From: Natronococcus sp. AD-5
GTDB lineage: Archaea > Halobacteriota > Halobacteria > Halobacteriales > Natrialbaceae
Assembly: GCF_030734285.1 (NCBI RefSeq)
Contig: NZ_CP132294.1
Location: 3,596,001 to 3,660,000 of the forward strand
Direction: 5' to 3'
Length of the DNA: 64,000 nucleotides
A program made the position numbers and the translations under genes. Shown here one piece after another: positions 1 through 64,000 of the stretch. Positions within the stretch are counted from its first letter, which is position 1. Every line of letters begins with the position of its first letter. The notes under the pieces are model-generated. The model was not told the origin of the DNA. It ran no database searches and saw only the letters and a list, made by a program, of their open reading frames with translations.

Positions 1-278
1 TCGTGGCGCGGAACGAGCCGAGCGCAACGACGGTGCTTCCATCGTTGAGGAACCGGTCTGGTTGGACCGCGAACGTCTCAAACTCTTGCGCTGACGGTTC
101 TAAGACGTTCTCCAGTACTGCGTCGGGGCTGTGATAGACCCCGCTAACGAAGAATCCGTCGGGCTCGTTCCACTCGACGTCCGCAGCCAATAGGGAAAGG
201 GCCGCCTCCACGTCCTGCTCGCCGACCGTCTCGTACCAGTTCTGTACGACCTCAATTTCGGTCTGCCGTGCGCCCATC
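1..278 (-). CDS. NTF2/SnoaL-like protein, C-terminus off the window
   Basis: The minus frame opens at ATG 278 (MGARQTEIEVVQNWYE...) and stays open to base 1, so about 92 residues are visible and the C-terminus lies outside. The pattern of an N-terminal helix with WYE, then a segment ending in DVEWNEPDG, and then a cavity-lining region is that of SnoaL/ketosteroid-isomerase-like NTF2-fold proteins. A TATA-like AT-rich stretch (about 285-300) sits upstream of the start. NTF2-fold proteins bind or isomerise small molecules; no substrate can be deduced here. The fold call is moderately secure and the function is unknown. Confidence 0.6.
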
Positions 279-582
279 TCTTACACCAATTATTATGTAC
301 AACCCTCCTCGAGATATAGATAGCGGGAGATACGCTCCTACAGCGGTATTCGAAGTATCTACCGGACATGGTACCGCGCCTGACCTCCAAGCGGAGTTCT
401 TCTTGCGAGATGCGTCCCTCAGTCGAACACGGCGTTACTGACATTCTCTCGACCGTTTTCCGACTGGCGGTCCGTGCGTCACTCGGACGTAACTACGGCT
501 CCGTAAGCGATGACCGACCGCGACGAGGGGCGCTGACGTCCGAGAAAAAGCCTTTAACGCCGTCGCCCCGTACACCGGGCAA
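279..582. other. Intergenic region with divergent promoters
   Basis: No convincing gene. The left part is AT-rich and fits the promoter of the minus-strand NTF2-like gene. The right end has a TATA-like CTTTAA at 552-557, about 29 bases before the SRP54 start, which fits a leaderless or nearly leaderless transcript. The open frames here lack haloarchaeal acidic composition. Confidence 0.5.
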
Positions 583-1971
583 ATGGTACTCGACGATCTC
601 GGGAGTTCGCTGCGGGGAACCCTCGACAAACTCCGCGGGAAGTCGCGACTCAGCGAGGAGGACATCGAGGAGATCGTCAAGGAGATCCAGCGCTCCTTGC
701 TCTCCGCCGACGTCGACGTCTCGCTGGTGATGGAACTGTCGGACAACATCAAAGAGCGGTCCTTAGAGGAGGAACCCCCCGCCGGCACCCCGGCGCGGGA
801 CTTCGTCCTCCGAATCGTCTACGAGGAACTGGTCGATCTCATCGGCGACTCTACGGAATTGCCTCTGGAGGAGCAGACGATCCTTCTCGCAGGGCTGCAG
901 GGGTCCGGTAAGACGACGTCCGCCGCGAAGATGGCCTGGTGGTTCTCGACGAAGGGGCTGCGGCCGGCGGTCATCCAGACCGACACCTTCCGGCCCGGCG
1001 CCTACGACCAGGCCAAGGAGATGTGCGAGCGCGCGGAGGTCGACTTCTACGGCAACCCCGACAACGACGACCCGGTCGAGATCGCGCGCGACGGACTCGA
1101 GGAGACGAGCGAGGCCGACGTCCACATCGTGGACACGGCGGGTCGCCACGCGCTCGAGGACGACCTGATCGACGAGATCGAACGGATCGAGTCGACGGTC
1201 GATCCCGACAAGTCGCTGCTCGTGCTCGACGCGGCGATCGGGCAGGGTGCGAAGGATCAGGCCCAGCAGTTCGACGAGTCGATCGGGATCGACGGCGTCG
1301 TCATCACCAAGCTCGACGGTACCGCGAAAGGTGGCGGTGCGCTCACCGCGGCCGACCAGACCGACTCGTCGATCGCGTTCCTCGGAACCGGCGAGGAGGT
1401 CCAGGATATCGAGCGCTTCGAACCCAACGGCTTCATCTCGCGGCTGCTCGGGATGGGCGACCTCGGCCAGCTCGCCGAGCGCGTCGAGCGCGCCATGGAG
1501 CAGACCGACGTCGAAGAGGACGAGTGGGACCCCGAGGACATGCTCAGGGGCCAGTTCACCCTGAACGACATGCAGAAACAGATGGAGGCGATGAACAACA
1601 TGGGGCCGCTCGACCAGGTGATGGACATGATCCCCGGCTTCGGCGGCGGGATCAAGGACCAGCTCCCCGACGACGCGATGGACGTCACCCAGGAGCGGAT
1701 GCACACCTTCAGCGTCATCATGGACTCGATGACCGACGCCGAAAAGGAGTACCCGAAGGCCATCGGGGCGAGCCAGATCGAACGCATCGCTCGCGGCTCC
1801 GGGACGAGCGAAGACCAGGTTCGAGAGCTGCTCCAGCAGTACAAGATGATGGAGCGCACGATCAAGCAGTTCCAGGGGATGGGCTCCGACAAGGAGATGC
1901 AGCGCATGATGAAACAGATGCAACAGCAAGGCGGCGGTGGCGGCGGCATGGGCGGTATGGGACCGTTCTGA
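583..1971 (+). CDS. srp54: Signal recognition particle 54 kDa protein
   Basis: SRP54 (Ffh) GTPase, 462 residues, the usual family length. It binds 7S RNA and signal sequences and delivers ribosomes to the FtsY receptor at the membrane. The N domain (1-90) is followed by the G domain with P-loop GLQGSGKTT (about 104-112), [16 protein letters not shown] and [11 protein letters not shown] methionine-rich M domain runs from about residue 320 and ends in glycine/methionine repeats ([16 protein letters not shown]). ATG 583 places the N domain start correctly and lies about 29 bases after the TATA box. It is monocistronic in appearance; the next gene begins 101 bases later with a different kind of product. 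Confidence 0.97.
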
Positions 1972-2072
1972 TACGCGTCCGATTTCCGCCGTGGCGATCT
2001 TCCGTCTCCGATACGTTCCGAAAATCGCCGTCCAGTACGTTCATTGTATTCTAGACGTATGGTCGGGTAGGA

Positions 2073-3041
2073 ATGGATCGCCGCCAGTATCTTCGGACCG
2101 GATTCTCTCTCGCGTGCTGTAGCGTCATCGCCGGCTGTCTCGACGAGGTCGACGCAGCCACCGGATCGGACGACGGAGCCGACGTCGAGGTGACGGACCG
2201 GACCGGCGAGCGCGCGCTCGCCCGGGCGGTCGGCCGGTTGAACGACGCGGCGCTCGCACTCGAGGTCGACGACCTCGAGGAGGACGAGGGAACGTTCGAT
2301 CCCGCGGAGCCGCGCGAACTGCTCGCCGCCGCGCGGGCGTACCTCGAGACCGCCGCCGCCGAACTCGAGGACGATCGCCAGCCCGACGTCGACGAACTGC
2401 GCGCGTACGCGTCCGTTCTCGAGGCGCTGGTCGACGTCGCCGAAACCGTCACCGACGACGCCCACGAGGACGACGTCGACGACGTCACCGACGCGATCGC
2501 GGATGGCCGGCTCGAGGAGGCGTCGGAAACCGTCGACGACCTGGCCGGAACGTTCGACCGTACGGAGAAGCGGTTCGATACCACCGAGTCCGACCTCGAG
2601 TCGCTCGACGCCGACAGACTCGACGCGCTCTCGATCGTCGATCTCGCGGAGATCGAGGCGGGCGCGTCGACTCTCGGCGACGTCCTGGCGTCGATGGTCG
2701 CGCTCGTAACCGCCCTCGAGTCGACGGTCGAGGGGTACGAGTGCCTCGAGCGCGGCGAGGAACGCACCGACGCTGAGGAGTACGAACGCGCCACCGAGTC
2801 GTTCCTCGAGGCCCGGGAGGCGTTCGCCGCGTCGACGGCGACCCTCGAAGACGGACGAGCGGACGCACCGACCGGACTCGAACCGCACTTCGAGACCGGA
2901 CTGTGCCAGAACGATCACCTGGAAACCGCGGCCGACCACTTCGTCGCGGCCACCGAGGCGACGACGGATCGCGATCCGCACACCGCGCGGCGACGACGGG
3001 AGGACGCCGAGGCGGCGCTCGAGTCCGTCGACTACTGTTAG
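2073..3041 (+). CDS. Tat lipoprotein of unknown function, helical and acidic
   Basis: 322 residues. The N-terminus has a twin-arginine signal (MDRRQYLRTG) and a lipobox ending IAGC, so it is probably exported folded by Tat and lipid-anchored at Cys22. The mature part is very acidic and predicted almost wholly helical, with repeated leucine/alanine heptad-like patterns (for example ALARAVGRLNDAALALEVDDLEE and later TPR-like stretches near 240-320). I recognise no enzymatic motif. It converges on the CBS-MaoC gene with a 4-base overlap of the two stop regions (3038-3041). A surface or periplasm-like binding role is possible but is only inference. Confidence 0.85.
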   Translation: MDRRQYLRTGFSLACCSVIAGCLDEVDAATGSDDGADVEVTDRTGERALARAVGRLNDAALALEVDDLEEDEGTFDPAEPRELLAAARAYLETAAAELEDDRQPDVDELRAYASVLEALVDVAETVTDDAHEDDVDDVTDAIADGRLEEASETVDDLAGTFDRTEKRFDTTESDLESLDADRLDALSIVDLAEIEAGASTLGDVLASMVALVTALESTVEGYECLERGEERTDAEEYERATESFLEAREAFAASTATLEDGRADAPTGLEPHFETGLCQNDHLETAADHFVAATEATTDRDPHTARRRREDAEAALESVDYC

Positions 3042-3994
3042 GCCGGCGCGGCCCGCTCGAGAACCGATTCGGGCGGTAACTCGTCGACGAGAACGACCGA
3101 ATCGCCCTCGAGGACGACCTCGTCGGAGCCGTCGCGGACGGTCGTTTCGATGCGGTACTTCGATCCGCCGAGGGCGTCGGTCACCTCGCAGACGGCGGTG
3201 ACGCGGTCGCCGATCGAGAGCGGCGCGAGGAAGCTACTCTCCTGCGAGAGGTAGATCGTCAATCCGGGCAGGCGCGCGAGCGCGGCGCTGATCAGCCCGT
3301 TCGCGAGGACGCCGTGGACGATCGGCTGCCCGAAGCGCGTCTCGGCGGCGTAGTCGGCGTCGAGGTGGAGCCGGTTCGTGTCGCCGGTCGCCTCGGCGAA
3401 GGTCTCGACGTCCTTCGCGGTGACGGGTTTCGAGAACGTGGCGACGTCGCCGACGGAGACGGTCGACTCGTCCTCGCCGTGGTACTCGAACGCCCAGTCG
3501 TCGCGTTCGTAGAGGGTGTCGGACCGTACCTGGCGTCGCGGGTGCTCGGCATCGGTCCCGCCCACGTGGTGACTCAGGTGCGGGACGAAGTACGACAGCT
3601 CCGTCGTCGTGAGGATGCCGACGAGCGCGCCGTCTTCGTCGTCTCCGCGCTCGTCCGTTTCGGGATCGCCGCCCTCGACGACCGGAAGGTGCTCGAGCCC
3701 CGTCGTGCGCAGTCGCTCGGCGGCGTCGACGATCGAGGCGTCGGCGCCGATCGTCTCGAGCGGCCGGGACATCGCGTCGGCGACCTCGAGGCCGCCGAGG
3801 TCCTGGCGATCGCAGAGACAGCTCGCGAAGTCGCCCTCGGTGACGATACCGGTCGGCCGGTCGTCGCGGACGACGACGACCGAACTGACGCGTTCGTCGC
3901 GCATCAGCGTCGCAGCGTCGGCGACGGTCGCGTCCGGCCGGACGGTGACGACGTCGGTGACCATGATCTCCGAGACGGGTATCGTGCGGTGCAT
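3038..3994 (-). CDS. CBS-domain pair fused to a MaoC-like hydratase
   Basis: 318 residues. Two CBS modules occupy about residues 8-135 (IMVTDVVTVRPDATVADAA and DAMSRPLETIGADASIVDAA), normally adenine-nucleotide sensors. An acidic linker follows (about 105-120 and 145-180), then a hot-dog-fold MaoC domain (about 185-310) with the hydratase-type signature ATGDTNRLHLD...FGQPIVHG. MaoC domains hydrate enoyl-CoA substrates. The fusion suggests an acyl-CoA hydratase tuned by cellular energy state; the domains are clear and the regulation is inferred. ATG 3994 gives a complete first CBS module. It ends against the preceding lipoprotein gene on the other strand. Confidence 0.88.
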   Translation of the reverse strand: MHRTIPVSEIMVTDVVTVRPDATVADAATLMRDERVSSVVVVRDDRPTGIVTEGDFASCLCDRQDLGGLEVADAMSRPLETIGADASIVDAAERLRTTGLEHLPVVEGGDPETDERGDDEDGALVGILTTTELSYFVPHLSHHVGGTDAEHPRRQVRSDTLYERDDWAFEYHGEDESTVSVGDVATFSKPVTAKDVETFAEATGDTNRLHLDADYAAETRFGQPIVHGVLANGLISAALARLPGLTIYLSQESSFLAPLSIGDRVTAVCEVTDALGGSKYRIETTVRDGSDEVVLEGDSVVLVDELPPESVLERAAPA

Positions 3995-4070
3995 ACCGAC
4001 TCCCTACGTCGACCCGGCCTATCAACACCGCACCCTCGCGCCGTCGGCGCGGCCGATCGCTCGAGCCGCC

Positions 4071-4484
4071 TCAGGTGTCGACCGGTCTCCCGTCTTCGGT
4101 CGGCGGGGCGACGTGGTCGACGTAGCTCTCGAGGTCCGGTTCCTCGACGCGCACGCGGACGGCGATCTCGCCGAGTTCGTCCGGTTCGCCGACCGAGAAG
4201 TTGACTCGATCCTCGAAGGCCGCCTGTTTCTTCAGCGCGAACGAGAACGCGTCGCCCTCGCGGTTGGCGAAGAACTCCCCACGGGCGGTATCGAGGATCT
4301 CCTGGCGGTGCAACAGTTCGGAGAAGTGATCCAGCGAGTGGGTCTCGCCTCTGATCTCGCCGAACGACTCCTCGAGTTCGGCGTTGGGGAAAACGTTCGT
4401 GACGGCGTCGGCGACGCGGCTCGTCACTTCGGTATCGTACACCGGCGCCGTGATCTCGACGTCGACGCGGTAGACGTCGGTCAC
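4071..4484 (-). CDS. UPF0201 family RNA-binding-like protein
   Basis: 137 residues from a GTG start (VTDVYRVDVEITAPVYDTEV). Its GTG overlaps the TGA of the upstream UPF0200 gene as GTGA (4481-4484), so the two are translationally coupled. Sequence landmarks typical of the archaeal UPF0201 family are the first strand VDVEITAPV, the middle FGEIRGETHSLDHFSELLHRQEILDTAR, and FALKKQAAFEDRVNFSV followed by the ...ELGEIAVRV strand. The family is thought to have an RNA-binding-like fold and is conserved next to the P-loop kinase gene. The precise role is unknown. Confidence 0.85.
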   Translation of the reverse strand: MTDVYRVDVEITAPVYDTEVTSRVADAVTNVFPNAELEESFGEIRGETHSLDHFSELLHRQEILDTARGEFFANREGDAFSFALKKQAAFEDRVNFSVGEPDELGEIAVRVRVEEPDLESYVDHVAPPTEDGRPVDT

Positions 4485-5068
4485 GGCTGTCGAACCTCGT
4501 TTCCCGGGGTTTCGGTTACGCGCGACTCGTCCCCGACGATCGCCCGGATCCGATCGTGGAACGCCTCGAGCGAGTCGGTGTTCTCCACGACGACGTCGGC
4601 GCGGTCCATCGCGTCGTCCATGCCGAAGCCGCGCTCGCGCTCGTCGCGGGCGGCGAGCCCCTCGCCGCCGTCGCCCTCGCCGACGTCGCGGCCGCGGGCG
4701 TCGATGCGCTCGGCCCGGACCTCGAAGGGGGCTTCGATGCTGACGAGCGTGAACGCGTCTTCGAACTGCTCCTCGAAGACGTCGACCTCGACGTCCGACC
4801 GGATGCCGTCGACCAGCACCGCGTCGTGATCCTCGAGGCGGTCTTCGATCATCGGGAGCGAGCGCTCGGCGATGGCCGCCGGTCCGTTCTCGTCGCGCAG
4901 CGCCTGGGCGACGCTCCCGTGGTCTTTCGCGGGGTCGAGCCCGCGGTCGGCCGTCTCCTGGCGGACGACGTCGCCCATCGTCACTACGGGGATTCCCTCC
5001 TCGCGTGCGACGGTGGCGGCCTCGCCCTTGCCGCTGCCGGGAAGTCCCACCGTTCCGATGACGTGCAT
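4481..5068 (-). CDS. UPF0200 family P-loop kinase-like protein
   Basis: 195 residues starting MHVIGTVGLPGSGKGEAATVAREEG. The Walker A motif GLPGSGKG is at about residues 8-15, followed by VVTMGDVVR and an acidic lid-like region. It resembles adenylate or dephospho-CoA kinases, but members of this archaeal family (UPF0200) have no firm activity. The frame is open further upstream, but ATG 5068 is preferred: it gives the canonical N-terminal strand and lies about 27 bases downstream of a minus-strand TATA-like CCTTATGCAC (about 5090-5100). It forms a two-gene operon with the UPF0201 gene through a 4-base stop/start overlap. Confidence 0.87.
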   Translation of the reverse strand: MHVIGTVGLPGSGKGEAATVAREEGIPVVTMGDVVRQETADRGLDPAKDHGSVAQALRDENGPAAIAERSLPMIEDRLEDHDAVLVDGIRSDVEVDVFEEQFEDAFTLVSIEAPFEVRAERIDARGRDVGEGDGGEGLAARDERERGFGMDDAMDRADVVVENTDSLEAFHDRIRAIVGDESRVTETPGNEVRQP

Positions 5069-5434
5069 CGAGAAGACGTACCGGCGAGACGTGCATAAGG
5101 GCTGTGTTCGTCGCTCGAGGGAGTTCGATCGGATAGCCCGTCGATAGCGGCCCGGTTGTTTCTGCTGCAACGTATTAGGAATCAATTGTGTGTAACGGGC
5201 GCTTCGTCGATTTGGAGCGTCGGACGTCGGCTCCCTCGCGCCGGCGGTCCGATCGCGGCGCGCAGTCACGTTCGATTTCTGATCACTAACTATTTCATCC
5301 AAGAAACAACGGTCGTGATCGAAACCGTTCATCTCCCTCGATCGAACCGCGATAACTCGTCTGAATCGGAACCAATCGTCGAAACGGAGTGTGGCTGTTA
5401 TTTACCACTTTGTCATTGGCCTCGCGTGCGTACC
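5069..5434. other. Divergent intergenic region
   Basis: No gene is supported. It contains the minus-strand promoter for the UPF0200 gene at its left end. TTATTTA (about 5398-5404) lies about 30 bases before ATG 5435 and fits the TATA box of the acidic lipoprotein gene. The middle (5150-5350) is relatively AT-rich compared with the flanks. Confidence 0.45.
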
Positions 5435-5872
5435 ATGACAAAATCATCCCTTGACAGGCGTCGATTCACGAAGGTAATCGGTGCCGGTATGGTCGCGGCT
5501 ATCGCCGGCTGTTCGGACGCTGAGGATGCCGTCAACGGCGAAGATGAGGAAGACGATGGAACGGAGAACGGTGACGGGCTCGGTGAAAACGGCGAGAACG
5601 ACGGAAACGGCGGAATGGAAGAAGACGATATGGGTGAGGGCGAAGGGAACGGGATGAGCGAAGACGAGAACGAGACGGAAGAGGGCGGCACGGGCGAAGA
5701 CGACGGCACGGGCGAAGGCAACGAGACGGAAGAGGGCGGTATGGGCGAAGACGAGAACGGGACGGAAGAGGGCGGTATGGGCGAAGACGAGAACGGGACG
5801 GAGGAAGGCGGCACGGGCGAAGACGACGGCATGGGTGAAGGCAACGAGACGGAAGAGGACGGCGGCCTTTAA
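5435..5872 (+). CDS. Acidic low-complexity Tat lipoprotein
   Basis: 145 residues. The N-terminus MTKSSLDRRRFTKVIGAG with a lipobox ending IAGC (Cys26) is a Tat lipoprotein signal. Everything after Cys26 is Glu/Asp/Gly/Asn/Thr with no hydrophobic core, so the mature protein is a lipid-tethered, highly negative and probably disordered tail. Tandem repeats of 12 and 17 residues fill residues 74-144. ATG 5435 is chosen over upstream starts because it precedes the twin-arginine motif and follows a TATA-like TTATTTA by about 30 bases. The function is unknown; ion buffering or surface hydration is conceivable but not shown. Confidence 0.75.
   Translation: MTKSSLDRRRFTKVIGAGMVAAIAGCSDAEDAVNGEDEEDDGTENGDGLGENGENDGNGGMEEDDMGEGEGNGMSEDENETEEGGTGEDDGTGEGNETEEGGMGEDENGTEEGGMGEDENGTEEGGTGEDDGMGEGNETEEDGGL
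5654..5866 (+). repeat. Coding tandem repeats, 36- and 51-base units
   Basis: Within the acidic lipoprotein, a 12-residue unit (MGEDENGTEEGG type) and a 17-residue unit (TGEDDGTGEGNETEEGG type) occur in the order 12-17-12-12-17. The two adjacent 12-residue units are almost identical at DNA level, pointing to recent duplication by slippage or unequal exchange. Confidence 0.85.
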
Positions 5873-6248
5873 CGCGGCACCCGGCGAACTGGGCTGACGT
5901 CAGTTCCGGGCACTTTCCCTTCCGGTTCGATCGACTGACCGATAGCCGCCGGCGCGAAACGCGTCGGTCTCCGCGTGATGACTCGAGAGTCGATCGAGGA
6001 GTGTCACGATAGCGGGTCGACGCGGCTGGTCGCCGCCCGTCGTTCGACGGTACGGACCCTCCGCCCGACGCGCTCGTCGGTCGCGTTCGGTTCGATTCTC
6101 CGTCCGTCGCCGACCTCCTCCAGGTGGTCGTCTCGACGCGGTTCGCCACCGGGGTCGCGCTACTCGATCCCCGTGCCGGCCGCCGGCCGCATCCCGCGGA
6201 CGGGGAATCCCAACTGCTTATATCGATCGATCGATGATTCGTACTCGA
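5873..6248. other. Intergenic region ending in the tRNA-Arg promoter
   Basis: I see no gene in the first 340 bases. TTATAT at 6218-6223 is centred about 28 bases before the tRNA-Arg 5' end at 6249 and is its likely TATA box. Confidence 0.55.
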
Positions 6249-6323
6249 GGGCACGTAGCTCAGTCCGGATAGAGCGTCGGACTTCTAATCCGACGGTCGT
6301 GGGTTCAAATCCCATCGTGCCCG
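6249..6323 (+). tRNA. tRNA-Arg (anticodon TCT)
   Basis: Folds as a complete cloverleaf without an intron. The acceptor GGGCACG (6249-6255) pairs with CGTGCCC (6316-6322), with discriminator G at 6323. The anticodon stem TCGGA/TCCGA encloses loop CTTCTAA, giving TCT. The T-arm is GTGGG TTCAAAT CCCAT. CCA is not encoded. It is followed directly by a structured element carrying a degenerate copy of its 3' end. Confidence 0.95.
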
Positions 6324-6429
6324 TTATCTGCGAACACCGTGAGCAGTAACGGCATCGGGATTTGAACGAGACCGAGGCTCTGCGCTTGACGCAGGTTCTC
6401 GGACGTAGTTCACAATCCCATCGCGCCCG
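6324..6429 (+). repeat. tRNA-trailing palindromic element with degenerate tRNA-Arg 3' copy
   Basis: A small hairpin (CTGC...GCAG, 6328-6346) comes first. Then GGGATTTGAAC (6357-6367), the exact reverse complement of the T-arm of the preceding tRNA, can pair with GTTCACAATCCC (6408-6419) with one bulged base. Inside are stems CCGAG/CTCGG (6372-6376/6398-6402) and CTGCG/CGCAG (6380-6384/6390-6394). Bases 6408-6429 repeat the tRNA 3' end (6303-6323) with one inserted base in the T-loop and T to C in the acceptor. A closely similar architecture follows tRNA-Pro at 43366-43487. Confidence 0.7.
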
Positions 6430-6704
6430 TCGATTCGTTCCCGCGTCCACTCGTCGCAGAATTACGGACCGAGATGGATCGCCCTGGACGAGTCGAGCGC
6501 AGCCGTAGTGTGCGCGTTCTTGCGTCGTTCATCCTTCCTTGTTACTACTGTTAAGAAGTATGCAACTAACCGTAACGAAGGGTTTCTGACGGAATCCGTT
6601 CTCGTGGAGTCGCTGTCGGGCGCCGACGCAACTCGCTCGAGCAGGCGTCCCGGAGCACGGACAAACGGGCGCGAGACGACCGCACCGCCGACAGGAAACG
6701 GGAT

Positions 6705-7790
6705 TCAGACTCGAACGCGTCGCTTCTCGAGATCGGCCTCGAGCCGCCTCGCGGCCTCGAGTCGCAGCTTCTTCGCGCGGCGTTTCGTGAGCCGCGAGTC
6801 GGGCAGGCGAGCCGCGAGCGGATCGTACGTCGAGGGGGAGAACCCGAGTTCCTGGAGGTAGCGCCGGACGCTCGCGTCGCCGAGCCCGTCGCGGATCACC
6901 GTGTCGGTGACTTCCTCGACGGTTTCGAACGCGGGGAGCGGCATTTCGTCACCGGTGTCGCCGGCCGACGATTCGCCGTCGTCGATGACGGTACCGCGGG
7001 CGTCGGCGTGGGTGACGATCGATCGAACCGCCTCCGCCAGCCGGAGAACCTGACTCGGCAGGGCCGCGTCGGGCGAGCGCCACTCGACGGTCGGCATCGC
7101 CGTTCGCAGTCGGACCGGGTTCCAGACCGCGTCGTAAGGATCGAACTCGTCGTCGAAGGCGTCCGGATCGACGCCGCGCTCGAGTGCGCGCTCGCGGAAC
7201 GTCTCGTAGGCGTCCTCGAGGCGGTCCTCCCACTCGGCGACGCTGTCGACGTAGGGCCGGAGCTGTCCCTGTTCCGGACAGGGTTCGTAACACGAGCGCC
7301 GGTAGAGGTACGGACGAGCGCACTCGAGGAGTCGCTCGCCGCGGTAGTGCGACGAGCTGTTGACGAGCGCGAAGGCGGGATCGAGCGCCGTCAGCGCGTT
7401 GAGCTGATCGACGACGTTCGACTGCTCGAAGTGCACGTGCGTGCCGGCGCAGACGCGGGCGTCGTCGAACGTCGGGCCCACGATCCGGCGCTGGAGGTCG
7501 GTTCCCCGCTTGTCGCGGTACGGGATCTCGGCCGGCGAGGCGTGCAGCGGCGTCGCCAGCGGGACGAGTCGCTTGTCCTGTTCGTGCGCCGCGTCGACGA
7601 CGGTTCGGATCCGGCCGCGGAACTCCTCGCGGAGTTCGGCCGTCGACGAACACGGGGTCGTCTTGATCTCGAGCATCGGCTCGACGAACTCGGGGTCGAC
7701 CTGCGTCGAGACGTCGAGCAGCGTTTCGGGGGGTACCAGGTCGCCGTCGTCGTCGATAACCCAGTACTCCACCTCGAGGCTAGTGTTCAT
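6705..7790 (-). CDS. Glutamate-cysteine ligase-like (GCS2 family) protein
   Basis: 361 residues from ATG 7790 (MNTSLEVEYWVIDDDGDLV). Family landmarks are the N-terminal VEYWVID (equivalent to the GVEEE strand), LEIKTTPC, the central CAGTHVHFEQ with metal/substrate histidines, and PTVEWRSPDAA near the C-terminus. GCS2 enzymes join glutamate to an amine; in halophilic archaea gamma-glutamylcysteine is the main thiol, made by a GCS2-family GshA. This protein is divergent at its N-terminus, so it may be a paralogue acting on another amine. An in-frame extension to 8000 exists, but its composition is not coding-like. No operon partner is evident. Confidence 0.8.
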   Translation of the reverse strand: MNTSLEVEYWVIDDDGDLVPPETLLDVSTQVDPEFVEPMLEIKTTPCSSTAELREEFRGRIRTVVDAAHEQDKRLVPLATPLHASPAEIPYRDKRGTDLQRRIVGPTFDDARVCAGTHVHFEQSNVVDQLNALTALDPAFALVNSSSHYRGERLLECARPYLYRRSCYEPCPEQGQLRPYVDSVAEWEDRLEDAYETFRERALERGVDPDAFDDEFDPYDAVWNPVRLRTAMPTVEWRSPDAALPSQVLRLAEAVRSIVTHADARGTVIDDGESSAGDTGDEMPLPAFETVEEVTDTVIRDGLGDASVRRYLQELGFSPSTYDPLAARLPDSRLTKRRAKKLRLEAARRLEADLEKRRVRV

Positions 7791-8245
7791 GGTTGTCTCC
7801 GTTGGACTGCACCCGTCGCACCGGCCCTCGAACGAGCCGTCACCGGGCCGGTCACCGTTTCGGACGCCGGTTCCGAATTCGAACGACGGCGAAGTCGGCG
7901 ACGGCGCCCGGGTTCTTCCGCTTTCGGATTTCAGAGTAGGGAGGATCCGCGTGAAGCCGTTGAGCCTGCGTGCGAAGGGGAGAGCGCACACGATACGCAC
8001 GGCAGACGGAAAGTCGGGTCTTTCGACACGTTCGGAGCGACGCCCGTAGCTGCGCGCCTGGCGTCACGACGCGATAAGGTTCACGAATTACGGTGCGGCG
8101 GTTCCGATCCGTTCTAACGAGGGGATAGCCGCCAGCGTTCCCGGCCGTCTCCGCGATGGGGTCGTCGGCGCGCGGCCGGGCGTCGCGAGTAGCGCTTCTC
8201 CTCGGGTGGACACGATTTATGCCGCTCAACGCCCTACGAACGGTA
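7791..8245. other. Intergenic region without a supported gene
   Basis: Several frames are open but all have Arg/Ser-rich, non-acidic compositions typical of shadows. GATTTAT (about 8214-8220) lies about 29 bases before ATG 8246 and is the probable TATA box of the cupredoxin-like gene. Confidence 0.45.
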
Positions 8246-8779
8246 ATGGCTCCGAACGTCGCGAACAGGCGAGCGTTCCTGTCGGGGGTGGCTGCGACGC
8301 TCGCGACCGCGTCCCTGGCCGGCTGTCTGGGCGACGATGACGAGGACGAGAGCGACGGGAACGAGCCGGAACTCATCGTGGACGAGGCGGAATCGCTCGA
8401 GGGGGATACAGACCCCGATACGTGGCGGGACGTCGAGGAGATTCGGTTCGACGCCTACGTCGGCGGCTGGGTCGGCGTCGAACCCTCGCACATCGACCGC
8501 GTCCAGAACCCGACGCTGGTGCTCTTCGAGGATCGACCGTACGAGATCACGTGGGAGAATCGCGACAACGTCAAGCACAACCTGGCGATCTACGACGCCG
8601 AAGAGGAGGTCGTCGACGAGTACGTGACCGACGTCGTCGCCGACGCCGGCGCGACCGAAACGCTCGCGTTCACCGCGACCGCCGAGATGTCGATCTACAT
8701 CTGCGAGCACCAGCCGGGAATCCAGCGCGGCGACATCGAGATCGTCGACGACGACGGAGTGCCGGTCGACGACGCGTAG
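8246..8779 (+). CDS. Cupredoxin-like Tat lipoprotein with altered copper site
   Basis: 177 residues. The Tat signal NRRAFLSG is followed by a lipobox ending LAGC (Cys27) and an acidic spacer (28-50). The rest (60-170) is beta-rich and matches cupredoxins: NPTLVLFEDRPYEITWEN, then NVKHN with the first copper-type His (111), then TATAEMSIYICEHQPGIQRG. In typical haloarchaeal relatives the last segment reads C-E-x-H-P-x-M; here it is C153-E-H155-Q-P-G-I, so the usual His position is Gln and the axial Met is Ile. Copper binding is therefore uncertain. ATG 8246 is chosen for the Tat motif and for a TATA box about 29 bases upstream. Confidence 0.82.
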   Translation: MAPNVANRRAFLSGVAATLATASLAGCLGDDDEDESDGNEPELIVDEAESLEGDTDPDTWRDVEEIRFDAYVGGWVGVEPSHIDRVQNPTLVLFEDRPYEITWENRDNVKHNLAIYDAEEEVVDEYVTDVVADAGATETLAFTATAEMSIYICEHQPGIQRGDIEIVDDDGVPVDDA

Positions 8780-8888
8780 CTCCGAGAGCGGGACCCTCCG
8801 ATCGGTTTTCTCTACGTTCGCTTCCGGTCGGTGGCTCCATGCAAGGACTGCTCTCGCAGGACGTTCGCGATCGGTCGGATGCTTACGC

Positions 8889-9302
8889 TTAACGGACCAC
8901 GGTAACCGGGACGGGGGCGCGACGGACGATCTTCTCGGCGACGCTGCCGAGCAAGACGCGGGAGACGCCTTCCCGGCCGTGGCTCCCGATGATGACGTGG
9001 TCGACGTCGTGCTCCTCCGCGAACTCGACGACCTCGCGCTCGGGCTTGCCGACGGCGGTCTCCGTCCGGAACTCGACGTCGTCGGTGTCGATCACCTCCG
9101 TGGCGTCCTCGAGTTCGGTCGAGGCCTCCTCTTGCCGCTCCCGAAGCGCTTCCTGCACGAGGCCGATGCCGGCCCCGGTAGAGCCGTCCGCCGCTTCGAC
9201 GACGCGCAACAGGATGATCTCTTCGTCGGCGTGGGTAGAGAACGCGTACTCTACCGCCTTCTGTGCCGGCGCCGAACCGTCGTACGCGACGAGTACTGCC
9301 AT
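8889..9302 (-). CDS. Universal stress protein (UspA family)
   Basis: 137 residues from ATG 9302 (MAVLVAYDGSAPAQKAVEYAF). It has the UspA fold pattern with first strand VLVAYDGS and C-terminal nucleotide-binding motif GSHGREGVSRVLLGSVAEKIV (G-x2-G-x9-G-S), so it is of the ATP-binding subtype. These proteins are cytoplasmic dimers induced by stress; no partner gene is apparent. The longer frame to 9428 crosses intergenic hairpins and is rejected. The gene lies downstream of the M29 aminopeptidase on the same strand, separated by strong inverted repeats. Confidence 0.93.
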   Translation of the reverse strand: MAVLVAYDGSAPAQKAVEYAFSTHADEEIILLRVVEAADGSTGAGIGLVQEALRERQEEASTELEDATEVIDTDDVEFRTETAVGKPEREVVEFAEEHDVDHVIIGSHGREGVSRVLLGSVAEKIVRRAPVPVTVVR

Positions 9303-9397
9303 ACGCCCGCTAGTCGCCCCGGAATCATAAACACCGAACCTTTTCCGCCTCGGGTTCGCTCGCTTCGCTCGCTTACCGCTCGGCGCAAAAACGTCCT

Positions 9398-9444
9398 CAG
9401 AAATCTTTGATTTCTGCTGGGCCCGCAAGCGCTCCGCGCTTGCG
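9398..9444 (-). terminator. Paired hairpins after the aminopeptidase gene
   Basis: Two perfect inverted repeats lie in tandem: CAGAAATC-TTT-GATTTCTG (9398-9416) and CGCAAGCGC-TCC-GCGCTTGCG (9424-9444). They follow the minus-strand M29 gene (ends 9533) and precede the USP gene start (9302). They could end or attenuate readthrough or be a haloarchaeal intergenic palindrome; there is no long T run directly after the GC-rich stem. Confidence 0.5.
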
Positions 9445-9532
9445 AACTTCGATGAAAAAGGCCGCTCGCTTCCGACGGTCGCTCGCGGTTGCTATCTCTC
9501 ACGGCTCGCGTTGCTCACCGTTCCGAACCGGG

Positions 9533-10627
9533 CTACTCTTCGAAGCCGTCTTCGAACCGGAACGTTCCGTTCCGCTGAACGACCTCCCCGTCGACCTCGA
9601 TGAACGACTCCTCGCTCATGTCGACGATCATGTCGACGTGGACCGCGGAGTCGTTGGCTTCGTTGCCCTCGCCGACTGTGTCGTCGTAGGCGCGACCGAC
9701 GGCCATGTGGACCGTATCGCCCATCTTCTCGTCGAAGAGCATGTTGTAGGTGAACCGGTCGATGTCGCGGTTCATCCCGATTCCGAGTTCGCCCAGCCGG
9801 CGGGCTCCCTCGTCCGTGTTGAGCACTTCCGTCAGGACGTCCTCGTTCTTCGCGGCCGAGTGGGAGACGACCTCGCCGCCCTCGAACTCGAGGGAGACGT
9901 CCGTGATCTCGCGGCCCTGGTGGTACAGCGGCATGTCGAACAGCACCTCGCCCTCGACGGAATCGGGTTCCGGCGCGGTGAAGACCTCGCCGCCGGGAAG
10001 GTTGTGCTCGCCGTGGTCGTTGAGCGTCGGGTTCCCGTCGATCGACATCGTGACGTCCGTCGTGTCGCCGCTGACGATGCGGATCTCCCCGGCGGGATCC
10101 ATGAGCTCGACCATGTTCGCCTGGTGTTCGCGCTGTTCGTCCCAGTCCTTGTTGACGGCGTCCCAGACGAAGTTCTCGTAGCCCTCGGTGCTCATCTCCG
10201 CGAGCTGGGCGTTCGCCGGCGCGGGGTACTGCGTGAGACACCAGCGCGTCGAGAGCCGTTCCTCGAGGACGGGCTGGTGGGCCTGCTGGTAGGCCGCCTG
10301 CGTCTCGGGTTCGACGTCGCTGGTCTGGGTGACGTTGTCGCTCGCCCGGATCGCGATGTAGACGTCGGTGTTCTCGATGAGCGCGAGTTCGTGCTCGGGA
10401 GTCTCGAACTCGGGGTCGGCCGCGCGGAGGTAGGCGCGCTGCTGTCGCTTGCCGGTCCGCTGGCTGGTCGTGATCGGATTGGCGCCGTGGTCGCCGATCA
10501 CCTCGTGGAGGGCGACGACCAGATCCTCGGCGACGGGGTGTGCGTCGACGATGACGTTGTCCCTCTCCTGGAGGTCGACGGAGTGATTCGCGATGATTTC
10601 GGCGTGTTCGCGGATGCGTGGGTCCAT
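9533..10627 (-). CDS. M29 family aminopeptidase
   Basis: 364 residues from ATG 10627 (MDPRIREHAEIIANHSVDL). M29 enzymes (AmpS, aminopeptidase T) are two-metal cytoplasmic exopeptidases. Visible ligand regions are NLPGGEVFTAPE, LEFEGGEVVSHSAAKNEDVL, the GIGMNRDIDRFTYNMLFDEKMGDTVHMAVG block and HVDMIVDM, in family order, with Glu, Glu, His, His and Asp positions present. Length is normal for haloarchaeal members. It is transcribed away from the membrane-protein pair upstream, with which it shares strand but a 59-base gap. Confidence 0.93.
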   Translation of the reverse strand: MDPRIREHAEIIANHSVDLQERDNVIVDAHPVAEDLVVALHEVIGDHGANPITTSQRTGKRQQRAYLRAADPEFETPEHELALIENTDVYIAIRASDNVTQTSDVEPETQAAYQQAHQPVLEERLSTRWCLTQYPAPANAQLAEMSTEGYENFVWDAVNKDWDEQREHQANMVELMDPAGEIRIVSGDTTDVTMSIDGNPTLNDHGEHNLPGGEVFTAPEPDSVEGEVLFDMPLYHQGREITDVSLEFEGGEVVSHSAAKNEDVLTEVLNTDEGARRLGELGIGMNRDIDRFTYNMLFDEKMGDTVHMAVGRAYDDTVGEGNEANDSAVHVDMIVDMSEESFIEVDGEVVQRNGTFRFEDGFEE

Positions 10628-10686
10628 GTGACGCAAATTCTGCCACGGTGGCCATACCGTTTTCGAATCGAAATCCCCGCCGGCGG

Positions 10687-10914
10687 TCACTCGCCCCGGT
10701 TCGCCAGGAAGACGCCGAGGTAGATCGACGCCGCCGCGCAACCGACGCCGACGAGAAACGCGATCGTAAACGGCGACTCGAGCGAGAACGCGGCCGCCTC
10801 GCCCGTCGCCCAGCCGACGAATCCGGTCACGACGAGGGCGACCGCCGCGAGCCGCAGGACGGTAATGAGTTGCTGCGCGTGCACGTCCGGTGATCCCTGA
10901 CGCCTTTCACGCAC
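10687..10914 (-). CDS. Small two-TM membrane protein
   Basis: 75 residues if started at GTG 10914, which has a GGAGG-like ribosome site (CGGAGGCGG) about 12 bases upstream inside the preceding gene; an alternative GTG is at 10884. Two hydrophobic segments (about 17-35 and 48-70) flank GEAAAFSLES. The start overlaps the end of the upstream membrane-protein gene by 8 bases, suggesting coupling. No motif is recognised. Confidence 0.6.
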   Translation of the reverse strand: MRERRQGSPDVHAQQLITVLRLAAVALVVTGFVGWATGEAAAFSLESPFTIAFLVGVGCAAASIYLGVFLANRGE

Positions 10915-11905
10915 GTCTTTCTACCGCCTCCGTCTCGACCAGTTCCCGGACGAACGAGACCGCCGCCGCCGTCAAGACGAGCGCGAGCGGGACGGCGACG
11001 AGCAACGCGAGCAGAAATGCTACGCCACCGGCGCTGACGAACGGCGAGAGGACGAGCGAACTGATGGCCGCGACGCCGGCGTGCCAGAGCGCGAACGTCA
11101 GGTACGCGCGCTCGCCGGTCGCGAACCCGTAGGATCGACGGAACGCCTCGAGGACGCCCGCGTCCGCGACGACGAAGAGGAACGGGGTCGCGTAGAAGAG
11201 GTATCCCAGCACGGGAACCGCGGGGAGCGCCAGCAGGAGCACGGCCGGCGACACCAGCGCGAACGGGACGAGCGCTGCCACCGCGGCGTAGGCGAGGAGG
11301 GTGTACGCGAAAAACCGCGGCCCGTACGCGACCGCGGACGAGAACCCCTTCGCCGGTTCGCCGCGGAGTCGGCGGTCGAGCCCGCCGACGTAGATCGCCG
11401 CGAGCGCCGCTGCGATCGCGGCGTACAGGAATAGGACGAGCGCGATCCAGACCGCAACTCCGGGACCGATTCCCTCGAGCGGAAGGGCCAGGTTCTCGAG
11501 CGGCGTCTCGACGGTCAGATCGGGCCCGCCGGTCGATCTCGTCGAACCGAGGGCACCGTTCCCGTTCGAAAGCGGACTCGAGATCGGATCGCGTCGCCCG
11601 GCTCCGCCGGTCGGTTCGGGCGGATCCGCGAACGTCCAGAGGTCGAGCAGCGGCGTCGGCAGAGCGAACTCGAGGTTGATCGACACGCCCTGAGTCCCCT
11701 CCAGTGCCCGGGCGGCGTTCTCGAGCGGGAAGAGACTCGTCAGCAGTGGCACGAGCGCGAAAGGTAGTATCATACCGAACCGATCGAGGACGCGGGAGAC
11801 GTGCCACGGAAGCGAGTGCGGCCGATCGTCGCCGGAGTCGTTCGGCGGGTTCGAGCTATCGTCAGGGACGACACGACAGCACACAGACGACAGCGTATTG
11901 AACAC
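10907..11905 (-). CDS. Multi-pass membrane protein, uncharacterised
   Basis: 332 residues from a GTG start; internal starts near 11773 are possible because the first 40 residues are Ser/Pro/Asp-rich. Five or six hydrophobic segments are visible (about 45-60, 148-172, 195-250 as two or three spans, 270-290, 295-318). A long extracytoplasmic-type loop lies between about 65 and 145. RRSYGFATGERAYLTF between the later spans resembles a conserved cytoplasmic loop of haloarchaeal DUF-type membrane proteins. The small membrane gene follows with an 8-base overlap. Function unknown. Confidence 0.72.
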   Translation of the reverse strand: MFNTLSSVCCRVVPDDSSNPPNDSGDDRPHSLPWHVSRVLDRFGMILPFALVPLLTSLFPLENAARALEGTQGVSINLEFALPTPLLDLWTFADPPEPTGGAGRRDPISSPLSNGNGALGSTRSTGGPDLTVETPLENLALPLEGIGPGVAVWIALVLFLYAAIAAALAAIYVGGLDRRLRGEPAKGFSSAVAYGPRFFAYTLLAYAAVAALVPFALVSPAVLLLALPAVPVLGYLFYATPFLFVVADAGVLEAFRRSYGFATGERAYLTFALWHAGVAAISSLVLSPFVSAGGVAFLLALLVAVPLALVLTAAAVSFVRELVETEAVERRA

Positions 11906-11984
11906 TACGTTCGGCCAACCAGTTTCGCTCTCTGAACGAAGCGGGAACGTCGACTATTTGACGGGCCGCCGGCTACCCGCTCGC

Positions 11985-13004
<1,020 letters not shown>

Positions 13005-13013
13005 CCGACCGGC

Positions 13014-13145
13014 TCAGCGCCCGTCCATCCCCTCGCGGAACTCGAGGATCGTTCGCCGCAACAGCAGGTACGAGAAGAAGATCAGCGACAGCAGGATCAG
13101 GACGATCGCGATAATGATGGGATCGTCGGGAATGAGAGTGACCAT
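13014..13145 (-). CDS. 43-residue single-TM membrane protein
   Basis: ATG 13145 to TGA 13014 gives MVTLIPDDPIIIAIVLILLS followed by LIFFSYLLLRRTILEFREGMDGR. It has a short acidic N-terminus, one strongly hydrophobic helix (about 9-30), then a basic/acidic amphipathic tail. The clean membrane-protein composition and good termination argue that it is real despite its size. Function unknown. Confidence 0.65.
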   Translation of the reverse strand: MVTLIPDDPIIIAIVLILLSLIFFSYLLLRRTILEFREGMDGR

Positions 13146-13456
13146 ACGGAAACGGTACAGTGTCGGTCTGCAAAACCGTTTCGACGTTCAGCATCGGGTT
13201 CGACTCTCCCCACTAGCTAAAACTCGTCTTTCACCTTGCGCCGACTATATTGCTAGCTGTTTCGTATCTCCGAGTGCGCCTCGATACTGCCCGCCCGTCG
13301 ACGTCGAGGCCACCCGTCCGGCGCGTATCCGCACTCCAGATCGCCCTCTGCCACCGGTCCACTGCTGCCGGACGCGGTTCCGGCTGGTCATGCCAGTCCC
13401 GGACGGTCCCTGTTGACGCTGCCTCCGCCCGCGACATCGTCGATACCCTTCCTGAC
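13146..13456. other. Intergenic region without a supported gene
   Basis: A 68-residue minus-strand frame (13231-13437) is open, but its composition is Arg/Ala/Thr-rich and not convincing. No promoter-plus-gene combination stands out. Confidence 0.4.
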
Positions 13457-13972
13457 CTACCCTCGAGTCGCGACGGTGAACGTCTCCACGAGCGTCCCGT
13501 CCGGCTCCCGAATTTCGCCCGCCAGTTCGTCGCCGTCCCCCTCGAGCACGGCGAACCCCGGCCGGTTTCCGCGCGGCTGTGCGTGGCTTCCCGGATTCAA
13601 CAGGAGCACGTCCTCGGCTTCGACGACGGAGGGCCGATGGCTGTGACCCGAGACGACGACGTCGGCGCCTCGCGAGCGGCCGAACATCGCCAGGCCGGTC
13701 GCGCCGCCCTCGCGCCGGTGGGTCACCGCGAAGCGGACGTCGCCCTCCTCGACGACCCGCGCTGTCGGCAGTCGCTCCCGGACCGCGGCGCTGTCGGCGT
13801 TGCCGTGGACGGCGAACAGCCGGTTACACTCGTTCTGGAAGGCCTCGAGCGCCGTCGTGCTCGTGAAATCGCCGGCGTGAATCACCGCGTCCGCGGTCCG
13901 CGCCGCCTCGAGCGCCTCGCCCGCGAGCTCGTGCCCGCCGCTACTGTGCGTGTCCGAGAAAATCGCGATCAT
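13457..13972 (-). CDS. YfcE-type metallophosphoesterase
   Basis: 171 residues (MIAIFSDTHSSGGHELAGEAL). All calcineurin-like phosphoesterase metal motifs are present in order: SDTH, HAGDF, VHGNAD, an MTHR-like VTHRREG, and SGHSHRP, then LNPGSHAQPRG. Proteins of this class cleave phosphodiesters with Mn or Ni. ATG 13972 starts exactly at the first strand. It stands alone, with a 149-base gap to the divergent CDF transporter. Confidence 0.93.
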   Translation of the reverse strand: MIAIFSDTHSSGGHELAGEALEAARTADAVIHAGDFTSTTALEAFQNECNRLFAVHGNADSAAVRERLPTARVVEEGDVRFAVTHRREGGATGLAMFGRSRGADVVVSGHSHRPSVVEAEDVLLLNPGSHAQPRGNRPGFAVLEGDGDELAGEIREPDGTLVETFTVATRG

Positions 13973-14121
13973 AGTCGGCCTTCGACGGTCGTCGTCAGGA
14001 CCTTTTCGGATGTAGTCGGCGCCCGCGGTCGCGGCCCGAACGGATACGATCGGCTCCGAGACGGTCTTGCCGGCTCTAGAACGCCTTATCCTTTAGCGCC
14101 GCCCGGTCGTACTCCCCGCCG

Positions 14122-15066
14122 ATGGCCAGTAGCACCTCCGTCGTCCTCGCCGCACTGTTCGCGAACGGCGCGATCGCCGTCCTGAAGTTCGGCGGGTTTT
14201 TGCTGACCGGCAGTCCCGCGATGCTGTCGGAAACGTACCACTCGATCTCGGATACGGGTAATCAGGTCTTTTTGCTGATCGGCATCCGCTACGGCGCACA
14301 GGAGGCGACCCGATCCCACCCGTTCGGCCACGGCAAGGCGCAGTTCTTCTACAGCCTCCTCGTGAGCGTGATGCTGTTCGGGATCGCCGGCTGGGAGAGC
14401 GTGCGACACGGTTACGACGCGCTGACTCACGGCGGCGTCCACCGGGCCGGCGGGGACGTCACGCTGCTCGGAGCGACGTTCGACCCGGTTTACGTCAACT
14501 ACGCGGTGTTGCTCGGAGCGATCGCCTTCGAGTCCTACGCGTTCTGGAAGGCCTATCAGGGGATCACTCGGCAGATGACCGAGCACGGCTGGGAGACGTT
14601 CCGGGAGGCGTTTCGCAAGACCAGCGACGTGACGACCCTGACCGCGCTCACCGAGGACACTATCGCGCTCGCGGGCGCGGGGATCGCCCTCTTCGGTGTC
14701 TACCTCACTCGGACCACCGGAAACCCCGTCTACGACGCCGGTGCCGCGCTCGTCATCGGGCTCATGCTCATGAGCTTCGCCGTCGCGCTCGCGTGGGAGA
14801 ACAAGCGGCTCATCCTCGGGGAGAGCCTCCCGAAACCCGCCGAAGACGAACTTCGTACGATCGTCGTTGGCTGGGACGGCGTCACCGAACTCGTCGACTT
14901 TCGGACGGTCTACTTCGGCGCCGAAGAACTGCTCGTCACCGCCGACGTCGCGTTCGAATCCGGACTCGACGCGGCGACGATCGACGACCGAATCACCGAA
15001 CTCGAGCGGGCGCTGAAAGACTACGACGATCAGGTGCAGAAGGTCTACGTCGAGCCCGAAGCGTAG
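14122..15066 (+). CDS. Cation diffusion facilitator transporter
   Basis: 314 residues with six predicted transmembrane helices and a C-terminal cytoplasmic domain (about 235-314). The helix 2 metal motif is SETYHSISDTGNQ (H-x3-D) and the loop after it carries HPFGHGKAQFFYSL, diagnostic of CDF proteins. In helix 5 the usual D/H-x3-D is replaced by LTALTEDTIAL, as in the ZnT9-like branch. CDF proteins export divalent metals against protons; because of the altered helix 5, Zn specificity should not be assumed. The last domain ends QVQKVYVEPEA, typical of the regulatory ferredoxin-like fold. Confidence 0.93.
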   Translation: MASSTSVVLAALFANGAIAVLKFGGFLLTGSPAMLSETYHSISDTGNQVFLLIGIRYGAQEATRSHPFGHGKAQFFYSLLVSVMLFGIAGWESVRHGYDALTHGGVHRAGGDVTLLGATFDPVYVNYAVLLGAIAFESYAFWKAYQGITRQMTEHGWETFREAFRKTSDVTTLTALTEDTIALAGAGIALFGVYLTRTTGNPVYDAGAALVIGLMLMSFAVALAWENKRLILGESLPKPAEDELRTIVVGWDGVTELVDFRTVYFGAEELLVTADVAFESGLDAATIDDRITELERALKDYDDQVQKVYVEPEA

Positions 15067-15079
15067 CGTCTCGGTCGCG

Positions 15080-15565
15080 TCACTCGTCTCCGCCGACGCC
15101 CTCGTCGTCGCCGTCGTAGCTGGCCACGACCGTCGATCCGGGCGGCCGGTCGTTCAACGTCGCCGTCACGGTCGTCTCCTCGAGATCGACGGTCGACTCG
15201 AGGGTCTCCCAGCCGTCGTCGACGGCTTCCCCGTCTGCTCGTTGCGTCGGAGACGCAACGCTGGTTTCGACGGCGACCGCGACGTCGGTCGGGCTCGCGC
15301 CCGGCGGAAGGGCCGACGGATCGTAGACGAGTTCGATCCGGAACGCCTCGACCGCCCGCAGCTCGTCGTGGCCGACGAGATCGATCGGCTCCGCGAGGGC
15401 GTCGGCCGGCGGCTCTCTGACGCTCCGCTCGAGTCCGAACTCGTCGGGGACGACGCCCGCGACGACGTCGACGTGGGCGCCCGCGCGCTCGAGTGCGAAC
15501 TCCGCGACGTCACCGGAATCGTAACCGGGGATGGCCATATTCGAGGCGAAGCGTTCGAACGGCAT
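15080..15565 (-). CDS. Acidic conserved-type hypothetical protein
   Basis: 161 residues from ATG 15565 (MPFERFASNMAIPGYDSGDVAEF); GTG 15604 and ATG 15538 are alternative starts. Composition is acidic and beta-rich, typical of haloarchaeal coding sequence, whereas the opposite-strand frame looks like a shadow. Alternating segments such as IDLVGHDELRAVEAFRIELVYDP and ESTVDLEETTVTATLNDRPPGSTVVASYDG suggest a beta-sandwich. No signal peptide, catalytic motif or operon partner is seen. Confidence 0.55.
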   Translation of the reverse strand: MPFERFASNMAIPGYDSGDVAEFALERAGAHVDVVAGVVPDEFGLERSVREPPADALAEPIDLVGHDELRAVEAFRIELVYDPSALPPGASPTDVAVAVETSVASPTQRADGEAVDDGWETLESTVDLEETTVTATLNDRPPGSTVVASYDGDDEGVGGDE

Positions 15566-15794
15566 GGCCCTGTAGCGCGCGTACGCCGGCCGCAGGTGTA
15601 CCACCCCTCGACGGTTATCGTTCCATCGTCTACACCTTTACTACCGGCGAGGATCAACGGCCGCCGAAGCGATGGCCCAACTACCGGCGCCCGAGGCGAG
15701 GTAGACGTTCGAGAGCGGCCGATAACCGATTCGGCCCGAGACGGCACGCCGCGGAGACGAATCCTTTTATCGCAGTAGGAACCAATCACGTACC

Positions 15795-17972
15795 GTGTCC
15801 GAGACAGGCGGGTACATGCGCTTTTTCCCTTACGAGCAGCCGTACGAGAACCAGCGCGAGGCGATGGATCGCATCTACAACGCGCTCGCGCGCGACCAGA
15901 ACGCGCTGTTCGAAGGTGCCTGCGGGACCGGCAAGACGCTCTCGTCGCTCGTTCCCGCGCTCGAGATCGCCCGCGAGCGGGACAAGACGGTCGTCATCAC
16001 GACGAACGTCCACCAGCAGATGCGCCAGTTCGTCGCCGAAGCTCGGGCGATCACCCGCGAGGAGGACGTCCGCGCGGTGGTGTTCAAGGGAAAGGGGTCG
16101 ATGTGCCACATCGACGTCGGCTACGAGGAGTGCCAGGCCCTGCGGGACAATACTCGAGCCGTGGTCGACGCCGAGCGCGACCGCGAGCAGCTCGAACGGC
16201 GCCAGCGGGAACTGCTCGCCGAGAGCCAGGAGGGGAGCGGCGACGGCTCCGCTGCCGACGCCCGCAGCGCCGTCATGGACGAACTCGAGTCCATCGAGGA
16301 GCGACTCGAGGACCTCGAGGATCAGAACGTCTGTGACTACTACCGGAACAACCTCACGGGGGATACCGACGACTTCTTCGCCTGGCTGTTCGACGACGTC
16401 CGCACGCCCGAGCAGATCTACGAGTACGCCGATCGAAACGGCTTCTGCGGCTACGAGCTCCTGAAGGAGGGGATCGAGGGCGTCGATCTGGTCGTCTGTA
16501 ACTACCACCACCTGCTCGATTCGACGATTCGGGAGCAGTTCTTCCGGTGGCTCGGCCGCGAGCCGGAGGACGTCATCGCGGTCTTCGACGAGGCCCACAA
16601 CGTCGAGGACGCCGCCCGCGAGCACGCCACCCGAACCTGCTCGGAGCGGACGTTCGACTCCGCGCTGGACGAGCTCGCGGACAGCGACGATCCGCGCTCG
16701 GAGGACGCGGCGAACGTCCTCTCGGCGTTCCACCGCGCGCTGATCGAGACCTACGAGGACTCGTTCGCATTCGGCGAGCGCGAGCGGATCGGCGAGAACT
16801 GGGCGGACGTCCCCATCGCCAACGAGGATCGCCGGGACGACCTCACCCTCGAGTTCCTCCGGCGCTACTCGGGTCGGGGGATCGAGGACGACCTCGAGGC
16901 CGCGATGAAACTCGGTCAGGAACTCGACGAGGAGTACGAGGAAGCGTACCGCGAGGGCGAGACGGCGACGCGTACGGAGTGTCAGACCCTGCAGGCGGCG
17001 GCGTTCGTCAGCGCGTGGATGAACGAAGGCACCAAGGAGGGGCTGTACCCGGTCGTCTCCGTCACCCGGGACGCCGGTACGGACGAGGTCTACGGTCGCG
17101 CGGAGCTCTACACCTGTCTGCCGCGCCAGGTGACCGGCCGGCTGTTCGAGGAGGTCTCCGCGACGATCCTGATGAGCGCGACGCTCCAGCCGTTCGACGT
17201 CACGGAGGACGTGCTGGGGCTCGAGGACCCGATCACGATGGCCTACGGGTTACAGTTCCCCGAGGAGCGACGCCGGACGTACGCCGTCGAGACGCCGCCG
17301 CTCTTTTCGTCGGATCGGGACGACCCCGCGGTCCAGGAGCAGGTGACCGACGCCATCCACGACGCGGTCCGGATGACCCCCGGTAACACGCTCGCCTTCT
17401 TCCCGAACTACGGCGAGGCGAGCCGGTACGCCGAGCGACTCGAGGGCCGCTACGGGAAGACGGTCTACGCCGACGAGCCGGGGGTCGCCGTCGAGGACCT
17501 CCGCCAGGAGTTCGTCGCGGACGACGACGCCGTGCTCTGTACCTCGCTGTGGGGGACCCTCGCGGAGGGGGTGAGCTTCGACGGCGACGACGCGCGGACG
17601 GTGCTCGTCGTCGGCGTTCCGTACCCCCACCTCGACGACCGGGCGGAGGCGGTCCAGGAGGCCTACGACGCGGCGTTCGACGGCACCGACACCGGTTGGC
17701 GGTACGCCGTCGAGATTCCGACCGTCCGCAAGACGCGCCAGGCGCTCGGCCGGGTCATCCGCTCGCCGGAGGACATCGGCGTTCGCGCGCTGCTGGATCG
17801 ACGCTACTCTCGGGACGCGAAGTCCGACCTGGGCAAGTACAGCGTCAACGGCACCTTCCCGCACGAGGAGCGCGAGGGGTTAATCGACATTGACCCCTCG
17901 AAGCTCAAGTTCTCGATGCTCAACTTCTACGGCGATCACGACGCCTACGACGGGGAGCCGCCGACGCCGTAG
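15795..17972 (+). CDS. XPD/DinG-like superfamily 2 DNA helicase
   Basis: 725 residues from GTG 15795 (or 718 from ATG 15816); TTTTAT (about 15764-15769) lies 25-30 bases upstream of GTG. Walker A is FEGACGTGKTLSSL (about 40) and the DEAH box is FDEAHNVED. Between them four cysteines (MCHIDVGYEEC, NVCDYY, GFCGYE) match the iron-sulphur cluster of XPD/FancJ/DinG helicases. C-terminal motifs include LMSATLQPFD, SLWGTLAEGVSFDG and RQALGRVIRSPED. These are 5'-3' helicases in DNA repair or replication restart. The gene is a single transcription unit. Confidence 0.93.
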   Translation: MSETGGYMRFFPYEQPYENQREAMDRIYNALARDQNALFEGACGTGKTLSSLVPALEIARERDKTVVITTNVHQQMRQFVAEARAITREEDVRAVVFKGKGSMCHIDVGYEECQALRDNTRAVVDAERDREQLERRQRELLAESQEGSGDGSAADARSAVMDELESIEERLEDLEDQNVCDYYRNNLTGDTDDFFAWLFDDVRTPEQIYEYADRNGFCGYELLKEGIEGVDLVVCNYHHLLDSTIREQFFRWLGREPEDVIAVFDEAHNVEDAAREHATRTCSERTFDSALDELADSDDPRSEDAANVLSAFHRALIETYEDSFAFGERERIGENWADVPIANEDRRDDLTLEFLRRYSGRGIEDDLEAAMKLGQELDEEYEEAYREGETATRTECQTLQAAAFVSAWMNEGTKEGLYPVVSVTRDAGTDEVYGRAELYTCLPRQVTGRLFEEVSATILMSATLQPFDVTEDVLGLEDPITMAYGLQFPEERRRTYAVETPPLFSSDRDDPAVQEQVTDAIHDAVRMTPGNTLAFFPNYGEASRYAERLEGRYGKTVYADEPGVAVEDLRQEFVADDDAVLCTSLWGTLAEGVSFDGDDARTVLVVGVPYPHLDDRAEAVQEAYDAAFDGTDTGWRYAVEIPTVRKTRQALGRVIRSPEDIGVRALLDRRYSRDAKSDLGKYSVNGTFPHEEREGLIDIDPSKLKFSMLNFYGDHDAYDGEPPTP

Positions 17973-18102
17973 CGGTCGGCGCCTTCCGGTTTCCCCGCCG
18001 GAACGAGCCGTAGTACTGTCGTCCGGAATAGCCCCGAATGCGAACAGTTGTCACAATCGTGAATACTGGTTTATCGACTCACGCGGCGTACGTTCCTACG
18101 CT

Positions 18103-18597
18103 ATGATGCGCAGGTACAAAGTTGCGATAACGGTGGCTCTCGTCGGAGTCGCGGGGTTCTCACTCGCTCCGAACTCGCCGCTCGGGGCGCGCGTGTGGCC
18201 CGAACCCGCCCACAGCGTCGAACCGATCGGCGCGCAGCTCCCGCTGTTGATGGGGCTCGGCTTGGTCGAGGCGCTGACCATGGGCCTGGGCGTGGCGTTC
18301 CTCCTGTTCGCCTGGCCGTACACGAAGAGCGTCTTCGGCGGTTCCCCGCGCCTCGCGATGCTCGCGCACGTGAGCGTCGCCTGGGTGCTCGCGAACTGGT
18401 GGGTTCACGACAACCTCCACATGGTGCTCGACATGAACAACCTCTGGTACTTGCTCGCGCTCGAGTACGGGTTCCACGTCACGCTCATGATCGCGGGGAC
18501 GATCCTCGCGTGGAGTTTCTACAAAGCCGCCGGCGACGTCGAATCGCCCCTCACTACGTCGAGGGAACCGTCCGATACTGCACCCGTCGCAGACTGA
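18103..18597 (+). CDS. Four-TM membrane protein, uncharacterised
   Basis: 164 residues from ATG 18103 (MMRRYKVAITVALVGVAGFSLAP). Four hydrophobic segments (about 7-23, 46-68, 85-100, 112-142) are visible. The third and fourth are rich in conserved-looking aromatic/His residues (WWVHDNLHMVLDMNNLWYLLALEYGFHVTLM), which could bind haem or metal, though that is speculation. TTTATC (18070-18075) about 30 bases upstream serves as TATA box. Frames opening further upstream cross this promoter and are rejected. Confidence 0.78.
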   Translation: MMRRYKVAITVALVGVAGFSLAPNSPLGARVWPEPAHSVEPIGAQLPLLMGLGLVEALTMGLGVAFLLFAWPYTKSVFGGSPRLAMLAHVSVAWVLANWWVHDNLHMVLDMNNLWYLLALEYGFHVTLMIAGTILAWSFYKAAGDVESPLTTSREPSDTAPVAD

Positions 18598-18706
18598 CGG
18601 CACATCAGCATCCGATTATTTCGACGCGCAACCGTCCGGGAATCGTTCGATTCAGCTTCGAAACTGAGTACCGGAATCGTCTCGCCGACTACCGAGGAGC
18701 AACGAA

Positions 18707-19036
18707 TCAGTCGGCGTTCGAGGCCTCGACCTCGAGCGATTCCGGCGCCCAGGCGTCGTAGCCGCCGGCCATGCTCGCGACGGTCTCGGCGTCGCCGTAC
18801 TCCTCGACGAGGCGGGCCGCTTGGACGGAGGTTTTCCCGACGTAACAGTAGACCACGACGTCGTCGGCCCAGTCGCGGTCGACGACGGTCTCCTCGAGTT
18901 CCTCGATGGTGAGGTGTTCGGCCTCGGGGAGGTGTCCCTCCTCGTAGTCTTCGTCGTCGCGGATATCGACGAGATCGAACTCGTCGCCGCGCTCGATGCG
19001 TTCGCGGACGGTCTCGGGGTCGAGTTCGTCGACCAT
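18707..19036 (-). CDS. Rhodanese-like sulfurtransferase
   Basis: 109 residues, a single rhodanese domain (MVDELDPETVRERIERGDEF). Motifs are DIRDDEDYEEGHLPEAEHL, the active-site loop VYCYVGKTS with catalytic Cys, and MAGGYDAW at the C-terminus. Its ATG overlaps the TAA of the TusA-like gene by one base (19036), so it is the last gene of the TsuA-TusA-rhodanese operon. It probably moves persulfide sulfur derived from imported thiosulfate, in the cytoplasm. Confidence 0.93.
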   Translation of the reverse strand: MVDELDPETVRERIERGDEFDLVDIRDDEDYEEGHLPEAEHLTIEELEETVVDRDWADDVVVYCYVGKTSVQAARLVEEYGDAETVASMAGGYDAWAPESLEVEASNAD

Positions 19037-19329
19037 TATCGCTTGCGGAGGTAGATGCGGTAGGTCGCGTCGCCGCTTCGCCACACCCGCGCGTCGGCGT
19101 CGTCGCCGACGGCCTGGGGTACGTTCTCGGTACAGGGGACGTGGTCGGTCTCCTGGACGAGGAGGTCGCCCGACTCGAGTTTCTTGAGACCTTTCTTGGC
19201 CTCGACCTGCGGGTACGGGCACATCTCGCCCATCATGTCCTGGACGAGGTCGGCCTCCTCGAGGAGGTCGTCCGCTTCGTCGTCGCTCAGTTCGTCCGGT
19301 GCGTTCGTGACGTCGTCGATGGATGGCAT
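19036..19329 (-). CDS. TusA/SirA-like sulfur carrier protein
   Basis: 97 residues. An acidic N-terminal extension (1-33) precedes the TusA fold with GEMCPYPQVEAKKGLKKLESGD, the CPxP persulfide cysteine motif. A second Cys lies in DHVPCTENVP, as in many YeeD/TusA-like partners of thiosulfate transporters. It lies between the TsuA-like transporter (49 bases upstream) and the rhodanese gene (1-base overlap), a context that supports sulfur relay from uptake to thiolation or cysteine synthesis. Confidence 0.92.
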   Translation of the reverse strand: MPSIDDVTNAPDELSDDEADDLLEEADLVQDMMGEMCPYPQVEAKKGLKKLESGDLLVQETDHVPCTENVPQAVGDDADARVWRSGDATYRIYLRKR

Positions 19330-19378
19330 TGGTGTATCGCGTTCGCGTCTCGGTATCCGTAGCTGGTTAGCGAGCGAT

Positions 19379-20551
19379 TCAGATCGCGCAGCCGACCTCG
19401 CGGTAGATCCAGTGGGTCATCACGTAGACGCCGGCGACGATGCCGACGGCCGCGATGAACGAGTGGACCGACAGTTCCGCGATGCCGGAGTAGATGTTTC
19501 CGATGTTACAACCCGGGGCGAGTCGGGAGCCGGCTCCCATGAGCAAGCCGCCGCCGACGGCGTTCGGGAGGCGGCGACGCTTCGGGACCCGAACCGAAAA
19601 GTCCCCGCTCCAGAAGGCGGCGAGGAACGCGCCGACGATGACGAAGCCGATCATCACCATGTCGGTGGTGACGTCGACGCCCTGGCCCTGGAAGAGGACG
19701 GAACCCCAGTACTCGTAGGATTCCGCCTCGACGCCGGCCTGCGAGAGGAGATAGCCCGTCCAGCGGGCTTCCGGCCCGGTGACGCCGACGATCGAGACTT
19801 GGGTGAACCAGAGCACGGCGGCGCCGGTGATCCCGAGCGCGGCGGTTCGCGGGTCCCACGGCCGCTTGCTCGCGGCGAGCGGGTCGCGCCACGCGCGGGC
19901 GAGTCCGCGGACGTACTCGATCGTACCCCGCGCGAACTGCCGGAGTCCCGCGATCGGCGCGAGGAGCACCGTCAGCTGAACGGACGCCGCGTTCGACCGC
20001 TCCTCGGGGGTCGCGGTCGTCGCCGATCGGCCGAGCAGCGTGGCGTAGACGAGCACTCCGCCGCCCGCGATCGCGAGGGCGAGGAGACTCGCCGGGATCG
20101 AGGTAACGGCGAACAGGCTGACGCCGTCGCCGAACGTGAGCGGCTCGAAGTAGGCGCTCTCGAGCGTCGGGAAGGCCACGGTGAACGCCGCGTAGCCGAC
20201 GCCCATGAACAGCAGCGTGAGCCAGAACTGAAGGTAGCCCTCGCCGGCGCGGTAGAGCGTGCCGCTGGCGCAGCCGCCGGCGTAGGTCATGCCGACGCCG
20301 AAGATGAAGCCGCCGACGAGGCCGGTCAGTCCCCACTCCGGCGTCCAGAACCCCTGGTAGTAGCCGAACTGATAAGCAATCCCCCAGAAGACCATCGTGA
20401 GCAGCGTCGCGGCGAGAACGCCCTTCGTGACGCGGGAATCCTTGTACGCGAAGAAGTCGCGAAAAGCGTTCACGAAGCAGAATCGCCCCTTCTGGAGGAA
20501 CACACCGAGGGCGAGTCCGACGATCGCTGCGATGAGTAACGTTGGGACCAC
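19379..20551 (-). CDS. YeeE/YedE (TsuA-like) thiosulfate transporter
   Basis: 390 residues, about nine to ten hydrophobic spans. The three conserved cysteine motifs of TsuA are present: QKGRFCFVNAFRD, TYAGGCASGTLYRAGEG and RLAPGCNIGNIYSG; in characterised members these cysteines relay thiosulfate through the membrane. A minus-strand TATA-like GGTTAAG (about 20571-20580) is about 25 bases upstream of ATG 20551. It is the first gene of the sulfur operon with the TusA-like and rhodanese genes. Substrate assignment follows the family and neighbours. Confidence 0.92.
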   Translation of the reverse strand: MVPTLLIAAIVGLALGVFLQKGRFCFVNAFRDFFAYKDSRVTKGVLAATLLTMVFWGIAYQFGYYQGFWTPEWGLTGLVGGFIFGVGMTYAGGCASGTLYRAGEGYLQFWLTLLFMGVGYAAFTVAFPTLESAYFEPLTFGDGVSLFAVTSIPASLLALAIAGGGVLVYATLLGRSATTATPEERSNAASVQLTVLLAPIAGLRQFARGTIEYVRGLARAWRDPLAASKRPWDPRTAALGITGAAVLWFTQVSIVGVTGPEARWTGYLLSQAGVEAESYEYWGSVLFQGQGVDVTTDMVMIGFVIVGAFLAAFWSGDFSVRVPKRRRLPNAVGGGLLMGAGSRLAPGCNIGNIYSGIAELSVHSFIAAVGIVAGVYVMTHWIYREVGCAI

Positions 20552-20779
20552 ACGGGTAGCAACGGCTCGGCGAACTTAACCAGCCGTTCGTCGGGCAGAC
20601 CCGCCCCGACTCTCGACGTCTCGGGTCGTCGCAGTACGCACGATTTGCCGGGCGAACGATGCGCTTCCTCGAGAAGAAACTCGTCTGCGCTAGCGTAGAA
20701 ACCGGCAGTATTTGCGCCCATCGACGTCGGTCGGCGAACTAATCTATCCGTTCGCTCTCGTCGCGAACGCGACGGAGCG

Positions 20780-21280
20780 CTACGACGGCAGGGAAACGCG
20801 ACTGACCGGCAGCTTGTACGTCCCGTCCCAGAACTCGAGTTCGCTGATCGTCCACCCGACCGAATCGATCTCGCGGTCGGCCAGCCGCTTCGCGGTCGCC
20901 TCGTCGCCGCCGCGGGCGAGGGTGACGTGAGGAACGTAGTCACCGCCCTCGAGCCCCTCTACGACGCCGAACGTCTCGGTGAGCGTGTCGTGGAGTTGCT
21001 CGAGGCCGGGGCTCTCGACGGCGAGGTAGACTACGGGCGCCGACCCGAGCGGCGGCTCGGCGAAGTAGTCGATGCCGGTAACCCGCGCCTCGACGGCGGG
21101 CGCGCCCTCGAGCGCGCGGTGCGTTCGGTGCTGCAACTGGGTGACGTGGTCGGCGTCGCCGAGGCGCTTGAGCAGGCACGAGTGATCCTCGCGAACGGTC
21201 TCGAACCCGATCAGTTCGGGGTAGAGTGCGTCCGCGACCTCGCGGACGCGTCCGGGGACCGGGACGTTGACGCTGTACAC
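20780..21280 (-). CDS. 2H phosphoesterase / 2'-5' RNA ligase-like protein
   Basis: 166 residues (MYSVNVPVPGRVREVADALY). It shows the 2H fold: the second catalytic motif HVTLARGG (H-x-T) is intact, while the first reads DHSCLLKRLG, H-S-C rather than the strict H-x-T/S. Archaeal relatives act on 2',5'- or cyclic 2',3'-phosphates of RNA. With one motif altered, activity should be treated cautiously. No operon partner. Confidence 0.8.
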   Translation of the reverse strand: MYSVNVPVPGRVREVADALYPELIGFETVREDHSCLLKRLGDADHVTQLQHRTHRALEGAPAVEARVTGIDYFAEPPLGSAPVVYLAVESPGLEQLHDTLTETFGVVEGLEGGDYVPHVTLARGGDEATAKRLADREIDSVGWTISELEFWDGTYKLPVSRVSLPS

Positions 21281-21335
21281 TTCGACGACGATAAGGCGGG
21301 TTTCCGTATGAGTCTGCTGATTCCGACGGGACGAG

Positions 21336-21521
21336 TCAGAGTCGATCGAACAACCAGAGAACGATCACGGCGAGGATCGCGAGCATAAGGAGCGGTTGGA
21401 GCAGCCCGATGAGGCCGGTGATCAGCGCGTCCAGGATCTCGATGACGAGCATGATGGCGACCAGCGCGAGGACGATTTTTAACAGCGTTTCGACCTCGAG
21501 TGCGCCGCGCGTATCGTTCAT
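21336..21521 (-). CDS. 61-residue two-TM membrane protein
   Basis: MNDTRGALEVETLLKIVLAL then two nearly continuous hydrophobic helices ending VLWLFDRL. A minus-strand TATA-like GTATTTTT (about 21548-21556) lies 27-35 bases upstream of ATG 21521. It is divergent from the winged-helix membrane protein gene. Function unknown. Confidence 0.72.
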   Translation of the reverse strand: MNDTRGALEVETLLKIVLALVAIMLVIEILDALITGLIGLLQPLLMLAILAVIVLWLFDRL

Positions 21522-21608
21522 ACGTGATGGTATCGAAGAACGGTCTGAAAAATACTCCGTCGTCGTCGTCGGAAAGACCTATTTAGGCGGCTCTACCATC
21601 TCCCCGTA

Positions 21609-22751
21609 ATGGATGTGAGGGGGCTCCAGGCCCTGCTGGTGCTCGTGGTGGTGGTCGGGTGCCTGGTCGTACCGATTCCGGCCGCGTCGGCTGCGGCGGT
21701 CGACGGTGGCGCCGAGACCGATCAGCTGGCGCTGCAGGAGGACGAGGAACCGGAGACGGACGACGGAGCGGAGACGGAAGACGACGGCGATGGTCTCAAA
21801 CTCGAGAACGCGACCGAGATACACATCGACGTCTACCTCCACGAAAACGGCTCGGCGACGTTCGTCGTCGATTATCGATTCCACGTCAACGACGAGAACG
21901 AGTCGGCCGAACGGTGGCAGGAGTTACGCGACGACATCGACGAGAACCCCGACGAGTACGTCGAATCCGAGCGAGGGGCCTGGAACGAGGTCCGCGCGGA
22001 CGGCGAGAACACGACCGGCCGGGAGATGAACCTCTCGGATTTCTCCGTCAGGACCGACGAGAGCACCGCGCCGCGCGACCTGGGTCACGTCGAGTACACC
22101 TTCGAGTGGTCGTCGTTCTCCCACGTCGAACTGAACCGCCTCGAGGCGGGCGACGCGCTGTCGGGATTCACGCTCGTCGACGACACGACGCTACAGATCT
22201 TCTGGCCCGAGAGCTACTCGGCCTACGAGATCGATCCGGAATCGGAGGACCGGGGTGAGGGGTCGGTCTTCTGGGACGGCGAGGGCACCGAATTCACCGA
22301 CGATCAGCCCCGAATCGTCCTGATCGAAAACAGCGAAGCCGCCGACGAACCGGTCGAAACCGAGGAGGGGCCGGCGATGCCGTGGCTCGCGGTCGCCGGT
22401 GCGCTCGCGCTGCTGGCCTCCCTCGCGCTCGTCGGCTGGTGGCTCAGACATCGACGCGAGCCGGTGGCCGGCGTCGAGAATCCCCGCGAGGTACCGGCGG
22501 ACGTCGGCGAAACGCAAGGGGGACCGCCACCGGAACTGCTGAGCAACGAAGAGCGCGTCTTGCGCCTGCTCGAGGAACACGGCAGCCGAGTCAAACAGCA
22601 GGAGGTCGTCTCGGAACTCGACTGGACCGAGGCGAAGACGAGTCAGGTCGTCAGCGGTCTCCGCGAGGAGGACGAGATCGAGGTCTTCCGAATCGGCCGG
22701 GAGAACGTCCTCGCGCTCCCGACGGGGGACGAGGAGGGGACCGAGGAGTAG
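21609..22751 (+). CDS. Membrane-anchored winged-helix protein with exported sensor-like domain
   Basis: 380 residues. A signal peptide (1-30, ending AASAAA) is followed by an acidic extracytoplasmic beta-rich domain (about 55-240) with IHIDVYLHENGSATFVVDYRF. One transmembrane helix (about 258-280, PWLAVAGALALLASLALVGWW) ends in positive residues. The cytoplasmic tail (about 315-370) is a winged-helix domain: LSNEERVLRLLEEHGSRVKQQEVVSELDWTEAKTSQVVSGLREEDEIEVFRIGRENVL. This layout suggests direct signalling from outside to DNA. TATA CTATTTAGG (about 21580) sits about 28 bases upstream. Ligand and targets are unknown. Confidence 0.87.
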   Translation: MDVRGLQALLVLVVVVGCLVVPIPAASAAAVDGGAETDQLALQEDEEPETDDGAETEDDGDGLKLENATEIHIDVYLHENGSATFVVDYRFHVNDENESAERWQELRDDIDENPDEYVESERGAWNEVRADGENTTGREMNLSDFSVRTDESTAPRDLGHVEYTFEWSSFSHVELNRLEAGDALSGFTLVDDTTLQIFWPESYSAYEIDPESEDRGEGSVFWDGEGTEFTDDQPRIVLIENSEAADEPVETEEGPAMPWLAVAGALALLASLALVGWWLRHRREPVAGVENPREVPADVGETQGGPPPELLSNEERVLRLLEEHGSRVKQQEVVSELDWTEAKTSQVVSGLREEDEIEVFRIGRENVLALPTGDEEGTEE

Positions 22752-22818
22752 CCGCGACTCGCGTAACACTTGCCACTCGAGTAGGTTTTAAGAGGATCCG
22801 CTCTCTTAGTGGTGAGCA

Positions 22819-22905
22819 ATGAGGCGCTCCATCGAGCAGTCGGTCGCCCTTCTCGGTATCGATGGAGCCGTTGCGCCGCGACGACCGCGACGACCGGGCC
22901 TTTGA
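22819..22905 (+). CDS. Possible 28-residue arginine-rich leader ORF
   Basis: ATG 22819 lies about 30 bases after a TATA-like TTTTAAG (22786-22792), as expected for a leaderless mRNA. It encodes MRRSIEQSVALLGIDGAVAP then RRPRRPGL: six Arg in 28 residues, four of them as CGA pairs just before the stop. It precedes argG by 147 bases, with a small hairpin between. An arginine-responsive leader peptide is an attractive idea, but argG also has its own TATA box, and another frame (GTG 22812) is open too. Low confidence that it is translated. Confidence 0.3.
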   Translation: MRRSIEQSVALLGIDGAVAPRRPRRPGL

Positions 22906-22951
22906 GCCCACACTATACCTTACCCCCTGTTCCCGGTTGCTTTCACTTCCC

Positions 22952-22968
22952 GAAAATCTCCGATTTTC
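22952..22968 (+). other. Hairpin between the leader ORF and argG
   Basis: Perfect inverted repeat GAAAATC-TCC-GATTTTC about 85 bases before the argG start. It could terminate a short upstream transcript or be regulatory; T-rich sequence follows at 22988-22997. Confidence 0.4.
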
Positions 22969-23052
22969 ACGCGTAGAGTGCTCTCTGCCTTTATTTTACG
23001 GATCTGAAACCAATGAATTTAAGTCCATCCTCCGGGTTCACTCGAGTACGAC

Positions 23053-24279
23053 ATGACACGCGTTGCACTCGCGTTCTCGGGCGGCCTCGACACGACGGTC
23101 TGTGTCCCGCTGCTCGAAGAGGAGTACGGATACGACGACGTCATCGGCGTCACCGTCGACGTCGGTCAACCGGAATCGGAGTTCGAAGAGGCCGAAGAAA
23201 CCGCCGAGGCGCTCGGCCTGGAACACTACGTCGTCGACGCGAAAGACGAGTTCGCCGACCTCTGTCTCGAGAGCGTCCGCGCGAACGCGACCTACCAGGG
23301 CTACCCGCTCGGGACCGCGCTCGCGCGTCCGGTGATCGCCGAAGCGATCCTCGAGGTCGCGCAAGAACAGAACTGTACCGGCATCGCCCACGGCTGTACG
23401 GGCAAGGGCAACGACCAGCTCCGCTTCGAAGCGGTCTGGCGCGACTCCGACCTGGAAGTGATCGCACCCGTGCGCGAACTGGGGCTCACGCGCGAGTGGG
23501 AACAGGAGTACGCCGCGGAGAAGGACCTCCCCGTCGAGGGCGGCAGCGGCGGCGACTGGTCGATCGACACCAACCTCTGGAGCCGCTCGGTCGAAGGTGA
23601 CGAACTCGAGGACCCGAGCTACGTCCCGCCGGAGGACATCTACGCCTGGACCCAGGCGCCGACCGGCGAGACCCAGGAGATCGAGATCACCTTCGAGGAG
23701 GGCTACCCCGTCGCCGTCGACGGCGTCGAGTACGAACCCGTCGACCTCGTCGAGCACCTCAACGGCGTGGCCGGCGCCTACGGCGTCGGTCGCACCGACT
23801 CGATGGAAGACCGCATGCTCGGCCTCAAGGTGCGCGAGAACTACGAGCACCCCGCTGCGACGACGCTGCTCAACGCCCACAAGGCGCTCGAGGGGCTCGT
23901 CCTCACGCAGGAGGAACGCGAGTTCAAGCAGCTGATCGACCAGCGCTGGTCGAAGAAGGGCTACGAAGGACTCGTGGACGCCCCGCTCGTGGGCGCGCTC
24001 GAGGGCTTCATCGACGAGACCCAGCAGCGCGTCACCGGCACGGTGACGATCCGCTTCGAAGGCGGACAGGCCCGCGCGGTCGCCCGCGACAGCGAGTACG
24101 CCGCGTACTCCGCGGAACACGCCTCGTTCGACACCGAGACGGTCGGCAAGATCGCCCAGGAGGACGCCACGGGCGTCGCGAAGTACCACGGCTTCCAGCG
24201 CCGCCTCGCGAACGAGTCGATCGCCGCCCGGGACGACGAGGACCCCATCGAACTCGCGACCGACGGGGGCGAGGAGTAG
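23053..24279 (+). CDS. argG: Argininosuccinate synthase
   Basis: 408 residues. ATP-dependent joining of citrulline and aspartate, the penultimate arginine step. The N-terminal PP-motif is ALAFSGGLDTTVC; AHGCTGKGNDQLRFE and the EYAAEKDLPVEGGSGGDWSIDTNLWSRSVEGDEL region are diagnostic. AATTTAAG (23016-23023) is the likely TATA box, giving a leader of about ten bases. argH starts at the base immediately after the argG stop codon, so the two are co-transcribed. Confidence 0.97.
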   Translation: MTRVALAFSGGLDTTVCVPLLEEEYGYDDVIGVTVDVGQPESEFEEAEETAEALGLEHYVVDAKDEFADLCLESVRANATYQGYPLGTALARPVIAEAILEVAQEQNCTGIAHGCTGKGNDQLRFEAVWRDSDLEVIAPVRELGLTREWEQEYAAEKDLPVEGGSGGDWSIDTNLWSRSVEGDELEDPSYVPPEDIYAWTQAPTGETQEIEITFEEGYPVAVDGVEYEPVDLVEHLNGVAGAYGVGRTDSMEDRMLGLKVRENYEHPAATTLLNAHKALEGLVLTQEEREFKQLIDQRWSKKGYEGLVDAPLVGALEGFIDETQQRVTGTVTIRFEGGQARAVARDSEYAAYSAEHASFDTETVGKIAQEDATGVAKYHGFQRRLANESIAARDDEDPIELATDGGEE

Positions 24280-25761
24280 ATGACCGGAGAGAAGGCTCCC
24301 GACGGCGGATCCGATAGCGCCGGCGAGTCGGGCGTCGTCCGACGGGACCGGTTCAGCGGCGGCCCCGCGCGGAGCTTTCTCTCCTCGCTCGCGGCGGACG
24401 AACGGATCTTCGAGGCCGACCTCGAGGTCGACCGCGCGCACGTGCTCATGCTCGCGGAGCGGGGCATCGTCGACGACGACACCGCGGGCTCGATCCTGAC
24501 CGCCCTCGACGCGATCGAGGTCGACGGTCACGACTCGCTGCCCGACGGCGAGGACGTCCACGAGGCGATCGAGACGGCCGTCATCGAGCGCGTCGGCGAC
24601 GAGGGCGGAAAAATGCACACCGCGCGCTCGCGCAACGACGAGGTCGCGGCCTGCATCCGCTACCGCCTGCGCGAGGACGTGCTCGAGGCGATCGAGACGA
24701 CGCTCGCGCTGCGCGAGGCGCTGGCCGACGTAGCGAGCGAGCACGCGGAGACGATCATGCCCGGCTACACGCACCTCCAGCCCGCCCAGCCCACCACGGC
24801 GGCCCACTGGGCGCTCTCCTACGAGGGGGCCGTCCGACGCGACACCAAACGCCTCCTCGAGGCCTACGAGCGGATCAACGAATCCCCCCTCGGCGGGGCG
24901 GCCTTCGCGGGGACGACGTTCGATATCGACCGCGAGCGCACCGCCGAATTACTCGGCTTCGAGGGCGTCGTCGAAAATTCGATGGACGCCTCCTCGAGCC
25001 GGGACTTCCTGCTCGAGACTACCCAGACGCTGTCGACCCACGCCACGACGCTATCCGGAATCGCGGAGGATCTGATCATCTTCGCGAACCGCGGCTTCGT
25101 CGACCTCTCGGACGACTACTCCTCGACGTCGTCGATCATGCCCCAGAAGAAGAACCCCGACACGCTCGAGCTCGTCCGCGCGGTCGCGGGCGACGCGGCG
25201 GGCGGCGTCCAGGGGCTGACGACGACGCTCAAGGGACTGCCCCGCGCGTACAACCGCGACCTCCAGCGGGCGACGACCCACGCCTGGGAAACCGTCGACG
25301 CGGTCCGCGAGGCGAGCGAGGTCGCGGCCGGCGCCGTCGCGACGGCCGACTGGAACGAGGACGCCCTCGCCGCGGAAGCCGGCGACGGGTTCTCGACGGC
25401 GACCGGCGTCGCCGACCTGCTGGCCGCGAACGGGCTGCCGTTCCGCACCGCACACGAGATGGTGGCGCGGGCGGCCGAGCAGGGCGCCGACTACGACGCC
25501 ATCGAGGTCGCTGCCGAGGACGTCCTCGGCGAGCCTCTCGAGAGCTACGTCGACCCCGGTGCCGTCGAAGACGCGCTCGACCCGGAAGCGAGCGTCGCGA
25601 GCCGGAACTCGCGGGGCGGGCCCGCACCCGAAGCGGTGGCGTCCCAGCTCGAATCGGCCCGCAACGCGCTTGAGGGCCACGAGGCGACGCATGCCGAGGC
25701 GGCGGAGGCGCTCGAGGGGGCTCGCGCGACGCTCCGCGAGGGGGTGAACGGCTATGTCTGA
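24280..25761 (+). CDS. argH: Argininosuccinate lyase
   Basis: 493 residues. Cleaves argininosuccinate to arginine and fumarate. Fumarase/aspartase superfamily signature SSIMPQKKNPDTLELVR with the catalytic Ser loop, HTARSRNDEVA, and YTHLQPAQPTT are all present. ATG directly abuts the argG stop. The C-terminus overlaps a possible 25-codon ORF, and the lysW operon starts 192 bases later with its own promoter. Confidence 0.97.
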   Translation: MTGEKAPDGGSDSAGESGVVRRDRFSGGPARSFLSSLAADERIFEADLEVDRAHVLMLAERGIVDDDTAGSILTALDAIEVDGHDSLPDGEDVHEAIETAVIERVGDEGGKMHTARSRNDEVAACIRYRLREDVLEAIETTLALREALADVASEHAETIMPGYTHLQPAQPTTAAHWALSYEGAVRRDTKRLLEAYERINESPLGGAAFAGTTFDIDRERTAELLGFEGVVENSMDASSSRDFLLETTQTLSTHATTLSGIAEDLIIFANRGFVDLSDDYSSTSSIMPQKKNPDTLELVRAVAGDAAGGVQGLTTTLKGLPRAYNRDLQRATTHAWETVDAVREASEVAAGAVATADWNEDALAAEAGDGFSTATGVADLLAANGLPFRTAHEMVARAAEQGADYDAIEVAAEDVLGEPLESYVDPGAVEDALDPEASVASRNSRGGPAPEAVASQLESARNALEGHEATHAEAAEALEGARATLREGVNGYV

Positions 25762-25831
25762 GTCCGCCGCGTTCCGACCGGTTCGGCGACCGCCGCCGTC
25801 CCCGCCAGGGGACAATACATATTTTAGATGA
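25754..25831 (+). CDS. Possible 25-residue ORF overlapping the argH end
   Basis: ATG 25754 overlaps the last 8 bases of argH and reads MSESAAFRPVRRPPPSPPGD then NTYFR before TGA. It is proline/arginine-rich, has no known domain, and could be chance. It is recorded because overlap with an upstream stop is typical of coupled genes in this cluster. Confidence 0.2.
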   Translation: MSESAAFRPVRRPPPSPPGDNTYFR

Positions 25832-25920
25832 TACGCGGAACAAAAACTGCCGGAAAATAGTCCCCTCACGCCGTTAGAGGGTGGTGCGCGTCATATAATT
25901 TTGCTGTTAGGTTCGAAGGG

Positions 25921-25949
25921 TTTAAGGGTATCTGGCTCCCAGTTGGGAG
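25921..25949 (+). promoter_or_regulatory. lysW operon promoter with inverted repeat
   Basis: TATA-like TTTAAG at 25921-25926, about 30 bases before ATG 25954. The palindrome CTCCCA-GT-TGGGAG (25936-25949) lies exactly between TATA box and start, where a repressor would block initiation. The operator role is inferred from position and symmetry. Confidence 0.5.
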
Positions 25950-25953
25950 TACA

Positions 25954-26118
25954 ATGACAGAATGCGTCGAGTGTGGGGCGGAAGTGTCCCTGCACGACGA
26001 TCTGGAAGTGGGAGAGATCGTTGACTGTACGACCTGCGGAGCCGAGCTGGAAGTCGTCGACACCGAGCCGCCAGTCCTCGAGCGAGCCCCGGAGCTCGAA
26101 GAGGACTGGGGTGAGTGA
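25954..26118 (+). CDS. lysW: LysW/ArgW amino-group carrier protein
   Basis: 54 residues: MTECVECGAEVSLHDDLEVG, then a second knuckle DCTTCGAELEVV, an acidic linker and the C-terminal EDWGE. Two C-x2-C pairs bind zinc, and the terminal Glu is the attachment point for glutamate (or aminoadipate) in carrier-protein-dependent biosynthesis. It precedes argX with the overlap GTGA (26115-26118). Given argC, B, D, E, F downstream and argG/H upstream, arginine is the likely product; the same set can also serve lysine in some archaea. Confidence 0.95.
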   Translation: MTECVECGAEVSLHDDLEVGEIVDCTTCGAELEVVDTEPPVLERAPELEEDWGE

Positions 26119-27002
26119 CCTTGCACGTAGGAATCCTCTACTCCCGGATCCGCAAGGACGAGAAGCTCCTCCTGAACGAGCTTCGCGAGCGCGACCACGA
26201 GATCACGAAGATCGACGTCCGCAAGCAGACGTTCGACATCGGCGAGGCGTCCGACGAGTTCGCCGACCTCGACGTCGTCGTCGACCGCTGTCTCGCCACG
26301 AGCCGGAGCCTGTACGCCACGCAGTTCTTCGAGGCGTACGGGGTTCCCGTGGTCAACAGCCACGAGACGGCCGATATCTGCGCGGACAAGGTGAAGAACA
26401 GCCTCGCGCTCGAGAAAGCGGGCGTGCCTACGCCCGCGACGAAAGTCGCGTTCACGAAGGAGACGGCGCTCGAGGCCATCGAGGAGTTCGGCTATCCCTG
26501 CGTGCTCAAACCCGTCGTCGGATCGTGGGGTCGCCTGATGGCCAAGATCGACTCGCCGGACGCCGCCGAGGCGATCTTAGAGCACAAGGCGACGCTCGGC
26601 CACTACGAGCACAAGGTGTTCTACGTCCAGGAGTTCGTCGAGAAGCCCGGACGGGACATCCGCGTGCTCGCGATCGACGGCGAACCCGTCGCCGCGATGG
26701 TTCGCTCGTCGGATCACTGGATCACGAACGCCGCGAAAGGAGCCGAGACGGACGTCTTCGAGCTCGACGACGAAGCCGAGGAACTGGTTCGGAAGGCCAG
26801 CGACGCCGTCGGGGGCGGCCTGCTCGGCGTCGACCTCATGGAGACCGGTGACAGCTACACGGTTCACGAGGTCAACCACACCGTCGAGTTCAAAGCCCTC
26901 GACGGCGCCGTCGAGACCGACGTCGCCGGCACCGTCGTCGACTGGCTCGAGGAGAAGGCCGCCGAAAACGACGACGCCCGGGAAGTCGAGGTGACCTTCT
27001 GA
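26115..27002 (+). CDS. argX: LysW-glutamate ligase ArgX (ATP-grasp)
   Basis: 295 residues from GTG 26115, whose GTG overlaps the lysW stop. RimK-like ATP-grasp enzyme that ligates the alpha-amino group of glutamate to the C-terminal Glu of LysW. Visible are LHVGILYSRIRKDEKLLL at the N-terminus, PVVNSHETADICADKVKN, the ATP-binding YPCVLKPVVGSWGR and the metal-binding EVNHTVEF at the end. Overlaps argC by one base (27002). Glutamate versus aminoadipate specificity cannot be settled by eye. Confidence 0.94.
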   Translation: MTLHVGILYSRIRKDEKLLLNELRERDHEITKIDVRKQTFDIGEASDEFADLDVVVDRCLATSRSLYATQFFEAYGVPVVNSHETADICADKVKNSLALEKAGVPTPATKVAFTKETALEAIEEFGYPCVLKPVVGSWGRLMAKIDSPDAAEAILEHKATLGHYEHKVFYVQEFVEKPGRDIRVLAIDGEPVAAMVRSSDHWITNAAKGAETDVFELDDEAEELVRKASDAVGGGLLGVDLMETGDSYTVHEVNHTVEFKALDGAVETDVAGTVVDWLEEKAAENDDAREVEVTF

Positions 27003-28078
27003 TGGCGGTCGGCACCGACGTCAGTACGGATGAATCCGCCGAGACGGTCACCGCGAGTGTCATCGGCGGCTCCGGCTTCACTGGTGGCGAGCTCCTGCGG
27101 TTGCTCGCGGGCCACCCGAACTTCGAAATTACGGAGGTTACGAGCCGCTCGAAGGCCGGCAAGAGCGTCGGCTCCGTTCACCCGCCGCTGCGGGGGACGG
27201 ACCTGCGCTTTACCGAACCCGATGATCTCGAGTCCGTCGACGTCCTGTTCGCCGCGACGCCGCACGGCGTCTCGATGGGACAGATAGACGAGTTCTTCGA
27301 CGTCGCGGATACGGTCGTCGACCTCTCGGCTGACTTCCGCCTCGAGACCGAGGAGCAGTACGACGAGTGGTACGACGGCCACAGCGCGCCGGAGTACCTC
27401 GAGAAGGCCGAGTACGCGCTCCCCGAGATCAACCGCGAGAACCTCGCGGGCGCAGCGCTGATCGCCGGCGGCGGCTGTAACGCCACCGCCACCATCCTGG
27501 GACTGTACCCGCTGTTCGAGCACGGGATTCTCGAGGGTGGGGAACAGGTCGTCGTCGACGTCAAGGTCGGCTCCTCCGAAGGGGGCGCCGGCGGCGGCGA
27601 GGCCTCGAGCCACCCCGAGCGCTCGGGCGTCGTCCGCCCGTACGCGCCGACGGGTCACCGCCACGAGGCCGAGATCGAACAGTTCCTCGGCACCTCGGTC
27701 GCCTTTACGTGCCACGCCGTGGACATGATCCGCGGCGCCAGCGCGACGAGTCACGTCTTCCCCTCGGGACCCGTTTCGAAGGGCGACCTCTGGAAGGCCT
27801 ACCGCGGCTGCTACGAGGACGAGCCGTTCGTCCGGATGGCCGCCGGCGGCTCCGGAGTGTATCGGTATCCCGAACCGAAGTCGGTCGCGGGAACGAACCT
27901 CGCCGAGGTCGGCTTCGAACTCGACCCGCAGAACAAGCGCGTCGTCGTCTTCTCGGCGATCGACAACATGATGAAGGGCTCGGCCGGCCAGGCGGTCCAC
28001 GCCGCGAACGTCGCGCTCGGTTTCGAGGAGACGGCCGGACTCGAGTTTACGGGGCTGCACCCCGTGGGGGCGCCCTGA
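27002..28078 (+). CDS. argC: N-acyl (LysW-) glutamyl-phosphate reductase
   Basis: 358 residues. NADP-dependent reductase making LysW-glutamate semialdehyde. N-terminal Rossmann GGSGFTGGELLRLL; catalytic Cys in AGGGCNATATI; HRHEAEIEQFLG and DNMMKGSAGQAVH near the C-terminus are typical. ATG 27002 overlaps the argX stop by one base, and argB starts one base after its stop, so translation is probably coupled. Confidence 0.95.
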   Translation: MAVGTDVSTDESAETVTASVIGGSGFTGGELLRLLAGHPNFEITEVTSRSKAGKSVGSVHPPLRGTDLRFTEPDDLESVDVLFAATPHGVSMGQIDEFFDVADTVVDLSADFRLETEEQYDEWYDGHSAPEYLEKAEYALPEINRENLAGAALIAGGGCNATATILGLYPLFEHGILEGGEQVVVDVKVGSSEGGAGGGEASSHPERSGVVRPYAPTGHRHEAEIEQFLGTSVAFTCHAVDMIRGASATSHVFPSGPVSKGDLWKAYRGCYEDEPFVRMAAGGSGVYRYPEPKSVAGTNLAEVGFELDPQNKRVVVFSAIDNMMKGSAGQAVHAANVALGFEETAGLEFTGLHPVGAP

Positions 28079-28079
28079 G

Positions 28080-28946
28080 ATGACGATCGTCGTCAAGATC
28101 GGCGGCGCCCGCGCCGTCGATCCCGAAGGGGCGCTCGCTGACGTCGCCTCGCTCGTCGAGGACGGGGAGGACGCGGTGCTCACCCACGGCGGCTCGACCG
28201 CCGTCGACGAGACCCTGGAAGAACTCGGCGAGGAACCCACCTACGTCGAGACCCCCGGAGGGGTGGTGGGGCGCTTCACCGACGAGCGCACCATGGACGT
28301 CTTCAAGATGGTCATGCCCGGCAAGCTCAACACGGACCTCGTCGAGAGCCTGCAGAACGAGGGCGTGAACGCCGTCGGCCTATCGGGCACGGACGGCAAA
28401 CTGCTCTGCGGCAAACGCAAGTCGGCCGTCCGCGTGAAGGAGGACGGCAAGAAGAAGATCAAGCGCGGCGACCACTCGGGCAAGATCGAGTCCGTGAACG
28501 CGGACTTGCTCGAGACGATGCTCGCGGGCGGCTACACGCCCGTCGTCTCGGTCCCGATGCTCGGCGAGGAGAAGGGCGGCGGCTACACGGCCGTCAACGC
28601 CGACGCCGACCGCGCCGCCGCGGCGATCGCGGGGGCGCTCGAGGCCGACTTGGTCGTGCTGACCGACGTCTCCGGCATCTACGAGGATCCCGACGACGAG
28701 TCGACGCGGATCGAGTCGGCCGCGACGCCGGAGGAGTTCGCGGCCGTCGAGGACGCCGCCGAAGGCTTCATGACGAAGAAAGTCATGGCCGCCGAGGAGG
28801 CCCTCGAGGGCGGCGCGTCCTCGGTCACCGTCGCGACGGCCAACGCGGACGAGCCGATCACCGGCGCGCTCGCGGGCGAGGGGACGACCCTCGAGCCCGG
28901 CGCGCTCGCGGACGACGAGGAAGCGAAAACGGAGGCCGCAGAATGA
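28080..28946 (+). CDS. argB: LysW-glutamate kinase (ArgB/LysZ)
   Basis: 288 residues of the amino acid kinase family. It phosphorylates the carrier-bound glutamate. Motifs: VVKIGGARAVDPEG, THGGSTAVDETLEELG, GYTPVVSVPMLGEEKGGGYTAVNADADRAAAAIAG and VLTDVSGIYEDPDD. The insertion of a basic loop KEDGKKKIKRGDHSGKIE is characteristic of the LysW-dependent branch and may contact the acidic carrier. It ends with an ATGA overlap to argD. Confidence 0.95.
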   Translation: MTIVVKIGGARAVDPEGALADVASLVEDGEDAVLTHGGSTAVDETLEELGEEPTYVETPGGVVGRFTDERTMDVFKMVMPGKLNTDLVESLQNEGVNAVGLSGTDGKLLCGKRKSAVRVKEDGKKKIKRGDHSGKIESVNADLLETMLAGGYTPVVSVPMLGEEKGGGYTAVNADADRAAAAIAGALEADLVVLTDVSGIYEDPDDESTRIESAATPEEFAAVEDAAEGFMTKKVMAAEEALEGGASSVTVATANADEPITGALAGEGTTLEPGALADDEEAKTEAAE

Positions 28947-30097
28947 GCGACCACGATTTCGTCTCCGGCAGCAAGCCGATCGGTATCGAGAGCGGCGAGG
29001 GACCGTACCTCTACAGCACCGACGGAACGGAGTACCTCGACGCGGGTGCGAGTTTCGCGTGTACGCCGCTCGGCCACTCCCATCCCGCGGTCGTCGACGC
29101 GGTGCAAGAACAGGTCAGCGAGCTGACTTTCGTCGACTCGTCGTTCCCCGTCCAGTCGCGCGAGGACGCCTACGCCGCGTTCGTCGCGTCGGCGCTCGAC
29201 GGCCTGAATCAGGCCTGGTTCTGTAATTCCGGGACCGAGGCCAACGAGGCCGCGCTGAAGTTCGCCCGCTCGGCGACCGGCGAATCGAAGATCGTGGCCG
29301 CGACCCGCTCGTTCCACGGCCGAACGATGGGATCGCTCGCGGCGACCTGGAAGGACAAGTACAAAGAGCCCTACGAACCCCTGGCCGGCGACGTGGAGTT
29401 CGTTCCCTACGGCGACGGCGAGAAACTCGCGGCCGCCGTCGACGACGAGACCGCGGCCGTGATACTCGAGCCGATCCAGGGCGAGGGCGGGATCAACGTT
29501 CCGCCCGCGGGCTACCTCGAGACCGCCCGCGAGGTCGCAGACGACGCCGGCGCGGCGCTCGTCTTCGACGAGGTCCAGACCGGCATGGGCCGCACGGGCG
29601 AGATGTGGGCCTGCCAGAACGCGGGCGTCACGCCCGACGTGCTCACGACGGCCAAGGGCCTGGGCAACGGCCTGCCGGTCGGCGCGGTCGCGGTGCGGGA
29701 CTGGATCGCCGACGGCGCGGCGTCGCACAACGCCACGTTCAGCGGCGGCCCCGTCGTCTCCGCGGCGGTCCACGCCACCGTCTCGACGCTGGTCGAAGAA
29801 GAGTGGCCCGCCCACGCCGCCGAGATCGGCGGGTACCTCGTCGACGAACTCGAGGCCGCCCTGGGCGACGAGGCGCGCGAGGTCCGCGGCGGCGGCCTGC
29901 TCGTCGGCGTCGAACTGAAACGCGGCGCGAACCGCGTCGCCCGCGACCTGGCGATGAACCACCAGGTTCTCGCACTGCCCGCGGGTCGGACCGTGTTGCG
30001 CCTGCTGCCGCCGCTCGTGATCGAGGAGGCACACGCGGATCGGCTCGTCGACGCGCTGGCCGATATCGTCGCCCCAGAAGCGGACGCCAAAACATGA
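28943..30097 (+). CDS. argD: LysW-glutamate-semialdehyde aminotransferase
   Basis: 384 residues, class III PLP aminotransferase. Key elements are CTPLGHSHPAVVDA, FCNSGTEANEAALKFAR, SFHGRTMGSLAATWK, LVFDEVQTGMGRTG and the PLP lysine in TTAKGLGNGLPVGA. It converts the carrier-bound semialdehyde to LysW-ornithine using glutamate as amino donor. ATGA overlaps at both ends (28943 with argB, 30094 with argE) support one polycistronic mRNA. Confidence 0.95.
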   Translation: MSDHDFVSGSKPIGIESGEGPYLYSTDGTEYLDAGASFACTPLGHSHPAVVDAVQEQVSELTFVDSSFPVQSREDAYAAFVASALDGLNQAWFCNSGTEANEAALKFARSATGESKIVAATRSFHGRTMGSLAATWKDKYKEPYEPLAGDVEFVPYGDGEKLAAAVDDETAAVILEPIQGEGGINVPPAGYLETAREVADDAGAALVFDEVQTGMGRTGEMWACQNAGVTPDVLTTAKGLGNGLPVGAVAVRDWIADGAASHNATFSGGPVVSAAVHATVSTLVEEEWPAHAAEIGGYLVDELEAALGDEAREVRGGGLLVGVELKRGANRVARDLAMNHQVLALPAGRTVLRLLPPLVIEEAHADRLVDALADIVAPEADAKT

Positions 30098-31203
30098 GCA
30101 CGACGATGAAAGACACGGCCGACGTCTCGCTCGAGGACGCCCGGCAGCTGCTGATCGACCTCGTCTCGATTCCGTCGCCGTCCGGCGACGAAGCGGAGGC
30201 CGCGGAGCGACTCGTCGAGTTCTTCGAGGTCTACGGCCGCGAGGCGTGGCTCGACGAGGTCGGCAACGTCCGCGCGCCGGCCGACGACGCGGTGCTGCTG
30301 ACCTCGCACGTCGACACCGTGCCCGGGGAGATCCCGGTCGAGGTCGAACCCGCCGACGAGAACGACCTCGAGGCGGAGGTTGCCGAGAACGAGGGCGAAG
30401 ACGTCCTCCGGGGCCGCGGCAGCGTCGACGCCACCGGTCCGCTCGCGGCGATGGCCGCCGCGGCCGTCCGAACGGGCGTCTCGTTCGTCGGCGTCGTCCG
30501 CGAGGAGACGGACTCGCGCGGCGCGCGCCACCTGGCCGACGAGCGCGACGAACCCGACGCCGTGGTCAACGGCGAACCCAGCGGCGCGACGGGGATCACG
30601 CTCGGCTACCGCGGTTTCCTCGCGGGAACCTACGTGGCGACCAGCGAGTCCGGCCACACCTCCCGGCCCGAACCCAACGCGATCCAGCACGCGACGAACT
30701 GGTGGGCCGCCGTCGAGGACGCGTTCGAGCAGGACGAGTACACGCCCGTCTTCGAGCGCGTGACCGCGAAGCCGGTCGACGTCGACGGCGGGATCAGCGA
30801 CGACGGCCTCTCCGTCGAGGCGACGCTCGAGGCGCAGTTGCGAATCCCCCCGTCGCTCGACGCGGAGTCCGTTCGCGAGACCGCCGAGGCCGAACTCGAG
30901 ATCGGCACCGTCTCCTGGGCCGAGCCGATCCCGCCCGTGATGGAGAGCCCCCGGACGGAGGTCGCGCGGGCCTTCCGGGTGGCGATCCGCGAGGAGGGCG
31001 GCGAACCGCGGCTGCTGCGCAAAACCGGAACCAGCGACATGAACCTCTACGCCGGCGCGTGGGACTGTCCGATGGTGACCTACGGCCCCGGCAACTCGGA
31101 ACTGGATCACGCGCCCGACGAGCGGCTCTCGCTCGCGGAGTTCGACCGGTCGGTCGAGGTACTGACGCGGGTCGCGACGACCCTCCGCGGAGGTGACGAC
31201 TGA
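30094..31203 (+). CDS. argE: LysW-ornithine hydrolase (ArgE/LysK)
   Basis: 369 residues from ATG 30094 (MSTTMKDTADVSLEDARQLL), chosen because it overlaps argD by ATGA; the frame is open far upstream only as a shadow of argD. M20 metallopeptidase with LTSHVDTVPG, RGSVDATGPLAAM and VREETDSRGARHL zinc/catalytic motifs, and TSDMNLYAG near the end. It releases ornithine from LysW, regenerating the carrier. It overlaps argF by one base (31203). Confidence 0.94.
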   Translation: MSTTMKDTADVSLEDARQLLIDLVSIPSPSGDEAEAAERLVEFFEVYGREAWLDEVGNVRAPADDAVLLTSHVDTVPGEIPVEVEPADENDLEAEVAENEGEDVLRGRGSVDATGPLAAMAAAAVRTGVSFVGVVREETDSRGARHLADERDEPDAVVNGEPSGATGITLGYRGFLAGTYVATSESGHTSRPEPNAIQHATNWWAAVEDAFEQDEYTPVFERVTAKPVDVDGGISDDGLSVEATLEAQLRIPPSLDAESVRETAEAELEIGTVSWAEPIPPVMESPRTEVARAFRVAIREEGGEPRLLRKTGTSDMNLYAGAWDCPMVTYGPGNSELDHAPDERLSLAEFDRSVEVLTRVATTLRGGDD

Positions 31204-32120
31204 TGGCCGACGCCGATCCGCGTCACTTCCTCGAGATCGACGACCTCTCGCGGGACGAGCTGACGGCGGTCCTCGACCGGGCGAGCGAGTACAAACGCGC
31301 CCAGGAGGCCGGCGAGGACCACGCCGACCTCGAGGGGCAGACGCTGGGGATGATCTTCCAGAAGCCGAGCACGCGCACTCGCGTCTCCTTCGAGACGGGG
31401 ATGACCCAGCTCGGCGGCCACGCGATCTTTCTCGGCGCCGACGACATCCAGCTCGGCCGCGGCGAGCCGCTGAAGGACACCTCGCGGACGCTCTCGCGGT
31501 ACGTCGACGTCGTGATGGCGCGGCTGTTCAAACACGAGAACGTCGAGGTGCTCGCCGAGTACGCGTCGGTCCCGATCGTCAACGGGCTCACCGACGACGC
31601 CCACCCCTGCCAGACGCTCGCCGACCTGTTGACGATTCGCGAGCAGATGAGCGGGTTCGACGGCGTCTCGGCGGCCTGGGTCGGCGACGGCAATAACGTC
31701 GCCCAGTCGTTCGTGATCGGCGCGGCGCTGACCGACGTCGACCTCACCGTCGCGACGCCCGAGGGGTACGGCATCGACGACGCGGTCCTCGAGCGCGCCC
31801 GCGAACTCGGCGGCGATCCGACGACCACGACCGATCCCGTCGACGCGGTCGCGGACGCCGACGTCGTCTACACCGACGTCTGGATTAGCATGGGCCAGGA
31901 GGACGAACGCGACGTCCGGATGAACGCCTTCGAGGGATTTCAGGTCTGTTCGGACCTCCTCGAGCACGCGCCCGAGGCGTCGGTAATGCACTGTCTGCCC
32001 GCCCACCGCGGCGAGGAGATCACCGACGACGTCATCGAGAGCGAGCGCTCGATCGTCTTCGATCAGGCCGAAAATCGGCTCCACGCCCAGAAGGCGCTGT
32101 TGAGCTGGTTGCTCGAGTAG
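31203..32120 (+). CDS. argF: Ornithine carbamoyltransferase
   Basis: 305 residues. Transfers carbamoyl phosphate to ornithine, giving citrulline for ArgG. Canonical motifs are FQKPSTRTRVSFE (carbamoyl phosphate), DDAHPCQTLADLL and MHCLPAHRGEE. Last gene of the lysW operon, so the cluster encodes the whole route from glutamate to citrulline and, with argG/H, to arginine. Inverted repeats and T runs follow. Confidence 0.97.
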   Translation: MADADPRHFLEIDDLSRDELTAVLDRASEYKRAQEAGEDHADLEGQTLGMIFQKPSTRTRVSFETGMTQLGGHAIFLGADDIQLGRGEPLKDTSRTLSRYVDVVMARLFKHENVEVLAEYASVPIVNGLTDDAHPCQTLADLLTIREQMSGFDGVSAAWVGDGNNVAQSFVIGAALTDVDLTVATPEGYGIDDAVLERARELGGDPTTTTDPVDAVADADVVYTDVWISMGQEDERDVRMNAFEGFQVCSDLLEHAPEASVMHCLPAHRGEEITDDVIESERSIVFDQAENRLHAQKALLSWLLE

Positions 32121-32150
32121 GGCGGCCGCTCACGCTGTTCGCGGTCGGCG

Positions 32151-32221
32151 TTTTTTGGTCTCTCGTCGAGCGTAGTGAGACGACGGTCAGCGGGAGCTCC
32201 GCTCCCGCCGGACAGATTTTT
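32151..32221 (+). terminator. Terminator region after argF
   Basis: A T run (32151-32156) lies about 30 bases after the argF stop. A perfect stem GCGGGAGC-TCC-GCTCCCGC (32190-32208) is followed by T5 (32217-32221). The TCC-loop palindrome resembles the one at 9424-9444. Archaeal termination mostly uses the T runs; the stem may add to it. Confidence 0.55.
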
Positions 32222-32318
32222 GGTGCGGGGAAGCGTCGCTGACCCGAGCGGAAAAAAGCCGCCATGGAAGCGTCGTTGAGCCGGCTGCTCGAGTACCCGG
32301 CCGTCGTTTCGGGCGCGG

Positions 32319-32789
32319 TTAGCGCTCGAGGAGCGCGTACACTGCGCCGAGGACGAGCCCGTAGGCCCCGTGACCCATCAGGCTACCGACGTCGACGTTC
32401 GGCAGCGGCGGCGCCATCGGAAAGCCGACCGCCGAGAGCCAGATCGGCATGACGACGACCGCGAGGACGACCCAGACGACGACCCCGTAGGCGAGACCGA
32501 GGGCGGTACTCCGGACGACGCCAGGGTGGGACTGTCCCGTAGCTACGAGCAGCGCCGCGAAGACGACGCCGATCACCGCGCCGTGCGAGACGTGAAGGAT
32601 CCAGCCGGCGAGACCACCCTCAAGGCCGTACATCGCCGGAATTCCCATCTCGAGGACGGCGGGGCTCTGTGCAGTCATCATCGCGCCGAAGACGATCGCG
32701 CCGGCGATTCCTCCCACGGTGCCGGCTTGCCAGGGCTCGAGCGCGGTCCCGGTCCGTTCGTCGGTTCGAGTTCGTACTTTCGATGCCAT
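32319..32789 (-). CDS. Four-TM membrane protein, uncharacterised
   Basis: 156 residues from ATG 32789 (MASKVRTRTDERTGTALEPW). Four hydrophobic spans: about 25-45, 60-82, 92-115 and 135-152. Small-residue motifs GGIAGAIVFGAMM and HVSHGAVIGVVFAALL suggest tightly packed helices. It resembles haloarchaeal small membrane proteins often named only by DUF. It converges towards the arginine operon, with the argF terminator region between the two; no function is inferred. Confidence 0.75.
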   Translation of the reverse strand: MASKVRTRTDERTGTALEPWQAGTVGGIAGAIVFGAMMTAQSPAVLEMGIPAMYGLEGGLAGWILHVSHGAVIGVVFAALLVATGQSHPGVVRSTALGLAYGVVVWVVLAVVVMPIWLSAVGFPMAPPLPNVDVGSLMGHGAYGLVLGAVYALLER

Positions 32790-33012
32790 ACGGTATCGAT
32801 GAACTCGGATGGGTGTAGCGGTGTCCCGGTCTGGCACCGCTCGCACACAGGCGTCGCAGTTGACTCGATCACGAGACGGGCGGGCCGGACGGAGAGTTCA
32901 TAACGTTCTCGAGGGCATCGACCGAACGTGATCCCACGCTCGACCTCTCGTTCCGGTGGCAGCTCTCACGGCAATCAGCCCACTTTTCTCCGTCGCCCAC
33001 CACGTCCCGGTA

Positions 33013-34272
33013 ATGAGTCTCAGCCTCTCCGCCGAGAAACCGGACGTCCCCGACGACGCGGCCGACGGCGTCTGGCTCGAGTGCATCGACTGCGCCGAAA
33101 CGTTCGCTCCCTTCGAGGACGTCCGCTACACCTGCGACGCGTGCGATAGCCTGCTCGAGGTCCGCTACGCGGACCTGCCGACCTTCGACGACTTCGAGGG
33201 GCGGGGCGTCTGGCGCTACGCCGACGCGTTGCCGCTCGAGTCGGGCGTCTCGGTGCAGGAAGGTGCGACGCCGCTGTACGAGGTACCGCGGCTCGAAGAA
33301 GAGATCGGCCTCGAGGCGCTGCGGATCAAACACGAGGGGATGAACCCGACGGGCTCGTTCAAGGACCGCGGGATGACCGTCGGCGTCGCCGTCGCGACGG
33401 AACTCGGCGCCGACCGACTCGCCTGCGCGTCGACCGGGAACACGAGCGCCGCCCTCGCCGCCTACGGCTCCCGCGGCGGGATGGAGACGCTCGTGCTCCT
33501 CCCCGCCGGAAAGGTCGCGGCGGGCAAGATCGCCCAGGCGAGCCTCCACGGCGCGCGCATCCTCGAGGTCGACGGTAACTTCGACGCCTGTCTCGACATC
33601 GTCCAGGAACTCGCGGGCCAGGGGGAGGCGTACCTGCTGAACTCGCTGAACCCGTTCCGCCTCGAGGGTCAGAAGACGATCGGCCTCGAGATCCTCGAAG
33701 GATTCCGGGACGACTACGGCGCGTTCCCCGACCGGATCGTCCTGCCGGTCGGCAACGCGGGCAACACGTCGGCGCTGTACAAGGCGTTCCGCGAACTCGT
33801 TCAGGCGGGCGAACTGGATCGCGACGAGGTGCCGAAGCTCACCGGCGTCCAGGCCGAGGGCGCCGCGCCGATGGTCGAGGCGATCGAGAACGGCGCGAAC
33901 GAGGTCCGCCGATGGGACGACGTCGAAACGCGCGCGACGGCGATCCGGATCGGCAACCCGGTCAACGCCCCCAAGGCGCTGCCCGGCATCCGCGAAACCG
34001 ACGGGACGGCGATCTCCGTCTCGGACGAGGAGATCACGGTCGCCCAGCGCACCCTCGCGGCCGAAGGAATCGGCGTCGAACCCGCCTCGGCGGCCTCCGT
34101 CGCCGGCCTCCGAAAACTTCGCGCCGAGGGGATCGTCGCCGACGACGAGCGCGTCGCCTGTCTCACCACCGGCCACCTGCTCAAGGATCCCGACGCGGCG
34201 GCGGCCGCCGGTAACGATCCCGAGCCCGTTCCGGCCGAGACGAGCGGCGTGCTCGAGCACCTGGCGGAGTAG
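33013..34272 (+). CDS. thrC: Threonine synthase
   Basis: 419 residues from ATG 33013 (MSLSLSAEKPDVPDD). An N-terminal zinc ribbon (C-x2-C at about 25 and 42-45: LECIDCAETF, YTCDACDSLL) precedes the fold-type II PLP domain. The PLP lysine is in NPTGSFKDRGMTV, with ASTGNTSAALAAY and the phosphate-binding VGNAGNTSALYK. It converts O-phosphohomoserine to threonine. Upstream in-frame codons to 32956 are not needed for the domain. A short gap separates it from the TFB gene. Confidence 0.95.
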   Translation: MSLSLSAEKPDVPDDAADGVWLECIDCAETFAPFEDVRYTCDACDSLLEVRYADLPTFDDFEGRGVWRYADALPLESGVSVQEGATPLYEVPRLEEEIGLEALRIKHEGMNPTGSFKDRGMTVGVAVATELGADRLACASTGNTSAALAAYGSRGGMETLVLLPAGKVAAGKIAQASLHGARILEVDGNFDACLDIVQELAGQGEAYLLNSLNPFRLEGQKTIGLEILEGFRDDYGAFPDRIVLPVGNAGNTSALYKAFRELVQAGELDRDEVPKLTGVQAEGAAPMVEAIENGANEVRRWDDVETRATAIRIGNPVNAPKALPGIRETDGTAISVSDEEITVAQRTLAAEGIGVEPASAASVAGLRKLRAEGIVADDERVACLTTGHLLKDPDAAAAAGNDPEPVPAETSGVLEHLAE

Positions 34273-34415
34273 TTCGCGAACCGGTACAGGCGTTCGCTTG
34301 CCGACACGGCGTGACCGAGTCGTACTGCCGGTCGGTCCACCGTCGTCTTCTGGACGAATCTCATAGTTTAAATACTATGACGACTCTCAGTAACTTTAAC
34401 CGAAAGGAATTACCA

Positions 34416-35312
34416 ATGGTGGGAACTGATTCGTCTGCGACCTGTCCCGAGTGTAGCGGGCGGCTACGGGAAACAGAGACGGAACTCGTCTGCGAAGACT
34501 GCGGCCTGATCTCCGACGAGGACGCGATCGATCGCGGACCCGAGTGGCGCTCGTTCGACGACGAGACGGACCGGCGGCGCACCGGCGCGCCGCTGACGCG
34601 CTCGAGACACGACCGCGGGCTCTCGACCGAGATCGGATACGGCGGCGGATCGGACTACCGCTCCCGGCTGACCGGCCGCAAACGACGCCAGCTCGCCCGG
34701 CTTCGACGCGAACACAACCGCGCTCGGATCTCCACGAAGGCGGATCAGAACCAGGTGTACGGGTTCACCGAAATCAGACGCGTGAACGCGCTCCTCTCGC
34801 TCCCCGACTCCGTTCGAGAGCAGGCGTGTGCGCTCTTCGAATCGGCCCAGTCCGAGGGACTCCTCCAGGGGCGGTCGATCGAAGGCTTCGCCGCTGCGGC
34901 GATCTACGCCACGTGCCGGACGAACTCGTTCGCTCGAACGATCGACGAGATCACCAGCGTCGCTCGCGCCGACGACGCCGAACTCAAGGCCGCCTACGAT
35001 GCGCTGAACCGCGACCTCGGGCTCCCGACGGGCCCGATCGAGCCGACGCAGTACCTGCCGCGCTACGCCACGAAACTCGAACTCGAGACGGCCGTCGAGC
35101 GCCGCGCCCGCGAGCACGTCGAGGCGCTCCTCGAGAGCGGAACGATCGGCGGCCGCAATCCGAGCGGCGTCGCTGCAGCGTGTCTGTACAGGGCCGCCGG
35201 CGAACGCGAGGAGTGGTCGTCGATCACTCAGACCGATGCGGCAACGGTCGCCGACGTCGCCCCCGCGACGATTCGGTCGACGGTCACGACGCTCGAGGAC
35301 CTGGGGAGGTGA
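34416..35312 (+). CDS. tfb: Transcription initiation factor B (TFB paralogue)
   Basis: 298 residues from ATG 34416 (MVGTDSSATCPECSGRLRET). The zinc ribbon CPEC...CEDCG (10-30) is followed by the B-finger/linker (35-95) and two cyclin-like repeats (about 105-200 and 205-298). ATG 34377 is rejected because GTTTAAATA (34366-34374) is a strong TATA box and initiation should fall near 34396. It is slightly shorter than the longest TFBs; haloarchaea carry several paralogues with different promoter preferences, and which one this is cannot be told here. Confidence 0.93.
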   Translation: MVGTDSSATCPECSGRLRETETELVCEDCGLISDEDAIDRGPEWRSFDDETDRRRTGAPLTRSRHDRGLSTEIGYGGGSDYRSRLTGRKRRQLARLRREHNRARISTKADQNQVYGFTEIRRVNALLSLPDSVREQACALFESAQSEGLLQGRSIEGFAAAAIYATCRTNSFARTIDEITSVARADDAELKAAYDALNRDLGLPTGPIEPTQYLPRYATKLELETAVERRAREHVEALLESGTIGGRNPSGVAAACLYRAAGEREEWSSITQTDAATVADVAPATIRSTVTTLEDLGR

Positions 35313-35363
35313 TCTCGATCACCGATAGAAGTTTCGTTCCGCAGAACCGGTAGTCCGTAGCCG

Positions 35364-37466
35364 TCACGTCGTCCGGAGGTTGTCCGTACTCGGCTCGTAT
35401 ACCTCGCCTTTCTGTTTGAGCTTGTCGATCTCGTGTTCGGCCTTGGACTGGTCCATCCCGACCTCCTCGGCTCGCTCGAGGACGATGTCGACCGGGGCGC
35501 CCTCGTCGTACTCCTCCTCGATGTCGCTGATCAGCTGCTTGATGTTCTTGATCCGGTCGCGCTGGGACTTCGACGTGCCGGCCTCGACGATGTCCGCGTC
35601 GAACTCGCCTGTCTCGGGGTCGACGCCGATGTCCTGGAGACACGATCGGACGATCTCGACCACCTGCTCGGCGTCGCGCTGCTCGACCGTATCGGAGAGG
35701 CGAACGCGAGCGCTGGCCTCCGAGAGCCGGACCAGCGCCTCGAGTTTCCGGGCGGTGACGGGGACGGGGGCGTCCTCGTCGGTCCCCTTCGAGCGAAGGT
35801 CGACGTAGAAGTCCCGGATCGTCTCGCGTGCGCTCTCGGTCATCCGCGGGTGGCAGTTCTGCTTCGCGTAGGCGATGTACTTCCGGAGGAGTTCGGCGTC
35901 GATCACGGGATCGACCTGCTCGGTCATCTCCTCGATCTCGTCCGTGCTGACCTCGAGTTGCGTCATCTGTTCGCGCTGGGTGGTCAATTCGCCCGCGTAG
36001 TTGGTCGTGAGGATGTGCTCGGCGAGGTTGCGGTCTTTCTCCTCGTCGGGCTGGTCGGTGACGGTGAAGATCAGGTCGAACCGCGAGATCAGGGCGGGCT
36101 CTAAGTCGATCTGCTCGCCGATCGGCTCGTACTGGTCGAAGCGGCCGTACTTGGGGTTCGCCGCGCCGAGCAGGGAGCAGCGGGACTTGAGCGTGGCGTT
36201 GATGCCGGCCTTGGAGACCGAAATCTTCTGCTGCTCGAGCGCCTCGTGCATGGCGCTGCGGTCCTCCGAGCGCATCTTGTCGAGTTCGTCGACCGCCGCG
36301 ATTCCCTGGTCGGCGAGGACGAGCGCGCCGGCCTCGAGGGTCCACTGCTGGCCGTCGCCAAAGTCGTCGCGAACGGCGGCGGCGGTGAGACCGGCCGAGG
36401 ACGACCCCTTGCCCGAGGTGTAGACGGAGCGAGGGGCGATATTCTGGATGTAGCCCAGCATCTGGGACTTACCGGTACCGGGGTCCCCTATGAGGAGCAT
36501 GTGCAGGTCGCCACGAATCCTCGAGCCGTCGGGCAACTGTTTCGTCACCCCCGAGAACAGCTGGAGGATCATCGCGAGTTTCTCCTGGTCGTAGCCGTAG
36601 ATGGAGGGGGCGATCGAGCCGACCATCTTCTCGTAGATGTCCTCGCTCGAGGAGAGGCGAACGATCTCCTCTTTGTCCTCGTCGGTGATGTTCATGTCCT
36701 CGAACTGCTCTTCGTCGATGTCGACGGACATGCCCTCCATGTAGAAGTCGAAGACGGGCGACTTGTCCTGGCCGTCGCTCTGTTGCTCGAGTCGAAGGAC
36801 GCCGGTCGCGGAGACGTGGTCGCCGGGCGTGACTTCGCCCGTGATGTCGTCCTCGACGTGGACGTCGAGGGCCTGGGGCGTCTCGCCGCCGCGAAGGCCT
36901 TCGGGGCTCTCCTGGATGCGGAGCTTCTGCGAGTCGACGAACTCGGACTGGTCGAAGTTGACGCGGAACGGTCCCTGTCGTTCACAGCCCTGACACTCGT
37001 GCGGTTCCTGGAAGTCGCCGCCGGACTGGGGAACGCGGGTGAGGGTCCCGCAGAGTTGGCACTCGAAGGCGGCCTCCTCGATCTTCGGGCGCACGTCGGT
37101 GGCTTTCCGGACGATGCCCCGAACCTGGACGAGCGAGTTCATGTCGCGGGCGCGGATCTCCCGGATCTCGGGCGACTCCGTCTCGGGGAGGTTTCGGATT
37201 CGGACGTGGGCTTGCCCGAGGCTGACGTCGATCGGGAGGTCGTACAGCCGCAGCGCCTCCTCGGCGTAGCGCTGGAGCTGTTCGGGTTGGTTGAGAACGT
37301 CGTCTGCGAGGTTCGGATCGTACCGGTAGAGGTCCTGCCAGTCGACGTGGAGCGATCGCTGTTCGTTCGGATACTGCTGCGCAAGCTGTTTGATCTCGTT
37401 GTCGTAGTAGTTGCGGAAGAACTGCTCGAACGAGTCGACGAGTTCAGAATTTCCCGCTTGCGCCAT
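35364..37466 (-). CDS. mcm: Replicative helicase MCM
   Basis: 700 residues without an intein. The N-terminal domain (1-270) contains a zinc finger CQLCGTL...CQGCERQ (about 135-165). The AAA+ core has Walker A GDPGTGKSQ (about 328), Walker B region LADQGIAAVDELDKM, and arginine finger ALISRFDLIF. A winged-helix domain (about 625-700) ends the protein. It is the hexameric 3'-5' DNA helicase of the archaeal replisome. The minus-strand TATA-like TTTATACAC (about 37488-37498) lies 25-30 bases upstream of ATG 37466. It converges on the TFB gene. Confidence 0.97.
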   Translation of the reverse strand: MAQAGNSELVDSFEQFFRNYYDNEIKQLAQQYPNEQRSLHVDWQDLYRYDPNLADDVLNQPEQLQRYAEEALRLYDLPIDVSLGQAHVRIRNLPETESPEIREIRARDMNSLVQVRGIVRKATDVRPKIEEAAFECQLCGTLTRVPQSGGDFQEPHECQGCERQGPFRVNFDQSEFVDSQKLRIQESPEGLRGGETPQALDVHVEDDITGEVTPGDHVSATGVLRLEQQSDGQDKSPVFDFYMEGMSVDIDEEQFEDMNITDEDKEEIVRLSSSEDIYEKMVGSIAPSIYGYDQEKLAMILQLFSGVTKQLPDGSRIRGDLHMLLIGDPGTGKSQMLGYIQNIAPRSVYTSGKGSSSAGLTAAAVRDDFGDGQQWTLEAGALVLADQGIAAVDELDKMRSEDRSAMHEALEQQKISVSKAGINATLKSRCSLLGAANPKYGRFDQYEPIGEQIDLEPALISRFDLIFTVTDQPDEEKDRNLAEHILTTNYAGELTTQREQMTQLEVSTDEIEEMTEQVDPVIDAELLRKYIAYAKQNCHPRMTESARETIRDFYVDLRSKGTDEDAPVPVTARKLEALVRLSEASARVRLSDTVEQRDAEQVVEIVRSCLQDIGVDPETGEFDADIVEAGTSKSQRDRIKNIKQLISDIEEEYDEGAPVDIVLERAEEVGMDQSKAEHEIDKLKQKGEVYEPSTDNLRTT

Positions 37467-37571
37467 TGCACTGTCGTAGGGTCGCCATCGTGTATAAATG
37501 GTTGCAAAGCGGGGCGAAACTGATCGTCGGTGGTGAACGGACCGTCCCGATCGGAACCCGATGGATCGACG

Positions 37572-38246
37572 TCACTGACGGGGGGTGAGATTCACTGACT
37601 GGTCGTTGCCCGTCGTCTCGTCGAGTCCGTCGACGGAGACGCCGAGCGTCGCGATCGAGCGAACGGCCTCCTCGACGGTGATGTCGACGTCGTAGACGTT
37701 CTCGACCGGTACGTGCATGACGAACCCGTTCGTCGTCGGATTCGGACCGAGCGGAACCATGAGCGTCATCATCGCGCTCTCGTCCGCGCTGTGTTCGATT
37801 TCCGTCGGGGTGTTCGCCGTCAGAAATCCGAACACGTACGCACCGTTGTGCGGGAACTCGACGAGCTTTACCTCCTGGAACTGGTCCGTTTCGTCGTCGA
37901 CCAGGATGTCACTGGCCCGTCGTACGCTCTCGTAGAGCGTGCTCACCCCCGGAATCGTCTCCATCGTCGCGTCGACTCGCTTCGAGAGGTGCTTTCCCGG
38001 CGTGTACTCGGCGACGAGTCCGATCAGTACGAAGAACGCGAACAGCGACAGCAGCATCGTCAGCTGGATGACGATCGTCGGCGGTTCGTTGGGCCACACG
38101 TACGCGACGCCGGTGACGACCGGCGAGAGGACGCCGAGAACGAAATCGACGACGACCAGCAACACGAGCAGAGTAACGACCAACGGAATCGTGAGGACGA
38201 TCCCGTTGATAACCCACCGTTTGATCAGTTCCGAAACCTCATCCAT
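37572..38246 (-). CDS. DUF502 family membrane protein
   Basis: 224 residues (MDEVSELIKRWVINGIVLTIP). Two N-terminal transmembrane helices (about 13-36 and 57-80) are followed by YTPGKHLSKRVDATMETIPGVSTLYESVRRASDIL and a soluble beta domain with VKLVEFPHNGAYVFGFLTA, the hallmark of DUF502. The family lacks an assigned function. It lies upstream of mcm on the same strand with 105 bases between them, so it probably has its own promoter. Confidence 0.88.
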   Translation of the reverse strand: MDEVSELIKRWVINGIVLTIPLVVTLLVLLVVVDFVLGVLSPVVTGVAYVWPNEPPTIVIQLTMLLSLFAFFVLIGLVAEYTPGKHLSKRVDATMETIPGVSTLYESVRRASDILVDDETDQFQEVKLVEFPHNGAYVFGFLTANTPTEIEHSADESAMMTLMVPLGPNPTTNGFVMHVPVENVYDVDITVEEAVRSIATLGVSVDGLDETTGNDQSVNLTPRQ

Positions 38247-38584
38247 AATGACCGGTTAGGTGATATTCAGTAGAAGGCGTTCGGCTTGCAGTCAAATCGT
38301 GGTCCCGCGGGGTCGGCTAACTCGAAGATACCCCGTCGTCCGGAACGACTTACTTCAAGGGCTTGCGCTGGGTTCGACTACCGTTTATGTGGTTCCGGTT
38401 CCAACTAAACGTAGACCCTGGAGGTGGCGCGTTGCCCACGGCTGCCTTTTTCCAGGGTCACTTCGCTCCGGCGAGACTCATCCGGTTCGCGTTCCGCCCG
38501 CCCCGAATCGGACGCGCGAGGTGAGAATCCAGTCTGCTGGTACCTCGGAGGTGTGTTTTTATCCGTCGGGCGCCTACGCTCCTC
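38247..38584. other. Intergenic region without a supported gene
   Basis: Frames here are not coding-like. TTTTTAT (about 38554-38561) lies about 27 bases before ATG 38585 and is the probable TATA box of the next gene. Confidence 0.45.
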
Positions 38585-38833
38585 ATGAGTCCCAGTTCGT
38601 CGTTTCGTTCGGAAACGCAACACCGGGCGCTGCTCGCACGTCTCGAGTCGCTTGCCGCCCGGCTCGAGGCGGCGGAAAGGCACCAGCAACAACTCGAGCG
38701 AACGGTCGCTGCGCTCGCCCGCGAAACTGGTCTCTCGGTCGGCTGTCCGTGCACTCACTGTAGCCGGAGCAATATGCTCATGAAGCCCGGGCTACTGTAC
38801 TGTCCGGAGTGTGGGTACAAACAGTCCATTTGA
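38585..38833 (+). CDS. Small coiled-coil zinc-ribbon protein
   Basis: 82 residues. An N-terminal coiled coil (about 8-48: HRALLARLESLAARLEAAER then QQQLERTVAALARETG) precedes a zinc ribbon CPCTHCSRSNMLMKPGLLYC-PEC with two C-x2-C knuckles (about 54-77). A leaderless start is supported by the TATA box about 27 bases upstream. Such proteins often bind nucleic acid or protein partners; the role here is unknown. Confidence 0.8.
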   Translation: MSPSSSFRSETQHRALLARLESLAARLEAAERHQQQLERTVAALARETGLSVGCPCTHCSRSNMLMKPGLLYCPECGYKQSI

Positions 38834-38953
38834 GACGCGGCCGCTCTGCGAGCAGGCTGCGCTCGTCTGTAGAACTGGTTTCGTTAACAGGTCGTCGGTG
38901 CCTGTGTTAGCAGTTGCGCGGTGTCGCTCGTTGGCGACGGTGCGAAACCGTAG

Positions 38954-39148
38954 TTAGACGCGAACGACGTTCGTCGCGCGCGGGCCCTTGGGGGCTTGTT
39001 CGATATCGAATTCGATTTCGGTGCCTTCCGTCAGATCGTCACCGCCAACGTCCTCCATGTGGAAGAAAACGTCCTCGTCAGCATCCTCGGTTTCGATGAA
39101 TCCGTAACCGCCCGTGTCGTTGAAGAAATCAACCGTACCGTTTGCCAT
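38954..39148 (-). CDS. cspA: Cold-shock domain protein (copy 1)
   Basis: 64 residues from ATG 39148 (MANGTVDFFNDTGGYGFIET). The single cold-shock domain has RNP1-like GGYGFIE and RNP2-like DVFFHMED, so it binds single-stranded nucleic acid. A minus-strand TATA-like CACTTAACC (about 39172-39181) is near -28. It is nearly identical to the copy at 60625-60819, differing mainly in the middle acidic part and last residues. Confidence 0.95.
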   Translation of the reverse strand: MANGTVDFFNDTGGYGFIETEDADEDVFFHMEDVGGDDLTEGTEIEFDIEQAPKGPRATNVVRV

Positions 39149-39511
39149 TACGAGTATACGATAGCCCAGTACACGGTTAAGTGTTGGCATTTGCACGCAG
39201 AAGTCGGAAATTTCTGGGCGAACGGTTCATGATATTGTGGTGTAGTGGATATTTGACCACGGTAGCGGGATTCTGCGCCGATTCGATGCTCGATTCGTCA
39301 CAACGAACGGGTACTTTCGTCGGATCCACAGTTCCCGCTGCGGTAGCGCACGTCGTCCCCGGCCAGCGGGTCGCATCGGCACCCGAAATGCGCACACGGC
39401 GTCTCGCATCTCGTGTGCGGAGATGGACGAAGCGAACTACCGCCACGCCTTCTGAGTACCGCTTCCACAGTCCGGACGAACCGCACAGCGTCGCTCACGG
39501 GTTGGAGCGAA
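39149..39511. other. Intergenic region without a supported gene
   Basis: Apart from the cold-shock gene promoter at its left end, I see no gene, RNA or clear repeat. The sequence around 39225-39260 is AT-richer than its surroundings. Confidence 0.4.
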
Positions 39512-40018
39512 CTACGTGACCGTCCTCTCGGACGGGACTGCACCCGTTATCGCGATCGTGTAGTCGTCGATCTCCTCCGGATCTCCTACGACCATCATCT
39601 CGAACGCCCACTCCTCGCCGTCCGCCAGACCGGCGGTCTTCGTGACGGAATCGTCGATCCGCTCGCCGTCCGCGTCGTAGAATACGGCACTCACTTCAAC
39701 GGAACCGAGTTCCTCGCCCGTGTCGTTGGCGACGACTCCCGCAACCGAGACGGCGTACTCCTCTTCGACGAGTTCGTGCTCGACGATTGCGAGTCCCTCG
39801 ATCGTCTCCTCGTCCTCGAGTCCTCCCTCGCCGCCTTCTCCGTCGTCATCGGCGCCGCTATCGTCGCCGTTCTCTCCATCAGTTGCATCGTCAGTACCAG
39901 TGTCGTCGCCTTCATCTCCGTTTCCATCTTCTTCGTCCGAAGCGACGTCATCGGCGCATCCTGCGATAATCGTCGACCATACAACGCCCGTGCCGAGCAG
40001 CACCTTGCGTCTACGCAT
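39512..40018 (-). CDS. Lipoprotein with FxLYD-like domain
   Basis: 168 residues. The signal MRRRKVLLGTGVVWSTIIAG followed by lipobox Cys21 is Tat-like. An Asp/Glu/Gly-rich spacer (22-72) leads to a beta-sandwich (75-168) with VVANDTGEELGSVEVSAVFYDADGERI, WAFEMMVVGD and DYTIAI, the pattern of FxLYD domains. These are cell-surface modules of unknown ligand. Alone on its strand with long gaps on either side. Confidence 0.85.
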   Translation of the reverse strand: MRRRKVLLGTGVVWSTIIAGCADDVASDEEDGNGDEGDDTGTDDATDGENGDDSGADDDGEGGEGGLEDEETIEGLAIVEHELVEEEYAVSVAGVVANDTGEELGSVEVSAVFYDADGERIDDSVTKTAGLADGEEWAFEMMVVGDPEEIDDYTIAITGAVPSERTVT

Positions 40019-40452
40019 AGCACTAGTAGAGTCGCGAGAGGTTCAGGCTTTGGTATACGCTGCCTATCATCTGAAAGAAAACCTAGCGTCGGGAGAGATT
40101 CAAACGTAGGTGAATACTGGCGATCCTACGAGAGAACAACTCCCGTGAACGTTGGCCGGTACGATCACAGCGTCGACAGCGGAGCACTCTCACCGGTTTG
40201 CTCTCCGTACCGATCGCGTACTTCCAGTGAAGCCCGCCCTACACGCCGTTCGTCGTCGTTACCTCGTCACCTTCGGCCGCCTCGAGGTCGGTGCGACCGA
40301 CCGGTCGTCGAAACCGGCCGATCGTCAGAACGTTGCCGTTCGCAGCAGACGCATGGGACCGTCCGAATTCGAAGCGCGTCTCTTCCCTGACGGATCTCGG
40401 CGTCGCTTTCCGCGATCTCCGTGTTCCGAGCCGAAGCACCGGTCGAAGCGCG
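40019..40452. other. Intergenic region without a supported gene
   Basis: A 434-base gap. A 66-codon minus frame (40239-40439) has non-acidic composition and no recognisable domain. Nothing else stands out. Confidence 0.4.
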
Positions 40453-41541
40453 TCAATTGCCGAACCACGCGTTGAAGACGTCGATCAGGAGGCTCGTTCC
40501 GATGTCTCCGCGCTCCCAGTCGACGAGCGCGTCCCGGAACCCGTCGAACTCGACGGCGCCGGTTTCGTCGTCGCGGTAATCGTCGACCGACGGGCTCTCG
40601 TTTTCGGGGTCGTCGCCCCCGGAATCCTCCTCTTCCTCCTCGGCGCAGACCGCCTCCGCGGCCGACGTCGGACACCCGTCGGGAACGAAGTTCTGCGGAT
40701 CGTTGCCGTTGCCGCCCTCGAAGTTCACCGTCCCGTCGGCGACGGTTCGCCACCCGCCGTGGAACTCGTCGTCCCACTCGGTATCGAAGACGTCGATTCG
40801 ACTTCCCTCGTCGTTTGCACCGGCGACGAACGAGTAGTGGTTCCCGTTCATGTCGAAGTGGCTGTCTCGGACTTCTACGGGGCCAGGCGCCCACGCCCAG
40901 ACGCCCCGTCCGTGGCGGTGCTCTCGATCGTCGGTAACGGACGCGACGCAGTTTTCGACGGTCCCTTCGGAGAGTCGATACTGCGAGATCCAGTTGTTCG
41001 CCGCGTAACAGTCCCGCACGGCGACCGTTCCGCCGCTTCCCCAGTCGGTGCCGGGTGCCGAACAGTAGAATCCGTTGTCGCTCATCTCCTGAACGTTGAC
41101 GCGTTCGATCTCGAGGTGCCCGTCGTGGTCCGGATCGACCCAGATCCCGGTCGCGCCGTCTTTCTCGCGGACGCACCCGTCGCCGAGCCACACGTTCTCG
41201 ATGCGCGACGTCCCGCCGCCGGTGTCGGCCGCGCCGATGATCGTGCGATTGCCCATGTCGACTGCGCCGTCGACCGCGACGTTTCGGATCGTCCAGTCGG
41301 TTCCGTTCGCGACGATCGTCACACCCGCACCGGAGGCCGTCACGTCGTACGTGACGTTCTCGAGGATTCCGGAGTCGCCGACCTCGACGACTTTTCGTTC
41401 GTCCTCGGAGACGGTGACGGTCTCGTGGTCGGACGCCGCTGCCGTTCCGGTGAGGGCCGTTCCCAGAACTGCAGCGCCGGCCACTTTGAGGTACGATCTC
41501 CGATGAAGCAGTCCGTCTTCGTCGCTCTCTGTAGTCCGCAT
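40453..41541 (-). CDS. Secreted right-handed beta-helix protein
   Basis: 362 residues from ATG 41541 (MRTTESDEDGLLHRRSYLKV). Tat signal HRRSYLKVAGAAVLG with a probable cleavage after TAAAS. The mature part consists of repeated short strands with N/G turns (WTIRNVAVDGAVDMGNRTIIG, RIENVWLGD, LEIERVNVQEM, AVRDCYAANN, TVENCVAS, VEVRDSHFD), a parallel beta-helix of about eight coils as in pectate-lyase-like proteins. An acidic linker (300-330) precedes a C-terminal module VEFDGFRDALVDWERGDI...VFNAWFGN seen on many haloarchaeal secreted proteins. Substrate unknown; a polysaccharide is plausible. Confidence 0.85.
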   Translation of the reverse strand: MRTTESDEDGLLHRRSYLKVAGAAVLGTALTGTAAASDHETVTVSEDERKVVEVGDSGILENVTYDVTASGAGVTIVANGTDWTIRNVAVDGAVDMGNRTIIGAADTGGGTSRIENVWLGDGCVREKDGATGIWVDPDHDGHLEIERVNVQEMSDNGFYCSAPGTDWGSGGTVAVRDCYAANNWISQYRLSEGTVENCVASVTDDREHRHGRGVWAWAPGPVEVRDSHFDMNGNHYSFVAGANDEGSRIDVFDTEWDDEFHGGWRTVADGTVNFEGGNGNDPQNFVPDGCPTSAAEAVCAEEEEEDSGGDDPENESPSVDDYRDDETGAVEFDGFRDALVDWERGDIGTSLLIDVFNAWFGN

Positions 41542-41760
41542 AGTGCCGTCGAAACAATAGATATATCGGGCATAATCAATTTCGAGTATTTTCAGTAATT
41601 GTGAGACAATTTTCACCTTCTGTGAAACGATACTCAGTTCTTGCGAATCAAATGTTTAGCTAGATGTCGGTTAGATTCAATTAAATCGAGAAAATTATTC
41701 TTCCTGTGAGAGACTCGAATTTCTAGATTTCATCCTTCCAGATCCGTAATATTGGCCGGA
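41542..41760. other. AT-rich intergenic segment
   Basis: Markedly AT-richer than the rest of the window, with several short A/T runs and the promoter of the beta-helix gene near its left end. No gene. Composition plus the adjacent gene remnant suggest a region of past insertion or decay. Confidence 0.5.
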
Positions 41761-41993
41761 TCAATTGCTATTCAACACAGCACTTTCGTCCTTCTCGAGA
41801 CACACTGATTGGACGACAGTAAACTTGGTTTTCCCCGTCGTGAGCGTACTCCGCACTCGAAACGAGACGTCGCCCTGATCGAGCACGAGGATGTCGCCGT
41901 GATCTTCGATCGCCCGGTAGATCGTCGCCGGATGCTTCCCCAGCTGGTTAAGCGGCCCTCAACCTCGTGAGGCGTCGTCTCGACTTGGGACAC
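41761..41993 (-). pseudogene. Frameshifted helix-turn-helix protein remnant
   Basis: One minus frame begins at GTG 41993 with VSQVETTPHEVEGRLTSWG. A second minus frame without any usable start continues KHPATIYRAIEDHGDILVLD then QGDVSFRVRSTLTTGKTKFTVVQSVCLEKDESAVLNSN to TGA 41761. Joining them in the TGGGGAAG stretch by restoring one base gives a continuous winged-helix-like reading (RLTSWGKHPATIYRAI). Both frames are closed upstream by stops, so this looks like the decayed C-terminal part of a DNA-binding protein. Confidence 0.55.
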
Positions 41994-42114
41994 AACTACT
42001 CACCCCCCTCGCAGCCGGGATCCGCGTATCGTGACCGATCGACACAGTTTCCTTGTAATCGCAGGGACAGCACTCCTCTCCGTGCCGCTCTTCTCTTTCG
42101 AGAGGTGATTTCTC

Positions 42115-42258
42115 ATGGAAACGTGCCCCGTCTGCGGCGAGGAGCTCTACGAGAACCGGGAAGAAAAGATCGTAACCCTGTATCAGGGGAAAAATTACCA
42201 CTTCTGTTCGACCGATCATCGGGACGAGTTCGAAGAACACCCCGGAGAGTACATGTAA
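42115..42258 (+). CDS. 47-residue YHS/TRASH-like metal-binding protein
   Basis: ATG 42115 with a ribosome-site-like GAGGTGAT about 9 bases upstream. Sequence METCPVCGEELYENREEKIV, then YQGKNYHFCSTDHRDEFEEHPGEYM. The C-x2-C knuckle, the YHFCS element and the terminal F-x2-HPGEY pattern are those of YHS domains, which bind metals in heavy-metal sensors and ATPases. It is too small for more than a carrier or chaperone function. Distinct from the flanking genes, with no operon partner. Confidence 0.72.
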   Translation: METCPVCGEELYENREEKIVTLYQGKNYHFCSTDHRDEFEEHPGEYM

Positions 42259-42342
42259 CTGGTTGCGTTCGAGATGTTCCTTCCCAAATGGTAGTCGGGT
42301 ACTAATCCAATCGCTCAGTACTGTTCGCACACGCAGCGCCGC

Positions 42343-42627
42343 TCACGCCGACTCACCCTCGTTATCGAGCAGTCCGGAGAGGACCGCTACCGGTTTCCAC
42401 CACGTCGCGCCCTCGCACGGGTGGCAGACGCGCTTGAACGGCGTGAGGTCCGTCGCCTCGAGCGCCGCCGGGTCGACGGTCGGCTTCTGGTCAACATTCT
42501 CGAGGCGCACGCGTTTGACTCGGATCCGCCCACAGCCCACGCAGATCGCGTCGACGGGGATCTCGACCTGGCCGGCGGTCGGCCTCGAGAGTTCGCTCTC
42601 ACGGTCGCGATCGGCGCCGACGCTCAT
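42343..42627 (-). CDS. Small zinc-ribbon-like protein
   Basis: 94 residues (MSVGADRDRESELSRPTAGQ). Two C-x2-C knuckles, ICVGCGRIRVKRVRLEN and RVCHPCEGATWWKPV, are spaced about 40 residues apart, giving a likely single zinc site. The end GLLDNEGESA is acidic. Role unknown; similar small ribbons are common in haloarchaea. Confidence 0.75.
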   Translation of the reverse strand: MSVGADRDRESELSRPTAGQVEIPVDAICVGCGRIRVKRVRLENVDQKPTVDPAALEATDLTPFKRVCHPCEGATWWKPVAVLSGLLDNEGESA

Positions 42628-42749
42628 CGCGAACCACCGTTCTCACGGCCAGTTTTCGTTTCGACTGAACGGGTGCACGTAGGACACGCCACGACGCCCG
42701 GTTTTTGTACCCCGTTTCCTCACATCCCACCTGTGTAGTATGACAGCTT

Positions 42750-42896
42750 TTGACTGTCAGAGCGGAACAAATAGCTGTGGAACGTGCTACTTGCCCCAAC
42801 TGTGAGAAGGTCGTCTCGAGTATGCTACTTGGGTCGGGAGGTGAAGTGAGACTCGAGTGTTTCAGGTGTGAGGAAAGTTGGATCGCTGAACGTTGA
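42750..42896 (+). CDS. Small two-knuckle zinc finger protein
   Basis: 48 residues if TTG 42750 is the start, 39 if GTG 42777. From GTG it reads VERATCPNCEKVVSSMLLGS then GGEVRLECFRCEESWIAER and stops at 42896. Two C-P-N-C / C-F-R-C knuckles about 24 residues apart strongly resemble the tiny zinc-finger proteins of haloarchaea. ATG 42739 nearby is in another frame. Coding is supported by the motif alone. Confidence 0.6.
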   Translation: MTVRAEQIAVERATCPNCEKVVSSMLLGSGGEVRLECFRCEESWIAER

Positions 42897-42921
42897 TCTG
42901 TGCCGCCTGCAGCAGTGTCGC

Positions 42922-43056
42922 TCACCGCCGCTCACCTCGACCCTCGAGCGCCCGCCGAACCTGCTCGTCGGTCGCCTGTGCTGCGGGGTGGGCTATGGGC
43001 GTCCGACTCTCGACTATGTACAGCCGACTCGCCGGGACGAACTCGCCCCCAGACAT
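42922..43056 (-). CDS. 44-residue hypothetical protein
   Basis: ATG 43056 starts MSGGEFVPASRLYIVESRTP and continues IAHPAAQATDEQVRRALEGRGERR. It begins 5 bases after the zinc-finger-like gene stop on the same strand, an operon-like spacing. The C-terminal helix ATDEQVRRALEGRG is plausible. No family recognised. Confidence 0.4.
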   Translation of the reverse strand: MSGGEFVPASRLYIVESRTPIAHPAAQATDEQVRRALEGRGERR

Positions 43057-43061
43057 CCGCC

Positions 43062-43277
43062 TCACCTCCGTGACGGCCGGGCGACGTCTCCGGATCCTGG
43101 ATCGGGGTTGGTACCGGCGGCGGACCCTCGAGTCAGACGCGCGTGGGTATCGCACTCGCCGCACCGGTGGGCGCGATTACCGTTGTCGCCGTAGACGCGA
43201 CGGAACCGCTCGGAAACGTGGACGCCGCAGTTGAGATAGTCCCCGTCGGTAGAGTGTGATCGGAATTCTACCGACAT
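43062..43277 (-). CDS. Small zinc-finger-like protein with one knuckle Cys replaced
   Basis: 71 residues from ATG 43277 (a GTG at 43286 is possible). The core NCGVHVSERFRRVYGDNGNR then AHRCGECDTHARLTRGSAAG resembles a widespread haloarchaeal small zinc-finger family. The second knuckle C-G-E-C is intact. In the first, D-Y-L-N-C has Tyr (TAT) where the family pattern needs Cys (TGT), one base away. It may be losing zinc binding. The next small gene follows at 5 bases. Confidence 0.55.
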   Translation of the reverse strand: MSVEFRSHSTDGDYLNCGVHVSERFRRVYGDNGNRAHRCGECDTHARLTRGSAAGTNPDPGSGDVARPSRR

Positions 43278-43365
43278 CGCGACCACCCCTCGAGCGCGGC
43301 TGCTAGTCGGTGTGAGAACGGTGAACGCAAAGGGGCAAAATCAGCCGATTTACTCATCTACCGTA

Positions 43366-43487
43366 TGGGATCGCCCGGATTGTGAACTACGCCGAGACGT
43401 GCTCACTTCGTTGCGCGCGTCTCGTCTAGTTCAAACCCGGGCTCCTTCCAATTGCTGCTGCTCGCGAATTTGCTCGCAGCAGAAATA
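43366..43487 (-). repeat. tRNA-trailing palindromic element with degenerate tRNA-Pro 3' copy
   Basis: Immediately downstream of tRNA-Pro on its strand. A first hairpin CTGCTGC/GCAGCAG (43455-43461/43476-43482) is followed by CCGGGTTTGAAC (complement of 43429-43440), able to pair with GTTCACAATCCGG (complement of 43375-43387). Inside is a 7-bp stem CGAGACG/CGTCTCG (43393-43399/43418-43424). Bases 43366-43387 repeat the tRNA 3' end (43488-43508) with one inserted T-loop base. The core CGTAGTTCACAATCC is identical to that after tRNA-Arg. Confidence 0.7.
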
Positions 43488-43560
43488 TGGGATCGCCCGG
43501 ATTTGAACCGGGGTCACGGGCACCCAAGGCCCGAAGTATACCAGGCTAACCCACGATCCC
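43488..43560 (-). tRNA. tRNA-Pro (anticodon TGG)
   Basis: The acceptor GGGATCG (43560-43554) pairs with CGATCCC (43495-43489), with discriminator A at 43488. The anticodon stem CGGGC/GCCCG encloses CTTGGGT, giving TGG. T-arm GTTCAAAT present; the D-stem has a U-U mismatch but is otherwise normal. No intron, no encoded CCA. TATA-like GCTTTATGG (43592-43584) is centred 28 bases upstream. Confidence 0.94.
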
Positions 43561-43643
43561 GTACCCACGTTTTCGGGTGGACTCCATAAAGCGTTTCGTT
43601 CTGCACCGAACCGCTTTCCCTTCTGGATTCCCTACTGTCGACT

Positions 43644-43901
43644 ATGGTTACAGGACTCGAGATCCTCCTACTGGTACTCGTTCTCGCCGTCGTACTGGGC
43701 GCCACGACGATCATCCAGACGATCAGGCCGTTCATCGTCAACGCGGTCGTCGGACTGCTGGCGTTGTTCCTCGCCCAGGCGATATTCGGGCTCTCGATGG
43801 CCGTGACGCCCGTCGCCCTCGTGATCGTCGCGATCGGCGGGCTTCCCGGCTCGCTGCTCGTCATCCTGCTCTCGCTGTTCGGCGTCGCCTTCGTTCCCTG
43901 A
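43644..43901 (+). CDS. BofA-like small membrane protein
   Basis: 85 residues almost entirely hydrophobic (MVTGLEILLLVLVLAVVLGA) with two or three helices. The pattern IRPFIVNAVVGLLALFLA and the later AIGGLPGSLLVILLSLFGVAF match the pro-sigma-K processing inhibitor BofA family, widespread in archaea though archaea lack sigma-K. Its archaeal role is unknown. Confidence 0.82.
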   Translation: MVTGLEILLLVLVLAVVLGATTIIQTIRPFIVNAVVGLLALFLAQAIFGLSMAVTPVALVIVAIGGLPGSLLVILLSLFGVAFVP

Positions 43902-43989
43902 CGGGCGCGACTCACGAACCGACGACCGAGCGCTTCGATTCTCTCCGTTTCGACCGGTCGGCTCCTCGGGTACGCGAGCGGACGAACGC

Positions 43990-46056
43990 CTAGAGTTCGT
44001 CGTCGCGCAGTTCGATGTCCGCGATCAGTTCGTACGGGTGGGTCTCCTTCCGGATCCCGTCCACCAGCGTGAACGCCTCGTCGGGCGAGAGGAAGTGCTC
44101 AGTCACGACGCGTCCCAGCGGCGTCGGCTCGAAGCCGTCGATGAAGTCGTACTGCAGCAGTTTTCCGACGGCGTGTTTCGTCGGCACCTCGCCGAGCATC
44201 CGATCGTTGAGCGCCTTGGTGGCCCTGCCGCCGACCGCGATGTTCGCCAGCGTCTCCTCGACGGCGGCGTCCTCGTCGTAGTGGGTCATCACCGACTCCA
44301 TCTCCCCCTTCAGCAGCTTGAAGGCGACCTCGTCCTCGGACATCTCCATCGAGTTGTGGTAGGCGCAGTCGGGCTCGACGAGCACGTACACCTTTCCCTC
44401 GTCGTGGTAGTCCGGTCGCCCCGCGCGGCCGAGCATCTGGTGGAACTCCTGGACGGAGAGCCACTCGATGCCCATCGCCAGCGAGTCGAAGACGACCTGC
44501 GAAGCCGGAAAGTCGACGCCGGCCGCGAGGGCGGCGGTCGTGACCACCGCCGACAGCTCCTGCTCGCCGAACTGCCGTTCGACCTGTTTCCGACGCTTGT
44601 AGTCCAGCCCGGCGTGGTACGGCGCGGCGGAGTACTCGAGCTTCCTCGAGATCTCGTGACATCGCCTGCGGGAATTCGTGAAGATGATCGTCTGCCCCCG
44701 ATACCCCTTCGAGGACTCGGTGTCGAACTCGCGTTTGACGAGTTTGTTCTCCACTCGCACCTTCTCCTGGCCGTCGGCGAACGTGACGTGGCGCTCGATC
44801 GGCACCGGTCGCTCCTCGAACTCGATGAGTTTCGACTCGAGCGCCTCGGAGAGGTGCTGGGGGTTGCCGACGGTCGCCGAGAGGTAGACCCACTGGGCGC
44901 CGCCGTAGTCGTCCCGACGCTTCGCGCGCCGTTCGGTAGTGTACTTGAGCCGCGAGATCAGCCCGTCCAGTCGGTGGCCGCGCTCGTCTTCCTTGAGGGT
45001 GTGGACCTCGTCGATGACGACCGTGCCGATGTCGCCGAGGTCCTTGCCCGTTCGCAGCGCGTGGTCGATTCCCTCGTAGGTGCCGACGATGACGTCGGCG
45101 TCGGGGTCGAACCGGTTGCCGCTGACGGTGATCCGACTCGCACCGACGCGAAGGGAGACGTCGACGAGGTGGCCGTACTCGTCCTGGAAGTCCTCGTGTT
45201 TCTGGTTCGCGAGCGCGACGAGCGGCACGAGAAAGAGCATCTTCCCCTTGCCGTTGAGGACGCGGTTGATCCCGGCCATCTCGCCGACCAGGGTCTTCCC
45301 GGTCGCCGTCGCTGAGACGACGAGCTGGTCGTCACCGTCGAACAGGCCGTTCTCGACCGAGAGGCTCTGCACCGGGAGCAGGGTCTCGAACCGATCCTCG
45401 AGCAGCCCCTGGAGTCCCGGATGGAGGTTCAGCGAGTCCACCCGGACGGGATCGACCTCGTCGACCGTCGCCGAGATGGTGTCGAACTTCGTCAGGTCGG
45501 GATCGAGCTGCCCCTTCAGCAGGTTGACGATCCGCTCCAGATCCTGAACCTCGAGCATGAGTTCCTCGAGGCGCTCCTTCGCGGCGCCGGTGACCTCGCC
45601 GCCGCCCGAGTACGAGAGCTGGCGTTCGAGCTCCTGGCGGGCGCAGTCCCGGCAGATCCAGTCCGCGTCGTCCTTGACCGCGGTCTCGGTGGTGATCGGC
45701 GAGTACCGGCCCACGGAGGCGCAGTAGCGGCAGGTCCGGACGGTCTTGGTCTTGTCCTCGAGCTGGTAGCCGCCGAGCATCTCCCGGAGTTCGCGACGGC
45801 CCTCCGGGGAGGTCTGCTCGGAGATGCGGATCCGCCGCGCTCGGCGGGCGAGTTCGACGAACTCGTCGGGCTGGCGGGGTTCCTCGCTCGAGCCCTGCTT
45901 CAGACGGAACTTGGCGGGCCGGGGCCCCGCGGAGGTCTCCGAGAGGCCGAGCTTCGCCCGGAACAGCCGCTTGCCGTCTCGCTGGACGACGACGAGGTAG
46001 TCGTTGCCCGTTTCGTGACAGAAAATGGTTTCGACGTCCTGGACCTGCTGCGACAC
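43990..46056 (-). CDS. Ski2-type DEAD/DEAH helicase with N-terminal zinc finger
   Basis: 688 residues from GTG 46056. The N-terminal region (1-190) has four cysteines in CRYCASVGRY...WICRDC, a zinc finger. The helicase core has Walker A SATATGKTLVGEM, Walker B IDEVHTL, motif III YLSATVGNP, motif IV IIFTNSRR and motif VI QMLGRAGRPDY. The order and C-terminal segment place it with archaeal Hel308/Ski2-like helicases of the COG1202 kind. RNA or DNA substrate cannot be decided. It is a single gene between BofA and the siderophore island. Confidence 0.93.
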   Translation of the reverse strand: MSQQVQDVETIFCHETGNDYLVVVQRDGKRLFRAKLGLSETSAGPRPAKFRLKQGSSEEPRQPDEFVELARRARRIRISEQTSPEGRRELREMLGGYQLEDKTKTVRTCRYCASVGRYSPITTETAVKDDADWICRDCARQELERQLSYSGGGEVTGAAKERLEELMLEVQDLERIVNLLKGQLDPDLTKFDTISATVDEVDPVRVDSLNLHPGLQGLLEDRFETLLPVQSLSVENGLFDGDDQLVVSATATGKTLVGEMAGINRVLNGKGKMLFLVPLVALANQKHEDFQDEYGHLVDVSLRVGASRITVSGNRFDPDADVIVGTYEGIDHALRTGKDLGDIGTVVIDEVHTLKEDERGHRLDGLISRLKYTTERRAKRRDDYGGAQWVYLSATVGNPQHLSEALESKLIEFEERPVPIERHVTFADGQEKVRVENKLVKREFDTESSKGYRGQTIIFTNSRRRCHEISRKLEYSAAPYHAGLDYKRRKQVERQFGEQELSAVVTTAALAAGVDFPASQVVFDSLAMGIEWLSVQEFHQMLGRAGRPDYHDEGKVYVLVEPDCAYHNSMEMSEDEVAFKLLKGEMESVMTHYDEDAAVEETLANIAVGGRATKALNDRMLGEVPTKHAVGKLLQYDFIDGFEPTPLGRVVTEHFLSPDEAFTLVDGIRKETHPYELIADIELRDDEL

Positions 46057-46367
46057 GAGGACGAGTACGGCGGGACGGTATTTCAGCGGTTCGGACTCGA
46101 CTGATCGGTTCTAGTAGGGTTGTAGTTGCCGGCGAGAACCGCACCGGACGCGAGCGGTCCGTACCCTGCGCGGTACGCTTTTCGGACAGGCCGGGCCCGC
46201 GATCGACGAGGCCGAATCCGCTGGGCCGTATTTTTCGGTCGAACGTTCAGCGTGACCGAACCGCGGTCTCCGCAGCGAGCGTCGACTGCTGCGGGGAGGC
46301 GCCTCGGACAGAATTGCCGTCGGAAACCCCCGACGCTTCCGGTCGAAGCGGCCGTTGCGACGGCCGG
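46057..46367. other. Intergenic region with inverted repeats
   Basis: No gene. An imperfect hairpin CTCCGCAGC...GCTGCGGGGAG (about 46267-46297) lies after the end of the binding-protein gene and may help termination. A shorter inverted repeat GTACCCTGCGCGGTAC occurs near 46160. Confidence 0.45.
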
Positions 46368-47483
46368 TTACGCGTCTCCGTTGACGATATCGCTGACGGC
46401 CTGCGGGTCGAACAGTCGTTCGTCGACGTCGTACACCTGTTCGGCCGCGCGCTGCGTGACGACGAGGTTCGTGATCGGGCCCTGATAGAGCGGACCGCCG
46501 CGGTAGACGTCGTCGTTCTGGACGGCGGTCAACTTGCTGCCGGCGGCGTCGCCCTCCATGTCCGCCACGACTGTCTCCCGGAACTCCTCGGCGCTCGAGC
46601 CTTCGTATCCGCGACACAGGATGATCTCGGGGTCGATCTCGAGCAGCGTCTCGTAGTCCACCTGGCCGCGCGAACTGTGGAAGTCGTCGACGTCGCTCTC
46701 GGCGAGGGCGTCGCGAACGCCGAGGTCGCGCCACTGTTTGAAGCTCGTCCCCTCGCTGATGAGATACGGGAGGAACGTGCCGTCGCCGTTCGGCCACAGG
46801 ATCGCGACCGCGGGTCGGTCGCCTTCCGGCGGCACGACGTCCTCGAGCGCCGACTGGAACTCGCCGTGGAGGCTCTCGAACGCGTCGTAGCGCTCCTCTT
46901 CCTGGAATACCTGCGACAGTTTCTCGAAGGCCTCGTACAGCGTGAGGTACTCGTAGTCGTCGTGCCACTCGTACTCCCTCGAGAAGATGCTGTTGCCGAA
47001 AAACGGCGCGATCTGCTCGACGTCGTCGACGTCGCTTTCGTCCCAGCCGTCGTACCGGTTCTGCAGAAAGTTGGGATCGATGACGTGGACGTCGGCCTCG
47101 TAGTCGTAGAACTTCTCCTTGTCGACGCCGGCGCCGTCCTCGTACAGCGCGTCGATCGACTCCCCGTCGACGCCGACGTCCGGGATCTCGTCGTAGTAGT
47201 GCGTGTGATAGCGCGACGGCATCCAGAGGGCTTCCGGCGGATCCTGGCCCAGCGCAACGCCCATGTCGGCCCAGCTGCCGTTGTTGGCGACCCACGTCTC
47301 CGGGGCGCTCTCGAACTCGACGTCACCGACCGGCGGCATCGTTACCGCGTACGAGTCGCCGTCCGTCGAACCACCGCCACCGTCGTCTCCACCGCTGATA
47401 CAGCCTGCGAGCGCGATTCCGCCGGCGATCACTCCACCCGTCCGAAGGACGGTCCGTCTCGTTCGGTTCCGTTCGTCGGTCAT
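46368..47483 (-). CDS. Ferric-siderophore ABC transporter binding lipoprotein
   Basis: 371 residues. Tat signal TRRTVLRTGG with lipobox ending LAGC (Cys28), glycine/aspartate spacer, then a class III periplasmic-binding fold with two lobes linked by a long helix (about 195-225). Its motifs (ETWVANNGSWADMGVALGQD, NSIFSREYEW, GPLYQGPITNLVVTQRAAEQVY) match haloarchaeal FepB/BtuF-like proteins. A 20-bp perfect palindrome of the iron-box type lies directly upstream. The ATPase and permease genes follow upstream on the same strand, giving a complete importer facing away from the biosynthetic operon. Confidence 0.92.
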   Translation of the reverse strand: MTDERNRTRRTVLRTGGVIAGGIALAGCISGGDDGGGGSTDGDSYAVTMPPVGDVEFESAPETWVANNGSWADMGVALGQDPPEALWMPSRYHTHYYDEIPDVGVDGESIDALYEDGAGVDKEKFYDYEADVHVIDPNFLQNRYDGWDESDVDDVEQIAPFFGNSIFSREYEWHDDYEYLTLYEAFEKLSQVFQEEERYDAFESLHGEFQSALEDVVPPEGDRPAVAILWPNGDGTFLPYLISEGTSFKQWRDLGVRDALAESDVDDFHSSRGQVDYETLLEIDPEIILCRGYEGSSAEEFRETVVADMEGDAAGSKLTAVQNDDVYRGGPLYQGPITNLVVTQRAAEQVYDVDERLFDPQAVSDIVNGDA

Positions 47484-47486
47484 CAG

Positions 47487-47506
47487 TTTTTAGGCTAGCC
47501 TAAAAA
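47487..47506 (-). promoter_or_regulatory. Iron box upstream of the binding-protein gene
   Basis: Perfect 20-bp palindrome with core TTAGGCTAGCCTAA, four bases upstream of the ATG, and abutting a minus-strand TATA-like TTTATATTTT (47512-47503). The core matches DtxR/IdeR-type operators. Iron-dependent repression is the natural inference. Confidence 0.85.
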
Positions 47507-47536
47507 TATAAAGTTCTTCCGACTACCCGCCGCTCG

Positions 47537-48394
47537 TCACCGCTTCGGTAGTGCGCGCTTGGGTAGCACCTGTAGCTCGGGATCGTACGCGACCGTGGCC
47601 TCGACGCCGAAGACGTCGGCGAGCAGCTGTTCGGTCACGACTTCCTCGGGCGGCCCCCAGTCGTACAGTTCGCCGTCGCACATCGCGATCAAGTAATCCG
47701 CAAAGCGAGCCGCCTGCGAGATATCGTGGAGGATGACGGCGACGGTGACGCCCTTCCGTTCGTTGAGCTGGCGGATCGTCTCGAGGACGCGAAACTGGTG
47801 GTGGACGTCGAGGAACGTCGTCGGCTCGTCGAGCAACAGCACGTCCGTATCCTGCGCGAGCACCATGGCGATCCAGGCGAGCTGCTTCTGGCCGCCGCTC
47901 AACTGGCCGAGTTCGGCGTCGCGGAGCTGTTCGATCCCCGCCAGATCGATCGCGCGTTCGACCGCCTCGTGATCCTCGCCGCTGACGCCGTCGAAGAAGC
48001 CCCGGTGCGGGTAGCGGCCGTGATAGACGAGGTCTTCGACGGTGACCGAGTCCAGCGAGTCGTTCTCCTGCGAGAGGACGCCCAGTTCGCGCGCCAGCTC
48101 CTTCCGGTCGAACGAGCCCAGGTCCTCCCCGTGGATCGTGATCGTTCCCGCGTCCGGTTCGAGGTGGTTCGAGAGCCCTTTCAGGAGCGTACTCTTTCCG
48201 CTGCCGTTCGGTCCGACCAGTGCGGTCACCGCCCCCTCGGGAATGTCGATGCGCGCACAGTCGACGACGGTCTCCTCGCTGGTCGGGTAACTGAGCTCGA
48301 GGCCGTCGCCGATCACTGCGCTTTCGACGGCGACGCCGTCTCCGTCGGTGATTCGTCCCTGTTCCCGGTCCGCGTTCTGCTGTGTTTGTGCCAT
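47537..48394 (-). CDS. FepC/FecE-type ABC transporter ATPase
   Basis: 285 residues. N-terminal acidic extension (1-28) is followed by Walker A GPNGSGKST (about 58-66), Q-loop SQENDS, signature QLSGGQKQLAW, Walker B VLLLDEPTTFLD and switch His in VAVILHDIS. It powers uptake of ferric siderophore by the adjacent permease. Its ATG overlaps the permease TAA by one base (48394), so the two are translationally coupled. Confidence 0.95.
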   Translation of the reverse strand: MAQTQQNADREQGRITDGDGVAVESAVIGDGLELSYPTSEETVVDCARIDIPEGAVTALVGPNGSGKSTLLKGLSNHLEPDAGTITIHGEDLGSFDRKELARELGVLSQENDSLDSVTVEDLVYHGRYPHRGFFDGVSGEDHEAVERAIDLAGIEQLRDAELGQLSGGQKQLAWIAMVLAQDTDVLLLDEPTTFLDVHHQFRVLETIRQLNERKGVTVAVILHDISQAARFADYLIAMCDGELYDWGPPEEVVTEQLLADVFGVEATVAYDPELQVLPKRALPKR

Positions 48395-49509
48395 TATAGC
48401 TCACCCATCGATTGCTGCTTGCGCATCAGGTAGAGGAAGTACGGGCCGCCGATCAGGCCGGTAACGACGCCGACGGGCATCTGCGTGCCCCCCAGCGCGA
48501 GTCGGGCGGCGACGTCGGCGGTGACCATCAGCGCGGGGCCGGCGAAGACGCAGCCGATCATCAGCTGTCGGTAGTCGCTTCCCACCGTGTTCCGAACGAT
48601 GTGGGGGACGACGAGCCCGAAGAAGCTGACGATACCCGCGATCGCGATGGCGACGCTCGCGGCAAGGATCGCGAGAGCCGAGAGGAAAAATCGAACCCGC
48701 TCGACGCGCATGCCGAGCGATCGAGCGGTATTCTCGCCGAGCATCAATACGTTCAGTTGCCGCGCGCCGGCGATCGCGATCGCGATCGAGAGGATCGCCG
48801 GCAGGACCGCGATCCGAACCTCTCCCCAGCCGGTGCCGGTCAGCGATCCCGTGATCCAGGCGATCGCGCTCTGGACGACGCCCAGATCGTCCGCGAAGAA
48901 GAACAACCCCTGCTGGAGCGACTGGAAGACCATGTTCACGATGACGCCGGCGAGTACGAGCCGGACGGGGCTCGTTCCCCCCTTCCAGGCAATCGTGTAG
49001 ACGACCACGAACGCGAGCGTTCCGCCCAGCGCGGCGATCAGCGGCAGGAACGGCGAGAGGCCGCTGAAGACGACGAGCGTCGCCAGAACGGCGAACCCGG
49101 CACCCGAGCTGACGCCCAGTACGAAGGGGCTCGCCAGTTCGTTGCGCGTTACTGCCTGAAAGATCGCTCCGGAGACCGCGAGCGTCGCGCCGGCGATGAT
49201 CCCGACGAACACCCGCGGCAGCCGGAGGTTCCAGACGACGACGCTCCGGGTGCTCATCTCCGGCGGCTCCGTTCCGAACAGAAACGCCGACCAGGCCTCG
49301 AAATTGAAGATCACTGCGGGGTTGAACACTGCCCGCCAGGCTTCGACGAACGTCATCGAGTACTCCCCGAAACTCACCTGTATCAGTCCGGCGACGACGG
49401 TAACGACCGTACTCGCCAGGCAAAAGAGGACGAGCGTCCCCGTCACCCAGCCCTCTCGCTCCCGGGCGGCCGCGTATCCCCCGACCGACTTCGCTTCTCC
49501 CATCGTCAT
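48394..49509 (-). CDS. FecCD-type ABC transporter permease
   Basis: 371 residues with about ten transmembrane helices. Typical FecCD motifs are NLRLPRVFVGIIAGATLAVSGAIFQAVTRNELASP, GVSSGAGFAVLA, GLVVPHIVR (coupling region) and RLALGGTQMPVGVVTGLIGGPYFL. Two starts are possible (49509, 49503). An iron box overlaps the first base of the start region. It forms, with the ATPase downstream, the membrane part of the siderophore importer. Confidence 0.95.
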   Translation of the reverse strand: MTMGEAKSVGGYAAAREREGWVTGTLVLFCLASTVVTVVAGLIQVSFGEYSMTFVEAWRAVFNPAVIFNFEAWSAFLFGTEPPEMSTRSVVVWNLRLPRVFVGIIAGATLAVSGAIFQAVTRNELASPFVLGVSSGAGFAVLATLVVFSGLSPFLPLIAALGGTLAFVVVYTIAWKGGTSPVRLVLAGVIVNMVFQSLQQGLFFFADDLGVVQSAIAWITGSLTGTGWGEVRIAVLPAILSIAIAIAGARQLNVLMLGENTARSLGMRVERVRFFLSALAILAASVAIAIAGIVSFFGLVVPHIVRNTVGSDYRQLMIGCVFAGPALMVTADVAARLALGGTQMPVGVVTGLIGGPYFLYLMRKQQSMGEL

Positions 49510-49524
49510 TTAGGTGTGCCTAAA
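49509..49524 (-). promoter_or_regulatory. Iron box upstream of the permease gene
   Basis: TTTAGGTGTGCCTAAA, the same TTAGG-N4-CCTAA form, touching the permease start codon on the minus strand. A repressor bound here would cover the initiation region. Confidence 0.8.
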
Positions 49525-49884
49525 AAGCGTATAGTAGTTTTGGTTACGGGACGGGGTGACAACGAATCGACAGAAACTCCGGACGCGCCAGTACGACACG
49601 ACCGGTGCTGATCGCCTCCATCCGACGATACCGTCGCTCGAGCAGTTCGATCTCGGCGGCGACGGCGCCGCCGAGATCGAACGTGGCGGCGGTCTCGAAC
49701 CGGTTCGGTTCGGTAGGTGGTCTTCGATGTCGCGTTCGCCGAACGGTTTCGTAGTACGGTCGTCGTTTCACGCCGGTGTTATTTCCGACTAACCGATGCC
49801 GAATTCGCCTCTTTCGCCGTCGTACGGGCTCGAGACCTCCGAGTAACCGCTCTCATCTGCCGCGAAACGTGTCAACTGCCATTA
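49525..49884. other. Divergent intergenic region between importer and siderophore operon
   Basis: About 360 bases between the outer iron boxes without a supported gene. Short frames on both strands (49544-49771 minus, 49556-49792 plus) oppose each other and have no domain. It may contain remnants of a former gene. Confidence 0.45.
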
Positions 49885-49902
49885 TTTTAGGCCGACCTAA
49901 AA
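49885..49902 (+). promoter_or_regulatory. Iron box, distal, upstream of the siderophore operon
   Basis: TTTTAGGCCGACCTAAAA, 38 bases before ATG 49940 and just upstream of the probable TATA box (GATTTACA, 49908-49915). In this position it overlaps the TFB-recognition region. Confidence 0.82.
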
Positions 49903-49920
49903 CCAGTGGATTTACAATGT

Positions 49921-49936
49921 TTTAGGTGAGCCTAAA
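49921..49936 (+). promoter_or_regulatory. Iron box, proximal, upstream of the siderophore operon
   Basis: TTTAGGTGAGCCTAAA, ending three bases before ATG 49940, so over the transcription start. Two boxes in tandem suggest tighter control of biosynthesis than of uptake. Confidence 0.82.
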
Positions 49937-49939
49937 CCG

Positions 49940-51388
49940 ATGTATGCGAGAACGCGTGCGTCGAAACCAACGGCATCGGACGACGGAAACGAACGATCAC
50001 GGGGGGATCGATCCGTGAGCTACCTCGAGCACGGGAACGAGCGGATCCTCGCGCAGCAGGCGGAGCGCGAATCCAGCGCGCGGACGTATCCGCGCCACCT
50101 GCCGTTCGCCATCCGCGAGGCTCGCGGCGCGACCGTGACGGACATGGACGGGAACGAGTACTACGATTGCCTCGCGGGCGCGGGGACGCTCGCGCTCGGC
50201 CACAACCACCCTCGCGTCGTCGAGGCCGTCGAGCGCGTCCTCGAGGCGGACCGACCGCTCCACACGCTCGACATTTCCACGCCCGCGAAGGAGCGCTTCG
50301 TCGATTCGCTCTTCGAGAGCCTCCCCGACGAGTTCGCTCGGTCCGCGAAGATCCAGTTCTGCAGCCCGGCCGGAACGGACGCCGTCGAAGCGGCCCTGAA
50401 GCTCGTCAAGACGGCGACGGGCAACCGGAGCGTGCTGGGGTTCCAGGGGGCGTACCACGGAATGACGAACGGCGCGCTCAGCCTGATGGGCGACACCGAC
50501 GCCAAGGAGCCCGTTCCGGGGCTCGCGAGCGACGTCCACCACCTGCCCTACCCGTACGACTACCGCTGCCCCTTCGGTATCGGCGGCGACGAAGGACACC
50601 GCACCGCCAGCCGGTACGTCGAACACCTCCTCTCCGACCCCGAGAGCGGGATCACGGACCCCGCCGGGATGATCCTCGAGCCCGTTCAGGGCGAGGCGGG
50701 GGCGGTACCCGCTCCCGACGCGTGGCTTCGAGCGATCCGACGGATCACCCGCGAGCGCGACGTTCCGCTGATCGTCGACGAGATCCAGACGGGACTCGGT
50801 CGCACGGGCGAACTGTACGCCTTCGAACGCGCCGATATCGTGCCCGACATCGTCACGCTCTCGAAGGCCGTCGGCGGCGGGCTGCCGCTCGCGGTCGTCG
50901 TCTACGACGAGTCCCTCGACGTCTGGGAGCCCGGAGCGCACGCCGGCACCTTCCGCGGGAACCAGCTCGCGATGGCCGCCGGCGAGGCGACGATCGACTA
51001 CGTCCTCGAGAACGACCTCGACGACCACGCCGCCGACGTCGGAGCTCGCCTGCGCGACCGCCTCGAGTCGACCGCCGGTCGGTTCGACGTCGTCGGCGAC
51101 GTGCGCGGTCGCGGCCTGATGCTGGGCGTCGAGTTCGTCGACGAGGACGCCGACTGGCGGGGCCCGGGCCCACACGCTCCGGACGGCGACCTCGCCGAGG
51201 CCGTCCAGGCGGAGTGCGTCGACCGCGGTCTCGTCGTCGAACTCGGCGGGAGAGAGAGCGCCACCGCCCGCTTCCTGCCGCCGCTGATCGTCTCGAGGGA
51301 GCAGGTCGACGAGATCGCGACGATCTTCGACGAAGCAGTCGCGGCCGCCGTCCGAGGACGGGAACGAACGCGGGAGGTGAGCGCATGA
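49940..51388 (+). CDS. dat: Diaminobutyrate-2-oxoglutarate aminotransferase
   Basis: 482 residues. Class III PLP aminotransferase with GAGTLALGHNHPRVVEAVE, FCSPAGTDAVEAALKLVK, GAYHGMTNGALSLMG, LIVDEIQTGLGRTGE and the PLP lysine in LSKAVGGGLPLA. It makes L-2,4-diaminobutyrate from aspartate semialdehyde, the first step to 1,3-diaminopropane for siderophore assembly. A 30-residue N-terminal extension precedes the conserved part; ATG 49940 follows the iron box directly. The stop overlaps the next ATG as ATGA (51385-51388). Confidence 0.93.
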   Translation: MYARTRASKPTASDDGNERSRGDRSVSYLEHGNERILAQQAERESSARTYPRHLPFAIREARGATVTDMDGNEYYDCLAGAGTLALGHNHPRVVEAVERVLEADRPLHTLDISTPAKERFVDSLFESLPDEFARSAKIQFCSPAGTDAVEAALKLVKTATGNRSVLGFQGAYHGMTNGALSLMGDTDAKEPVPGLASDVHHLPYPYDYRCPFGIGGDEGHRTASRYVEHLLSDPESGITDPAGMILEPVQGEAGAVPAPDAWLRAIRRITRERDVPLIVDEIQTGLGRTGELYAFERADIVPDIVTLSKAVGGGLPLAVVVYDESLDVWEPGAHAGTFRGNQLAMAAGEATIDYVLENDLDDHAADVGARLRDRLESTAGRFDVVGDVRGRGLMLGVEFVDEDADWRGPGPHAPDGDLAEAVQAECVDRGLVVELGGRESATARFLPPLIVSREQVDEIATIFDEAVAAAVRGRERTREVSA

Positions 51389-52872
51389 GCGCCGACGGAC
51401 TGTTTCTCGGAACCGATCGCGGCGACGCCGCGTACCGGGAGGCGATGGAGCGGGCGACCGACGCGGTTCTCGCCGCGTTCGCGGATCGCGAGAATCCTTA
51501 CTCGGGAGCGTCGCCGGACGCGCTCGCTGCGCGGTTCGACGACCCCGTCGTCCCCGAGGATGGGCAGGGTCTCGACGCGACCGTCGACGAGGTGGCCGAT
51601 CGCGTCCTGGCGCACTCGGTCCACACGTCGAATCCGCGGTGTGCGGCGCACCTCCAGTGTCCGCCGATGATTCCCGGGCTGGCGGCCGAGACGCTGCTCG
51701 CCGCGGCGAACCAGTCGCTGGACTCGTTCGACCAGGCGCCCGCCGCGACGGTGCTCGAGGAGCGCGTCGTCGACGCGCTCTGCGACCTGTTCGGCCTCCC
51801 CGCGGGCGCGGACGGCGTCTTCACGAGCGGCGGGACGCAGTCGAACTTCCAGGCGCTGTTGCTCGCCCGCGATCGCTACTGCGCCCGTCGGTTCGATCGG
51901 GACGTGCAGGCCGAGGGGCTCCCGCCGGAAGCCGACTCGCTTCGAATCCTCTGCTCCGAGGAAGCTCACTTCACGGGAAAGCAGGCCGCCCACCACCTCG
52001 GGCTCGGTGAGGACGCCGTGGTCACCGTCCCGACCGACGACGAGCGCCGGATGGATCCCGACGCGCTCGACGCGGTGCTCGCCGACCTCGAGCGCCGGGA
52101 CGCGGAACCGTTCGCGCTCGTCGGCACCGCGGGCACCACCGACTTCGGAAGCGTCGATCCGCTCGCGGCCCTCGCCGATCGGGCCGCCGAGCGCGGACTC
52201 TGGTTCCACGCGGACGCGGCCTACGGCGGCGCGCTCGCGCTGAGCGACGAGCACGACGCGCTCCTCGAGGGACTCGAGCGAGCCGACTCCGTCGCCGTCG
52301 ACTTCCACAAGCTGTTCTACCAGCCGATCAGCTGCGGGGCGTTCCTGCTACGCGACGGCGACGAGTTCCGGTGGATGGCCCGCAACGCAGCGTACTTAAA
52401 CCCCGAGGAGCACGACGAAGGGGACATTCCGAACCTCGTCTCGAAGTCGGTCCAGACGACGCGCCGGTTCGACGCCCTGAAGCCGTACGTCGCGTTCCGT
52501 GCCCTCGGTCGGTCGGGAATGGCGGCGCTCGTCGACCGAACGCTCGAGTTGGCCGACGAGGCGGCGACGCTCCTCGAGTCGGCCGACGACTTCGAACTGC
52601 TGGGCGAGCCCGCGCTGAACGCCGTCGTCTTCCGTTACCGGCCGCGAGCGGACATGAGCGACGAGGACGCGAGCCGGCTGAACGCCGCCGTTCGGCGAGA
52701 CCTCCTCCGCGACGGCCGCGCGATCGTGGCCCGTACCGAGGTCGACGGCGTGACCAGTCTGAAGCTCACGCTGCTGAATCCGACCGCGACGCTCGAGGAC
52801 GTCGCGGCGACGCTCGAGGCCGTCCGCGAGTGCGGAACCGGGATCGCCGAGGTCCGGGAGGTGATCGCATGA
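51385..52872 (+). CDS. ddc: L-2,4-diaminobutyrate decarboxylase
   Basis: 495 residues, group II PLP decarboxylase. HTSNPRCAAHLQCPP, VFTSGGTQSNFQALLLAR, GTAGTTDFGSVDPL, HADAAYGGALALS and the PLP lysine in VDFHKLFYQPISCG are typical of diaminobutyrate/glutamate-type decarboxylases in siderophore clusters. It produces 1,3-diaminopropane. Flanked by ATGA overlaps with dat and with the first IucA/IucC gene, so it belongs to one tightly coupled operon. Confidence 0.93.
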   Translation: MSADGLFLGTDRGDAAYREAMERATDAVLAAFADRENPYSGASPDALAARFDDPVVPEDGQGLDATVDEVADRVLAHSVHTSNPRCAAHLQCPPMIPGLAAETLLAAANQSLDSFDQAPAATVLEERVVDALCDLFGLPAGADGVFTSGGTQSNFQALLLARDRYCARRFDRDVQAEGLPPEADSLRILCSEEAHFTGKQAAHHLGLGEDAVVTVPTDDERRMDPDALDAVLADLERRDAEPFALVGTAGTTDFGSVDPLAALADRAAERGLWFHADAAYGGALALSDEHDALLEGLERADSVAVDFHKLFYQPISCGAFLLRDGDEFRWMARNAAYLNPEEHDEGDIPNLVSKSVQTTRRFDALKPYVAFRALGRSGMAALVDRTLELADEAATLLESADDFELLGEPALNAVVFRYRPRADMSDEDASRLNAAVRRDLLRDGRAIVARTEVDGVTSLKLTLLNPTATLEDVAATLEAVRECGTGIAEVREVIA

Positions 52873-54692
52873 GCACCGGCGTCGATCCTCGCGCGGCGGG
52901 CGAGGCGACCGACGTCGACCCGTCGGCGCGGGCCGACGACGCAACCGTGCACGCGTTCCTCAACTGCTACCTGCGGGAGACGGGCGACTACGAGGTCCGC
53001 GAGGAGGGCGTCGCCGGCGTCGACCCTGGAGCCGACGGCCTCCTTCGGGCGAGGCTTCCCGCGCAGGACGTCGAGCTCCTGGCGCCGCTCGAGTACCGCT
53101 CGCCGACGGAGCGACACCTGTTCGAGACGCCCGTTCGCTATCGGATCGCCGACGGCGCGGCGCGGCCGATCGACGCGGCCACGCTCGCCGCGCTCGCGGT
53201 GAAGGACCTCTCCCTCGAGCGCGACGGCGACGCCGTTCCGGACGACCTGCTCGAGCGGGTCCTGCGCAGCAAGCGAAACGTCGAATCGTTCGTCGCGGCG
53301 CGGGCGGGTGACGAGGGGCGCCTCTACGCCGAGGAGCTGTCGTTTCGCGACGCCGAGCAGGCGCTCGTCTTCGGTCACCACCGTCACCCGACGCCGAAGA
53401 GTCGCCAGGGCATCGCGGCGCGCGACCGGGCGACGTACGCCCCGGAACTGCGAGGATCGTTCCCGCTGCACTACTTCCGGGCGGAGCCCGACCTCGTGGC
53501 GGCCGACTCGGCGCTCGACCGGAGCGCCGCGACCTGGGTGAAAGACGCCCTCCGGGCCGATCCCGACGTCCCGGCGTCGTTCGTCGCCGAGCACGTCGAG
53601 AGCGAGGACGCCCTCCTGCCCGTCCACCCGTGGCAGGCGGAGTACCTCCTCGAGCAGCCTCGCGTCCGCGACCGCCTCGGCGACGGCCTCGAGCACCTCG
53701 GCCCCGTCGGGCGGGAGTTCTTCCCCACGACGTCCGTCCGGACGCTCTACGGCGAGGACGCGCCGTTCATGGTGAAGTCGTCGCTGAACGTGACGATCAC
53801 CAACTCCGTCCGGACCAACAAGCGTCCGGAACTCGAGCGCGGCGTCGCCGTCGCCGAGTTGCTCGAGACCGAATTCGGCGACGAACTGGACGCCGCGTTC
53901 CCCTCTTTCGACGTCGTCCGCGACCCCGCGTACCTCGCGCTCGACGTCGGCGAGGGCCGTGAGTCGGGGCTGGAGACGGTCCTGCGAGCCAACCCGTTCC
54001 GGGGCGACGCCGCGGCGAACGCGACCCCGCTGGTCTCGCTCTGCCAGGACGCGATTTCCGGACCCTCCCGCCTCGGTCGGATCGTCGAGGGCATCGCCGA
54101 CGAGGAGGGGCGCTCGACCGACGCGGTGAGCGCCGAGTGGTTCCGTCGCTACCTCGAGATCGCGATCCGCCCCGTGCTCTGGCTCTACCTCGTGCAGGGC
54201 GTCGGCGTCGAAGCCCACCAGCAGAACGCCGTGCTCACGCTCGACGACGAGGGCTACCCCGAGGCGTTCCGCTACCGGGACAACCAAGGGTTCTACTTCC
54301 CCGAGTCGGTCTACCCCGAGGTCGAGGCATACCTGTCCGGCGTCGGCGAGCGCGCGGACACCGTCTGCGCGGACGCGATCGCGGACGAACGGCTCCGGTA
54401 CTACGCGATCCTGAACAACGCCTTCGACGTGATCAACGCGTTCGGCTGCGCGGGACTCGTCGGGGAACATCGCCTGCTGGCGCTCCTTCGCGAGGAACTC
54501 GAGCGCGCTCGCGACCGGTACGACCGGTCCTCGTCGACCCTCCTCGATCCGCTCCTGGAGTCGCCGACCGTCCCCTGTAAGGCGAACCTGCTCACCCGCT
54601 TCCGGGGGCTCGACGAACTGGAGAACGACCTCGAGAATCAATCCGTCTACGCGGACGTGAAGAATCCGCTCGTCACCGAACTCGACCCATGA
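52869..54692 (+). CDS. iucC: IucA/IucC-family siderophore synthetase (first)
   Basis: 607 residues from ATG 52869. NIS synthetases adenylate a citrate carboxylate and join it to an amine or hydroxamate. Conserved elements: FGHHRHPTPKSRQG, LLPVHPWQAEYLL, FFPTTSVRTLYG, MVKSSLNVTITNSVRTNKR, GVGVEAHQQNAVL and the C-terminal FhuF-like domain with NLLTRFRGLDELEND. Its order in the operon and similarity to IucC/RhbC type suggest the second coupling step; this sub-assignment is tentative. Confidence 0.9.
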   Translation: MSTGVDPRAAGEATDVDPSARADDATVHAFLNCYLRETGDYEVREEGVAGVDPGADGLLRARLPAQDVELLAPLEYRSPTERHLFETPVRYRIADGAARPIDAATLAALAVKDLSLERDGDAVPDDLLERVLRSKRNVESFVAARAGDEGRLYAEELSFRDAEQALVFGHHRHPTPKSRQGIAARDRATYAPELRGSFPLHYFRAEPDLVAADSALDRSAATWVKDALRADPDVPASFVAEHVESEDALLPVHPWQAEYLLEQPRVRDRLGDGLEHLGPVGREFFPTTSVRTLYGEDAPFMVKSSLNVTITNSVRTNKRPELERGVAVAELLETEFGDELDAAFPSFDVVRDPAYLALDVGEGRESGLETVLRANPFRGDAAANATPLVSLCQDAISGPSRLGRIVEGIADEEGRSTDAVSAEWFRRYLEIAIRPVLWLYLVQGVGVEAHQQNAVLTLDDEGYPEAFRYRDNQGFYFPESVYPEVEAYLSGVGERADTVCADAIADERLRYYAILNNAFDVINAFGCAGLVGEHRLLALLREELERARDRYDRSSSTLLDPLLESPTVPCKANLLTRFRGLDELENDLENQSVYADVKNPLVTELDP

Positions 54693-55348
54693 CAGGACCA
54701 GACGCGACCGTCGCAGCCGACTACGACTATCAGACCTACGATCGGAGCATCGGACGGACGATCTCGCTCCGTCAAGCCTCGCCGGAGCGCGACCTCGGTC
54801 GCCTCCACGCGTGGCTGGGGAACGAGCACGTGAAACCGTACTGGCAGCTCGACCTGCCGCTCCCGGCGTTTTGCGACCGCCTCGCGGAGAAACTGGCCGA
54901 CGACCACCTCACGCCCTACGTCGGCTGTCTCGACCACGTCCCGATGAGCTACTGGGAGTGCTACTGGGCGGCCGAGGACGACGTCGCGAACCACTACGAC
55001 GCCGAGCCAACGGACCAGGGCGTTCACCTGCTGATCGGCCCCGAGGAGTACCTCGGCCGCGGCTACGCCCTCCCGCTGATGCGGGCGGTCGTCGCCATGC
55101 AGTTCCGTCACTCCGAGACCGACCGGGTGATCGCGGAACCCGACGCCCGCAACGAGCGGGCTATCCGCGTCTTCGAGGAGTGCGGGTTCGAGCCCGGGAC
55201 GGAGTTCCACTTCGACGAAGCCGAGAAGGACGCCCTGCTGCTGATCTGCGAGCGCGATCGGTTCGAGTCGGACGTGCTCCCCGCCGGTCGCGGCGCCGAC
55301 GAGGAACCGCCGGTCGCGCCGACTCGAGGGGTGGGCGACGGTGACTGA
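54689..55348 (+). CDS. iucB: Siderophore N-acetyltransferase (IucB/RhbD-like)
   Basis: 219 residues of the GNAT fold. N-terminal SLRQASPERDLGRLHAWLGNEHVKPYW, then the acetyl-CoA region GPEEYLGRGYALPLMRAVV and EPDARNERAIRVFEECGFEPG are characteristic of siderophore acetylases. It acetylates the hydroxylamine of N-hydroxydiaminopropane to give a hydroxamate. ATGA overlap with the preceding gene; an 8-base overlap with the next. Confidence 0.92.
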   Translation: MTGPDATVAADYDYQTYDRSIGRTISLRQASPERDLGRLHAWLGNEHVKPYWQLDLPLPAFCDRLAEKLADDHLTPYVGCLDHVPMSYWECYWAAEDDVANHYDAEPTDQGVHLLIGPEEYLGRGYALPLMRAVVAMQFRHSETDRVIAEPDARNERAIRVFEECGFEPGTEFHFDEAEKDALLLICERDRFESDVLPAGRGADEEPPVAPTRGVGDGD

Positions 55349-56702
55349 GGCGGTTCACGACGTCGTCGGCGTCGGCCTCGGCCCGTTCAACCTCGGCCTC
55401 GCGGCCATGGTGGACGATCTCGAGGAGGACGTCGACGCCGTCTTCCTCGAGCGCGACGCCGAGTTCCGCTGGCACGAGGGGATGCTGCTCGAGGGGACGA
55501 CCCTCGAGGTCCCGTTCCTCGCGGACCTCGTGACGCTCGCGGATCCCACGAATCCACACAGCTACCTCAACTACCTGCGGGAGACGGGACGCATCTACGA
55601 GTTCTACTTCTACGAGACGTTCCAGATCCCTCGGCGGGAGTACGACGACTACCTCCGCTGGGCGGCCGAGCGCCTCGAGAGCTGCCGGTTCAGTCGGGAG
55701 GTCACCGCGGTCCGCTGGAACGACGACGAGCACTACGTCGTCACCGCCGAGCACCCCGAGACCGGCGAGCGCTTCGAGTATCGCGGCGAGAACCTCGCGC
55801 TCGGGATCGGCTCTCGTCCGCGGGTTCCCGACCACTTGCGGGGCCACCCCGAGAGCGACGTGTTCCACACCGCGCGATATCGTCACAACCGCCACCGGGC
55901 GCTCGAGGCCGACTCGATCACCGTCGTCGGCTCCGGACAGAGCGCCGCCGAGGTGTTCCAGGACCTGCTGGAACGACAGCCCGAGGGCGGCTACCGCCTC
56001 GACTGGCTGACCCGGTCGGACGGCTTCTTCCCGATGGAGTACTCGAAGCTCGGCCTCCAGCACTTCACCCCCGAGTACGCCCGGTACGTCTACGAGCTTC
56101 CCCAGGAGGTCAAAGACGAACTCGTCCCGAACCAGGATCTGCTCTACAAGGGCGTCGATCCGGGGACGAGCGCCGAGATTTACGACCTGCTCTACCGGCG
56201 CTCGATCGGCGACCGGGAGCCCGACGTCGGTCTCTTCGCGATGACCGAAGTACGGAACATCGAGCCCGTCGGCGACGCGTACGCGCTCGACTGCCACCAG
56301 TGGCAGGCCGGGGAGTCGTTCGTCCACGAGAGCGACGTCGTGATCCTCGGGACGGGGTACGAACGCCCGATCCCGGATTTCCTCGAGCCGCTCGAGGACC
56401 GCATCGAGTGGGACGACCGCGGTCGGTTCGGGGTGACCGAGGATCGCCGACTCGAGATCGACGCGACGGGAGACGTCTTCCTCCAGAACGCCGAACTGCA
56501 CACCCACGGCGTCGGCGTTCCCGACCTCGGCCTCGGCTGTTACCGCAACGCGAAGTTCGTCAACCGGCTGGTCAGTCGCGAGGCGTATCCCGAGGACGAC
56601 GACACCGTCTACCAGGACTTCTCTGTCGAACAGTTCGTCGAGCACGCGCCCGGCGCCTCCCGTCGACGCGGGAGCGAACTGACCCTGACGCAGGACGACT
56701 AA
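55341..56702 (+). CDS. iucD: Diamine/lysine N-monooxygenase (IucD/RhbE-like)
   Basis: 453 residues from GTG 55341. FAD motif VGVGLGPFNLGLAA near the N-terminus; NADPH-binding TVVGSGQSAAEVFQDLLE at about 190; C-terminal ATGDVFLQNAELHTHGVGVPDLGLGCYRNA. These enzymes hydroxylate the terminal amine of lysine, ornithine or diaminopropane with NADPH and oxygen. With the upstream aminotransferase and decarboxylase, 1,3-diaminopropane is the likely substrate. Confidence 0.94.
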   Translation: MTEAVHDVVGVGLGPFNLGLAAMVDDLEEDVDAVFLERDAEFRWHEGMLLEGTTLEVPFLADLVTLADPTNPHSYLNYLRETGRIYEFYFYETFQIPRREYDDYLRWAAERLESCRFSREVTAVRWNDDEHYVVTAEHPETGERFEYRGENLALGIGSRPRVPDHLRGHPESDVFHTARYRHNRHRALEADSITVVGSGQSAAEVFQDLLERQPEGGYRLDWLTRSDGFFPMEYSKLGLQHFTPEYARYVYELPQEVKDELVPNQDLLYKGVDPGTSAEIYDLLYRRSIGDREPDVGLFAMTEVRNIEPVGDAYALDCHQWQAGESFVHESDVVILGTGYERPIPDFLEPLEDRIEWDDRGRFGVTEDRRLEIDATGDVFLQNAELHTHGVGVPDLGLGCYRNAKFVNRLVSREAYPEDDDTVYQDFSVEQFVEHAPGASRRRGSELTLTQDD

Positions 56703-56703
56703 C

Positions 56704-58542
56704 ATGAATCCGAACGACGAGACCCTACGGAACGCACTGGACGCAGAGGTCTGGGAGACGGTCGAACGCCGCCTCCTGACGAAGATGATAGCGGAGTTCA
56801 CCTACGAGGAGATCCTCGCGGCGCGGAAGGTGGAGACCGGCGACGACCGCGCCGCCTACCGCTTCGAGCTCGGAGACGCGGCGTACCGCTTCGAGGCGAC
56901 CGAACGGTTGATGGATAGCGTACACGTCCACGGTGAGACCGTCGAACGGCGCGACGGCGACGAGTGGATGCCCCTCGACGACCCGCTTCGCCTGCTGCGG
57001 GACCTCGGCGAGGCGACGGACCTCGAGGGCCTCACCGAGGGAAACCTCGTCCGGGAGTACAAGCGAACGCTCCTCGCCGACGCGCACATCGAGGCTCGTC
57101 GGCGGGACCGCGAGGGGTTCGACCCGCTGGACCTCGACTACGCCCGCCTCGAGGGCGAGATGGACGGCCACCCGTGGATCACCTACAACAAGGGGCGCCT
57201 CGGGTGGGGGTACGACGACTACAGGCAGTACGCTCCGGAGCGGAAGGAGCCCGTGACGCTCTCGTGGGTCGCCGTGCGCAAGGGGAAGTCGACGTTCGTC
57301 TCGACGCCGGCGGTCGATCACGACTCGCTCGTGCGGGGCGAACTCGGCGACTACTACGGGACGTTCCGCGACCGCCTCGCCGCTCGGGGGCTCGACCCCG
57401 ACGCCTACTACTTCGTGCCGGTCCACGACTGGCAGTGGGACAACAGCGTCGTCCCGCTGTTCGCCGACGACATCGCCGCCGACGATATCGTGCCGCTGGG
57501 CGAGGGCCCGGACGAGTACCTCCCGCAGCAGTCGGTTCGAACGTTCGTCAACGTCGACGACGCCGAGAAACACCACGTGAAGGTGCCGATGCGCATCCTC
57601 AACACGCTCGTCTGGCGCGGCCTCCCCGGCGAACGGACGGAGCTCGCGCCGACGGTCACCGAGTACATCGAGGGAATCTACGAGGGAGACGGGTTCCTCC
57701 AGGAGCAGGGACTCGTCCTCCCGGGCGAAATCGCCGGCGTCAACTACGATCACTCGGACTTCACCGACATCGAGGGCTCGCCGTACCAGTACCACGAGCT
57801 ACTGGGCGCCGTCTGGCGCGAGTCGATCTACACCTTCCTCGAGGAGGACGAGCGCGCGATCACGCTCTCCGCGCTGATGCACGTCGACGGCGACGGCGAA
57901 CCCTCCCTCTCGCGGCTCGTCGAACGGTCCGGGCTCACCACGGACGAGTGGCTCGAGGAGTTCTTCGACACCGTGCTCCCGCCGCTGTTGCACTTCCTCT
58001 ACCGATACGGAACGGTGTTCTCCCCGCACGGACAGAACACGATCTTGATCGTCGAGGACGGCGTTCCGACGCGCCTGGCGGTCAAGGACTTCGTCGACGA
58101 CGTGAACGTGAGCGACCGGCCGCTTCCCGAACTGGAGGCGCTCCCGGACGAGATGCACGACGTCCTCCGGAAGGAGCCGCCGGAGGGCCTCTGTCAGTTC
58201 ATCTTCTCCGGGCTGTTCGTCTGCGTCCTTCGCTACGTCGCGGACGTCCTCGAGGAACGCGAGGACTATCCCGAAACGAAGTTCTGGACGCACGCGAGGG
58301 AGGCGATCCTCGACTACCAGGCGCGGTTCCCCGAACTCGAGGAGCGATTCGAGCTGTTCGACCTGCTCCAGCCGGAGTTCACGAAGCTCAGCCTCAACCG
58401 CAACCGGCTCTTCGACTACGGCTACGACGACGCACCCGGACGTCCGCACGCGTCCGAGCACGGGACGGTCGCGAACGCGCTTCACGAAGTCGCGGGCGAG
58501 CGCCCCGACTACGCGAGACGACCCGATCCCGCCGACGACTGA
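56704..58542 (+). CDS. iucA: IucA/IucC-family siderophore synthetase (second)
   Basis: 612 residues from ATG 56704, one base after the monooxygenase stop. Elements: GHPWITYNKGRLGWGYDDYRQYAPE, FVPVHDWQWDN, LPQQSVRTFVNV, HHVKVPMRILNTLVWRGLPG, YGTVFSPHGQNTILI and FSGLFVCVLRYVADVL. The two synthetases would couple citrate to two hydroxamate arms. It is the last gene of the operon and converges on the quinone-reductase/UbiA fusion, with only 22 bases between them. Confidence 0.9.
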   Translation: MNPNDETLRNALDAEVWETVERRLLTKMIAEFTYEEILAARKVETGDDRAAYRFELGDAAYRFEATERLMDSVHVHGETVERRDGDEWMPLDDPLRLLRDLGEATDLEGLTEGNLVREYKRTLLADAHIEARRRDREGFDPLDLDYARLEGEMDGHPWITYNKGRLGWGYDDYRQYAPERKEPVTLSWVAVRKGKSTFVSTPAVDHDSLVRGELGDYYGTFRDRLAARGLDPDAYYFVPVHDWQWDNSVVPLFADDIAADDIVPLGEGPDEYLPQQSVRTFVNVDDAEKHHVKVPMRILNTLVWRGLPGERTELAPTVTEYIEGIYEGDGFLQEQGLVLPGEIAGVNYDHSDFTDIEGSPYQYHELLGAVWRESIYTFLEEDERAITLSALMHVDGDGEPSLSRLVERSGLTTDEWLEEFFDTVLPPLLHFLYRYGTVFSPHGQNTILIVEDGVPTRLAVKDFVDDVNVSDRPLPELEALPDEMHDVLRKEPPEGLCQFIFSGLFVCVLRYVADVLEEREDYPETKFWTHAREAILDYQARFPELEERFELFDLLQPEFTKLSLNRNRLFDYGYDDAPGRPHASEHGTVANALHEVAGERPDYARRPDPADD

Positions 58543-58564
58543 CGGATAGCCGACCCGGTTCGCG

Positions 58565-60085
58565 TCAGAGAAGGCCGACCAGCGGCACGACGCCGAACCA
58601 GGCGATGTAGCTCAGCGAGGCCATCATCAGCCCGTCGATCCGCTGGGGTCCCGTCCGAGGCTCGAGTCGGCGCCGAAGCAGCCAGACGAGTCCCAGCGCG
58701 TGAGCGATTCCGAGGTAGATCAGCGGACTGTAGCCGGGCACCACGTCCAGCGCCTGCCAGAGCGCGCCCGTCAGGGCTGCGAGCAGCGCCGTCGCCGCGG
58801 CGACCGTCGCGGCACCGCCGATCCCGAACCGGACGGCCACCGTCTCCTTGTCCGCGAGCCGGTCGGCGGCGGCGTCCGGAACGCCAGCCAGGGTGATCGA
58901 CGGGAGCACCGATAACAAAAACGGCAGCCCCAGCAGCCACGGCAGCGGATCGTGCCACGCCCCGCCGAGGAAGACGAACCCACAGAGGAGGACGCCGACG
59001 CTGTGCGTGACGGCGACGTCGAGTTCGCCGAGCGTACGGTAGACGAGCTTCAGGGGCGGGATCGTGTATCCGAGCGCCAGGACCGCGAGCGCCCCCATTA
59101 TCCCGGCCATCGCCGCCGGCGATCCGCGACCGATCAGCACCGTAGCCCCGCCGAACGCGGCGGCGGCCGAAAGCAGCGCGGCGATACCGGTCCGAAGCTC
59201 CCCGAACGACAGTTCGTCGTCGACCAGGACGCGAGAGCCGCCGGTGAACGGACCGGCGAACGTGTTCCGCCGGTCCGTCTCGTAGTCGACGTACTCGTTG
59301 CTCAGCACCGTCGCGGCCTCGAGGAAGGCCAAGAATCCGAGCCCCAGCCAGTACGCGCCGCCGGCAAAGACGTCGCTCGAGCCGGTCGCCGCCAGCGCCC
59401 CGATCGTGTAGGCGACCCAGGCCATCGGGTAGAACTGCAGCCGGAGCGCCTTCAGCCAGGCCGTCGCCGTCCGTTTCGTCCGCGACAGCTGCGACTCCGG
59501 GCCGGAGGCCAGACTGCGGCCCAGCCCCCTCGTCCCCTCGAGCCACTCCTCGCGCCGTTCGGGCGTCGAGTCCTCGACCGAGCCCAGGTTCGTTACGCGC
59601 GTGGTCCGCACGCCCGCGAACCCGAGCGTGGCGCGCTTGACGGCGTTGTTGCCCGGTTGACGGAAGATCCAGCGGTAGACCCACGCGGGCATGTCCATCG
59701 TGACGATCAGTTCGGCGGTCTTGTCGTCCAGCAGCTCCTCGCGGCCCGCGCCCTCGCCCTCGTCGTAGAACGAGAACGCGAACCCGGGAACGAACACCCG
59801 GTCGAAGAACCCCTTGAGCCGCGCGGGCATCGTTCCCCACCAGTTCGGGTAGACGAACACGAGGTGATCGGCCCACTCGATCTCGCGCTGTGCCTCCAGA
59901 AGGTCGTCTTCGAGCGGCTGGTCGCTCGGACACTCGGTGTGGACGTCCGGATCGAACTCGAGGTCGGCGACGGCGAGTTCGCGGACCTCGACGCCGGCCT
60001 CGCGGGCACCCTCCCGGTACGCCGTCGCCAACGCACCGCAGAAGCTGTCCGTCCGGGGATGACCCAGGATGAGGAGTACGTTCAC
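58565..60085 (-). CDS. Flavodoxin-fold quinone reductase fused to UbiA prenyltransferase
   Basis: 506 residues from GTG 60085. Residues 1-190 are a flavodoxin-fold NAD(P)H quinone oxidoreductase: LILGHPRTDSFCGALATAY, YPNWWGTMPARLKGFFDRVF and the loop YDEGEG. A short linker (about 190-205) leads to a UbiA-family membrane prenyltransferase with about nine helices. Its first Asp motif is NEYVDYETD (263-271, N-x3-D-x3-D) and the second DAAADRLAD (404-412, D-x3-D-x3-D). Such a polypeptide could reduce a quinone or naphthoate head group and prenylate or reduce it at the membrane. Substrate unknown. It does not overlap the siderophore operon. Confidence 0.9.
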   Translation of the reverse strand: MNVLLILGHPRTDSFCGALATAYREGAREAGVEVRELAVADLEFDPDVHTECPSDQPLEDDLLEAQREIEWADHLVFVYPNWWGTMPARLKGFFDRVFVPGFAFSFYDEGEGAGREELLDDKTAELIVTMDMPAWVYRWIFRQPGNNAVKRATLGFAGVRTTRVTNLGSVEDSTPERREEWLEGTRGLGRSLASGPESQLSRTKRTATAWLKALRLQFYPMAWVAYTIGALAATGSSDVFAGGAYWLGLGFLAFLEAATVLSNEYVDYETDRRNTFAGPFTGGSRVLVDDELSFGELRTGIAALLSAAAAFGGATVLIGRGSPAAMAGIMGALAVLALGYTIPPLKLVYRTLGELDVAVTHSVGVLLCGFVFLGGAWHDPLPWLLGLPFLLSVLPSITLAGVPDAAADRLADKETVAVRFGIGGAATVAAATALLAALTGALWQALDVVPGYSPLIYLGIAHALGLVWLLRRRLEPRTGPQRIDGLMMASLSYIAWFGVVPLVGLL

Positions 60086-60125
60086 GGACGGTCCGACGGT
60101 TGGAGCGTCGGCTGCATATAGCTGG

Positions 60126-60500
60126 TCAGTCGCCTCCTTCGAGGAGTTCGATCTCGTCGTCGCCGTTCGGTACCGCGCAGATGAACGCGCCCCGTTCGTC
60201 GCCCTCGTTGCGGTACCAGTGAACGGTCCCGGCGGGGATCAACAGCGAGTCGCCCGCCTCGACCTCGTGCTCCTCGTCGTCGATCCCTACCGTGTACTCG
60301 CCCTCGAGGACGTACTGCTCGTGCTCGATCGCGTTCGTGTGCTCGGGCACCTCGGCACCGGCCTCGAGGACGAACCGGCGGATCGCGAAGTTCGGCGCGC
60401 CGTGCTCGTCGGCGAGCAGGACGCCCTTCTCGAGGCCGTCCGCGGCGTCGACCGACTCGTACTCGATCTCCTCGCGGCGGCGGATACGTGGTTCCGTCAT
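60126..60500 (-). CDS. Cupin-domain protein
   Basis: 124 residues from ATG 60500 (MTEPRIRRREEIEYESVDAA). One cupin barrel with motif 1 VPEHTNAIEHEQYVLEGEY (metal His/His/Glu) and motif 2 AGDSLLIPAGTVHWYRNEG (His). A minus-strand TATA-like CGTTTAG (about 60523-60530) supports this start over 60524. The metal site is intact; the substrate is unknown. Confidence 0.88.
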   Translation of the reverse strand: MTEPRIRRREEIEYESVDAADGLEKGVLLADEHGAPNFAIRRFVLEAGAEVPEHTNAIEHEQYVLEGEYTVGIDDEEHEVEAGDSLLIPAGTVHWYRNEGDERGAFICAVPNGDDEIELLEGGD

Positions 60501-60624
60501 ACCCGTAGGTGGGGGCGGAGTCACTAAACGTTGTACCAGTCTCGTCGGTCGCCGGGGTCGCCAGCGCCGTCGCTACGAAGTGTAAAATACTGCATTCAAG
60601 AGCCGATACCGTTACGAATCCGCC

Positions 60625-60819
60625 TTACAGGCGCTCGACGTTCGTCGCGCGCGGGCCCTTGGGGGCCTGCTCGATGTCGAACTCGAGTTCCTGCCCTTCT
60701 TCCAGGTCCGGGCCGCCGATGTCTTCCATGTGGAAGAACACGTCGTCGTCCGCGTCCTCAGTCTCGATGAATCCGTAGCCGCCAGTGTCGTTGAAGAAAT
60801 CAACGGTTCCTTTCGCCAT
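60625..60819 (-). CDS. cspA: Cold-shock domain protein (copy 2)
   Basis: 64 residues from ATG 60819 (MAKGTVDFFNDTGGYGFIET). Same domain as the copy at 38954-39148 and same length. The region GGYGFIETEDAD is identical; the middle (IGGPDLEEGQELEFDIE) and the last residues differ. A minus-strand TATA-like GTTTATCAG (about 60845-60854) fits. Paralogous cold-shock proteins usually respond to different conditions; which is constitutive is unknown. Confidence 0.95.
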   Translation of the reverse strand: MAKGTVDFFNDTGGYGFIETEDADDDVFFHMEDIGGPDLEEGQELEFDIEQAPKGPRATNVERL

Positions 60820-60906
60820 TGCTTCTAAAGGGAAGCGGCCGAAACTGATAAACCCTCCGACTCGCTTCAAGTGCGGAATTCTCGGGTCTCCGCGGCTCTC
60901 GACACG

Positions 60907-61217
60907 CTATCGCCGAAACCGTGCGTCACTCACCCACACGATATCGCCGCCTTCCAGCCGGTAGCCCGTAACCGAGACGAAGGGGACGATCAGGAACAGA
61001 AAAACCCGACGACGTGTCCGACCAACTCCCGCGCGCCGACGCCGCCCGGACTGATCATCGCGAGCGCGACGAGACCGACGACGGACACCAGCGCGGTCAC
61101 CGCGTCGATGGCGCAGTAAAAGCTCGTGTCGGGCTCGAGGAGCTCCCGTACGTGCACACTCCACCAAAGTAACGAGGTTACGGTATTATGTAGCACGGCT
61201 GTGCTATTCGATCGCAT
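60907..61217 (-). pseudogene. Frameshifted small membrane protein gene
   Basis: One frame from about 61217 reads ...DTSFYCAIDAVTALVSVVGL then VALAMISPGGVGARELVGHVVGF and stops at TGA (60990). The next frame continues FLFLIVPFVSVTGYRLEGGD then IVWVSDARFRR to TAG 60907. The join falls in a run of five T; one more T would give a continuous protein of about 80-103 residues with three hydrophobic spans. It is either a recent pseudogene or a sequencing error. Its ATG at 61217 would overlap the next gene start, so the true start may be internal. Confidence 0.6.
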
Positions 61218-61410
61218 GGATGGCGTTCTGAACGAGACGACGAAGACGATCCATAAACACGAACCCGGCCGATCCGATTTTCGGACGATCTGCGGGGCGA
61301 CGTCTCACGTCGCGCACGACCAGCTACGGCTGATCTCGATCGATCGAAGCGAAAACGACGCCGGTATCGAACGGTGCGGGCGCTGTTTCAGCGAGGCGGG
61401 CGGATACTGA
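61216..61410 (+). CDS. 64-residue Cys/His-containing hypothetical protein
   Basis: ATG 61216 (MDGVLNETTKTIHKHEPGRS), TATA-like TATTATG (about 61183-61189) about 30 bases upstream. Residues HKHEP, TICGATSHVAH and IERCGRCFSE provide three Cys and several His, so it may bind a metal. The conserved-looking core DFRTICGATSHVAHDQLRLI suggests a haloarchaeal family, but I do not recognise it with confidence. Confidence 0.7.
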   Translation: MDGVLNETTKTIHKHEPGRSDFRTICGATSHVAHDQLRLISIDRSENDAGIERCGRCFSEAGGY

Positions 61411-61460
61411 CGACGCTCCGAACGGTTCGGTAGCGGAACCGTCGAACCGATCGGACCGAC

Positions 61461-62162
61461 TTAGTACAGCAGACTGTGCGTCGCCGTCTCGTACTCGTCG
61501 GGGATTCGGTCCGCGACCACCGCCGGGTCCGTCTCGCCGTTGTGGTTGACCAGGTACGCCCGGCCGTACTCGTCGCCGTAGACGCCCTGGAAGTCGTAGA
61601 CGAAGCCGTAGACGTCGACGTCGTCGGGGACGTCCTCGGACTCCCGGAGGAACGCGACCTGGCGGTCGACGTTGTACTCGACGAGTTGGTTGATCACCGT
61701 CTCCTCGTCGGCTTCGGCATCGACGAGGTCGCTCTCCAGCGCCTCTTCGACGACCGGGACGAGCAGCTCGACCCACTTGTCGACGCCCCGCGGCCCGGGG
61801 TCGTCTCCGCCGGTCGCCACCTGGTAGGCCGCCGTAACGGCGCCACAGCCGGTGTGGCCGACGACGGCCGCGACGTCGGTTCCGGCGTGGTGGATCGGAT
61901 ACAGGACGCCGCCGTCGACGATCCGCTCGCCCTCGTCTTCGTCCCAGACCTGATTCCCGATGTTGCTCGGGGTGAAGACCGCTCCCGGCTGATCGACCCC
62001 CCACATCCGTTCCTGCGGGACTCGCGAATCCGAACAGCAGATCGAAACCACGTCCGGGCGTTGACCCGTCTGCACCCCGGCGAAGTAGCCGTCGGGCAGT
62101 TCCTCGACGTGGCCGTCGTTCCCTTCGAACAACTCGAGCAGGACGTCTTTCGTGTCGCCCAT
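61461..62162 (-). CDS. Beta-class carbonic anhydrase
   Basis: 233 residues from ATG 62162 (MGDTKDVLLELFEGNDGHVE). Zinc and catalytic motif ICCSDSRVPQERM (Cys, Asp-Ser-Arg) and VVGHTGCGAVTAAY (His, Cys) are intact. Plausible function is rapid CO2/bicarbonate exchange. The middle insertion (about 120-190) is acidic and haloarchaeal. Stands alone, divergent from the MDR oxidoreductase. Confidence 0.95.
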   Translation of the reverse strand: MGDTKDVLLELFEGNDGHVEELPDGYFAGVQTGQRPDVVSICCSDSRVPQERMWGVDQPGAVFTPSNIGNQVWDEDEGERIVDGGVLYPIHHAGTDVAAVVGHTGCGAVTAAYQVATGGDDPGPRGVDKWVELLVPVVEEALESDLVDAEADEETVINQLVEYNVDRQVAFLRESEDVPDDVDVYGFVYDFQGVYGDEYGRAYLVNHNGETDPAVVADRIPDEYETATHSLLY

Positions 62163-62288
62163 ACGAGAATGCCCGCGTACCGTGATCAAAACGGTTCTCC
62201 TTCGGTCGGAATTTGCGACCGGTTCGCGCTCCCCCCGACGAGGTTCCGCGAGCCGAATATTAACCTTTCGTCGCCGCCTTGAGGGGGT

Positions 62289-63305
62289 ATGGCAGAAACG
62301 AGACAGTGGCGACTGACGAGCCGCCCGACCGGCGAACCGAGCCGCGAGAACTTCGACCTCGTAACCGTCGAGCGCCCCGAACCGGGACCCGGCGAGGTGC
62401 TCGTCCGGACGCTGTACCAGTCGGTCGACCCGTACATGCGCGGTCGCATGCGCGACGCCGAGTCCTACGCGGAGCCGTGGGACGTCGGCGAGCCGATGCG
62501 GGCGGGCGTCGTCGCCGAGGTCGTCGAGTCGAACCACGACGACCTCGAGGACGGCGACGTCGTGACGGGGACCCTTCTCTGGGCGGAACACGCGGTCGCG
62601 GACGGCGACGACCTGCGGCGCGTCGATCCCGATCGCGGCCCGGTCTCGACGGCGCTCGGCGTGCTCGGGATGCCCGGCGTGACGGCCTACTTCGGGGTGC
62701 TCGACGTCGCGGAGCCCCGGCCCGGCGACACCGTCGTCGTCTCGGCCGCGGCCGGCGCGGTCGGCTCGGTCGCGGGCCAACTCGCCGGACTGAGCGGCGC
62801 GCGTGTGGTCGGCACGGCCGGCAGCGACGAGAAGACGGCCTGGCTCACCGACGAACTCGGCTTCGACGACGCGATCAACTACGAGACGACGGACGACCTC
62901 GGTGCAGCGATGGCCGAGGCCTGTCCGGACGGCGTCGACGTCTACTTCGACAACGTCGGCGGTCCGATCACCGACGCGGTCTGGCCGCTTTTGAACGTCC
63001 GCTCGCGCGTCGCCGTCTGCGGACAGATCGCGCTCTACAACGCGACGGAGGTTCCGACGGGACCGCGAAAGCTGGGCAAACTCATCGAGTCTCGCGCCCG
63101 CGTGGAGGGGCTTCTCGTCCGGGATTACGAGGACCGCTGGGGCGAGGCGCTCGATCGACTCTCGACGTTCGTCGCCGAGGACGAGATCCGCTACCGTGAG
63201 AACGTCGTCGAGGGATTCGAGAACGCCCCCGACGCGTTCCTCGGACTGTTCGAGGGCGAGAACATCGGGAAGCAACTCGTCCGGGTCGCGGAGCGAGAAG
63301 CGTAG
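62289..63305 (+). CDS. NADP-dependent MDR-family oxidoreductase
   Basis: 338 residues (MAETRQWRLTSRPTGEPSRE). Medium-chain dehydrogenase without zinc ligands, of the prostaglandin reductase/CurA type: YQSVDPYMRGRM near 50, GMPGVTAYFGVLD, the NADP Rossmann AAAGAVGSVAGQLAGLSGARVVG, and VDVYFDNVGG. It probably reduces alpha,beta-unsaturated carbonyls. TATA ATATTAAC (about 62256-62264) is about 29 bases upstream. Confidence 0.95.
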   Translation: MAETRQWRLTSRPTGEPSRENFDLVTVERPEPGPGEVLVRTLYQSVDPYMRGRMRDAESYAEPWDVGEPMRAGVVAEVVESNHDDLEDGDVVTGTLLWAEHAVADGDDLRRVDPDRGPVSTALGVLGMPGVTAYFGVLDVAEPRPGDTVVVSAAAGAVGSVAGQLAGLSGARVVGTAGSDEKTAWLTDELGFDDAINYETTDDLGAAMAEACPDGVDVYFDNVGGPITDAVWPLLNVRSRVAVCGQIALYNATEVPTGPRKLGKLIESRARVEGLLVRDYEDRWGEALDRLSTFVAEDEIRYRENVVEGFENAPDAFLGLFEGENIGKQLVRVAEREA

Positions 63306-63332
63306 TCCACCGAGGCGGGCGACGGGAGGCGT

Positions 63333-64000
63333 TCAGTCCGTCAGCCCGTAGCCGATCTTGAACAGATAGACGTCGATCGCGAGCACGACGGTCGTGAGCG
63401 CGGTGAGCACGCCGAGCGAGGCGAGCGGCGCGAACTCGGCGTAGGCCGCCGGCGCGATCTCGAGCAGGTCCGAGTACCCTAACAGTCCGTATCGGACGCC
63501 GTCGACCATGTAGACCATCGGATTCAGCAGGGAGACGGTCTGCCACGTCGACGGGAGGATGGTCAGCGAGTAGAAGACCGCTCCGAAGAACACCAGCGGC
63601 CGGAGGATGAACTGGTTCATGACGGTGAGGTCGTCGAAGTCTCTGGCGACGAGTCCGCCGATAATTCCGAAGCTCGAGAAGAGCGCGGCGATGACGACCA
63701 TCGTCGCGACGAGGTACAGCGCGTTCTCGACGGAGATGGGAACGAAGAGGCGACCCACGGCGGCGATGATGACGCCGACGATCAGCCCCCTGACCGAACT
63801 GGCGGCGACGTACGCGACCACCATCTCGGCGTACGACAGCGGCGAGGTGAGCGTCTCGTGGATGTACTCGTTCCACCGTCCGTGGAAGATGGAGAACGAG
63901 GCGTTTTCGAAGGCGTTCGAGATCGTCCCTAACACGACGAGGCCGGGGAGGATGAAGAGGATGTAGTCGAATCCCGCGATCTGGTCGATCCGACCGCCGA
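63333..64000 (-). CDS. ABC-2 type transporter permease, N-terminus off the window
   Basis: The frame is open from beyond base 64000 to the stop at 63333; about 222 residues are visible. Upstream residues read ...IAGFDYILFILPGLVVLGTI, then FENASFSIFHGRWNEYIHETLTSPLSY, the ABC-2 signature region, followed by four transmembrane helices (about 45-65, 75-100, 110-130, 175-195 of the visible part). It exports lipid, polysaccharide or drug with a separate ATPase, which should lie outside the window. Confidence 0.88.
   Translation of the reverse strand, partial: GGRIDQIAGFDYILFILPGLVVLGTISNAFENASFSIFHGRWNEYIHETLTSPLSYAEMVVAYVAASSVRGLIVGVIIAAVGRLFVPISVENALYLVATMVVIAALFSSFGIIGGLVARDFDDLTVMNQFILRPLVFFGAVFYSLTILPSTWQTVSLLNPMVYMVDGVRYGLLGYSDLLEIAPAAYAEFAPLASLGVLTALTTVVLAIDVYLFKIGYGLTD

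Follow-up and report, generated by a model that had tools for sequence, protein, structure and literature searches.

What is the structured stretch of DNA that directly follows the tRNA-Arg(TCT) gene of Natronococcus sp. AD-5, where the 3' end of the tRNA is repeated and its T-arm is found again in inverted orientation? Mobile DNA classically integrates at tRNA genes, and the original prediction for this locus offered two readings, a conserved 3'-trailer RNA structure or a decayed palindromic element that targets tRNA genes. We consider both here, beginning with the 64,000 nucleotides of the genome that were analysed as one piece (the window) and proceeding to the rest of that genome and to other Halobacteria.

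The unit behind tRNA-Arg(TCT)

The tRNA-Arg(TCT) gene that anchors the unit occupies positions 6249..6323 on the plus strand (ARAGORN; Rfam RF00005, 73.3 bits), and four parts follow it on the same strand. Sequence defines a first small hairpin, HP1, at 6324..6349, of the type TTA-CTGC-GA-AC..GT-GA-GCAG-TAA. The left arm (6350..6367) is an inverted copy of the tRNA end, recognised by its sequence and by its covariation with the tail. The central hairpin, HP2, of type A with AGACCGAGGCTCTGCG-CTTGA-CGCAGGTTCTCGGACGT, lies at 6368..6407 and is defined by a class-wide core and a consensus fold. Finally, the tail (6408..6429), identified by sequence, repeats the tRNA 3' end in direct orientation and carries the inserted-C T-loop variant GTTCACAATC. 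The T-arm of the tRNA, GTTCAAATCCC at 6303-6313, has its exact reverse complement, GGGATTTGAAC, at 6357-6367 in the left arm, and the tail GTTCACAATCCCATCGCGCCCG is the tRNA-Arg end with one inserted base (TTCACAAT in place of TTCAAAT) and one substitution. HP2 contains the stems CCGAG (6372-6376) / CTCGG (6398-6402) and CTGCG (6380-6384) / CGCAG (6390-6394), and its apex is a CTTGA loop, not a GNA loop. The repeated tRNA end with its altered T-loop, the inverted arm able to pair with that copy and the two inner stems had all been described beforehand, and every sequence statement made then about 6324-6429 is correct.

Folded as RNA, the sense strand of 6324-6429 reaches -41.2 kcal/mol (z -2.87; 1 of 200 shuffles did as well) and forms the expected stem between arm and tail, with the extra C as a single bulge; folded as DNA it has a z of -2.57. 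HP1, which had not been noticed before as a separate hairpin, is absent from the single-sequence MFE structure and partly formed in the centroid. Since the T-loop bases are paired and not looped, the unit does not, strictly speaking, mimic a T-arm. The unit sequence is identical between congener G007 and Natronococcus jeotgali DSM 18795 (L020 vs L107).

A scan of the window against Rfam at gathering score returned only its two tRNAs and no family match for the unit; a mir-239 match (20.1 bits, E 0.027, where the gathering score is 49) is weak and a chance one. Judged from the sequence, which has tandem G-A without a 3-nt bulge, the unit is also a poor fit to the K-turn, bulge-helix-bulge and box C/D motifs. 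Upstream of the tRNA gene, at 5156-5872 (+), lies an acidic low-complexity ORF of repeated E/D/G-rich units (GEDENGTEEGGM). Tandem-GA hairpin motifs (GCGAGCGAAGCGAGC and GCGAACAGCGTGAGC) also occur in the window at 9358-9372 (-) and 32128-32142 (-), where there is no tRNA; general haloarchaeal tandem-GA hairpins of this sort may share an origin with HP1 and HP2.

Units elsewhere in the Natronococcus genome

The second tRNA of the window, tRNA-Pro(TGG) at 43488..43560 on the minus strand (ARAGORN; Rfam), is followed by a second unit of the same kind at 43366..43487 (-), not part of the original prediction, with another HP2 type (TAGACGAGACGCGCGCAACGAAGTGAGCACGTCTCGGCGTAG), an inserted-C tail and an RNA fold z of -5.70. 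BLAST of the tRNA-Arg(TCT) region against its own genome (5.17 Mb) found copies behind tRNA-Thr, tRNA-Lys and tRNA-Ser, and tRNA-Lys(TTT) is followed by a diverged unit. By hand count, made from a table over genome stretches and excluding the tandem tRNA-Asp and a match 1 kb away, a copy of the tRNA's own end lies within 250 nt of about 20 of the 49 tRNA genes (about 40%).

At two tRNA genes the unit has been pushed away by inserted DNA. A 3.9-kb element in tRNA-Phe carries a tyrosine integrase (PF00589; L039 1956-2969, genome position C1:3810955-3811968, minus strand) and sits between the tRNA and the unit; the element's own tRNA-end copy has no inverted arm just upstream of it. Likewise, a 5.1-kb insert without a recognised integrase (L038 about 2050-7110; C1 about 2991550-2996609) separates tRNA-Arg(CCG) from its displaced unit, and short HalOD1-like ORFs flank this insert region on both sides.

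A family found throughout the Halobacteria

The layout common to the units is HP1, an inverted copy of the tRNA T-arm and end, HP2, and then tRNA positions ~53-73 repeated directly; their length is about 90-190 bp. BLAST matched the tRNA-Arg region in 32 of 41 related genomes. When an exact HP2-core pattern was scanned over 84,980 species, one genome each, it matched Halobacteria records only, in Haloferax, Halorubrum, Haladaptatus, Natrinema, Natronococcus, Halosimplex, Halorientalis, Halorhabdus and other genera. We read 84 of these exact-core copies, 81 of which had upstream DNA and hence were testable; all 81 lie on the same strand as a tRNA gene and 34-497 nt (median 71) downstream of it. 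The preceding tRNAs represent 25 anticodon types, and nearly all of the copies end in the sequence of their own tRNA, odd T-loops included (His TTCGATTC, Val TTCAAATCTGCC, Lys TTCAACTCCC). In every one of the 81 the body between the tRNA-end copies is gene-less, about 0.1 kb long and without an integrase.

A structure-only pattern, GATTTGAA-N22-50-GTTCAAATC, was found in 130 of 145 Halobacteria genomes and 55 of 58 genera, with 0 matches in the control; outside the class it matched 3 of 101 sampled genomes of the phylum, all three matches being AT-rich and without the hairpin. Applied to sixteen genomes without a strict-pattern or BLAST match, a covariance model built from 29 copies found matches in 12 of them, largely with other T-loop sequences, which rules out that the family is missing wherever the strict pattern gives zero matches. 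Of 16 covariance-model loci that were read, 14 lie directly behind a tRNA and 2 behind a tRNA-end sequence. In 192 tRNA contexts, a set biased by the many loci that were picked via the element, a copy of the tRNA's own tail is present downstream in 140 and upstream in 3, and another tRNA's tail is present in 17. At two loci (L018, L023) tRNA-Asp and tRNA-Gly genes are duplicated along with their own units.

Collections of mobile DNA gave little. Viral contigs contained 53 matches to the 15-mer GACCGAGGTTCTGCG, none of them with arm, HP2 and tail together (three loose chance pairings only), and a phage collection contained no match to the unit. The plasmid scan yielded one match, on a large Natronorubrum replicon that also bears genes such as that for ribosomal protein L3.

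Covariation and strand preference

In 68 type-A units, 14 pairs of the arm-HP2-tail helix have changed on both sides, giving 108 doubly changed cells; none of 500 shuffles equalled this, and slid controls reached at most 44 cells. Within a unit, arm and tail pair in 85.8% of the cells of positions 4-12, a figure that falls to 74.4 +/- 0.9% once tails are swapped between units. The changes in the helix track tRNA type across genera, and the covariation controls remove shared ancestry only in part. Two G-U pairs are invariant in the helix alignment (columns 24-48, GU in 68/68; columns 26-46, UG in 68/68), and a minority of copies (18/105) have a bulged base.

The sense strand folds more stably than the antisense strand, by a mean of 5.9 kcal/mol (123 units vs 17, p 2e-17), and does so when type A is excluded (46 vs 14, p 2e-4); upstream control DNA shows no such difference. 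In the Natronococcus genome alone the trend is the same and weak (13 vs 3, p 0.04). The difference between strands is larger with RNA energy parameters than with DNA ones. Short motifs show the same polarity: of the HP1 motifs, GCGAAC occurs in 140 units 80 times in sense and 6 in antisense and GTGAGC 75 times against 2, and GCGNAGC occurs 97 times against 9. Among apical loops there are 76 of C(GNA)G against 13 of its complement, 3 of GNRA and 0 of UNCG. C-G-closed GNA triloops, for example d(GCGAAGC), are unusually stable in DNA, and the C(GNA)G loops are as expected of stable DNA hairpins more than of RNA ones; RNA hairpins would presumably prefer GNRA or UNCG loops.

Tails with an inserted pyrimidine, GTTCA[C/T]AATC, recur behind Arg, Trp, Phe, Ser, Lys and Pro tRNAs in several genera, and this T-loop is present in none of the tRNAs examined. 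The inner part of the right arm is therefore the element's own, and the acceptor part follows the tRNA. Taken together, the units behind other tRNAs, the compensatory changes and the finding that 6408-6429 is not the far att site of a known element strongly support a conserved structured element behind tRNA genes, as the original prediction held, over a plain att scar. A covariance model, an approach it had proposed, yielded matches behind tRNAs in further Halobacteria genomes. What did not stand is decay, in that the family as a whole is intact and structurally constrained and it is individual copies that decay (L227).

Turnover of whole units

At the orthologous tRNA-Arg(TCT) gene of nine congeners (a comparison from which the L233 copy was left out) HP2 is of type A, B or C, and one copy, that of G008, is decayed. 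Loci L228 and L229 have HP1 and flank in common and differ in HP2. Behind tRNA-Lys(CTT), G007 has two units, Y and X, three congeners have X only, the window genome has Y only, and the others have none. A precise empty site is seen at tRNA-Arg(CCG), where in L252 the tRNA abuts the sequence that is found 3' of the unit in L245, L247 and L250 (it was also set against L245/L246). Past that empty site (G006:C192, about 144550-144700) is a GC-rich segment with a partial tail, CTCACTCCCGTCGCGCCCG, at its end, probably the remnant of a second unit. In Natrinema strains the array at tRNA-Pro(CGG) has been rearranged, with HP1 and post-tail sequences exchanged. Of 232 contexts, 51 contain arrays of 2-4 units, and L148 has three identical tandem copies of 111 bp. 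Units are present or absent as precise wholes. Repeat-mediated deletion has been reported in Haloquadratum (PMC3119063), and precise absence can likewise arise through deletion between the 21-bp tails, so that losses need no special enzyme.

A proposed tRNA-anchored cassette and its rivals

The units are anchored at tRNA genes, their arms match the tRNA, their single-strand constraint lies in the sense strand, and they come and go whole. As our leading interpretation, at a probability of about 40%, we propose that the element in the window belongs, as a single unit, to a family of small tRNA-anchored hairpin cassettes found throughout the Halobacteria that would be recognised as folded single-stranded DNA and moved by a putative recombinase, functionally like an integron attC site; its close rival is a structured 3'-trailer RNA. 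The sense strand of a unit would fold as single-stranded DNA, the displaced strand of the heavily transcribed tRNA gene perhaps supplying that single strand. A putative recombinase would act at T-loop-like sites, namely TTCAAAT in the tRNA, its counterpart in the tail and the inverted one in the left arm, and recombination at these sites would insert, exchange or remove units at the tRNA end, with the tail keeping the tRNA gene whole. The outcome would be akin to the attC cassette arrays of integrons, though anchored at a tRNA gene and not itself such an array. The whole-unit turnover, the T-loop variant borne by the element and the DNA-type loops speak for a tRNA-targeting DNA element over an RNA; the location and strand bias of the units are equally expected of both. 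Against the cassette interpretation is the match of the arms to each tRNA type, since free movement between tRNA types would need rewriting, and its main weakness is what makes new units with tRNA-matched arms. The fullest form of the proposal, a class-wide integron-like system in which gene-less hairpin cassettes are read as folded single-stranded DNA at tRNA anchors, re-matched for each tRNA, and inserted, exchanged or lost by a putative recombinase, is doubtful.

The trailer RNA is quite plausible, if short of even odds. The tRNA transcript would run into the unit, whose fold would steer 3' processing, termination or tRNA turnover, while the arm could pair either with the tail or with the T-arm of the tRNA itself. 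The position of the units immediately downstream of tRNA genes on the same strand, the sense-strand constraint that includes G-U pairs, the compensatory changes and the near-universal occurrence in the class all agree with this, as do the two RNA 3' ends mapped downstream of tRNA-Pro in H. volcanii (PMC7237163). Yet in the window genome a unit adjoins only about 20 of the 49 tRNA genes, and in congeners units are lost or swapped; a copy of the acceptor end would be needless to such an RNA; many tRNAs are directly followed by a T-rich stretch; and the units have almost no GNRA or UNCG loops and no Rfam match at gathering score.

It is unlikely that the units are a selfish or neutral by-product, whose spread would be due to slippage, to recombination from tail to tail and to gene conversion between shared T-arm sequences, with neither a dedicated enzyme nor a host function. 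The identical tandem units of L148, the rearranged Natrinema array and the HP2 swap between L228 and L229 might be expected from such processes, but strong structural constraint and sense-strand specificity throughout the class would not, and units that follow different tRNAs share homology over only some 10 bp on each side.

A plain att scar, or the internally deleted remnant of an integrase-bearing element, is very improbable. Archaeal integrases do use tRNA 3'-end sites (PMC8371274), and the direct tRNA-end copy fits such an origin; this account is contradicted by the inverted arm, the covariation, the fixed small size (81 of 81 testable exact-core copies lie <500 bp from the tRNA) and the location of a true, separate integrase element at tRNA-Phe, and of the 5.1-kb insert at tRNA-Arg(CCG), between the tRNA and the unit. 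Membership among the IS200/IS605-derived palindromic repeats (REP, PATE), which are likewise short, palindromic, non-coding, strand-specific hairpins and in the case of PATEs common in haloarchaea (PMC3119063), is rejected as the least probable reading of all, for those repeats are dispersed in intergenic DNA whereas the exact core occurs only behind tRNA genes and the arms copy the neighbouring tRNA.

A search of the open-access literature, with subscription journals mostly outside it, found no description of haloarchaeal tRNA-end hairpin units, and on this basis and the absence of an Rfam match the family appears to be undescribed. A structured module that copies the gene before it has been overlooked in nearly every Halobacteria genome, and in one genome at ~40% of the tRNA genes. 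As a mobile folded-strand cassette it would represent a new kind of recombination system, and as an RNA it would add a widespread level of tRNA maturation or regulation that annotation has missed; either reading bears on how tRNA 3' ends, att sites and small RNAs are annotated in model haloarchaea, and the units are open to testing in genetically tractable species.

Comparison with known systems

The rtT repeats of E. coli tyrT also lie in tandem downstream of a tRNA gene, and each of them repeats its 3' end, but they are known from one locus in one lineage, unlike the class-wide, covarying haloarchaeal family with its many tRNAs. REP and PATE repeats are also small non-coding hairpin repeats with one favoured strand; the haloarchaeal units differ in being strictly tRNA-anchored and in having tRNA-matched arms. 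The tRNA 3'-end att sites of archaeal integrase elements (SNJ2 and pNOB8 types) share with the units a direct 3'-end duplication that leaves the tRNA intact, whereas the units have an inverted partner arm, conserved hairpins, a length of about 0.1 kb and no integrase; such integrase elements are present in the same genome, yet separate.

Integrons offer a structural analogy only. Their core site motif is GTTRRRY / RYYYAAC, and the arms of the units have instead the GTTCRANYC-type T-loop sequence plus an extra C. The attC site is, like a unit, imperfectly palindromic, being made up of outer boxes, an inner box, a small internal loop and a terminal hairpin that varies, with one base extrahelical; of its two strands one is favoured in the fold, and attC arrays are tandem small units behind an anchoring site (PMC8946536). 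The haloarchaeal units, in contrast, have no cassette genes, use a tRNA gene as their anchor and are confined to Halobacteria, and their outer boxes are copies of host tRNA sequence that covary with the tRNA.
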